Of a stretch of DNA of 34,410 nucleotides, positions 1 to 34,410 are shown piece after piece. The DNA comes from a virus, in IMG/VR virus record IMGVR_UViG_3300025133_000360, positions 1 through 34,410 of that record; one strand, 5' to 3'. The translations under genes were made by a program, and so were the position numbers. The notes beneath the pieces are model-generated. The model worked only from the letters and a program-made list of their open reading frames with translations, was not told the DNA's origin and did not search any database. Position 1 is the stretch's first letter, and each line of letters begins with the position of its first letter.

Positions 1-1
1 T

Positions 2-7
2 TCTCCT
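2..7 (-). promoter_or_regulatory. Ribosome binding site for a gene beyond the left edge
   Basis: The minus strand reads AGGAGA here, overlapping the TAG stop of the membrane-protein gene at 6-260. It has the spacing expected for a gene that starts just outside the window. It suggests that the XhlA-like gene is followed at once by another gene, perhaps for lysis, but nothing of that gene is visible. Confidence 0.5.
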
Positions 8-260
8 ATTTATTAAAATTTATGATAGCTACAAAGCTACCCATAATAGCTGAAGTATGTACAATTAGTATCCCCATTGCTAGGAGAATACTTTTCATTC
101 CGTACATTTTACTACGCCATTGAGAGATATCATCGACTTTGGTTTCAACCTTTTCTAAGTTTTTAGATAGGTTTTCATTGAGGGCGTTCTGACTTGATAT
201 ATAAGAATCTAATCGTTCCATATAAACTGCTAAATTCACTTGTGTGTCCTTTTCGGCCAC
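6..260 (-). CDS. XhlA-like small membrane protein (possible holin or lysis accessory)
   Basis: This is an 84-residue protein with a GTG start preceded by GAGG at about 8 nt. Residues 1-50 are polar and heptad-like, predicting a coiled coil. Residues about 56-80 are a single hydrophobic segment (ILLAMGILIVHTSAIMGSFVAII) that would span the membrane, with a short polar end. This layout and length match the hemolysin XhlA family found in phage lysis cassettes, where the protein anchors lysis functions in the cytoplasmic membrane. It lies after the terminator that closes the capsid operon and is followed by another ribosome binding site at the window edge, so it probably starts the lysis region. 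The holin role is inference; another small membrane protein is possible. Confidence 0.55.
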   Translation of the reverse strand: MAEKDTQVNLAVYMERLDSYISSQNALNENLSKNLEKVETKVDDISQWRSKMYGMKSILLAMGILIVHTSAIMGSFVAIINFNK

Positions 261-299
261 TTATCAGTCCTCACAAAATGTACTAGTTTGTATAAATTA

Positions 300-323
300 G
301 CAGGGGGACCGAAGTCCCCCCGC
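300..323 (-). terminator. GC-rich UUCG-loop terminator hairpin after the capsid gene
   Basis: On the minus strand a perfect 10-bp stem (one G-U wobble) closes on a TTCG tetraloop: arms GCGGGGGGAC and GTCCCCCTGC. It begins 17 nt after the MCP stop codon and is followed by TAATTTATAC, a modest T-rich tract. The cUUCGg loop is exceptionally stable. In such AT-rich DNA this stem stands out and most likely ends or attenuates the capsid transcript and protects its 3' end. Confidence 0.85.
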
Positions 324-339
324 AAGTATCGAACTAAAC

Positions 340-1674
340 TTAAGAGTTTAGGTCAGCAATTTTTGCTTGTGTCCAAATGTTCTTACATCGCATCTCACCC
401 ATAGTGTAGAGTAATCCTCTAACAACTAGTGCGTTTGCTGCAAAGTAATCTCTGTTCTCTACATATTGCGTTGGTTGTGCAATCGCAATTTCTAGATAAT
501 CAGTATCCAAAACATAAACGTTTGAACCAAGAACTGCATCAGCTGTTGATACAGACTTAGCAACGTCAGCGTCTGGGATAATTGGGATACCTTGGTAAGT
601 AGCTAGAACTAGTCCAGTTCTTGTACCCGGGAAAGTTCTTTCAGAACCTACACCCACTTGGTACTCTTCTTGTCCTAAGTATCTTTGGTTAGAGTTAAGC
701 AATCTTTCTAAGTTGAAGTATTGGTCGTGTCCCAAAAGGATTAGTTTTGGTTCCCCACCATTCTCTCTGATTTTTTGGATTGCAGTGTCTAATAAGTTTA
801 GACTTAGTGCTCTACCAGTACCTGAGTTGTATGAACTTGAAGCAGCTGCATTCCATCCACCAGCTGTTCTACCAGCTAGAGTTAGGTCATAAGCTCTTGA
901 CCTAGCTACACCACCACCAACGGTAGAACCGTCTTCAGCAACAATGTCATCAATAGATGTCATACCTGCTCTTGAGTAAATGTAAGCTACGTCACCGTCA
1001 GCGAATGTAGTACCTGAAGCAACTGTAACAGCACCTGTAGATGTGTTTACGGCAGAAATAGCAGAACCTGAAGTTCTGTCATGTCCTGTAGCTGAAACAT
1101 CATATTGTGCTACTGCGTCACCGATTTTGAAGTTCTTTGCCATTGAAGCAGGAACTGTGAATGATGTTGCTCCACCAGCAGAAGTCAAGTAAGCTGAACC
1201 TGCGTTCAACTCTTCGTTAATTTCTTTTATGTGGTCTAACTGAGCGTTTTCATTTTCCAACGCAAGTACATCACCAACACCACCTTCTAGCTGTGCAGTG
1301 AACACTGATTTCACTGAAGCACCGAATGTAGTTGAAACAATTCTAGGTAAACTAGATACTGATTCAATGTTGGAGATATCCACTGTTGGGATAGAACCTG
1401 TTTCAGTCACTGGTCTTGAACGGCCAGAACCTCTATCAGTTCTTACCCTCCAACCAGCAGTATTTCCCCAGACCACTCTAGGGATAGCATTGAAGAATCT
1501 TGTTTGGTTGTTTAGTGCTTGCCAAACTTTTCTTCCGTATGTTGTGTTGAATACACCTGTTGCAGAGTCAACTGTAAAGTAGGATTGTTTCTGTAAGTAT
1601 TCAGGTCCGAATACAGACTGATACAGTCCTCGTTGAGACTGAGCAAGATATTCTGTTAAACTTGGATTTGCCAT
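340..1674 (-). CDS. Major capsid protein (HK97-fold type)
   Basis: This 444-residue protein follows the scaffold-like gene and precedes a strong terminator, as expected for the most highly expressed late gene. The N-terminal 60 residues (start MANPSLTEYL) resemble an N-arm. Residues about 85-150 contain a long helix-rich section like the HK97 spine helix. The C-terminal third has the typical A-domain pattern: a helix with LNLLDTAIQKIRENGG, then LILLGHDQYF, a loop, YQGIPIIPDADV, and a terminal beta segment with YVLDTDYLEIAI. Residues about 170-235 look like an inserted beta domain with GDAVA and FADGDVAYIY patterns, similar to modules in the tail proteins here. A strong AGGAGA site precedes the ATG. 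No N-terminal delta domain or maturation protease is obvious, so assembly probably relies on the separate scaffold. Confidence 0.88.
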   Translation of the reverse strand: MANPSLTEYLAQSQRGLYQSVFGPEYLQKQSYFTVDSATGVFNTTYGRKVWQALNNQTRFFNAIPRVVWGNTAGWRVRTDRGSGRSRPVTETGSIPTVDISNIESVSSLPRIVSTTFGASVKSVFTAQLEGGVGDVLALENENAQLDHIKEINEELNAGSAYLTSAGGATSFTVPASMAKNFKIGDAVAQYDVSATGHDRTSGSAISAVNTSTGAVTVASGTTFADGDVAYIYSRAGMTSIDDIVAEDGSTVGGGVARSRAYDLTLAGRTAGGWNAAASSSYNSGTGRALSLNLLDTAIQKIRENGGEPKLILLGHDQYFNLERLLNSNQRYLGQEEYQVGVGSERTFPGTRTGLVLATYQGIPIIPDADVAKSVSTADAVLGSNVYVLDTDYLEIAIAQPTQYVENRDYFAANALVVRGLLYTMGEMRCKNIWTQAKIADLNS

Positions 1675-1708
1675 GTTTGTAAATCTCCTGTAGTTTGTTT
1701 ATAATTTA

Positions 1709-2539
1709 TTATCCTAATAGCTCTCTAGGAACACCATCAGTGTTTCCAGTTTCTATATTGTGTTGCATTCTTCTTAATTCTGAATAAGAAAGTTCTGCAA
1801 GTTGTCCGGCTGTGTCAGCAGTTGCTGCAGCTTTTTGTATAGGTGTAGAATCATCTACTCCTAAGCTGTTTACTACTTTTGGAGCCTGTAACCCAGTCTC
1901 TTCCCTGAATCCCATTTTTCTGAGTCTTGCTTCAGATTCAGTTTGAACTGCTTTAGAAATATTAGTTTCTGTTGCTTCTAATTGTTTCTTTAGAGTCTCT
2001 AACTGTTTCTTCATTGATTTCATCTCGTCAGAATCGTCTTCGTCATCCATACCCTTCTCTTCTACAGGTTCGTCAGCTGCGTCTTCGTCATCATCGTCCT
2101 TGTACATACCCTTCTCTTCTTTGTCATCATCATCATGACCTTTTTCCATCTCTTCGTCATCATCGTCTGCTTTTTTCATAGCTTGGATGGTGTTTTGCTG
2201 TTCCTCTATTTTAGAGTCAATACCAGCATCGCTTTCGGAATCGTCAGCGTTTTGTGGAGTACCGCCTGTTGGGGCTGCTTTTTTCTCATCTCCAGAAGCA
2301 TCTGAGCCAGCATAGCTGTCTCCTTCTGAAGCTTTAAGAACTGCTTGCACCTCTTTAGCGATAGACTTCACTAACTCAGCTTTTGCAAGAGCTTCGGCTT
2401 TCTCTATTTCCTCTTCCTCTTTGCTAGCTTCTTCTTTAGCCAATCGTCCGTCCATTTTTTGTAGGACTTCGGCTACAGCTGCTAGAGCAAGATTAGTGCC
2501 TTCCATCTGCTTTTCAAGCCTTTCGTTTATGTCTGCCAT
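1709..2539 (-). CDS. Scaffold-like acidic coiled-coil protein
   Basis: This 276-residue protein lies directly upstream of the MCP, the usual scaffold position. It starts with MADINERLEKQ after a GGAGG site. Residues 1-70 are charged and helical. Residues about 120-175 are extremely acidic, with repeated DDDD clusters separated by EKGM-type spacers (EKGHDDDD, EKGMYKDDDD, EKGMDDEDD). Residues about 175-210 form a second coiled coil, and the C-terminus is a helix-rich basic/neutral segment that could bind capsid protein. Scaffolds are typically helical, highly charged and divergent, so the role comes from composition and context, not from a recognised domain. A capsid-associated minor protein is the alternative. 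The long leader before it carries its own promoter-like box. Confidence 0.6.
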   Translation of the reverse strand: MADINERLEKQMEGTNLALAAVAEVLQKMDGRLAKEEASKEEEEIEKAEALAKAELVKSIAKEVQAVLKASEGDSYAGSDASGDEKKAAPTGGTPQNADDSESDAGIDSKIEEQQNTIQAMKKADDDDEEMEKGHDDDDKEEKGMYKDDDDEDAADEPVEEKGMDDEDDSDEMKSMKKQLETLKKQLEATETNISKAVQTESEARLRKMGFREETGLQAPKVVNSLGVDDSTPIQKAAATADTAGQLAELSYSELRRMQHNIETGNTDGVPRELLG

Positions 2540-2583
2540 AGTTTAAAACCTCCTATGATTTAAATTTGTTCTTTGCATTTAAC

Positions 2584-2615
2584 AAAAAAGGTTGGTCTTA
2601 GCCATCCGACCCTTT
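2584..2615 (-). other. Imperfect hairpin with U-run in the scaffold-capsid leader
   Basis: In the leader of the scaffold gene the minus strand can fold AAAGG-GTC against GAC-CAA-CCTTT, with a 10-nt loop and a 3-nt bulge, followed by further Ts (six in a row). It looks like a weak intrinsic terminator or attenuator about 45 nt before the ATG. The remaining part of this 171-nt gap holds a small perfect hairpin (CGTTA-AATA-TAACG) and two TATAAT boxes. Confidence 0.4.
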
Positions 2616-2656
2616 AAATTATGGAAAGAAATATAACGTTATATTTAACGCTATTT

Positions 2657-2666
2657 TATTATACTG
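2657..2666 (-). promoter_or_regulatory. Candidate late promoter for scaffold and capsid genes
   Basis: The minus strand has CAGTATAATA, one of five intergenic copies of AGTATAATA, about 120 nt before the scaffold ATG. No TTGACA-like box lies 16-18 nt upstream (the bases there are GTAGGA). A second TATAAT at 2695-2690 lacks the AG prefix. The position suits a promoter giving high expression of scaffold and capsid. Confidence 0.55.
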
Positions 2667-2710
2667 AGGAAATCGAAAAATCCTACTCAATTATAATATG
2701 TTTATGGCAA

Positions 2711-2917
2711 CTATTCGGAATCGGGTAGACCTTTTGAGTCTAATTGAATCATTTCATTACGAAAATCGTATAAAGGAACTTGAACAAGCTTCTTTAATTT
2801 ATCACATTGGTTCCCTTCTGGGAGTGATGCCTCTACTAAATCTAATATCTTCCCCACCATCTTAGAGTGTCTAGAAATAATATACTCTTGGTTTTGGGTT
2901 ACTTTACTTATATCCAT
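2711..2917 (-). CDS. Small protein of unknown function in the head module
   Basis: This 68-residue protein (start MDISKVTQNQEYIIS) is soluble and mostly helical, with a central amphipathic stretch and an acidic end. I recognise no family. It starts 10 nt after the stop of the 185-residue protein upstream, with AGGAGG in front (the minus strand reads AGGAGGAAAAAAATG), so it is translated as part of the head operon. A minor head-completion or capsid-associated role fits the position but has no direct support. Confidence 0.6.
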   Translation of the reverse strand: MDISKVTQNQEYIISRHSKMVGKILDLVEASLPEGNQCDKLKKLVQVPLYDFRNEMIQLDSKGLPDSE

Positions 2918-2927
2918 TTTTTTCCTC

Positions 2928-3485
2928 CTATTCTTTTATTTGAATTGCTTTAGGCAATTGTTTTCTATATTCTTTGGGTAATTTTTTATACACTTTGTCA
3001 TAGGCCTCTTGTACAAAATTCTTTTGTATTCTTAATTGTGCCATCCGTAATCCAAAGTTATTTTTAGGACTAGCCGTATACCAACCCCCTTTTCCTTCTA
3101 CAGGTTTATACCCAAGCTCATAGTGTTTGGTATGAGCTCGTACAGGAACGATGCCTCGTTCTGTTTTTCGAAAATGCTGTTTTGTCTCAGCAGAATAACT
3201 ATATGGTGTTCCTGTATTAGGATTTGCTCCTCGTATTTGAAACACAGATTCTCCTGCGTGTTGTGCCGGAAGCAATATAGGGTCAAAAGTTTCGTTGAAC
3301 CTTATAGTAAGGTCCGTTGGATTGGCCTCTATCTCAACTGCATCAGACAATGGTATAGGAGAATTTGGAAGAATTTTTTCGCATTCTACTATAATTTCTT
3401 TACCAATCTCCTGCAGAACAAACTGTGAAAGAGTCTTGTAAGCTCTCCGCTGTTTGGTAGTCAGTTGTTGTTGTTTCCTAGGCAT
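2928..3485 (-). CDS. Unknown head or neck protein, possibly translated without a Shine-Dalgarno
   Basis: This 185-residue protein (start MPRKQQQLTTKQRR) has a basic N-terminus, a mixed beta centre and a helical, basic C-terminus (KNFVQEAYDKVYKKLPKEYRKQLPKAIQ). It lies between the phosphoesterase and the scaffold-like gene. Size, position and closing helix weakly recall gp10-type neck or tail-completion proteins of HK97-like phages, but no diagnostic motif is present. It has no Shine-Dalgarno: the ATG sits 5 nt after an AGTATAATA box, so a transcript from that box would begin almost at the start codon. No other in-frame ATG lies nearby, which supports this start. Confidence 0.65.
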   Translation of the reverse strand: MPRKQQQLTTKQRRAYKTLSQFVLQEIGKEIIVECEKILPNSPIPLSDAVEIEANPTDLTIRFNETFDPILLPAQHAGESVFQIRGANPNTGTPYSYSAETKQHFRKTERGIVPVRAHTKHYELGYKPVEGKGGWYTASPKNNFGLRMAQLRIQKNFVQEAYDKVYKKLPKEYRKQLPKAIQIKE

Positions 3486-3489
3486 AAAC

Positions 3490-3500
3490 TATTATACTAG
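3490..3500 (-). promoter_or_regulatory. Candidate late promoter directly abutting a start codon
   Basis: The minus strand reads CTAGTATAATA in the 16-nt gap before the gene that starts at 3485. The TATAAT (3496-3491) ends 5 nt before the ATG, so the predicted transcript start falls at about 3484. It shares ten bases with the box before the portal operon at 8198-8188. It has no clear -35 box. Confidence 0.5.
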
Positions 3501-3501
3501 T

Positions 3502-4821
3502 TTATATTGATAAGTCTCCCCATTTTTCAGGAACCTTGTCGAAAAACTTTCGTTTACTGTTGTCGTAACGATTCAAATAAATAATATCTCTACCGATATA
3601 ACCATACTGGGGGTGCCAATATGTAACTAATTGTTTAGGTTTAGTAGCGGCATGAAGTCGCTGTAAGGCAAACTCATCGGGTCCCTTCATTGTGCCACAG
3701 ATATGCAATTCACCTGTTCCTATATCTATTTCATCTATTCTGTGGAAATGTCCTATCATTACACTATCAAACTCTATAGCTGCATCATCATCCATTGAGT
3801 CTTCTATTTCTCTCTGTAATGTTTTTCTGAATTGAAAGACACTTCTTAGTTTAGCAATAGCTCCTGTAATAGCTCCACTACTTCCTGCTCCGGAAATACT
3901 GTCTCCATGCATTATAAGAACTACTTTATCGTGTATCTTGAATGTAGTCATAAAGCTTCTAGGTATATGAAATTCTATATTATCTTGGTTCTTACAAAAC
4001 GTTGCAACCCATTGATATAACATATAATCCCAATCCATGAATTTGTCTTTCATAGGTGGCTTTCTGGTCATTCTTCCATGATTACCAACTACACAAGGAA
4101 CTGTAATCTTTGTAAAATGTGGTGCTAAATACATCAAAGCTTGAGCAATAATACTTGCTCCTCTAATCATTTGCTCCATATTATTCATTTGATTAGACCT
4201 AGCTAACTCATCATGAATATCCCCACTAATCATATCACCTAACATAGGAACCATTAGTTCATCTATCGGAGCAATTTGTCTTCGATAAGCCGTGTGTTTT
4301 AATACTTGGTTAGCCCATCCATACATTCTTTTATTAAATATGTCGAAATTATATTCGTTCAAACCCCGCATTTGCTCTTTATATACTTGTTCCCCAACGT
4401 GAGTATCAGATAGGGGTGAGACTACAATTTGTTTTTGATGTCCAAATGGAGTTTTATCAGAGTTGTTTAAATGTTTTAGAGGTACTGACGGAAAGCCTTT
4501 AGTATATTCTTGAATTGTTTGGACGATAACATCTTGTTTTATATTTTCTTTTAGAAGTCCATTGTAGAGTTTTTTGTAATAATCAGCTTCGCCTTTATAG
4601 GTAGCCAGCTTCTTATCTAGCTTGATACGATTATCTGTGCCTTCCTCGTTTACCAAGAGTTCTTCTTCCGGTTCCCAATGGTTTTTGTCGAACCACTTTT
4701 GAATGGTTGTTCTGTGAACCTGAATGCCATGTTCCTGTTCCAGCCACTCTGCTATCTTCGTCCACGTAGCCCCAATCGCTCTTCTTTTTATTATCTCTGA
4801 TTTTACCTGCTCGGGTATCAT
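3502..4821 (-). CDS. HTH-fused calcineurin-like metallophosphoesterase
   Basis: This 439-residue protein joins two domains. Residues about 1-50 form a helix-turn-helix (IGATWTKIAEWLEQ ... HRTTIQKWF) of the type seen in terminase small subunits and transposase-like proteins. After a charged linker, residues about 130-375 carry all five metallophosphoesterase motifs: D139-x-H141 (SDTHVG), G195-D196, G246-N247-H248, H305 (MHGDS) and G357-H358-F-H360. All metal ligands are present, so it should be an active phosphodiesterase or phosphatase binding two metal ions. The HTH suggests the substrate is DNA or a DNA end. It sits between the portal-side genes and the scaffold. GGAG lies 13 nt before the ATG, rather far. 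An in-frame TAG eight codons upstream fixes the 5' limit. The substrate is unknown. Confidence 0.88.
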   Translation of the reverse strand: MIPEQVKSEIIKRRAIGATWTKIAEWLEQEHGIQVHRTTIQKWFDKNHWEPEEELLVNEEGTDNRIKLDKKLATYKGEADYYKKLYNGLLKENIKQDVIVQTIQEYTKGFPSVPLKHLNNSDKTPFGHQKQIVVSPLSDTHVGEQVYKEQMRGLNEYNFDIFNKRMYGWANQVLKHTAYRRQIAPIDELMVPMLGDMISGDIHDELARSNQMNNMEQMIRGASIIAQALMYLAPHFTKITVPCVVGNHGRMTRKPPMKDKFMDWDYMLYQWVATFCKNQDNIEFHIPRSFMTTFKIHDKVVLIMHGDSISGAGSSGAITGAIAKLRSVFQFRKTLQREIEDSMDDDAAIEFDSVMIGHFHRIDEIDIGTGELHICGTMKGPDEFALQRLHAATKPKQLVTYWHPQYGYIGRDIIYLNRYDNSKRKFFDKVPEKWGDLSI

Positions 4822-4963
4822 AACTAAACTGTATCTCCGTAACTAGTATCTTTGCACATATTCTGCACTGCAAATCTTTGTCTTGATTGACAAACATTGG
4901 TCCCTTACACTTAGGGCATAATACTACACTATCATATTTTGATGTGTTGTGCAACTTAGTCAC
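4631..4963 (-). CDS. Zinc-ribbon ORF overlapping the phosphoesterase gene by 191 nt
   Basis: The ORF begins at a GTG that overlaps the stop of the upstream gene (GTGACTAA). Residues about 14-37 form a convincing zinc ribbon, CPKCKGP ... LQCRIC. After about residue 47 the ORF runs in another frame over the start of the phosphoesterase gene. That tail is low in hydrophobic residues and rich in G, R, K and S (ending LGTGRRTLGKRGRHR), which looks like an out-of-frame translation of the HTH domain. Either the protein really carries this basic tail, or only the ribbon is conserved and expression continues into the next gene by a shift or reinitiation. The ribbon part is more certain than the full length. 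Confidence 0.6.
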   Translation of the reverse strand: MTKLHNTSKYDSVVLCPKCKGPMFVNQDKDLQCRICAKILVTEIQFSYDTRAGKIRDNKKKSDWGYVDEDSRVAGTGTWHSGSQNNHSKVVRQKPLGTGRRTLGKRGRHR

Positions 4964-5759
4964 CTAATAACTTCTTGTACAAGTCCTTCCCTACTATTTT
5001 TTCAAACGGTACTTCTTCAGATTCTTCATCAATTTCTTCGACAACTCCCCTCTCTTTATCTTTAGATGCACCCGTAACAAGAGGGCCCCTCTCAGGTCCA
5101 GAACCATATTGAAGCTGAACACTTAGTCCTGCTGGGGCTGTTTGTCCAGCATCCCCCTTTTCATCAGGTTTGTTGTGTTTTATATCCTCGTCATCATCTA
5201 GATTACGAATTTTCTGCTCCATATCTTTTTGCTCTATAGCAGCATTTTTATCTGGTTCACCATCAAACTCTACGGGGTTTTTTTGGTCATCAGTTATTTT
5301 TGTTTGGGGGTTTATATCTTCGGAACTCGTTTGTTGTCTAAATTTGATATCATCTTTTTTTAATTCCTTGCCCACCCAATCTACTAAGTTTAAAGTAAAT
5401 TCAGAATTTTTCTGCATCATTTTTCTTTCTGGCGAGTTACCAGTAATAAAATCTGCTAACCGATGAATACCAGTTCGTTTCTTCTTTGTCTTTTTTCTTT
5501 TATCCCTTTCCCCATAGGTTGGGGTAAAAAAACCAGAGTCTGTAGAAACAGCTACTGTTCCGCCCCCATCTCCAAATCCACCACCATCAGCACCACCTTC
5601 TTTAGTAAGGCTTTTTTCATATTCTTCATCGTGCCATTTAAATGTAACTTGTTTTTTATCTTGCATCAATTGTGTGGCGTATGCAATGGCTTCTCGTAGT
5701 CCATCATCATCATAAGAAAACTTTTTATTATTAACTTGACCTTTTTGAATATTATTCAT
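4956..5759 (-). CDS. Acidic, glycine-rich head-module protein of unknown function
   Basis: This 267-residue protein starts inside the end of the portal gene (8-nt overlap). Residues about 55-80 are glycine-rich (GGADGGGFGDGGG) and lead into a segment with TPTYGERDKRKKTKKKR, a strongly basic cluster. The second half is acidic and low in hydrophobic residues, so largely disordered, except for a short C-terminal helix (FEKIVGKDLYKKLLGD). I recognise no enzyme motif. Its place just after the portal, and its charged, flexible make-up, suggest an internal head, portal-associated or second scaffold-like protein. This role is inference only. Confidence 0.6.
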   Translation of the reverse strand: MNNIQKGQVNNKKFSYDDDGLREAIAYATQLMQDKKQVTFKWHDEEYEKSLTKEGGADGGGFGDGGGTVAVSTDSGFFTPTYGERDKRKKTKKKRTGIHRLADFITGNSPERKMMQKNSEFTLNLVDWVGKELKKDDIKFRQQTSSEDINPQTKITDDQKNPVEFDGEPDKNAAIEQKDMEQKIRNLDDDEDIKHNKPDEKGDAGQTAPAGLSVQLQYGSGPERGPLVTGASKDKERGVVEEIDEESEEVPFEKIVGKDLYKKLLGD

Positions 5760-7707
5760 CTTCTATATTTGTGTCAGTTGGTTCTGTTGCGGTTTTAGTT
5801 TTACCTTTTGTTCCTCTTTTAGGAAACTGTGTTGGGTCTGGAAATACAGCTTTCTCAATAGTAGTTACACCACTGGCACTTAAGTCTGCCACATAGTCAA
5901 CATTATTCTCAGAAAACCACATTTTAGTTAAGTCAGAGCTCAGTTCCTTTATAACAGGACTGGAAAAACCCTTCTCACTTAAAGACTCTACCCAAGACTT
6001 AGACAGAGTTAGCTCATTTTTCTTAGCACGAGCTTCAGCATATTCATCAATATCTCTCTCCTCATCTGGAGATTTGTCACTCCAATCTGGAGTTATTCCA
6101 CCGGTTCTACCTTTGAACTTTCTTTGTGATGGTGGCTTGTAAGCTTTCAACATAGCTTGGATAGGTTCACCTTCTTCACCTTCGTCGCCTTCTGGAACTT
6201 CATCACCCCCACCCATCATTGCTTCTTGTTGTTGCTGCATCTGCTCTTCTTGCATTTGCATTTGTTGCTGTTGTTGTTCAAGTTGCATAGCAGCTTGTTC
6301 GGCTTGCATCTTAGCAGTTGGGACAGGTTCCCCACTTACAATAAAATCTGCCTCAAAAACATCAACATCTTGTTCTTTTAGTTTTATATCAAATCCTAAT
6401 TGTGCAAATTGATTTACTATTTGTATTTTTTGTTGAGCATGGGCAATCCTAGTGTTCTCAGCCTTTTCCTCTGGTTGAGGTAGTTGTACTGCATAATCAG
6501 TAATGCCAAACGCATCTAGTAATTGTGGGAATACTTTCTCATGTAATAATCTTTGGTCACTCTCAACCACACGACTCATCACTACTAGTTGTTGAGTTTG
6601 TTGTGATAAGCCACCAAATGCATCAGGAGCACCCTGCCATGCTGGAGTAACACCCCACATAGCTGAAACACGTTCCCTGATTTCATCTCTAATAGGTAAA
6701 TATTCCATTTCATTTAGACTATGGAAAAGTCTTACAAGGTCCACTCTACCTCTTTGGTTTCTAGCAGATACTGCAACCATAGGTATGTAGTTAGGGTCCA
6801 TTCTTGTTTGAGCCGCAATGTGTTCTCTTTCTCTACGTAATGACTCTGGGTCATCAGTAGTTACCATTAACATACTGGCTGGCATTTTTCTTTCAAAGAA
6901 ATATCTATATAAGTTTTTATCCATACCTACTAAGGTCAAAGCCTTTTCAAATATTGTAAGTATTGGTGACCATCCATATGTTTCAGATGGTGAGAATTTT
7001 GAAAGATGTATAATTTCTTCATCAGAGAAATACATATGAGCACTTCTGTGATAATACTTATACATTGCTGGCACAAGTGTTACATTACAATCTTCTTTAG
7101 CACATGTCCCACTGTCTTCTTGTACCATTTCTCTATGGATTGGACAGAGATAATGAGAGTTTTTAGGGAGTCCTGCTGAATCTAAATCAAATTCTACAAG
7201 AGCTGGGTTCAATCTTCTAATTTCTTGAAGTCTAGAAGAAACTGTACCATCCCCAGTGTCTTTATACTCTTTGGCTAAATATAAGAATCCGTCATCTAAT
7301 GTATTTACATCAAAATGGAATTGTCTTAAAACCTCTTCCATACTCTGGTCAAATACATTACAGTCCTTTAACCATCTAGTTAATCTTTTTTTCTGTTCAG
7401 GGTCCGGGTTGTCCGCTGTTGGGACAATTGTTATGCCTCTTCTAAAGACCTCCCCAGTAATATGGGAAACAGGTCCTCGGATTTCTTCTACAGAATATGC
7501 AACAGTTTGAAGGTCTTGTACTAATTGTTGGCGGTAAGCCATTTGATGTCTTACCCAAGTATTTACTATTTGGTCAAGACCAACTGTAGGTGCTTTACCA
7601 GTATCTCCCTGAGATTTCATAACATCCAATAAACTAATTTGTTTATTTAAATCCGCCATCTGCTGTTGCATGTGGGGGACTTGAGGTAGATATTCAGATA
7701 ATTTCAT
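5752..7707 (-). CDS. Portal protein with internal zinc-like motif and Q-rich tail
   Basis: This 651-residue protein has a portal-like core. An N-terminal helical section (MKLSEYLPQVPHMQQQMADLNK) precedes a wing-like region, then YRYFFERKMPASMLMV, IPMVAVSARNQRGRVDLVRL, and the stem and clip-like IRERVSAMWGVTPAWQGAPDAFGG with a long QTQQLVVMSRVVES helix. A four-ligand set C188-x2-H191-x10-C202-x4-C207 sits in the wing region and could bind zinc. Residues about 455-495 are almost pure Q, M and E, then acidic. The last 130 residues are polar. It starts after AGGGAT with good spacing and belongs to the operon headed by the 8159 gene. Large size (usual portals are 400-550 residues) comes from the tail. 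Confidence 0.85.
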   Translation of the reverse strand: MKLSEYLPQVPHMQQQMADLNKQISLLDVMKSQGDTGKAPTVGLDQIVNTWVRHQMAYRQQLVQDLQTVAYSVEEIRGPVSHITGEVFRRGITIVPTADNPDPEQKKRLTRWLKDCNVFDQSMEEVLRQFHFDVNTLDDGFLYLAKEYKDTGDGTVSSRLQEIRRLNPALVEFDLDSAGLPKNSHYLCPIHREMVQEDSGTCAKEDCNVTLVPAMYKYYHRSAHMYFSDEEIIHLSKFSPSETYGWSPILTIFEKALTLVGMDKNLYRYFFERKMPASMLMVTTDDPESLRREREHIAAQTRMDPNYIPMVAVSARNQRGRVDLVRLFHSLNEMEYLPIRDEIRERVSAMWGVTPAWQGAPDAFGGLSQQTQQLVVMSRVVESDQRLLHEKVFPQLLDAFGITDYAVQLPQPEEKAENTRIAHAQQKIQIVNQFAQLGFDIKLKEQDVDVFEADFIVSGEPVPTAKMQAEQAAMQLEQQQQQMQMQEEQMQQQQEAMMGGGDEVPEGDEGEEGEPIQAMLKAYKPPSQRKFKGRTGGITPDWSDKSPDEERDIDEYAEARAKKNELTLSKSWVESLSEKGFSSPVIKELSSDLTKMWFSENNVDYVADLSASGVTTIEKAVFPDPTQFPKRGTKGKTKTATEPTDTNIEDE

Positions 7708-7709
7708 TA

Positions 7710-8159
7710 TTAATCCCTGCTTAGTTTAGTCATATCCTGCATGGATACTAACTTTAATATATTGTCCATCGCTTTCTCTTTTAGTTGGTAGTCTTCTGAA
7801 TGTTCAACATCTCGAATAACTTCAGATTTTTGTTCCTTCAACTTTAATATTTCCTCATTCAAGGTTTGGATTTCTTGGTCTCTATCTAATATTATGGCTT
7901 CAAGTTCAGCCTCACCAGTACCAAAAGTAGCATTTTCAAGTACTCCCAGACTACCGGCTTCTTTTATTAGGGCTATAAATTGCCCCTCACTAAGAGTAGC
8001 TACTGCGGGACTATCATCAGGAATATCATCCTCAGCACTCAGCATTTTTAAATCAGCGTGCCAAGTATCTAATATTCTCCATGTCCCCTTATCATCCTTA
8101 GTTGCTATATACTGCTGACCAGAGTCAGATAACATATTTCCTATTTCTCCGTTTACCAT
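7710..8159 (-). CDS. Coiled-coil protein of unknown function heading the head operon
   Basis: This 149-residue protein (start MVNGEIGNMLSDSGQ) has an N-terminal alpha/beta part (QQYIATKDDKGTWRILDTW), an acidic linker, and a strong heptad helix at about residues 85-125 (AIILDRDQEIQTLNEEILKLKEQKSEV). It is the first gene after the ribonucleotide reductase and stops 2 nt before the portal start. AGGAGA precedes the ATG, and a promoter-like box lies 30 nt upstream. The coiled coil may pair with the portal or terminase. I recognise no family. Confidence 0.65.
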   Translation of the reverse strand: MVNGEIGNMLSDSGQQYIATKDDKGTWRILDTWHADLKMLSAEDDIPDDSPAVATLSEGQFIALIKEAGSLGVLENATFGTGEAELEAIILDRDQEIQTLNEEILKLKEQKSEVIRDVEHSEDYQLKEKAMDNILKLVSMQDMTKLSRD

Positions 8160-8187
8160 TTTTCTCTCCTAAAATCTTCTCTATTTA

Positions 8188-8198
8188 TATTATACTAG
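8188..8198 (-). promoter_or_regulatory. Candidate late promoter for the portal and head operon
   Basis: In the 54-nt gap after the reductase gene the minus strand reads CTAGTATAATA, identical over 11 bases to the box at 3500-3490. The TATAAT is at 8194-8189, about 30 nt before the ATG, leaving room for the AGGAGA ribosome site. The bases 17 nt upstream (TAAGTA) do not resemble TTGACA. Confidence 0.6.
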
Positions 8199-8213
8199 AT
8201 TTTTCGTATTTAC

Positions 8214-10163
8214 TTACGCAATCTTGCAAGCACTCCACCCACAAGACTTACAAGTCTCACATCCAGACTCAAATACTATGTTTGGATTGTCACAACAATC
8301 GTAGTTTTCAGCTTCGGATATTACCTGTTCTTCTAGTTCAAAACCATCAAGTTGTAACTGCTCAGATTTATTTTCAGAATTACCTTTTACAAGAACTTCT
8401 TTGTCCCTACTACCAGCTCTGTAGACAGTTATACCCTTACATCCTTCTTGCCATGCTAACATATAAGCCTTTTCTACATCTTCTATTGTAGCAGAATTAT
8501 CAAAGTTTATTGTTTTAGATATACCGGAATCACAGTGTGCTTGAAAAGCTGACTGCATAAGAACATGGTCTTCCGGAGAAATCTCGGGAGCAGTAGCATA
8601 TACTGCCTTAGCCCAATCCGGTACCTGCGGAGCAGTGGCTAAAGAACCACCCTCTGCTAAGTAATCCATCAAATCTTCTGAATAGAACCCATGTTTTTTA
8701 GCGTCTGCTTCAAAATACTTGTTCACATAGTTTAATGTTTTTCCTTCTAATATGTTTTGTTTTTTCCAAGCTAATGCAAATGTAGGTTCAATACCACTAG
8801 ATGTGTCAGCTATCATTGATATTGTTCCTGTTGGAGCAACTGTTAGTCTGCAATGATTTCTAAACATCTGACTTGCTTCTTTGTTAAAAGGAACATTATA
8901 AGTGCTATTATCCCAAGCAGGGAAAACTCCTCGCTTATTTGCTAACTCTTGTGATTTTTCGTCAGCTATCTCACGAACCTTCTTCATCAAACCCCCGCCC
9001 ACATCTCGAGCTAATTTTGACCCATAGGGGATTTGCATTTGTATTAGTAAATCAGCAAAGCCCATAACGCCTAAACCTATCTTTCGTGTAGCTTTAGTCA
9101 TTTGTTCAATTTCTGGGGTAGCATATTTATTAGCATCGATTACATTATCTAAAAAATGAACAGATGTTCTTATAACATGGTCTAGTCTGTCCCAATCTAT
9201 TTTTTCTTTCCAGCCATGAGTGAGCCCCTCAGACTTCTTGTAAAAAGTAGCTAAGTTTATAGACCCTAAATTACAAGACTCGTTTCCTAATAAAGGTTGT
9301 TCACCACATGGGTTTGTTGCAATCATGTCACCATATTGTTCTTTTACATGATTGTCTTTATTTACTTGGTCGAGAAATATCATTCCGGGTTCACCGTTTT
9401 TCCATGCCCCCTCAACAATCTTATTCAATACGTCTCGTGCTGATAAGCTACCAGCAATAGAATTATCATGTGGATTAATTAAATTATACTTCATGTCATT
9501 CTTAGCGAGTTGCATAAAATTAGAATCTACTCCTACAGATATGTTGAAATTGTGAATGTCCCCTTCTGTAGATTTACATTTGATAAACTCTAGAATATCT
9601 GGGTGATATATAGACATTACAGCCATATTAGCTCCATCTCTTTTACCACCTTGGGTTATCATAGATGACACTCTAGACAATGTTTTAAGTACTTCTATTG
9701 GACCACAGGCAATACCATGTGTAGACTGAATCTTTGCTCCTCGAGGTCGAAGCTTTGAAAGGGAAAATCCTGTTCCTCCTCCGAATTTTTGTACCATTGC
9801 CGCATCGTGCGAAGCTTTCATTATTCCTTCCATGCTATCTTCTAAAGGTAGCACAAAGCATGCAGATAAAGTTCCTTGCTCTGTTCCAGCATTCATTAGT
9901 GTTGGTGAGTTAGGGACAAACTCTAGGTGCTTCATTACTGAAAAAAAGTCTTTTTCTGTTAAGGAAGCCTCAACCGGTAGATGGAGATAATCAGAATCAA
10001 TTGATGCTACTGCTTTAGCAACACGTCTAAATAATTCTGTAGGGGATTCAACTATTTCTGAATCCTTATTTTTCAATAAATACCTATGTTCCAATATCAC
10101 TTTGGCTTGGTCTGATAAATTTACTTCTTCTAATGCTTCGGGTTGTGTTATATCGGTTGTCAT
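8214..10163 (-). CDS. nrdJ: Class II (adenosylcobalamin-dependent) ribonucleotide reductase
   Basis: This 649-residue enzyme reduces ribonucleotides to deoxyribonucleotides for phage DNA synthesis. The radical-site motif N284-P-C286-G-E288 is followed 11 residues later by C297 (ESCNLGSINL), the spacing of the Thermotoga-type dimeric class II enzymes. C102 in SACFVLPLEDS is the partner thiol. FGGGTGFSLSKLRP at about 127 and APTGTISMIADTSSGIEPTF complete the barrel. The C-terminal end carries several cysteines (GCETCKSCGWSACK), which should shuttle electrons from thioredoxin or bind metal. No ATP cone is present and no small subunit is nearby, as expected for class II. It depends on host or environmental B12. 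It lies alone between terminase and head genes, with a GGAGG ribosome site but no visible promoter of its own. Confidence 0.95.
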   Translation of the reverse strand: MTTDITQPEALEEVNLSDQAKVILEHRYLLKNKDSEIVESPTELFRRVAKAVASIDSDYLHLPVEASLTEKDFFSVMKHLEFVPNSPTLMNAGTEQGTLSACFVLPLEDSMEGIMKASHDAAMVQKFGGGTGFSLSKLRPRGAKIQSTHGIACGPIEVLKTLSRVSSMITQGGKRDGANMAVMSIYHPDILEFIKCKSTEGDIHNFNISVGVDSNFMQLAKNDMKYNLINPHDNSIAGSLSARDVLNKIVEGAWKNGEPGMIFLDQVNKDNHVKEQYGDMIATNPCGEQPLLGNESCNLGSINLATFYKKSEGLTHGWKEKIDWDRLDHVIRTSVHFLDNVIDANKYATPEIEQMTKATRKIGLGVMGFADLLIQMQIPYGSKLARDVGGGLMKKVREIADEKSQELANKRGVFPAWDNSTYNVPFNKEASQMFRNHCRLTVAPTGTISMIADTSSGIEPTFALAWKKQNILEGKTLNYVNKYFEADAKKHGFYSEDLMDYLAEGGSLATAPQVPDWAKAVYATAPEISPEDHVLMQSAFQAHCDSGISKTINFDNSATIEDVEKAYMLAWQEGCKGITVYRAGSRDKEVLVKGNSENKSEQLQLDGFELEEQVISEAENYDCCDNPNIVFESGCETCKSCGWSACKIA

Positions 10164-10200
10164 GGAACTAAGGTCCTCCTTCTAATTTATTTTTTATTTC

Positions 10201-11877
10201 TTATTTTCTGTGTCCGCAATAAAGGCAAAGACCTCTTTCTGGAACCCAAAAAGAAGGACTACACACCATCTCTTTACACTGAGGATTGGGTGCCAAAGCT
10301 GCTTTCTCAGATGGATTAACTGGTTCCATCTGCAAGGGATTTAAAGAAGACAATTTCTTCTGTTGGTCTTCTGTAAGTCCTTTCATCTCATCCTGCATCA
10401 CTTTACGACTTTCCGGGGTTTCTCCCGGACTAATGGCATTAAACCAATCAGTCGCACTCCCTAAGTCTACAAACTTATATGCTGTGTCATGTGCTGCTTG
10501 TAGAGCCATGGCAATTGAAAAAAAAGCATCACCATGACCCATTGGTGTGTCGGGTGCTTTTAAATCATTGCTCACAGACAGGATGTGTTGCTTCTGTCGC
10601 TCATCCTTTATTAGTTTTAATATACCAGAATGAACAAATTTTTCAAAGACTCCAGCCATAGTATTTTTACTTTTTCTTGTGAAATTCATAGGTCTCCAGC
10701 GAGCGTCTAAACCACGGTCTTCTAGCTCCCCCCGAGTGTTATCAATATAGCCCCCATCTAAATCAAAGTTATCAGCAACTTCATTTAAAAATTCTATTTG
10801 GTCGGAGTAACTCCACCCGTCTAAAAAGGACGAATGTATTTGATGTAACTCCTCACCCCGTTTTCTAAACAGAACTAAATGAGATGGGTGTTTTTTCTTA
10901 CCTACATCAAATCCACCAAAAATCTGGTCTCCGGTTTCCCAACCAGTGAACCTTTTAGTAGATGGGTATGACCTTAATGAGTCGTCTTCACACTTAGTGA
11001 TATCCTCTTCGTTGAAATAAGACTCTGTAGCAAAATGCGGAATCAACATAAACTCTGAAGCAAAAGATTTAGGTCTAGCTTTTTGTTGTGCTAGCAAGTA
11101 CTTCTCACTCATTATTTCTGGAGCCAATACTCTTCTCCCCGGCACTGGGTCTAGGGCAGGTAATACTCTAGCTTTGAATCGTTCATCACTTTGTAACTTA
11201 GCCAGTATATCGTTTGGCATCATAGGTGTACCCACAACAATGACAGGAGCATCTTTTAAAGGAATGAACATTGATTCTGTCATAAAGTGGTCTTCTACTT
11301 TAGTTATCTGTCCTATATTCAATGGGTTTTCAGGGTCTCTCAATACGTCATCGGCAATTAGTGCCCCATTCACGTGCATACCCCGTTTGAAAGAAAACAA
11401 TCCACCATGCATAATTTCCATAGGTTTATTGTTTTTATAAAATCTAGCTGAGAAATCAGCCTTCGGGTTTCTGTTTATAAGAAGCTCCGGAATAATGGGG
11501 TTTCTTGCAATAGTTTTATTTATCTCAGCAATATGATATTTTGCCATACCATCACTATAAGATAGGTAAAGTATAGACATATCTCTAGGAGCCTGCAACA
11601 ATCTCCAAACACTAAAGGCATGCCCTAAAATAGTTGATTTAAAATGCCCTCTGGGTAATACCCCAACATAATTCAAGCCTGTTTCTAAACATTCTTCAAT
11701 ATCTTCTGCAAGTAAACTTACATGCCAAGCTTTAAAATACTCTGGATTGTCATATGATTGAGCCCATATATTTTCAATAAACTCTCTAAAAGTGCCTACT
11801 TCATATCGTTTTTGTTCTAGTAAACCATCGGAAAGCATATCAAACGCCCCACCGACACTAAGAATGTCTTTAGCCAT
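10201..11877 (-). CDS. terL: Terminase large subunit (ATPase and nuclease)
   Basis: This 558-residue packaging motor has a Walker A variant at about 74-82 (LPRGHFKST), Walker B at about 172-177 (ALIADD), and a VVGTPMM coupling segment near 214. The C-terminal RNase H-like nuclease shows acidic residues D324 (GGFDVGKK), D379 (GGYIDNTRG) and D450 (GHGDAFFS). The last 25 residues hold C534-x4-C539-x11-C551-x2-C554, a zinc-knuckle-like tail that I do not recognise as standard in this family. The small subunit gene ends 2 nt upstream, so the two are coupled. It translocates DNA into the prohead through the portal encoded farther on, although the reductase gene separates them here. Confidence 0.95.
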   Translation of the reverse strand: MAKDILSVGGAFDMLSDGLLEQKRYEVGTFREFIENIWAQSYDNPEYFKAWHVSLLAEDIEECLETGLNYVGVLPRGHFKSTILGHAFSVWRLLQAPRDMSILYLSYSDGMAKYHIAEINKTIARNPIIPELLINRNPKADFSARFYKNNKPMEIMHGGLFSFKRGMHVNGALIADDVLRDPENPLNIGQITKVEDHFMTESMFIPLKDAPVIVVGTPMMPNDILAKLQSDERFKARVLPALDPVPGRRVLAPEIMSEKYLLAQQKARPKSFASEFMLIPHFATESYFNEEDITKCEDDSLRSYPSTKRFTGWETGDQIFGGFDVGKKKHPSHLVLFRKRGEELHQIHSSFLDGWSYSDQIEFLNEVADNFDLDGGYIDNTRGELEDRGLDARWRPMNFTRKSKNTMAGVFEKFVHSGILKLIKDERQKQHILSVSNDLKAPDTPMGHGDAFFSIAMALQAAHDTAYKFVDLGSATDWFNAISPGETPESRKVMQDEMKGLTEDQQKKLSSLNPLQMEPVNPSEKAALAPNPQCKEMVCSPSFWVPERGLCLYCGHRK

Positions 11878-11879
11878 TT

Positions 11880-12380
11880 CTATATGTCCCTATGTTTTTG
11901 TTCTATAGTCTTTAGCTTTATACCAATTCTCTGTAAGGTTTCTTGGTCTGCAATCTCTTCAATTAAGACTGTCATAATATCTTGAACAAACTCCATGTTT
12001 ATCATGCCTTGTAATACTTCACGTTGCCCCTTTATTCCAATATCCGCTGCTCTAGCTGCGTCTAAAGGTCTGTCAAAGGTAAGGCCTTGTATCTCATTAC
12101 CTGCTTTGTTAGCAATCTGTGTATAAGTATCTAATTGCTCTGTTTGTAGTCGAGCAAATCTCTGTCCTTCAGATTCTGCTAAGTTTCTCTGAGTATCGGC
12201 AATAGCTACCGCTTTTTGTTCACCCCATCTGTCTCTTTTAGCCCACATATAAATAGTAGGCGGAGCAACCTTGTGCTCTTCCGTAGAAACTTCTTTAGCA
12301 ATATCTTTGGCTGTTTTGTCTCCCTTTAAAAATAGCTCCATAGCTTTTAATTTTATTTCATCAGGTATATGTTTAGGCAT
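11880..12380 (-). CDS. terS: Terminase small subunit
   Basis: This 166-residue protein starts with MPKHIPDEIKLKAMELFLKG and has an N-terminal helix-turn-helix (DKTAKDIAKEVS ... VAPPTIYMWAKRDRW) for packaging-site recognition. A long central helical region (about 55-115) would form the ring oligomer, and a C-terminal charged helix (IGIKLKTIEQKHRDI) would contact the large subunit. It lies directly upstream of the large subunit, the classic gene order, with a 2-nt gap. A different HTH regulator is unlikely given this context. Confidence 0.88.
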   Translation of the reverse strand: MPKHIPDEIKLKAMELFLKGDKTAKDIAKEVSTEEHKVAPPTIYMWAKRDRWGEQKAVAIADTQRNLAESEGQRFARLQTEQLDTYTQIANKAGNEIQGLTFDRPLDAARAADIGIKGQREVLQGMINMEFVQDIMTVLIEEIADQETLQRIGIKLKTIEQKHRDI

Positions 12381-12385
12381 AATTA

Positions 12386-12901
12386 TTAGTCCTTAAATTG
12401 GTCATAGATACTATTAGAGTCGTTCATTCCGTACCCAGCATCAGAAACATGTTGGGAATCAATATTTCCACCCAATGGTGTTCCGTCTGAATTTAGGAAT
12501 TGAGAAAAATCCCAGTATCCTGTTTTATCTGTATGAGCTGTATAACAACTAGGAACCTTTACCTTAGACCCACCGGGTAATCTTATTTCATTGAATTGCA
12601 TTCCTATTTCACCTCTAGTACATATTCCAGCCCAAATGTGTTCTTGTTCTGCAATCGGTGTAAAATTTTGTCTCTTCAATAAAGTTCCTGTAGTTCTTTG
12701 TAAATTTTTTACTTGTTGGTTACTACCACATTTAGCAAATTTACACCAAACCACCGCCCCATACTCTTTTTTTACATCTTCAAGAGTAGGTAATTTCTTA
12801 GGAAATTTGTCTTTGTAATCTCTTTTTGTCTCTTCCTTTTTACCCGGAAAAGCCATAGTAAATCTTCTTACAACTTTCTGTAGTCCACCTGCTATACTCA
12901 T
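12386..12901 (-). CDS. Unknown protein with four cysteines, between resolvase and terminase
   Basis: This 171-residue protein (start MSIAGGLQKVVRRF) has a basic N-terminus rich in lysine, then W-C-x5-C (WCKFAKCG), a further cysteine at ICTRGE and another at SCYTAHTD; these could bind zinc, although the spacing is irregular. The C-terminal 40 residues are polar and glycine/asparagine-rich. I recognise no family. It lies 1 nt after the resolvase stop and 5 nt before the terminase small subunit, so it is likely to work in packaging or DNA processing, but this is inferred only from the operon. Confidence 0.6.
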   Translation of the reverse strand: MSIAGGLQKVVRRFTMAFPGKKEETKRDYKDKFPKKLPTLEDVKKEYGAVVWCKFAKCGSNQQVKNLQRTTGTLLKRQNFTPIAEQEHIWAGICTRGEIGMQFNEIRLPGGSKVKVPSCYTAHTDKTGYWDFSQFLNSDGTPLGGNIDSQHVSDAGYGMNDSNSIYDQFKD

Positions 12902-12902
12902 A

Positions 12903-13358
12903 CTAGAACCTCCTTTTGTTCCATAACGCTATGCATGCTGCATCAGCGTAGTCTTGTTCGGGGAATTTATCTCCCCACTTTTCTTCAGCAAATCTTTTGA
13001 TTTCATCTTTTTTTACATTGCCTTTCCCAACAACATCTTTTTTCCATGTATTATTATCTACACGAACTGTGGGAATACCTTGTAACACTAAGACTGCCCA
13101 TACTGCCCCAACAACGCTGGCTAGAGTTCCAACCACACTTCTGTTTTGAGCAAATATTGATGCTTCTATTGTTGCAAAGTCTATATTATTTATTGTACTA
13201 ATTTCCTTAGAAAAATTGGTTATCAACTCGGGAAACCTTTCAGGGAATGATTTTTTTGTATCGCATCCCCATTTATACAGAGCTACTATTTCTTCGTCAG
13301 GATTTACAGCTGCCCCATGAATTGCCTTACTAGAAGTATCTAAACCTAAATATATCAT
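12903..13358 (-). CDS. RuvC-like Holliday junction resolvase
   Basis: This 151-residue protein has the RNase H-like fold of RuvC-type resolvases. It opens with a beta-strand MIYLGLDTSS carrying D7. The second acidic residue is E65 in FATIEASIF, and the closing acidic pair D136 and D139 lies in EQDYADAACIAL. The length (RuvC is about 170) and the order D-E-D-D fit. It would cut branched replication or recombination intermediates before packaging, acting with the RecA-like protein and nucleases upstream. It overlaps the previous gene by 4 nt. Confidence 0.88.
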   Translation of the reverse strand: MIYLGLDTSSKAIHGAAVNPDEEIVALYKWGCDTKKSFPERFPELITNFSKEISTINNIDFATIEASIFAQNRSVVGTLASVVGAVWAVLVLQGIPTVRVDNNTWKKDVVGKGNVKKDEIKRFAEEKWGDKFPEQDYADAACIALWNKRRF

Positions 13359-13858
13359 AGTCTATCCCCATTTGTACGCAAGGTGACCACTCTACTAACA
13401 GTATTATAAGCAGTTGTATAAGTATTTAGTAGCCCTTCTGTCTTTTTTAGTGTGGCTTCTTGGTCAATAATTTCCCGTCTCAGTTCCCTTAGAACTTCGT
13501 GGGTGTCCATAATCTCACCTTTTAATTCATCTCTAGTAGGCTTTTTCTTATCTTCTTCTTCATACATTTTGACAGTTCTATACAAAGCCGTGCTATAACC
13601 TTCATCGAAAGCTGCATTCAAAGCACCTACTTTAGATTCAATACCAGCTATTTTAGTTTCTAGATAAGCTTTGTAACCACCATACATAGCTAAGAAATCA
13701 GCTAATATTTTATTATCATAAGTGTTTAATTTAGAGAACTCTAAGGTTTCATTCTCTTCTAAGTCAACAGTTAGTGGTGGTAACCCCAAAGAATCAACTT
13801 CTTTTTGGGCTTTCCCTAGAGCTTTCATTGGTGTCCATTCTGTCTCACGCTCCTGCAT
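13355..13858 (-). CDS. Coiled-coil protein of unknown function in the recombination module
   Basis: This 167-residue protein (start MQERETEWTPMKALG) has a short N-terminal region with TVDLEENETLEFSKLNTYDNKILADFLAMYGG and then two long helices. The second (GEIMDTHEVLRELRREIIDQEATLKKTEGLLNTY in two parts, about residues 108-142) is a strong coiled coil. It stops inside the resolvase start and begins 1 nt after the Cas4-like nuclease stop. An accessory factor for the nuclease or resolvase is plausible; no catalytic motif is visible. Confidence 0.65.
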   Translation of the reverse strand: MQERETEWTPMKALGKAQKEVDSLGLPPLTVDLEENETLEFSKLNTYDNKILADFLAMYGGYKAYLETKIAGIESKVGALNAAFDEGYSTALYRTVKMYEEEDKKKPTRDELKGEIMDTHEVLRELRREIIDQEATLKKTEGLLNTYTTAYNTVSRVVTLRTNGDRL

Positions 13859-13859
13859 A

Positions 13860-14531
13860 TTAGTATCCCTCCACTTTTCTACAATTACACCACGTTGCTC
13901 CTGAACACTTCTCAGGGGGCATCAACATTTCTTGAATATTAAAACAACGTCTTAGTATTTCATCCCATTGAATTGGGTCTTTATCTACTAAAAACGTTTT
14001 TATTTTCTGGTCGTTTTTGTTTTCATATAAAACTGTACCTTGACCATAATCTCCCATATTTAAATACATTTGAATCTGTATTTGATGTTCTGGTTTAGGT
14101 TTTTTTAATTTAGCAAAGCCTGCTGTATTAATAGATTTCAATTCAATCGGATGTGTACCGAATTTATAATGGTTGATTAAAAAGTCAATTCTTCCAGAAA
14201 TGGGTGGTATTTCTTGTTTTACTGAAACTTCTCGGTCTATTAAGATATTCAAACCTTCTAACCACGAACCAACCCTTTCTTCTAAAAAATTACCATTTTG
14301 AAATATTCGTTCTAATTTAGCTGGTAATGGTTGGTCTGCCATTTTACCATGATAGCATAACCATACGTATTTATCACATGGATTGCTAATTACAGATGGG
14401 TGGAAAACACCACCTCTAGGAGCAAACATTGTGCCTGTTAAGTAATCATCAATTATCTCAGATAACCACATATCCTCTGTTGCTGACTTTTCTTTTATTT
14501 TTATTGGCTTAATTTGTTCAATGCCTGCCAT
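13860..14531 (-). CDS. Cas4/RecB-like PD-(D/E)XK nuclease with cysteine cluster
   Basis: This 223-residue nuclease has the core D116 (ISGRIDFLI) and E130-L-K132 (HPIELKS), followed by the H149-Q-x-Q-x-Y motif (EHQIQIQMYL) typical of RecB and Cas4 families. Cysteines stand at 52 and 59 near the N-terminus and 209, 215 and 217 near the C-terminus (KCSGATWCNC), which is where Cas4 and AddB proteins bind an Fe-S cluster. It would resect double-strand ends to give single strands for the RecA-like protein two genes upstream. No CRISPR array or other cas genes are present, so it is a phage recombination enzyme and not an adaptation protein. It overlaps the upstream nuclease gene by 31 nt. Confidence 0.85.
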   Translation of the reverse strand: MAGIEQIKPIKIKEKSATEDMWLSEIIDDYLTGTMFAPRGGVFHPSVISNPCDKYVWLCYHGKMADQPLPAKLERIFQNGNFLEERVGSWLEGLNILIDREVSVKQEIPPISGRIDFLINHYKFGTHPIELKSINTAGFAKLKKPKPEHQIQIQMYLNMGDYGQGTVLYENKNDQKIKTFLVDKDPIQWDEILRRCFNIQEMLMPPEKCSGATWCNCRKVEGY

Positions 14532-14821
14532 AATTGTTCCTTTATATCTTTTTTAGTGATTGCTGTTATGTGAATAATATCTTCTATCTCAGGATACTCT
14601 TTCAAATCTTTATCTCTTTTGCGGTCTCTTTTTATATTGTGTCCATATATTCCATCAGCTTCAATTACTCTTTGTATCTCTGAAACATAAAAATCTACTG
14701 TATATGGAGGAAAACTTGTTTGTTGTGAATATCTCATACCAAATTCATCTAAGCAATCAGCAATAATATTCTCTTGTTTAGTATATTCTTTAGGGGGTAA
14801 GTTCATTTTGTAACTCTTCAA
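14501..14821 (-). CDS. DUF559/Vsr-like small PD-(D/E)XK endonuclease
   Basis: This 106-residue protein shows the Vsr-type core: helix EYTKQENIIADCLDEFG, then YSQQTSFPPYTVDFYVSEIQRVIEADG, in which the D of TVDFYV and the E-A-D of VIEADG are the metal-binding residues, then HxxKRDRKRDKDL. This matches DUF559 and very-short-patch repair endonucleases. It could nick DNA in repair, recombination or packaging, or act against host DNA. It overlaps the RecA-like gene upstream by 32 nt and the Cas4-like gene downstream by 31 nt, so the three are translated together. Confidence 0.8.
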   Translation of the reverse strand: MKSYKMNLPPKEYTKQENIIADCLDEFGMRYSQQTSFPPYTVDFYVSEIQRVIEADGIYGHNIKRDRKRDKDLKEYPEIEDIIHITAITKKDIKEQLWQALNKLSQ

Positions 14822-15758
14822 ACAAAGTTGGTGTTTCTAAAAATAACCCTTTCAAACCATTCATGCCCTGTATTTTAGTACCCTTATAGGTGTACCATGT
14901 CCCTGATTGCTCGATTGCTCCTTGATTAATGCCCTCTCGCATAAAAGTCTCTATAACATCTATGCCACCACCTGCTTTGAAGGGTACCACAGCTGCGTTC
15001 CAGTGCTCACCACCTATCTTAGACTTATGCATTCGTATCTGCATGTCGAACCCAACTCGTCTGTCCTCACCGTCTATTTTTTCATTTATCCAACCATCCC
15101 GTCTAACTTCCAACATTGCATGAGCATAAAAAGTCTGCCCTTGACCTCCCGGCCAAGTATTTCCTTGTCTTCCGATGCCTCCAATGCTTTGTCTCTGTTG
15201 GTTTATAGCAATAAACGCTGAACCATTCTCTAGGTACGGGAACAGTTTTGGAAAAGCACTATTTACAAATCTTCCTTGCCAAGCCATTGGGTTGTAATCA
15301 AAGTTACCCTTCTCAACTTCTTTTGTTATATCTTTGGGTACTAAGGCTGCAATACTGTCCAATACAACTACAGCAACACCCGCCTGTAACCCTTCCTTAA
15401 GCTGTGCCATTGCTTCCTCACCGTTAAGAGGTTGAGATATTATAATTTTAGATTGGTCTACACCACATTTAGTCATCCAGTCTTTATCATAAGACCTTTC
15501 TGCGTCTATCCACATAGCCTCTCCGCCTTCTTTTTGGGCACTTGATACAGCTAAAGAAGATAAATATGATTTACCTACATTAGGAGGACCATAGATTAGT
15601 GTAAATCGATTCTTAGGGAGTCCCCCGCCTAATAACTGGTCTAACTGAGGTAAATGAAATGGTATTTTTTCTACCTCTGGCACATCTTCTCCTAAAGAAA
15701 ACTTTAAATCTTTGTTTTTTAATAGTTTTTTAATTGCACTATCTGCGTCTTTATCCAT
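14790..15758 (-). CDS. RecA/UvsX-like recombinase
   Basis: This 322-residue protein has Walker A G57-PPNVGKS (57-64), a catalytic-type E87 in DAERSYD, Walker B ending at D134 (VVVLDSIAAL), and INQQRQ at 185-190, corresponding to the loop-2 NQ-R segment of RecA. The C-terminal domain has the RecA-like motif GTWYTYKGTKIQG MNGLK. It should coat single-stranded DNA, pair homologous strands and support recombination-dependent replication and repair of ends. It overlaps the MazG-like gene upstream by 8 nt and the Vsr-like gene by 32 nt. Archaeal RadA-type features are absent. Confidence 0.92.
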   Translation of the reverse strand: MDKDADSAIKKLLKNKDLKFSLGEDVPEVEKIPFHLPQLDQLLGGGLPKNRFTLIYGPPNVGKSYLSSLAVSSAQKEGGEAMWIDAERSYDKDWMTKCGVDQSKIIISQPLNGEEAMAQLKEGLQAGVAVVVLDSIAALVPKDITKEVEKGNFDYNPMAWQGRFVNSAFPKLFPYLENGSAFIAINQQRQSIGGIGRQGNTWPGGQGQTFYAHAMLEVRRDGWINEKIDGEDRRVGFDMQIRMHKSKIGGEHWNAAVVPFKAGGGIDVIETFMREGINQGAIEQSGTWYTYKGTKIQGMNGLKGLFLETPTLFEELQNELTP

Positions 15759-16011
15759 CTTGTTGTCTCCTATGTATAGATTCTGCCCATGAAAAATAAG
15801 TAGCGGCTAATTCAATCAACTCAATAAACAATTTAGTGTCATTTCGATTGAAAATCTCTTTCACAACATCTCCATTTTTATCAGTTGTTATAAGATTCCA
15901 CCAAGAATCATCGTGGTCTTGTGTTCCATATACTTTTGTTTGTCGTTCTTTTTCTGCTAATACAGCTTCTAATATACTCATACTAGAAACATTAGATTTA
16001 TTTGGAGTCAT
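15751..16011 (-). CDS. MazG-like nucleotide pyrophosphohydrolase fold with lost catalytic motif
   Basis: This 86-residue protein matches the phage MazG-like pattern of helix ILEAVLAEKERQTKVYG, then TQDHDDSWWNLI, a second helix and ELIELAATYFSWAESI. In active members the middle carries EExGE for magnesium binding. Here the matching stretch is TTDKNGDVVKEIF, so at least the two leading glutamates are gone, and the final GD replaces GE. It may have changed role or be an inactive or regulatory relative. The start with GAGG 9 nt upstream is better than the internal Met at residue 11, which has no ribosome site. Confidence 0.6.
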   Translation of the reverse strand: MTPNKSNVSSMSILEAVLAEKERQTKVYGTQDHDDSWWNLITTDKNGDVVKEIFNRNDTKLFIELIELAATYFSWAESIHRRQQDG

Positions 16012-16216
16012 CTAACATATCCTCGATTTGTGTATCTACTTTTCCTTTTATAAAGTCCCACACAACATCGGCTACTTTTTTAGATTCTTCTAACTGCGGT
16101 TCTATTGGTAAATCAGTATCTATCTGGTCAACAGATAAGTCTACTCTTCCATATTGGTTTTGTTCTAAGGGACCTACTCTAAATGTAAATCCTAAATGTG
16201 CACTAACTTTCGGCAT
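15998..16216 (-). CDS. Small protein of unknown function
   Basis: This 72-residue protein (start MPKVSAHLGFTFRVG) has a beta-rich first half with GRVDLSVDQIDTDLP and an acidic helix (KKVADVVWDFIKGKVDTQIEDML). An excellent AGGAGG site precedes the ATG. It overlaps the neighbouring genes by 25 and 14 nt. The pattern of a beta-sheet domain followed by an acidic helix recalls small DNA-metabolism accessory proteins, but I cannot place it in a family. Confidence 0.65.
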   Translation of the reverse strand: MPKVSAHLGFTFRVGPLEQNQYGRVDLSVDQIDTDLPIEPQLEESKKVADVVWDFIKGKVDTQIEDMLDDSK

Positions 16217-16419
16217 TTGAAACCTCCTTTTGGTCTAGCTCTATATATTTTTAATATTTTCTTTTTACTAAGTTTATGGTTGTGTCCTAAATGATATCCT
16301 TCGTGTTTCTTGCAATAATAAGAATCCATGTTTGAAAACAAAATCTGCTCTCTGTAAAGGGCAAGAGCAGTCTCTACATCGGACTCACATTCATATATTA
16401 TTTTTGTATCACAGCCCAT
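16192..16419 (-). CDS. Small Cys/His protein of unknown function
   Basis: This 75-residue protein has a Cys/His-rich centre, YYCKKHEGYHLGHNH, that could bind one zinc ion, and a basic C-terminal tail with FKCRKL. It starts 3 nt after the DUF3310-like gene, with only a weak AAGAAG ribosome site. Such small finger proteins are common in phage early regions and often bind nucleic acid or host proteins; the target is unknown. Confidence 0.55.
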   Translation of the reverse strand: MGCDTKIIYECESDVETALALYREQILFSNMDSYYCKKHEGYHLGHNHKLSKKKILKIYRARPKGGFKCRKLVHI

Positions 16420-16422
16420 TTC

Positions 16423-16680
16423 TTATTCTTCTTTATCACTAAAATGCAACAGTAACATTGCATAGTGTATTATTTTTAGTATGTCCTTACGAGGTGTACC
16501 TTTTTTATCATATCTTGAAGCATACTTTAGAATATTACTTCTACAAAATGCTTTAGCATCTCCACAAGCTGCTATAAAGTCTAATGTCTGAACCTCACCC
16601 TCGCTGTAATGCTGGTCATATGTGTCTTCCACATACTCAGTTATTTCTTTTATTATTTTATCTTCGTTATACTTAGACAT
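16423..16680 (-). CDS. DUF3310-like small protein
   Basis: The protein is best started at the ATG at 16680 (MSKYNEDKIIKEI), which overlaps the HNH stop by 8 nt and has a GGA at fair distance, giving 85 residues. A longer reading from 16737 would run deep into the HNH gene. The segment FCRSNILKYASRYDKKGTPRKD and the following IHYAMLLLH match the helical signature of DUF3310 (SaV) phage proteins. The function of that family is not established, but members accompany nucleotide and DNA-metabolism genes, as here. Confidence 0.6.
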   Translation of the reverse strand: MSKYNEDKIIKEITEYVEDTYDQHYSEGEVQTLDFIAACGDAKAFCRSNILKYASRYDKKGTPRKDILKIIHYAMLLLHFSDKEE

Positions 16681-17302
16681 TTTCATCTTCCATTTTAAAC
16701 AATGGTAATTGTTTATTTTTAGTTTCAACGGTTTCATTTAGTAAAGGTTTTTCTCTATCCGCCCTGTACCTTTTATTCATATACATGGGAAGGTGCCCTA
16801 ACCCTAATTCTTTAATTTTTTCCTGAAAAAACTCTTTCGTTGTTACAAGTTTACTTCTGGTATCACGTTTTGTTTTTTTGTTATCTGCTCTACCTTTACC
16901 TTTATTTTGCGGACTATGGACAGTAATTTCTCTATGGCAATTTGGACATAAAGGTATCAAGTTTTCGTAGCGATGGTCATAAGGATTATCATTATAATGA
17001 ATTATCTCTAAATTAGGTAACCCATTTCCATTTAGTCCCGAATATCCACAGACTGGGCAAGTGTTACCACACTTCTCTAATAAATATGCTCTGACAATAG
17101 TAGAAATATCAGTTCTAGAACCACCAAGCACTTTATCAGCCTTCCAATCTTTTATAAACTGTACTCTTCTAAGAAGATGGGCTTCGGACGCTGCTCTAGA
17201 TTGTTTAGATACATTTGGGCGTATTTGTAAAGCATCCCATTTTTCTTTATATTTTAGCTTGTAATGGGTAGTAGATTTTAAATTTTCTTTGTGTTTAGTC
17301 AT
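16673..17302 (-). CDS. HNH endonuclease, possibly a free-standing homing enzyme
   Basis: This 209-residue protein carries a zinc-bound HNH domain at about residues 78-128: CPVCG, then LEIIHYND with the first catalytic His, then ENLIPLCPNCH with the Asn and last His. Both CxxC pairs are present, so the fold should be intact. The flanks are basic and helical and could bind DNA. It lies after DNA polymerase A, a common neighbour of free-standing HNH homing endonucleases in phages. The ATG lacks a Shine-Dalgarno and sits close behind an AGTATATAA box, so it may have its own, possibly leaderless, transcript. Confidence 0.85.
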   Translation of the reverse strand: MTKHKENLKSTTHYKLKYKEKWDALQIRPNVSKQSRAASEAHLLRRVQFIKDWKADKVLGGSRTDISTIVRAYLLEKCGNTCPVCGYSGLNGNGLPNLEIIHYNDNPYDHRYENLIPLCPNCHREITVHSPQNKGKGRADNKKTKRDTRSKLVTTKEFFQEKIKELGLGHLPMYMNKRYRADREKPLLNETVETKNKQLPLFKMEDENV

Positions 17303-17307
17303 AGTGT

Positions 17308-17317
17308 TTATATACTA
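17308..17317 (-). promoter_or_regulatory. Possible promoter variant before the HNH gene
   Basis: The minus strand reads TAGTATATAA in the 34-nt gap before the HNH gene. It differs from the repeated AGTATAATA box at one or two positions. A TATATA at 17314-17309 would place the transcript start almost at the ATG. The match is weaker than the others, so I treat it as tentative. Confidence 0.3.
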
Positions 17318-17336
17318 TCAGTTTTTATGTTTATTT

Positions 17337-19427
17337 TCAAGACCAAACTACCCCGTTGGAGTCTGTCGTTGGAGCGTCATCCCAATCTACAAGGTCATCC
17401 ATAGTTAAAACTTTTAGTTCCTTCTTATTCGCCCAAGATGGTGTACACAACTCCATATCAACTTTTAGTGGTATATCCAAAGTATTTGTCTCAAGTAAAT
17501 CCCTAATTGCAAAAGGTACAGTCTCTAATTCGGAATCATGTATCTCACATATAATTTCATCATGAACCTGTAATAAAATATTGCTTTTTTTATTATCTAA
17601 AAATTTAGCAACCTCAAGCATACGTTCACTCAAAAGGTCAGCACTGGTTCCTTGGACGAGATAGTTTACTCCTTTGTAAGCAAATTGTGGGTTAATTTGG
17701 TAAACCCTACCATACTTATTGCGGATTTTACCCACCCCCTCAACCTTTGCAACAACTGCATCGAAGAAATCTTTTGAACCCCTCATACCCTCAAAGTATT
17801 GCCTTTTAAACTTCCCGGCTTCTCTTGGAGAAGTATTCAACTGTTGGGCTAATTTCTTATTACCAATACCATAAATAGTACCAAATGTAATAGCCTTAGC
17901 ATACTGACGATATTCCTTGAATCTATTATGTGACTCATCTATTTTGAAAGCAAGTTTTGCCGCTTCACTGTGGAAGTCTACATCTGTTTTATTTAGAATG
18001 GCATCAATCTCAGGGTTTCTAAAATATGACATAAATACCCGAACTTCCATCTGACTATAGTCAAACCCAACTAAAGAGTATCCTTGACGTGGGATAAACA
18101 ATCTACGTATAGCTATCTGGTGTTTATCTAATTCATCATATGATTCATCACCAATAAAAGACCATGTTGCTAATACATCATCAGATAACTCATTATCTAT
18201 GGTAATACCCTTTTGGGCAACCATAGCCGAGATTTTACCTCTCATATCAATCTTATCTTCTTCTGTTAGTTGTTTCTCTATCAATTTAAAGTGGTTACGA
18301 GGAATGTTTTGTAAGTTAGGCTCTCTACTAGATAGTCTCCCAGTTGCTGTACCCCAATTACAAAATGAAGTGTGCATAGTATCTATTTCTGTATATGGTA
18401 ATATATATGTAGATTTCAGCTTCTCTAGGGTTCGATACTGTCTTATTAACCCCGCCATTCTATGATTGATATTTATTAGGGCAGCCTCATTCCAAGAATC
18501 TTGACCCTTAGATGTTTTTACAGGCGACTCAATCCCCATAGAATTAAAGACCTCACCTATCTGCTTAGGACTTGATATATTGAACTCGTCTTCATCATGT
18601 TTTTTAGACGACATTGGAATATCATAATTCCACCTTTTACGCACAGATATTTTCAGTATCTCGTCCTCAACCTCAGTCAATCTACTAGTAATTAGCTTTT
18701 CAACTCCTAAAGCATAGTGTTTGTCTACCGAAATACCTCTTCTTTCCATGGCATAAAGAACTTTAGTTAATTCACATTCCATAGTAAAGATATCGTTTTG
18801 TCTACTATCTTCTATCTTTTTTAAGTAATCGTTATAAATTCTACTCGTAAGTCTTACGTCTTCTTGACAATACTCACCTAATATATCTGCTGGTGCCTTT
18901 GAAAAATCTCTAAACCACCCTTTATTAGATTTTAGGACCTTTTTAGTATCATCATCATACTGTATAGCCTCTTGCCCATAATTACGCTTACCTGTAGCCG
19001 AAAGACCCAATTCTTTGGTATCAGAATGTTCTATCAATCGAACCATAACTATAACATCTATAAGCTTTTTGTCTAAAACTGATAGCCCCTCTTTTTCCAA
19101 AAAGTGCAAATCAAACTTTAAGTTATAACCTATGTAAGATTTTACCGATTGGTTTAAAAGAGATATTAGTTGCTGTAAGGACTCACTAGATAAATTATTA
19201 CCATCGTGGTGTCTAAAGGGGTAATACTGAGTAAGGCCTTCTTTTTTAGGTTCTCCGACACCAATCCCACATATTTGGTTGGTGCCAAAAGACTTTAATC
19301 CGTTTGTTTCAACATCCACAACCAAGGTCGGTGCTACCTCTAATACCGACCTCAGCTGATTGACATTCTGTTCAAATGTTTCTTCGGTTACTGCAGCTTC
19401 TTTAGAATAAAGGTTGTTCTGAATCAT
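17337..19427 (-). CDS. polA: DNA polymerase I (family A) with proofreading exonuclease
   Basis: This 696-residue replicative polymerase has a 3'-5' exonuclease with D38/E40 (VVDVETNG), D106 (NLKFDLHFL) and Y186/D190 (EYCQED), all intact. The polymerase domain has motif A with D456 (GFDYSQMEVR), motif B with R507 and K511-A-I-T-F515-G, and motif C H622-D-E. Phe stands at the position equivalent to E. coli F762. No 5'-3' exonuclease domain is present. Between LQNIP (about 373) and IRRLFIP (about 440) lies an insertion of about 60 residues that E. coli Pol I lacks. It overlaps the SSB-like gene by 26 nt. Confidence 0.95.
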   Translation of the reverse strand: MIQNNLYSKEAAVTEETFEQNVNQLRSVLEVAPTLVVDVETNGLKSFGTNQICGIGVGEPKKEGLTQYYPFRHHDGNNLSSESLQQLISLLNQSVKSYIGYNLKFDLHFLEKEGLSVLDKKLIDVIVMVRLIEHSDTKELGLSATGKRNYGQEAIQYDDDTKKVLKSNKGWFRDFSKAPADILGEYCQEDVRLTSRIYNDYLKKIEDSRQNDIFTMECELTKVLYAMERRGISVDKHYALGVEKLITSRLTEVEDEILKISVRKRWNYDIPMSSKKHDEDEFNISSPKQIGEVFNSMGIESPVKTSKGQDSWNEAALININHRMAGLIRQYRTLEKLKSTYILPYTEIDTMHTSFCNWGTATGRLSSREPNLQNIPRNHFKLIEKQLTEEDKIDMRGKISAMVAQKGITIDNELSDDVLATWSFIGDESYDELDKHQIAIRRLFIPRQGYSLVGFDYSQMEVRVFMSYFRNPEIDAILNKTDVDFHSEAAKLAFKIDESHNRFKEYRQYAKAITFGTIYGIGNKKLAQQLNTSPREAGKFKRQYFEGMRGSKDFFDAVVAKVEGVGKIRNKYGRVYQINPQFAYKGVNYLVQGTSADLLSERMLEVAKFLDNKKSNILLQVHDEIICEIHDSELETVPFAIRDLLETNTLDIPLKVDMELCTPSWANKKELKVLTMDDLVDWDDAPTTDSNGVVWS

Positions 19428-20094
19428 CAGAAGTTGCTGCGTTCTTTGCTATATCCATAGCTGCGTCTGCGGAATTACCGTATCTCTCATAGAAATAATC
19501 TAGTAGTGGGGGTAGTTCTGCAATATCACTTTGTCTTTCTGAAGGTATCTCATCGTTTTTAGGGGTAGCTGTAATAGAATAAGAAGTCTCGTACATTCCT
19601 TGACCAGTTCTTTTTATTCTTATAACACCTTTATTTAATGCTCCCCAATCACTATAAACCTCAACTAATTGGTTCCATATATAGTCACTTCTACCAAAAG
19701 TCAAAGCAATGATACGAAAATCATTTACATCTTCTCTAAACATTTTTTTACCTGCCGGACCATCGACTTCAACCCAGTCATCGTTTCTCTTCTCTTGGTG
19801 CATTATGTTGTGAACATATGCCCAAATTGCAAATTTGTGTGATGCTCTAACATCATCAGGAACGATAGAAGTATCTACTCTCTCGTCTTTCAATAAATTT
19901 ACAAACTTATTGCCTGCTCTAAAGGTGTATAGATAAATTTCTTCTAAAAAGTTATCATTCTCAGCACCAGTAGCTAGTGATGATAAAAATACTTGGTCGC
20001 CATCTCTGAACCAAATCTCTTTACCCGGTGTAAAGGCAACGTCAGGTCTTTTAGAATCCTCACGCCCTTGTTGTATTCTTGTTATTCCACTCAT
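19402..20094 (-). CDS. Single-stranded DNA-binding protein candidate
   Basis: This 230-residue protein has a beta-rich body with WFRDGDQVFLSSLATG and LEEIYLYTF and ends in an acidic, flexible tail with a terminal aromatic residue (DDSEQPLF). This tail is the hallmark of SSB and T7 gp2.5-type proteins, which use it to recruit polymerase and primase. The gene lies between primase and polymerase. An AGGAGA site precedes the ATG. No specific SSB family is recognised in the body, so the call rests on tail and context. Confidence 0.7.
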   Translation of the reverse strand: MSGITRIQQGREDSKRPDVAFTPGKEIWFRDGDQVFLSSLATGAENDNFLEEIYLYTFRAGNKFVNLLKDERVDTSIVPDDVRASHKFAIWAYVHNIMHQEKRNDDWVEVDGPAGKKMFREDVNDFRIIALTFGRSDYIWNQLVEVYSDWGALNKGVIRIKRTGQGMYETSYSITATPKNDEIPSERQSDIAELPPLLDYFYERYGNSADAAMDIAKNAATSDDSEQPLF

Positions 20095-20106
20095 GTCATT
20101 ATCTCC

Positions 20107-20982
20107 TTATATTAGTACTTTGCTTGTTAGTACTGAATGTAATATATCCAAATCAGTAATTTCTTGCAAGTCTTTGTATTTTTTTGGAATGTTTAAATAT
20201 GATATCAAAAATCTATTGCCCATGTCAAGTGTAGCTTTTTCCATTCCCTTTTTTCCCGCCTCATCATTATCTAATGCTAGTACTAATTCTGTTGCTCGTA
20301 ATGCACTTAAAAGTTCAATCTGTTTTTTAGATAAAGAGGCTCCAAGTAATGCTACAGCTGAGTACCCCTGCTGACTGAGCCACATACAATCTAAGGCCCC
20401 CTCGACTATATATAAGGTCTCTACATCTTTTAGTTTGTTTATACCAAATAAAGTCTTTGATTTAGAAAAACCCTTTGAAAATAAGTACTTTGGTACTGCC
20501 TGCGTTCGTCTTGTTATCCAACCTATAATCTCTTGAGATTGGTTCTTAGCCGGTATCATAAAATCTAGAAAATTGTTAGTTTTACAATCCCACTTTGAAA
20601 TAGTATCTTTGGTGAATCCTCTTTTATATATCCAGTGTCCGTCCGGGACATCTAAGATTACTTCCGGTTTTTGATAAGGGAGTTCTTTGGAAACTTCTTT
20701 TTCCTCGTCCCCAAAGAAAAGTGGATTAATTTCAAGAGAATTAGTATCTATTTGACTACCAACCTCAAGATTAATTTCTTCCCAAGACTTGCCTGAAATC
20801 TTATGGAGAAAGCTTTTTAGACCTCCTTGACCACAACCTGCAAAACAAATCCAAGCTCCCTTATCAAGATTGATTGCACAAGACTCTTTTCTATCTTCAT
20901 GAAAAGGGCAATGTATTACAATCTGTTCTTCATTTGGAATGTCCACCCCATATTTAGTTAATATAGAGTACCAATCTACCAT
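20107..20982 (-). CDS. DnaG-type primase with zinc finger and TOPRIM domain
   Basis: This 291-residue protein starts with a CHC2-type zinc finger: C25-P-F-H28, then C46 and C50 (ICFAGCG). The final pair is spaced CxxxC instead of the usual CxxC. The TOPRIM domain has E194 (YIVEGALDCMW) and D238-N-D240-E-A-G (LALDNDEAG). It lays down RNA primers for the polymerase downstream and works with the DnaB helicase encoded two genes upstream. It is short for DnaG (about 600), as usual for phage primases, and has no helicase domain. Confidence 0.92.
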   Translation of the reverse strand: MVDWYSILTKYGVDIPNEEQIVIHCPFHEDRKESCAINLDKGAWICFAGCGQGGLKSFLHKISGKSWEEINLEVGSQIDTNSLEINPLFFGDEEKEVSKELPYQKPEVILDVPDGHWIYKRGFTKDTISKWDCKTNNFLDFMIPAKNQSQEIIGWITRRTQAVPKYLFSKGFSKSKTLFGINKLKDVETLYIVEGALDCMWLSQQGYSAVALLGASLSKKQIELLSALRATELVLALDNDEAGKKGMEKATLDMGNRFLISYLNIPKKYKDLQEITDLDILHSVLTSKVLI

Positions 20983-21176
20983 TATCTATCCTTTTTGTTT
21001 TTTCTAAGAAATAGAACAACTTCGTTTCTATAACCATTTTCATCTGTAGCAATACCTTTTCTGATATCTCCTACAGTAATGTCAATGATTGGTCGTCCAT
21101 CTCCTTTGCTTCTAGTAGATTTTACAATGATATGACTATCATCTTCACTTCCACCAAGCCAATCGAAAATTCCCAT
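20982..21176 (-). CDS. Small unknown protein between helicase and primase
   Basis: This 64-residue protein (start MGIFDWLGGSEDDSH) has an excellent AGGAGG site and overlaps the primase start by 1 nt. It is beta-rich (HIIVKSTRSKGDGRPIIDITV) and basic at the end. I recognise no family. Its tight place between helicase and primase suggests a replication accessory role. Confidence 0.6.
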   Translation of the reverse strand: MGIFDWLGGSEDDSHIIVKSTRSKGDGRPIIDITVGDIRKGIATDENGYRNEVVLFLRKNKKDR

Positions 21177-21190
21177 ATTAAACCTCCTGT

Positions 21191-22477
21191 TTAAAAGTCT
21201 CCTCCCCCATCGTAATCGGGTATTTCATGTATCTCACCATTGTTGACTGACCACTCCATATAGGTTGTATCTCTCGGCAATTCACCATCCCGATATTTTT
21301 GGAATTGCACTAGTCTTTTGGTGTCGACCTGCTTTTGCATTAGCGATGAAGCATCCGCTGAATCTTTCGCTACAGCACACATAGCTATTGCTACGTCAGC
21401 AGCCCTTATCAAAGCATCTCCAAAAGCCACTTGGTCCGCCCTTGGGGGAGTAAACATATTAGAAGCATCCCGGGTAGCCTGTGTTGATACCATGATTGGA
21501 GTATTTGTTGCAGTTGCTAGGTTTTTCAATCCATAAAACAATGCATGTGATTGTTCCCAAGCAGCTTTTTTTGAATCGCTTGTAGCTACCAAATAAACCC
21601 CATCAATAACTACAAATTCAGGATTATGTTTTCTTACTAATCCTGCAATTGATTCCAAAGATATACCCATCTGACCGGAAATATGGTCACAAACGAGTAA
21701 AGATTCTGTATTAGACTCTTTTAAGTACTTCGCATAGAGTTCCTCATCTATAGGGTCTCCTCGTCTAAGAGCAGTGTGGGAGAAATTGTAGTCCATCATT
21801 TTTGCTAATACCACATCAAGTCTCATATTTATAGCAGTTTGGGGCATTTCTGTAGAAATCAAAAGAGTTCTATGTCCTGCCTTTACTGCAGTAGCTGCTG
21901 CATGAACGCATAACCATGTTTTACCAATAGTCGGTCTTGCGAAAGCTGCTATTAGTTCTCCCGGATTCCAACCCACTCCAGTGGTATTTATAGTCTTGAA
22001 ACTCGTAGGTATGCCCATCAAGCCATCACCCATCTCTCGTTTCATTGTTCTCTCTCGCCACTCCTCTAATCTAGATGTATCTCCTTTATCAAAGGTTTGC
22101 ACATCCTCATCATATACTATTTCAATATCTGTCAAATCCACCATCAAGTTTGTAATGGCTTTTTTTGGATTTTCATTAATTAAATTTACTTGCTTATTAA
22201 CAGCATTACGTAAAGTCCTTTGTAATACGTGGCCCTTAAATTCTTCAACTGCATATTCAAAATTAACGCTGTTAGCCTTGATGTCCAAATTAGGAAACTT
22301 TTCGACAATAGCTTCCGGAGTTGCGAACACTCCATACTTATCAAAATGTTTAATAATCCAATTATATGCTTTACCATGTGCCGCAAAATCTTTTTCTGTA
22401 TGCTTAAACGTACGTAGTTTAATTTTATCATCGAGGTTTAAGATTATAGCGGATTCAATATAATCATAACTAGCCAT
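21191..22477 (-). CDS. Replicative DNA helicase (DnaB family)
   Basis: This 428-residue protein has an N-terminal helical domain (about 1-130) and a RecA-like motor. Walker A is at about 180-187 (ARPTIGKT, as in DnaB ARPSMGKT), LLISTEMP at 205-212 is the H1a-like motif with catalytic Glu, and Walker B is VVID at 289-292. PIMVSTQATRDA supplies the sensor segment and the C-terminus has DTKRLVQFQKYRDGE, close to DnaB H4. It unwinds the template as a hexamer ahead of the polymerase. AGGAGA precedes the ATG with an 8-nt overlap of the gene upstream. Confidence 0.93.
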   Translation of the reverse strand: MASYDYIESAIILNLDDKIKLRTFKHTEKDFAAHGKAYNWIIKHFDKYGVFATPEAIVEKFPNLDIKANSVNFEYAVEEFKGHVLQRTLRNAVNKQVNLINENPKKAITNLMVDLTDIEIVYDEDVQTFDKGDTSRLEEWRERTMKREMGDGLMGIPTSFKTINTTGVGWNPGELIAAFARPTIGKTWLCVHAAATAVKAGHRTLLISTEMPQTAINMRLDVVLAKMMDYNFSHTALRRGDPIDEELYAKYLKESNTESLLVCDHISGQMGISLESIAGLVRKHNPEFVVIDGVYLVATSDSKKAAWEQSHALFYGLKNLATATNTPIMVSTQATRDASNMFTPPRADQVAFGDALIRAADVAIAMCAVAKDSADASSLMQKQVDTKRLVQFQKYRDGELPRDTTYMEWSVNNGEIHEIPDYDGGGDF

Positions 22478-22661
22478 CTGTTTCTCCTGTAGTGCTATAT
22501 AACACTCTATTATTATTAGAATATATATAGTATACTACATCAGACGTATCAAGGTTGTCAATCTCTGCTTTGGCTTTTTCAAAATCTGCATAATACCCTA
22601 CAGTCCAGAAATCTTTTAGGTCAGCAGATGATGCAATTACCCTAAACTCTTGCTCCTCCAC
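22470..22661 (-). CDS. Small unknown protein before the helicase, probably with GTG start
   Basis: An in-frame GTG at 22661 after AGGGG gives a 63-residue protein with a 20-nt overlap of the upstream gene. The ATG at 22730 would overlap by 89 nt, and its first residues are an Arg-rich run that looks like an out-of-frame shadow. The core (VIASSADLKDFWTVGYYADFEKAKAEID) reads like a small alpha/beta domain with YYIYSNNNRVLYS strands. No family is recognised. Confidence 0.55.
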   Translation of the reverse strand: MEEQEFRVIASSADLKDFWTVGYYADFEKAKAEIDNLDTSDVVYYIYSNNNRVLYSTTGETDG

Positions 22662-23133
22662 TACGCCCCTTTTTTGGCTTTGTGGTTTTCTTATTAGCCC
22701 TCTTTCTCGCCTTGTTGCCCGCCTTCGCATTGGCCCACTCCTTTAGTTCTTTAAGTATAATTTTTCTTTGAGCTCTCTGGGTAGCAGATGGAAACCATAC
22801 TGCATCTAAAATTAAGAATCTTTCCCAGAGTTTTTTTATTTTTGAATCTCCCCACCTAGTAACTGAATAATAAATAATTGGATTGTGGGGGGTTATATAA
22901 TACTCAATACCTGCTACAAAATAAGGTACATTTACATTATGGTCATTATTTATAATGCAATTAAGAACTGCTGCAGCTACAGGTGCTGACCCCTGCTCAT
23001 CAATTAGATTTCTAAGTAAATGCATTTCATTACCTATAAATCCTGCTCCAGAATATTCTTTGTTGTGTTTTTCTTTATATAAATTACCAAATAGTTCGTA
23101 AATGTCTCTAGCATTTAATTCATTAAAATTCAT
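22642..23133 (-). CDS. Unknown basic protein, possible helicase loader
   Basis: This 163-residue protein (start MNFNELNARDIYELFG) is helical in its first two thirds. Residues about 125-163 form a very basic tail rich in K, R, G and A (KARKRANKKTTKPKKG) that should bind nucleic acid. It overlaps the sigma-factor stop by 11 nt and precedes the helicase. A helicase loader or replisome organiser often stands here, and the helical core would fit, but no AAA+ or HTH motif is visible, so the role is inferred from position. Confidence 0.65.
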   Translation of the reverse strand: MNFNELNARDIYELFGNLYKEKHNKEYSGAGFIGNEMHLLRNLIDEQGSAPVAAAVLNCIINNDHNVNVPYFVAGIEYYITPHNPIIYYSVTRWGDSKIKKLWERFLILDAVWFPSATQRAQRKIILKELKEWANAKAGNKARKRANKKTTKPKKGRSGGARV

Positions 23134-23665
23134 CAGTCTCTGTTAGTAAATCTGTAAATTTCTCTCGTATAGAGTGACGTACTTTATAAGAAGACTCACC
23201 AAGTTTCTTTGTAATCTCATCCATAGTAAGTCCTTGTAGTTTGTACATTACAAATTCTTTCTCCTTGTCTTGCAGTTTCGGGTCCCCGTTTTCATCATTT
23301 GTATGAATAAGTAGTTCCATATCAATCTCCTCGTATTCTTTCTCTTCTTTAGATAAAACTTTTGAAATTTCTGATGTATAAAATCCTGAATCATTAATGT
23401 CATATGGATTATTGTCAATACTAACAAAATTTGGATGTCTTTGAGCTTTTGTAATAAGAGTACGAATAGTATTTACCAATGAAGTGTGTAGGTATGTGTG
23501 GAATATAGCTCCTTTACTCTCATCATACTTCTTAGCGGCCTTTGTTAAGGCAATACGAAGCTCTTGAGCTATATCTTCTCGGTCCATACCTGCAATATAG
23601 GTATTCCCAACCATTTTCATAATTTTAGGTTCCCACTGTAATATTAAGTCGTTATTAATCTGCAT
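23123..23665 (-). CDS. Phage-encoded sigma-70-like factor
   Basis: This 180-residue protein has a sigma region 2 (about 10-75): REDIAQELRIALTKAAKKYDESKGAIFHTYLHTSLVNTIRTLITKAQR, quoted in pieces, with the -10 recognition helix near HTYLHTSLVNT. Residues about 134-170 are a region 4-like helix-turn-helix (EKEFVMYKL, GLTMDEITKKLGES). No region 1.1 or 3 is present, so it resembles group 4 or T4 gp55-type factors. It would redirect host RNA polymerase to phage promoters, plausibly the repeated AGTATAATA boxes. It lies behind an extended -10 promoter and has no strong Shine-Dalgarno, so it may be tightly controlled. Confidence 0.85.
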   Translation of the reverse strand: MQINNDLILQWEPKIMKMVGNTYIAGMDREDIAQELRIALTKAAKKYDESKGAIFHTYLHTSLVNTIRTLITKAQRHPNFVSIDNNPYDINDSGFYTSEISKVLSKEEKEYEEIDMELLIHTNDENGDPKLQDKEKEFVMYKLQGLTMDEITKKLGESSYKVRHSIREKFTDLLTETDEF

Positions 23666-23686
23666 TATTTACTTGTTATTGTTTTT

Positions 23687-23700
23687 ATCCCTACTGGGAT
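23687..23700 (-). other. Small hairpin in the sigma-factor leader
   Basis: The minus strand reads ATCCC-AGTA-GGGAT, a perfect 5-bp stem with a 4-nt loop, 22 nt before the sigma ATG. It is followed by AAAAAC, not Ts, so it is not a terminator. A similar stem ending AGGGATAAA lies in the leader at 34197-34212. Confidence 0.4.
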
Positions 23701-23718
23701 TTATTACAGTGTATTACT

Positions 23719-23727
23719 ATTATATCA
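23719..23727 (-). promoter_or_regulatory. Extended -10 promoter for the sigma and replication operon
   Basis: The minus strand reads TGATATAAT, a perfect TGnTATAAT extended -10 element, in the 103-nt gap before the sigma gene. Such elements need no -35 box. Start of transcription near 23712 gives a leader of about 47 nt. It is the only strong promoter before the replication genes and would be read by the host holoenzyme. Confidence 0.7.
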
Positions 23728-23745
23728 TATTTTGTAAGAAATACT

Positions 23746-23756
23746 ACGAATTTCGT
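23746..23756. promoter_or_regulatory. Short palindrome upstream of the sigma promoter (possible operator)
   Basis: ACGAA-T-TTCGT is a perfect inverted repeat with 5-bp arms located at about -34 to -44 of the predicted start. It could be an operator for an HTH regulator, possibly the HTH/zinc protein encoded right upstream. It is short and could occur by chance in AT-rich DNA. Confidence 0.3.
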
Positions 23757-23768
23757 TAATAAATAGCC

Positions 23769-24137
23769 CTAATTAAACCGATTGCTCCTATGTTTGTGAA
23801 AACATTGTTGTGAACAATAGTTTTTTCCATAGCCTCTGTGGTATTTGTGTACTATGTCGGCTCGTTTCCTATAAAAGGGAACCCTACAATAAGTACATGT
23901 AAGTTTTATGTTATAGTATTGGAAGTGGCAAGTACCTTTATGTACTAATGTTGTGCTTAGTTCTTTGCATACTAAACAGTATCTAGTACCTTTTTGTCTT
24001 TTCGCCCGAATAGTAGGTATATCATTATTTTTTAGTACCTCATGTATGTATTGACGAGATACTTTGAATGCATTCCCTATCTGTTGTAAGGTATCGTGTG
24101 GATTATCGTATCTATATTGTATGATTTTAGAAATCAT
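23769..24137 (-). CDS. HTH and zinc-finger protein, candidate transcription regulator
   Basis: This 122-residue protein has an N-terminal helix-turn-helix (TLQQIGNAFKVSRQYIHEVLKNN, residues about 15-37), then two cysteine clusters: CLVCKEL with a following C-H-F, and LTCTYC with a later NYCSQQCFHKH. These give two likely zinc sites. The middle is basic. It is the last gene before the sigma operon, overlapping the preceding gene by 11 nt, and ends only about 13 nt from a palindrome and about 42 nt from the extended -10 promoter. It may control that promoter. The HNH-like feel of the end lacks a clear catalytic His pair, so I favour a regulator. Confidence 0.75.
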   Translation of the reverse strand: MISKIIQYRYDNPHDTLQQIGNAFKVSRQYIHEVLKNNDIPTIRAKRQKGTRYCLVCKELSTTLVHKGTCHFQYYNIKLTCTYCRVPFYRKRADIVHKYHRGYGKNYCSQQCFHKHRSNRFN

Positions 24138-24339
24138 CTGTCGTTTTAAGAGACAGTTCGTAATTTTTTACAATAGTGCTTAGTTCATTTTTCCAATGTG
24201 TAGCTAAATAGTTTGCATCTACCGTAGTTTCTGCCGGATTTAATTCCCAGCCACCTTTTATGTGCCCCGAAGCTGCCTCAATCCTATCCCATTGAGCTTC
24301 TGAAAAAGTCATTGATACTGTTACATCGCCTTCTGCCAT
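24127..24339 (-). CDS. Small unknown protein after the receptor-binding gene
   Basis: This 70-residue protein (start MAEGDVTVSMTFSEAQWDRI) overlaps the stop of the hub/fibre gene by 1 nt (TAATG) and has GGAG in front. It is polar with one helix. A tail-tip accessory or chaperone for the fibre is plausible from translational coupling only. Confidence 0.6.
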   Translation of the reverse strand: MAEGDVTVSMTFSEAQWDRIEAASGHIKGGWELNPAETTVDANYLATHWKNELSTIVKNYELSLKTTDDF

Positions 24340-27300
24340 TAGTTATTCTCCTTTAGTTTTTCTATTTCTTCTTTTAGTTTTTTTATTTCCATTAATAATA
24401 ATACTGATATTCGGTCATAACTTATAGAGTCAGGTCTTCCTTCTCTATCATAAATTACTAATTCTGGAAACAGTTCATGTACTTCTTCCGCTATTAAACC
24501 AAATCCGGGTTTTCCTTCATCCCCTTCTTTTGAATTTTCATTGTTTTCATATTCTACAGGTCTCATGTCATATATTTTAGACGATTCTAGAGCAGCATCA
24601 ACAATATTCTTTTTATATCGCTCTGAAGATGTATATTTATAAATTAACCCACCCCCATCCCCATGTAAAACAGTACCGGCACTTCCACTTGAAGTCATAG
24701 TTATAGCAAGTCCATTACTCTTTAAAATAGACCGTAGAGTACCAGCAACAGAATGCCTTATACTTGGAGTTCCCTCCCTATACATTCCTGTATCTACATC
24801 ACCGGCAAACGAAAAGGCAGGTACTGATGCACTACCATCATCAGCATAATATCGAGGAGAGTTTGGTATACTAGTTGGAGAAGAACTTTGTGCAAATCCT
24901 CCTTTAATTCCTACTAAACGCCATACAGCATATGGAAGGTCATAATTTATTTCTGCAATTATTTTAAAATCTGAATCGTTACGTTCTTGTACTAATGCCG
25001 CATAATCACCATCGTCTATTACTCTAAATATAGTTTCACCTTTTATGTAATAAACATAATAGACTCTACCATCTGAATTTAATGCCGATAGATAACTAGA
25101 GTCACCGGCTGAAATTGCATATACATCATTCCCCACATGAAGGTTTCCAGCACTCCAATCTACTTGACTGGCTGATGATGAAGAAAACACACACGTTGTG
25201 GTAATTGTTGGGTTAGCCGCAAATTCGGGTTCACTTGGTAATGCATCTTCAGTGTTCACCGTATCAGATAGACCGCTTACTTTAGTACCTGAAAATTCAG
25301 AGGATTGAAGTGGCGAATCTTCAACAACTTCGTACCTTGTACTTACCCCTCCGTTGGACTCTCTATACTCCACCCCAACCACAATCATCGTTTTGGCTAC
25401 ATTTTGAATATCACTTCTTACTCGTATTGAATCTGCAGCCCTGACTGGAATATAATATCGTAAATTAGAACTAGTAGAAACACTTCCGGTAGACCAAGTA
25501 ACTTTTACTTTTGTAGCACTTACCCAAGTAGCATATCCGTAAGTAGCTGTTGGTTGCCCATTTGAATCAAGTTCATTTATACACATACCAGTGCGGAATC
25601 CATATTTAGTCAAGTCAACATTACTATCATATATAGATGCACCACTTGTATGTTCAGCAGCAGAGGTAGAATTTTGAGCCCTAGTAGCAGTAATTAATAT
25701 TTTACTGTTAACTGCAGTAATAGCAAACTCTTCACTGTCTATTTTTATACGTTGACCTACATACATACCAGTAGAGTCAGTTACACTAATATCTGTCTCA
25801 CTAACATCTAAACCTTCATTTAAAGTACCTGTTAAAAGAGTATTACCTACTGTTATTTCAGCTGTCCCCGAACCTGATACAGCACTTGGGACATTATCAA
25901 GATAAAAATGTGGTGGGTACACCGATTGAATGTCACCCCTAACTGGAGGATTGTGATATCTTAGCAACGCTGCCGCTGTACGCTCTCTAATAGTGTCTGG
26001 GTCTACTGTACCAGCAAGACTCATTCTTTGGGTTTTTCTAATTCCTTTAGAGATTCTTGTTCTACCACCGGCTTTAAGTTGAAAAGAATATCCAGAGTCA
26101 TTTCCAAAAAAAGAATTTAAGGCTGGTGCTGCAGAAGCTGTACCCCAAATAACTGTAGAGTCATTTAATGCTGGGTCTATGTGTGATATTAACATATAAG
26201 CTGTTTCTACTGCTGGGTCTGAATTTACGGTATTTGTACCAGCTGTTAAGTATTGTATTCTACCTACAATAGTAGATATAAATGCATCATCACTTCTGGT
26301 AGCATCAGTAGTTCCATTATGTCCCCTTTGAACCGTTAAATTAGTACTGCTATTTATGGCTGTTATTAGAACCTGCTCACCGGGAAACCCAATAAATAAA
26401 ACTTGTCCTACATACATATCTGCCGTAGAGTCCACTGTTAGGCTTGTAGCACCCGCTGAAAAATCGCCCCCCATGTTTATCTGAGTCATCAGTTTTCTAA
26501 ACCCCTCAGCACTGTCTGCATAAGATAAGTCAGCCCCACCTATAGTAAGTATTCCCCCTGAAATATTTCGTCCCGGATAAGTAAATCCATTACTAGAAGT
26601 ATTGATATTATACACCTCAATCAATTCAAAATTTTCAGTATTGTTAGTAGTTACAGCGTCTCCACTCACTCCCCTTGATGTACTATTAAAATTAACTGTA
26701 AGGTCAGTAAAAAACTCCCCCCGGTCTGTTGTAAAATTACTTTGTGTCATCGGTATTTGGCGGCCCGTAGTAACAAAAGAGCCATTAGTAATAGTATCAG
26801 GCGATGGATAGTGTACGTTTAACCCAAAAGCTGTTGGCCCTAAAGTTTCACTAGTCGGGCGAGTTCCTTTCTTAAAATAATCTAAAAATGATGTAGATAA
26901 ACTGTTACCTGTTGATGTTATGTTGGGTGAAACATAAAAATCATACCCAAACCCATCTTGGTCTGATGTTAATACATAATGCGGTTCAGAGACTGCAGCA
27001 CTTCTCATATGCTTTAGTACTGATTGATTTGCTTGCTTTGATAATTTTAAAAGACCATTTTTAGCGTAATTTGTTACAGAGTCGGTCCATCTATCATCAA
27101 CCGCCTGTAATATAGCTTTATCTGAATGAGTCGCTGCGGTTGTGCCTCTATATTCTCGTTCTACAGTAATAGTAGTTTTATCTGTAACGGCTGTTACTAG
27201 CATTTCTTCGTTATCTACTTTTAATATCTGCCCCACAAACATATGAGTCGAATCTATTACAGTTAATTCAGTCTCACTACTATCAATAGCTTCATTTACC

Positions 27301-28073
27301 TGTACAGAAATACCCGGATGTCTTAAATTGTTTGAAAAATGGTCAACAAAAGATTTTACTAGTCCTCCCCTGCTGCCATATGGTTTTACATATTCTTCTT
27401 TGTTGCCATCAAGAACGCCTTTTCTAGGTATGAATTGATATATAGGAGTAGCTGCTTCAAACATAGCTGCACCATTTGAATGAGTATCAAACTCACCATT
27501 AACACCTCGTACAACATTTATAACAGTAGAACTAACAATTTCTGTAATAATCATATCCTCGTCATTGCTAGCAAATGTTATTCGCATACCTATTTGTAAT
27601 TCATCTGTATTAGTAACAGTAATAGCTGTTTCACTATTATCTAAATCTTCATTTAGGGTCGCAATTAAAGCACGGTCATTTGCGATTTGTCTAAAAGAAC
27701 TTCTTCCTGTAGTAGTCTGGTCTCGTAGTTCAAATAAATAATCCGTCGCCTCAATGACCAAAAACATCCCGTCAGATGTACTAAATTCTTCGGTAACTTT
27801 AGTGGCAGCCCCATAAAAATAACACTCACCTGTATCTGTATCTCTAATTTTTATAGGTGTAAAATCTTCTACAAGACCTGTAAAGGGCCCTTTAGAAGAA
27901 GCTGCCGAATTAGATTGAGGATTAGATGAGTTATTTGAAATGGTGATTTTGGCGGCTCTTGGTTTACCCAAAGTATCGACAATCACAAGGTTATACACAC
28001 GAGAAACACTACTAATGCTAAAATCTTCCCACGAATCCCCATCCCAATAAGATGCCATAGATTTAGTTGCCAT
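24339..28073 (-). CDS. Tail hub/receptor-binding protein with peptidase S74 chaperone end
   Basis: This 1244-residue protein seems to join two functions. Residues about 1-120 and parts of 325-430 (LVIVDTLGKPRAAKITISN, FTPIKIRDTDTG, SDQDGFGYDFYVSPN) resemble the beta-rich tail hub (Tal-like) of siphophages. Four beta-modules of the form SETxxxVxDSTxMyVGQxxxx lie at about 140-207, 260-322, 535-600 and 751-815. The C-terminal ~110 residues are an intramolecular chaperone: SSERYKKNI with the Ser-Lys pair, GLIAEEVHELFPEL, ISYDRISVLL, and a final coiled coil. S74 domains trimerise fibres and then cut themselves off. The gene follows the distal-tail-like protein, as expected. It should bind the host receptor. 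Confidence 0.85.
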   Translation of the reverse strand: MATKSMASYWDGDSWEDFSISSVSRVYNLVIVDTLGKPRAAKITISNNSSNPQSNSAASSKGPFTGLVEDFTPIKIRDTDTGECYFYGAATKVTEEFSTSDGMFLVIEATDYLFELRDQTTTGRSSFRQIANDRALIATLNEDLDNSETAITVTNTDELQIGMRITFASNDEDMIITEIVSSTVINVVRGVNGEFDTHSNGAAMFEAATPIYQFIPRKGVLDGNKEEYVKPYGSRGGLVKSFVDHFSNNLRHPGISVQVNEAIDSSETELTVIDSTHMFVGQILKVDNEEMLVTAVTDKTTITVEREYRGTTAATHSDKAILQAVDDRWTDSVTNYAKNGLLKLSKQANQSVLKHMRSAAVSEPHYVLTSDQDGFGYDFYVSPNITSTGNSLSTSFLDYFKKGTRPTSETLGPTAFGLNVHYPSPDTITNGSFVTTGRQIPMTQSNFTTDRGEFFTDLTVNFNSTSRGVSGDAVTTNNTENFELIEVYNINTSSNGFTYPGRNISGGILTIGGADLSYADSAEGFRKLMTQINMGGDFSAGATSLTVDSTADMYVGQVLFIGFPGEQVLITAINSSTNLTVQRGHNGTTDATRSDDAFISTIVGRIQYLTAGTNTVNSDPAVETAYMLISHIDPALNDSTVIWGTASAAPALNSFFGNDSGYSFQLKAGGRTRISKGIRKTQRMSLAGTVDPDTIRERTAAALLRYHNPPVRGDIQSVYPPHFYLDNVPSAVSGSGTAEITVGNTLLTGTLNEGLDVSETDISVTDSTGMYVGQRIKIDSEEFAITAVNSKILITATRAQNSTSAAEHTSGASIYDSNVDLTKYGFRTGMCINELDSNGQPTATYGYATWVSATKVKVTWSTGSVSTSSNLRYYIPVRAADSIRVRSDIQNVAKTMIVVGVEYRESNGGVSTRYEVVEDSPLQSSEFSGTKVSGLSDTVNTEDALPSEPEFAANPTITTTCVFSSSSASQVDWSAGNLHVGNDVYAISAGDSSYLSALNSDGRVYYVYYIKGETIFRVIDDGDYAALVQERNDSDFKIIAEINYDLPYAVWRLVGIKGGFAQSSSPTSIPNSPRYYADDGSASVPAFSFAGDVDTGMYREGTPSIRHSVAGTLRSILKSNGLAITMTSSGSAGTVLHGDGGGLIYKYTSSERYKKNIVDAALESSKIYDMRPVEYENNENSKEGDEGKPGFGLIAEEVHELFPELVIYDREGRPDSISYDRISVLLLMEIKKLKEEIEKLKENN

Positions 28074-28085
28074 ATATTACTCCTT

Positions 28086-28604
28086 TTATGATATACCTTC
28101 TCTCCACCCAGCCACAAATTGAACACTAAAAGCCCATCTATCTTCTAATCCCGGAGCTTGGGAAAACTGAAATTGAGCCACAGCAACCTCATGGATTGCT
28201 CCACCTGTAGAAGCTGTTGTCCCTGAACCAGAATAATCTGGCGTGGTAGCATCTCCTATTTCAAGTTCTAACCCATCAGCTGTTGTCCAAGTTAAGAGTT
28301 TTTTTTCTAAGTAGTTTTTATATGGAATGTAATAAGTCTGTCCTTGAGCAGTAAACTTTTCCATATTAAACCAAGCATTCGCTGTTGTATTAGTCAAGTC
28401 TCCCCCAATATTGTCCATAATGCCTGATATAGTAATGGTTGGTCTTGATTGCCCTAAGTCAATTATAACTGGAGAAGCTGCTGGTATGGCTATTTGTATC
28501 GGTTGCCTACCATAAGATAAAGATAGTTGTTCTACTTTTAAAGCAAGCCTGTCGGTTGCTCCTGAGTTGCTCCCATCTCTAAGTAATACGGATAAATCTG
28601 CCAC
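28086..28604 (-). CDS. Distal-tail-like (Dit-like) baseplate protein
   Basis: This 172-residue protein starts with GTG after TAGGAG. It is nearly all beta: LKVEQLSLSYGRQPIQIAIP, PVIIDLGQSRPTITISGIMDN, then YYIPYKNYLEKKLLTWTTADGLELEI and a final VAQFQFSQAPG strand. The opening strands with ITISGIMD match distal tail proteins, and it lies between tape measure and hub as in siphophages. It would form the ring to which the hub attaches. Other baseplate proteins of similar fold are possible. Confidence 0.6.
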   Translation of the reverse strand: MADLSVLLRDGSNSGATDRLALKVEQLSLSYGRQPIQIAIPAASPVIIDLGQSRPTITISGIMDNIGGDLTNTTANAWFNMEKFTAQGQTYYIPYKNYLEKKLLTWTTADGLELEIGDATTPDYSGSGTTASTGGAIHEVAVAQFQFSQAPGLEDRWAFSVQFVAGWREGIS

Positions 28605-28613
28605 TGTTCACTC

Positions 28614-29609
28614 CTAATTAAAAATACTGTAGTTATCTGCTTCTAATGCTCGGTCTTCTTCTAAGGTTAAAGCATTACCTATATTGTAGCCAGTGTATAT
28701 ATCAGCTCCAGTACCACCTTCCAGACTTCTAGCAAAATTTTCTCTACGTACAACGTCTGGCAAGGCTACTACTTTTGTTTTTACTCCGTCATCGTCAATT
28801 ACGTTTTCTAATTTTCGATTTAGTAATCTTAATTCTGCGGCAGCATTGTCTCGAGCAGACGTAATGTTTTCTTGAAGCCCTGCAATAGGATTCGTTGCAT
28901 TTTCACCGAAAACGTGAAAGTCTCCGAAGGGGGTTGGGATTTTCGCAGCTATAATCGTGTCTATAAGCCTATTGATTGGTGATAAGAGGTCATTGAATAA
29001 ACCTAGTCCCCATATTTTTGCCTCTAACCATAATATCCTTGGTTCACTAATAACTTTTTTTATATTATTAACTATCTTGGGTATTGCACCTCCCTCTCCC
29101 GTTAGATACGAAGTTGCAGTTGATACAAGTTCCATAAGGCTTATTATTTGCCCGAGGACTGGGAGGGATTTTAACATATCCATTCCAATTTTTTTAGGGT
29201 CTTGAGTCATGTATCTAGATTGTATTGCTAATATTCTACCTGCTACTTCAAGCATAGGAGTAATAACAGGTATTAAAGGAATCAGCATAATATCTATCAT
29301 TGCACCAATTAATTGAAACAGGGCACCTATTGTACCCGTAAAAATTTGTGATTGTTTCATCATGGCTGACATTTGGAAACTAACACCAGTCATTTTTTTC
29401 GCTGCAGTAGCCCCGTCTTTTGCATACTTCATAGCTTTTTTGGGTCCGTGAATAGTTGCATCTAGTGCTTTTTTTGCCACGCTAGAAGACATCCCTTCAG
29501 CCGCAGCACCATATGCACCCCCAGCGGCACCTTGAGCCCCACGAGCGGCCATAGCAGCACTACTAGTAGCTGCTCTAGCTATTGTTCCTAAAAACGCAAA
29601 AGCTGGCAA
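28614..29609 (-). CDS. Short tape measure protein
   Basis: This 331-residue protein starts at a TTG (reading MPAFAF) with AGGAGG 8 nt upstream; no nearby ATG has a site. It follows the chaperone pair, the standard place of the tape measure. Residues about 1-75 are Ala/Gly-rich helices, about 90-130 are strongly hydrophobic (LFQLIGAMIDIMLIPLIPVI), and the rest is helical. By the usual ~1.5 angstrom per residue rule it would set a tail of roughly 50 nm, short for a siphovirus. Some of it may lie in membrane insertion. The assignment rests on context and composition. Confidence 0.7.
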   Translation of the reverse strand: MPAFAFLGTIARAATSSAAMAARGAQGAAGGAYGAAAEGMSSSVAKKALDATIHGPKKAMKYAKDGATAAKKMTGVSFQMSAMMKQSQIFTGTIGALFQLIGAMIDIMLIPLIPVITPMLEVAGRILAIQSRYMTQDPKKIGMDMLKSLPVLGQIISLMELVSTATSYLTGEGGAIPKIVNNIKKVISEPRILWLEAKIWGLGLFNDLLSPINRLIDTIIAAKIPTPFGDFHVFGENATNPIAGLQENITSARDNAAAELRLLNRKLENVIDDDGVKTKVVALPDVVRRENFARSLEGGTGADIYTGYNIGNALTLEEDRALEADNYSIFN

Positions 29610-29625
29610 AAGTTATTCCTCCTAA

Positions 29626-29871
29626 TTAAAAGTTCATTGCCTTATGCATTGAGGTTGCCTTACTGGCAGCCATTGCTCGGGCTTGTTCATCATTTTCTTT
29701 TTGATTCAGTGCCATTTGTACACCTAAAATTAAATTTATTTCATCACCATTCATACTTTGTATGGCTTCCCAACTAATCCCCATTTTTAATAACTGGATG
29801 GTAATAATCCAGTGGGAGTATATAACAACTTCATAACTTGTTATGTCCTTTGAACCCCGTGTGAAAGCCAT
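29626..29871 (-). CDS. gpT-like tail assembly chaperone extension (made by frameshift)
   Basis: This 81-residue ORF (start MAFTRGSKDITSY) overlaps the stop of the upstream ORF by 1 nt (TAATG) and is in its -1 frame. In lambda-like phages the second chaperone is made mostly as a fusion by a programmed -1 shift. A slippery A_AAA_AAA lies 3 codons before the gpG stop, and a shift there reads R-V and then this ORF, giving a gpG-gpT fusion of about 203 residues. It is helical, with LLKMGISWEAIQSMNGDEI. It would recruit tail tube subunits to the tape measure. Independent translation from the ATG cannot be excluded. Confidence 0.8.
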   Translation of the reverse strand: MAFTRGSKDITSYEVVIYSHWIITIQLLKMGISWEAIQSMNGDEINLILGVQMALNQKENDEQARAMAASKATSMHKAMNF

Positions 29872-30236
29872 TACCCTTTTTTTATTTCTTCAGCCTGCCC
29901 CTCCGCATCAAATGCTTGAGGAACTAAAGCCTCTAAAGCTTTGCCTAATCGCTCATCTATTGTAACTAAAAAAGACTCACTAGTTTTTCCCCAAGGAGCT
30001 TTTACAATCATTTCTTTCAAGCACTCTTTCATGTAATAATCCCCATCAAAAGAGTTGTTACCTCCACCATCAATCTTCAAGCATCTAGAAACTATTTTGT
30101 TTCGTCTGCTCCAAGACAGAGGCTTAACTGTAACATTAAACTCGTCCCCGGTTTCTCCAATAACTATGGTCTGTTCATAGTTACCCCCTGAAATTTGATA
30201 CTTTGTAATATCAAATTCTTTACTTTTCTCTGCCAT
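29871..30236 (-). CDS. gpG-like tail assembly chaperone
   Basis: This 121-residue protein (start MAEKSKEFDITKYQ) lies between the tail tube and tape measure genes. Its N-terminal half is beta-rich (EFNVTVKPLSWSRRNKIVSR) and its C-terminal half helical, ending EEIKKG. It is translated alone or, by -1 frameshift, joined to the next ORF. Length, place and frameshift site match the G protein of lambda-like tail assembly. GGAGG precedes the ATG. Confidence 0.8.
   Translation of the reverse strand: MAEKSKEFDITKYQISGGNYEQTIVIGETGDEFNVTVKPLSWSRRNKIVSRCLKIDGGGNNSFDGDYYMKECLKEMIVKAPWGKTSESFLVTIDERLGKALEALVPQAFDAEGQAEEIKKG
29877..29883 (-). other. Programmed -1 ribosomal frameshift slippery site
   Basis: The minus strand reads ATA AAA AAA GGG TAA ATG-type context, precisely A_AAA_AAA_G in the gpG frame followed by GGG and the stop. 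Slippage by one base converts the frame to AGG GTA ATG, joining the gpT ORF. The seven A residues are the only slippery heptamer at the gene boundary. Confidence 0.85.
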
Positions 30237-30258
30237 TTAGGCCTCCTATTCTATTGTT

Positions 30259-32100
30259 TTATGGATATACTGGTATGCTATCCACTATTGTTATTCTTAA
30301 ACTTCTAAACACCATATCCAAATCTACTTGAAATGGATTATCACCTGTTATGCTGTGAGGTGCTGAGTTTATAAAAATACCTTGTTTATTTAATTGGTTT
30401 GAAATATCCCCATCAGAAGCATTGGGATTGCCCACTCCGCCATCTGTCTCTGGTGGTATGTCTATTATTATATAATCATTAGTCCCTCTTTCAAATTTTA
30501 AAGTGCCTGTAAAACCTCTTCTGTAAACACTTCCCCCACCAGCACCATAATCACCTTCTAATAGTAATTGTTTAAATAATTCTAATGCACTATCTTGTGA
30601 AGCTGCTGAAACAAGAGCCGTGTTAACTACATCTGCATCTGGTAATACTACACTAGCTGACAAAGAGTATTCTCTAGGTCCTTCTTTTATTTCATAAGGA
30701 CCTCTAGCTCTTTTCCCTTGTTTACCCATATAATATCTTGGTTCTTCACCATTTGAAATAGATAATGAAAAACTTCTTATTCTAGCAAACTCTTGTCCAA
30801 AAAACTTTAATGTTCCTTCAGAAAAATAATATGGAGAAGTTGTTGGGTATCCTGTACCATCGTTAACAGCACCCCCATTATGACTTGGGGCCCCTACATC
30901 ATCTGTATCAATTGTTTGCATTAGTCCAAATCGTGGCATGTTTGCTTCAACACTAGCCCCATCATAATCGTCACCAGAAGCTGTTCCAACTGTTGCTTGA
31001 TTTCTCACATTATGCACCATATTTAAGAAGTTTACACTGTCCCAAGACATAGTAAGCATTCCACCCTCTTCAGCACTTATTGTAGAGGAACCTATCATTC
31101 CCCCCACGTATCTTCTGTCAAAATCTTTACCAGAAGTTTCTGTACTATCTTTCATATGTACATGCCATGAAACAGTATCTAAATCAACAGTTTCGTTTAT
31201 CGTATGTGTATAAACACTTGCACTTGTACATTCTCGCACAGCCGTAGTGGTTGCGTGGTCAAACTGCAGCGGATAATTTAATTTAACTCTACTACTTATA
31301 ATATCTACTATTCTTCTTACTTCCGCTGTAGAATTTGAATCATCACTAGTATACCCAATAACAATATAATCACCATCTGCTAAATTTGTGACAGCATTTA
31401 GAAGAATATAAATGTCACCTTTTTTTACCGCCCCATTAAGAGTAAGTCCTGTACTACCACTTGTAGAACTAGCTATTGGGAAAGAACGAACGCTTCCTAT
31501 TGGAAATCTCAGAGGCCACCCATTAAGTAAGACCATACCAGAAACACCACCGGATAATGTTTGTTGCCCCGGATAAAATACTGAAACATTTCTTTTAGAA
31601 GCAGTACTAAGAAACCTTCTTCCCTCTATACTCATTTCTGGGTCTGGAGTGTCGAATGTTTCATATATTCCGGGAATAAAGGTTATAAATTTATTATTGT
31701 CCCCATGTCTAGTAACATCACCCTCATCGCCTAAGCCGTCTACCTCATGTACTACATCATCATCATCATGAAAAAAGGCTGTAGGTCTGTCTAGTGTAAA
31801 AGTATTAGTAGAGGTACCTCCAGCAGAAGCCATTGCTTCAATACGTCTAACTTCGTGCTCAGTTGTTGTAGAAGCATAGCTGGTCTCAACAGCACCAATT
31901 CTTATAAAATCACCAATTACAAATGTGTTGCTAACTCCATCTACAGATATTGTTCTGCTGCCTGCATTGTGGTCAGCATCTAGTGCCGCTGTAGCTTGTG
32001 ATGAAGAAACAGGACTCCCCTCCATCATTTCAGGGTCTCCACCTTGTGCTGCTTCAGCAGCGAATGTTAATTGTGCTTGGTCGCTTCGATATACTCCCAT
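30259..32100 (-). CDS. Major tail tube protein with beta-module insertions
   Basis: This 613-residue protein lies just upstream of the tail chaperones, the usual position of the tube subunit. The C-terminal half carries the typical tube strands (FARIRSFSLSISNGEEPRYY, IKEGPREYSLSASVVLPD, RRGFTGTLKFERGTNDYIIIDIP). Two beta-modules are inserted, at about 39-121 and 221-290, with the patterns VIGDFIRIG and LADGDYIVIG. Tube subunits are usually 150-350 residues, so this one is large, probably because of added surface domains. It is headed by its own AGTATAATA box, which fits high expression. Confidence 0.8.
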   Translation of the reverse strand: MGVYRSDQAQLTFAAEAAQGGDPEMMEGSPVSSSQATAALDADHNAGSRTISVDGVSNTFVIGDFIRIGAVETSYASTTTEHEVRRIEAMASAGGTSTNTFTLDRPTAFFHDDDDVVHEVDGLGDEGDVTRHGDNNKFITFIPGIYETFDTPDPEMSIEGRRFLSTASKRNVSVFYPGQQTLSGGVSGMVLLNGWPLRFPIGSVRSFPIASSTSGSTGLTLNGAVKKGDIYILLNAVTNLADGDYIVIGYTSDDSNSTAEVRRIVDIISSRVKLNYPLQFDHATTTAVRECTSASVYTHTINETVDLDTVSWHVHMKDSTETSGKDFDRRYVGGMIGSSTISAEEGGMLTMSWDSVNFLNMVHNVRNQATVGTASGDDYDGASVEANMPRFGLMQTIDTDDVGAPSHNGGAVNDGTGYPTTSPYYFSEGTLKFFGQEFARIRSFSLSISNGEEPRYYMGKQGKRARGPYEIKEGPREYSLSASVVLPDADVVNTALVSAASQDSALELFKQLLLEGDYGAGGGSVYRRGFTGTLKFERGTNDYIIIDIPPETDGGVGNPNASDGDISNQLNKQGIFINSAPHSITGDNPFQVDLDMVFRSLRITIVDSIPVYP

Positions 32101-32136
32101 AATGTTTTACTCCATTGTTTTAATATCGTATAAATA

Positions 32137-32145
32137 TATTATACT
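32137..32145 (-). promoter_or_regulatory. Candidate late promoter for the tail tube operon
   Basis: AGTATAATA lies in the 50-nt gap before the tail tube gene, with TATAAT at 32143-32138, 38 nt before the ATG. The bases at the -35 position do not match the consensus. It is one of five intergenic copies in the window. Confidence 0.55.
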
Positions 32146-32150
32146 TGTTT

Positions 32151-32591
32151 TTACGAAGTTTCTAGTAATACTCCGTTATTTTCTAATTGTATTGAAATTG
32201 TTCCTGTCCAAATGTTTGCTTGTTCTCCAACTTCTTCATCAAAAGTTGTAAACATTTGTCTTTGAAAATTAGTTAGTGAATGCCTTCTAGCATGCATAAT
32301 TCTACGCACTTCTTGCATCAAATTATATAGTCTTTGTCTACTTGTTAAAGTAAACAACTCTAGTTCAACATTATAGAATCTGTTTCCATATTTGTGATTA
32401 CCTAGAGGTACTTCATCAAAAGCCGGACTTGAAGTTCTTCCTATTATATGGTCACCCACATTTAAGTCAAAACGATATGGTTGGCTTTCACCATTTACGG
32501 TGGTCAACGAGGGTTTTGTTACATTGGATGCATCCCACTGACCATTTAGGTCAGACATAACTGCATCTATAGGTATCGGTTCATCTGCCAT
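32151..32591 (-). CDS. Tail terminator-like or neck protein
   Basis: This 146-residue protein (start MADEPIPIDAVMSDLNG) has a beta strand (RFYNVELELFTLTSRQRL), a long helix (LYNLMQEVRRIMHARRH) and a final pair of strands (IWTGTISIQLENNGVLLE). This order of strand, helix and strand is that of tail terminator and neck proteins, and the gene lies between the connector and tail tube. It shares one base with the connector stop, so both are coupled. Confidence 0.65.
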   Translation of the reverse strand: MADEPIPIDAVMSDLNGQWDASNVTKPSLTTVNGESQPYRFDLNVGDHIIGRTSSPAFDEVPLGNHKYGNRFYNVELELFTLTSRQRLYNLMQEVRRIMHARRHSLTNFQRQMFTTFDEEVGEQANIWTGTISIQLENNGVLLETS

Positions 32592-33721
32592 TAGAATACC
32601 TCAAAGGCACGCATACTGTCTAGATTACTTTCTATCTCAGCCTGCCAGCCACTAATTTTTGAACTAATGTCATATCTATCCATACCACTAACAACAGACC
32701 CACCAAAATCAGCACTTCTTGAGATTTCAATTGCTGCTAATTTTTTGGCCATATCTGTAATTAATCCACCTTGTTGGGCATCTGTATGGATATCTCTACC
32801 ATGTAAATAAGTTACTTTCACGGGCATAGTAAATTCTCCACCACCCCATCTCCATACAGGAGCATTATAAGAACTAAATCTTGCGGGTAGTAAAAAGTAT
32901 CTTGAAAATTGTATCATGCCGGTATCAGGAACTAAAAAGTAATCCTTTGTTCTACCTTGTCTTTTAGTATCCCAGCTTTGTCCATTCCAAATTTGTAAAG
33001 CTAAAATTTTATAAGGGTCAGGTCTATCTAAGTGAAATCCATTTAGATTAAAAGGATGATATTCGTTTGCAATATAATTAGGTCTCCATGATTTTCTTGA
33101 TTGCATATCTATGTAAGACTGTGCCTCATAAATATATTGTTCTACTGTAGATTTTGCTGGAACTGTAGAACTAGTAAAGTCTGTACCGCTAAGTACATTT
33201 TTAAGTTGCATCAACTCATAAACCTCTTTAGTTGTGCAATATGCTGCATGAGGTCTCATTTGTATTCTTTTTATTGTAGGAGATGTAGTAACACTACTAG
33301 GTGAAGATATTCTTACCCAATACAATGTGCTACTATTTATAGCTACAGTTGTCCAATCACTAAGTAAGTTAGATGGAAATATTTCTGCACCATCTTTATC
33401 AAATGCATACTGACCACCCTCATTATCATCAGGGTCTAATTCATATCTTCCTGATGCTGGTATAAACTCTGTCCATGCACCGTTATAATATTCATACTGA
33501 AGTGTACCTAAACTTCCAGCAGTATCAACATCAAATATAGCCATATCAAATTTTGATGCGTGTCCTAAGTAAAGGTGATGTGATGTAGAATCGAATATAG
33601 TAAATGACGTGCCTGCAGGGCTTTGAGACTCTAAGGTAACATCAGTATAATCACTACTGCTTGCACCCGCACCGTCCCAATTCAAAACTTTATCAAATAC
33701 TGCTCCAGCAGTTGTTGCCAT
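32591..33721 (-). CDS. Head-tail connector with an N-terminal fused beta domain
   Basis: This 376-residue protein ends in a gp6-like connector (about residues 155-376): helix YCTTKEVYELMQLKN, then TVEQYIYEAQSYIDMQSRKSWRPN, and a helix IAAIEISR-like near the end (AKKLAAIEISRSADFG). Residues 1-150 form a separate beta-rich domain (LQYEYYNGAWTEFIPASGRYEL, then STLYWVRISSPS) like those of adhesion or neck-decoration proteins. Such fusion is unusual for connectors, which are often 90-200 residues. It would dock the tail to the portal and carry a surface domain. A good AGGAG precedes the ATG. Confidence 0.7.
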   Translation of the reverse strand: MATTAGAVFDKVLNWDGAGASSSDYTDVTLESQSPAGTSFTIFDSTSHHLYLGHASKFDMAIFDVDTAGSLGTLQYEYYNGAWTEFIPASGRYELDPDDNEGGQYAFDKDGAEIFPSNLLSDWTTVAINSSTLYWVRISSPSSVTTSPTIKRIQMRPHAAYCTTKEVYELMQLKNVLSGTDFTSSTVPAKSTVEQYIYEAQSYIDMQSRKSWRPNYIANEYHPFNLNGFHLDRPDPYKILALQIWNGQSWDTKRQGRTKDYFLVPDTGMIQFSRYFLLPARFSSYNAPVWRWGGGEFTMPVKVTYLHGRDIHTDAQQGGLITDMAKKLAAIEISRSADFGGSVVSGMDRYDISSKISGWQAEIESNLDSMRAFEVF

Positions 33722-33730
33722 TTATATCTC

Positions 33731-34171
33731 CTAGGAGTCTTTATCTCCTGTTTTACCTTTTATTGCTTCTTTAGCTGCTTCTACAACTTCGTCTGGTACT
33801 CCACCTTCGTTTATCACTTCCGGTGTATCATCTTTCCCTCTAAGGTACATTAGTACACCTTGTAGGTTTTGTACTTGTCCAACGAGTTGTTCCCTGTGTG
33901 CATTTACTTTGTTTAGCTCTTGAACTAAAACTTCCTTTTTTTCTGTAACTGATTTAAGTTTATTCTCTTTCCATTTAATTACATCTGGGACTTCTTCTTG
34001 AGGGTCCCCCTCTGTATCTTCTTCTCTAAGAAGCTCTATTTTACCTTCATTTTTTAATACTTTTGCTACATGTTGTTCTCTCAAAGCATTTACTTGGTTT
34101 AGTTCATCAACTAAAGCTTCCATTTTTTCAGTAACTGCTTTTAAATCTTTTTGTACCGCTATCTCTGCCAT
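33731..34171 (-). CDS. Duplicated coiled-coil protein of unknown function
   Basis: This 146-residue protein has two related halves: residues about 10-55 (VTEKMEALVDELNQVNALREQ) and about 73-117 (VTEKKEVLVQELNKVNAHREQ). Each is a heptad coiled coil ending in acidic residues. The C-terminus is low-complexity and charged. AGGAG stands 8 nt before the ATG. It lies between a surface-type protein and the connector, so it may be a structural or assembly component, but I recognise no family. Confidence 0.6.
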   Translation of the reverse strand: MAEIAVQKDLKAVTEKMEALVDELNQVNALREQHVAKVLKNEGKIELLREEDTEGDPQEEVPDVIKWKENKLKSVTEKKEVLVQELNKVNAHREQLVGQVQNLQGVLMYLRGKDDTPEVINEGGVPDEVVEAAKEAIKGKTGDKDS

Positions 34172-34196
34172 TTTTCTTTGCTCCTATATTCTTTAT

Positions 34197-34212
34197 CCCT
34201 TTTTAATAAGGG
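34197..34212 (-). other. Leader hairpin before the coiled-coil gene
   Basis: The minus strand reads CCCTT-ATTAAA-AAGGG, a 5-bp stem with a 6-nt loop just after the AGTATAATA box, and continues ATAAAG. No U-run follows. It resembles the sigma-leader hairpin at 23687-23700 in position and 3' arm. Confidence 0.4.
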
Positions 34213-34219
34213 TCTTTAT

Positions 34220-34228
34220 TATTATACT
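34220..34228 (-). promoter_or_regulatory. Candidate late promoter for the tail module
   Basis: AGTATAATA lies in the 84-nt gap after the partial gene at the right edge, with TATAAT at 34226-34221. A second TATAAT stands at 34247-34242. The 17-nt upstream box (CATATA) is not a good -35. A hairpin follows within the leader. Confidence 0.55.
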
Positions 34229-34255
34229 ATATTTTTATCCTATTATATGTTTCAT

Positions 34256-34410
34256 TTATACATGTGGTGCATTTACCAATAGCGTAGTTGCTGTTAGTGC
34301 CTTTCCTGCATGTACTGTTCCAGAAGTTGTTGTTAAGGTTCCTGCAGAACTTACATAATAGTGGCTTCCAATTGTCAAAGAACTCTGTCCTGTTGCTACA
34401 CCACCTGAAG
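34256..34410 (-). CDS. 3' end of a surface or fibre-type structural protein (5' cut by window edge)
   Basis: The minus strand is open from the window edge to a TAA at 34258-34256. The 51 residues read through TGQSSLTIGSHYYVSSAGTL and AGKALTATTLLVNAPHV. This pattern of G-x-YYVS then VGKALs-x-LL recurs in phage decoration and fibre proteins that end in a compact beta domain. The N-terminal part and full length lie outside the window. Confidence 0.7.
   Translation of the reverse strand, partial: SGGVATGQSSLTIGSHYYVSSAGTLTTTSGTVHAGKALTATTLLVNAPHV

Follow-up and report, generated by a model that had tools for sequence, protein, structure and literature searches.

Tail genes around the G-T junction

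The window, i.e. the whole stretch of viral DNA that was analysed (34,410 nucleotides, positions 1 to 34,410 of IMG/VR record IMGVR_UViG_3300025133_000360), contains a tail gene cluster on its minus strand. Two short ORFs, denoted G and T, lie between a tail tube gene (PF18906) upstream and an ORF in the tape-measure position downstream, which is also the location of the G/GT genes in lambda-type systems. The features of this region are, in the order in which they are read:

30259..32100, minus strand: tail tube (major tail) protein of 613 amino acids, directly upstream of G (PF18906 Phage_tube_2, 31.8 bits against a cutoff of 27; phrog_290, 1e-13)
29871..30236, minus strand: G, a tail assembly chaperone ORF of 121 amino acids resembling XkdN/YqbN, with AGGAGG 5 nt upstream of its ATG (assigned from the ORF and from profile and Foldseek matches)
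29877..29883, minus strand: slippery heptamer A_AAA_AAA, read in the 0 frame of G and separated from the G stop by one codon
29869..29873, minus strand: TAATG, in which an ATG in the T frame overlaps the G stop
29626..29877, minus strand: T, an open -1 frame extension of 83 codons (RVMAFTRG...), aligned in 30 loci; in relatives, the part ahead of any start codon is under purifying selection
29822..29874, minus strand: candidate 3' hairpin; the window's version is weak (-8.1 kcal/mol, no more stable than in shuffles), and about 15 relatives have a strong one at the same place
28614..29609, minus strand: ORF of 331 amino acids in the tape-measure position, with a TTG start, a strong Shine-Dalgarno sequence and a hydrophobic stretch around residues 94-118

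At its end G reads ...GAA GAA ATA AAA AAA GGG TAATGGCT on the minus strand, and the A at position 29871 is common to the TAA stop and the following ATG. A -1 slip on A_AAA_AAA leads through AGG GTA ATG GCT... into T and would yield a G-T fusion of 203 residues. The heptamer, the ATG with its shared A and a fusion of about 203 residues were already described in the initial annotation, and the minus-strand sequence, with G ending in ATA AAA AAA GGG TAA, agrees with it on each point. The A7 run is special because of its position, since the run itself is not rare in the window: 30 such runs are observed and 31 are expected from shuffles, i.e. they are not over-represented. The 42 genes of the window contain 21 in-frame A_AAA_AAR heptamers, and only that of G opens a -1 frame past the 0-frame stop, by 245 nt. 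An A run arising by chance was rejected as an explanation, as the number of A7 runs is ordinary but the position and conservation of this one are not those of chance. A homopolymer error in sequencing or assembly was rejected as well, the same arrangement being present at 80 further loci on other contigs.

In profile searches 26 of the 30 members of the G family match phrog_25860, a tail assembly chaperone (best 1.2e-6), and 18 of the 30 match the XkdN-like phrog_389 (best 7e-4). The structural model of G has low confidence (pLDDT 61); its top PDB match in Foldseek is YqbN (entry 3klu; probability 0.92, E 0.047, TM 0.46), with the next match at 0.09. Searching PDB sequences with the profiles of G and of the tube produced no useful match. 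G is similar to the XkdN/YqbN tail assembly chaperone of Bacillus subtilis, a PBSX-like tail chaperone, although it differs from it in scoring below the cutoff of PF08890 (14.7 bits against a gathering cutoff of 27) and in the low sequence identity of the fold match. G had been called gpG-like at the outset; its chaperone type is supported by the profiles and by Foldseek, but its closer counterpart is XkdN/YqbN, not lambda gpG.

The 331-residue ORF matches no PHROG or Pfam family and is predicted to be helical with low confidence (pLDDT 46). Its position is that of the annotated tape measures of HHTV-2 and HCTV-5, which have 419 and 480 residues, and in the relatives that were read the length of the tape-measure slot ranges from about 308 to 706 amino acids. 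Because of these haloviral counterparts and this range, a short tape measure is plausible, and it would be no unique case. An example from the literature is the Rhodobacter gene transfer agent, in which five tube discs go with a tape measure described as about 113 + 83 + 20 residues long (PMC7296036). The initial annotation had taken the frameshift to confirm a tube-forming tail with a tape measure of 331 residues. The tube is supported by the separate PF18906 match, but the frameshift itself is no proof of a tube, and the 331-residue ORF is a putative tape measure by its position. One relative, L032, carries at about 1686-3968, in the tape-measure position, two tandem ORFs of 379 and 380 amino acids with similar starts, possibly a duplicated tape measure.

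Slip site, T frame and flanking signals in relatives

Relatives were collected by a tail tube gene search (34 loci) and by a G profile search (80 loci), with some contigs common to both sets. The heptamer was counted in the 80 G-profile loci and the window, together 81 loci, which clustering at 90% identity reduces to 56 lineages. All 81 loci have a slippery heptamer in frame at the homologous place. It is AAAAAAA in 79, one of which has a further A after the run, and in the two others, A_AAA_AAC in L109 and T_TTA_AAA in L113, the X_XXY_YYZ form is kept. The L113 junction, the only one of the 81 with T_TTA_AAA, is a natural heptamer swap; its T is one residue longer and keeps the RVLVFL motif.

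Codon usage at the site is restricted in the same direction. In all lineages with an A run, the codon that precedes the lysines has A as its third base (28 ATA, 16 GTA and 4 GCA, and also TTA, CTA, ACA and AAA). Where this codon specifies isoleucine it is always ATA (28/28), as compared to 42% elsewhere in G, and the lysines of the slip site are all encoded by AAA, for which the frequencies elsewhere in G are 73% AAA and 27% AAG. A joint figure of 10^-36.5 for this bias presumes independent lineages and is therefore overstated, but its direction is plain. Such synonymous constraint at the slip site favours a frameshift.

The T frame is open in -1 and under selection at the protein level, as in lambda-type G/GT. 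In 26 of the 56 lineages none of the first eight -1 frame codons is ATG, GTG or TTG; in several lineages the first start lies beyond half of T, and in L060 and L089 near its end. For the stretch from the slip site to the first start in lineages without an early start, 26 partly overlapping pairs give a pN/pS of 0.23 in the -1 frame, where substitutions are largely silent, as compared to 0.89 and 2.13 in the other frames. T would accordingly be reached mainly or only via the shift in these 26 lineages, and the window itself also carries the ATG.

Segments of 55 bases downstream of the slip site fold more stably than shuffled ones, with a mean z of -1.1 at +12 as compared to about -0.1 to -0.7 elsewhere, the overlapping +5 segment excepted. 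In about 15 lineages, including L099, L087, L076 and L046, a strong stem starts about 8 bases after the heptamer. When the 5' arms were paired with their own 3' arms the mean energy was -6.55, against -4.82 (sd 0.29) with arms swapped from other lineages, a difference reached in 0 of 5000 permutations; the same arm-swap test gave null results in five control region pairs. The register of the stem shifts by a base or two between lineages, and RNAalifold found no consensus RNA structure for the family. These observations are read as a 3' stimulator that has been turned over between lineages and is weak in the window. A Shine-Dalgarno stimulator upstream of the site was also considered, as the window has GGAGG 16 nt ahead of the slip site. 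The share of the family with a strong match there is 39%, against a background of 29%, and this candidate was not supported.

Proposed mechanism and alternative readings

It is very probable, as judged from the sequence comparisons, that a short and a long form of the tail chaperone are made through a -1 ribosomal slip on A_AAA_AAA, as in lambda G/GT. The majority of ribosomes would end G at the TAA. A minority, positioned at ATA AAA AAA, would move back by one base, with renewed pairing of the two lysine tRNAs to AAA, and would read on via AGG GTA ATG GCT to complete the fusion. By analogy with lambda, G would coat the tape measure, and tail tube subunits would be brought in by the T portion of the GT protein; given such lambda-like roles of G and T, the frequency of slipping would fix the ratio of G to GT. 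The slip and the resulting fusion can be strongly inferred, and the G:GT ratio and the binding partners by this analogy only. In published work A_AAA_AAA is far less shifty than A_AAA_AAG in Escherichia coli (PMC5009743), and 10% shifting was measured for a cassette of another gene with A_AAA_AAA (PMC3711429). Besides the lower shiftiness in E. coli, the points against ribosomal slippage are the weak hairpin of the window, the lack of support for the upstream Shine-Dalgarno stimulator, and the ATG that each of the five rows of the window's clade carries.

This ATG could alternatively serve for termination at the G stop and re-initiation at TAATG, with T as a separate protein and the A run as an incidental feature. 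The overlap in the window and the presence of an ATG at the same place in 5 of 5 members of its clade are compatible with re-initiation, but 26 of the 56 lineages lack a start in the first 8 codons and the frame there is still conserved. An ATG within the first codons of T occurs in 21 of the 56 lineages and changes state 14 times on the tree by parsimony (17 with shuffled labels), at least 9 of these changes being forced by well-supported branches, and it differs even between sister pairs (L076/L079, L099/L103, L050/L060 and L085/L104). In addition, the T ATG has the weakest anti-Shine-Dalgarno energy of the 11 window genes checked: an AGGG lies just two bases away, too close to the start, and there is no well-spaced Shine-Dalgarno sequence, while AGGAGG precedes both G and the ORF in the tape-measure position. 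Because the ATG is labile and the heptamer is kept in all 81 loci, the heptamer, and not the overlapping ATG, is the conserved element on this comparison, and re-initiation as the sole route to T is exceedingly improbable. The initial annotation had named a comparison with relatives as a check, in which a variable heptamer and an ATG with its own ribosome site would speak against the shift; the outcome is the reverse. Its central proposal, a -1 frameshift that joins two tail chaperone ORFs, is strongly supported by the heptamer in 81 loci, a T without a usable start in nearly half of the lineages and the similarity of G to XkdN/YqbN.

The same protein product could also result from transcriptional slippage, i.e. 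from an extra A in some transcripts. The homopolymer of seven As, which reaches nine in the L115/L117/L119 clade, would allow this; however, the runs are seven long almost throughout, and known cases are described with more than seven As, transcriptional slippage being mostly linked to longer runs (PMC3711429). L109 and L113 retain a heptamer suited to tandem slippage without any long run, and both the phase of the heptamer and the hairpin swap test fit ribosomal slippage, which makes the transcriptional route very improbable. In the window's clade, finally, the fusion made by frameshifting might be accompanied by some free T started at the ATG that all five rows share. Such an arrangement is unlikely in view of the missing well-spaced Shine-Dalgarno sequence and the lability of the ATG in the rest of the family, and it would be an addition to the ribosomal frameshift rather than a replacement. 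A more specific version, quite unlikely as it stands, has three products in this clade, G, GT and free T, from the slip combined with re-initiation at TAATG, with the strong 3' hairpin used instead in other lineages. If true, the heptamer would stay nearly fixed and exchangeable signals around it would tune the chaperone ratio.

With ribosomal frameshifting as the preferred reading, the lambda-type chaperone frameshift is extended to uncultured marine phages, a family with about 80 relatives, for which there is comparative evidence that T is reached via the shift; annotations in which T is a free gene starting at the ATG are for this reason probably wrong. The frameshift trick itself is well known in phages, and what is new here is its conservation across these uncultured relatives. 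Since the heptamer is nearly fixed while the start codon and the hairpin come and go, the family provides a natural series for asking which signals determine the ratio of G to GT. It is equally suited to asking whether this ratio tracks the length of the tape measure.

Relation to known systems and host

The arrangement shares with lambda G/GT, where the heptamer is G_GGA_AAG, a chaperone ORF that lies between the tube and tape-measure genes, the slippery heptamer near the G stop and the extension T in the -1 frame. It differs from lambda in the heptamer, A_AAA_AAA, in the XkdN/YqbN-like nature of G, in a T without a PHROG match, and in that the ORFs almost abut, a single sense codon following the slip site. 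Among long-tailed phages, conservation of lambda-type G/GT frameshifting is broad, and reports of -1 sites extend to HVTV-1 and to HCTV-1, -2 and -5 (PMC5009743).

The best isolate matches are haloarchaeal viruses, HCTV-5, HVTV-1 and HHTV-2 for the tube and HHTV-2 for G, at about 25-28% identity. Tube, chaperone and tape measure follow in the same gene order as in these haloarchaeal tailed viruses, of which HCTV-5 has an annotated joined chaperone with G_GGA_AAG (PMC5009743). In HHTV-2 (L121, at about 2560-2580) gene 48 occupies the -1 frame relative to gene 47, and this frame stays open across the junction (GAG GAA AAC TGA). Gene 48 is annotated separately, with a GTG start, and the junction has no canonical heptamer; it is perhaps an unannotated frameshift.

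The haloviruses have archaeal hosts, whereas the window encodes sigma-70 region 2, RecA, family A polymerase (PolA), DnaB and DnaG-type domains, and these genes point to a bacterial host. The ORF with the Sigma-70 region 2 (23123-23665; PF04542, 1.9e-10) is a probable phage sigma factor. With haloarchaeal nearest isolates for tube and G and bacterial-looking replication genes, the tail module appears to be common to host domains. A host search of genome contigs with the tube profile found nothing. With the G profile it found one contig of 9290 bases (L120), binned as a Maricaulis MAG, which is possibly a hint to the host or else a mis-binned phage contig. The G relative on L120 has no adjacent ATG in the -1 frame, is 52% identical and carries the same A7 slip site.
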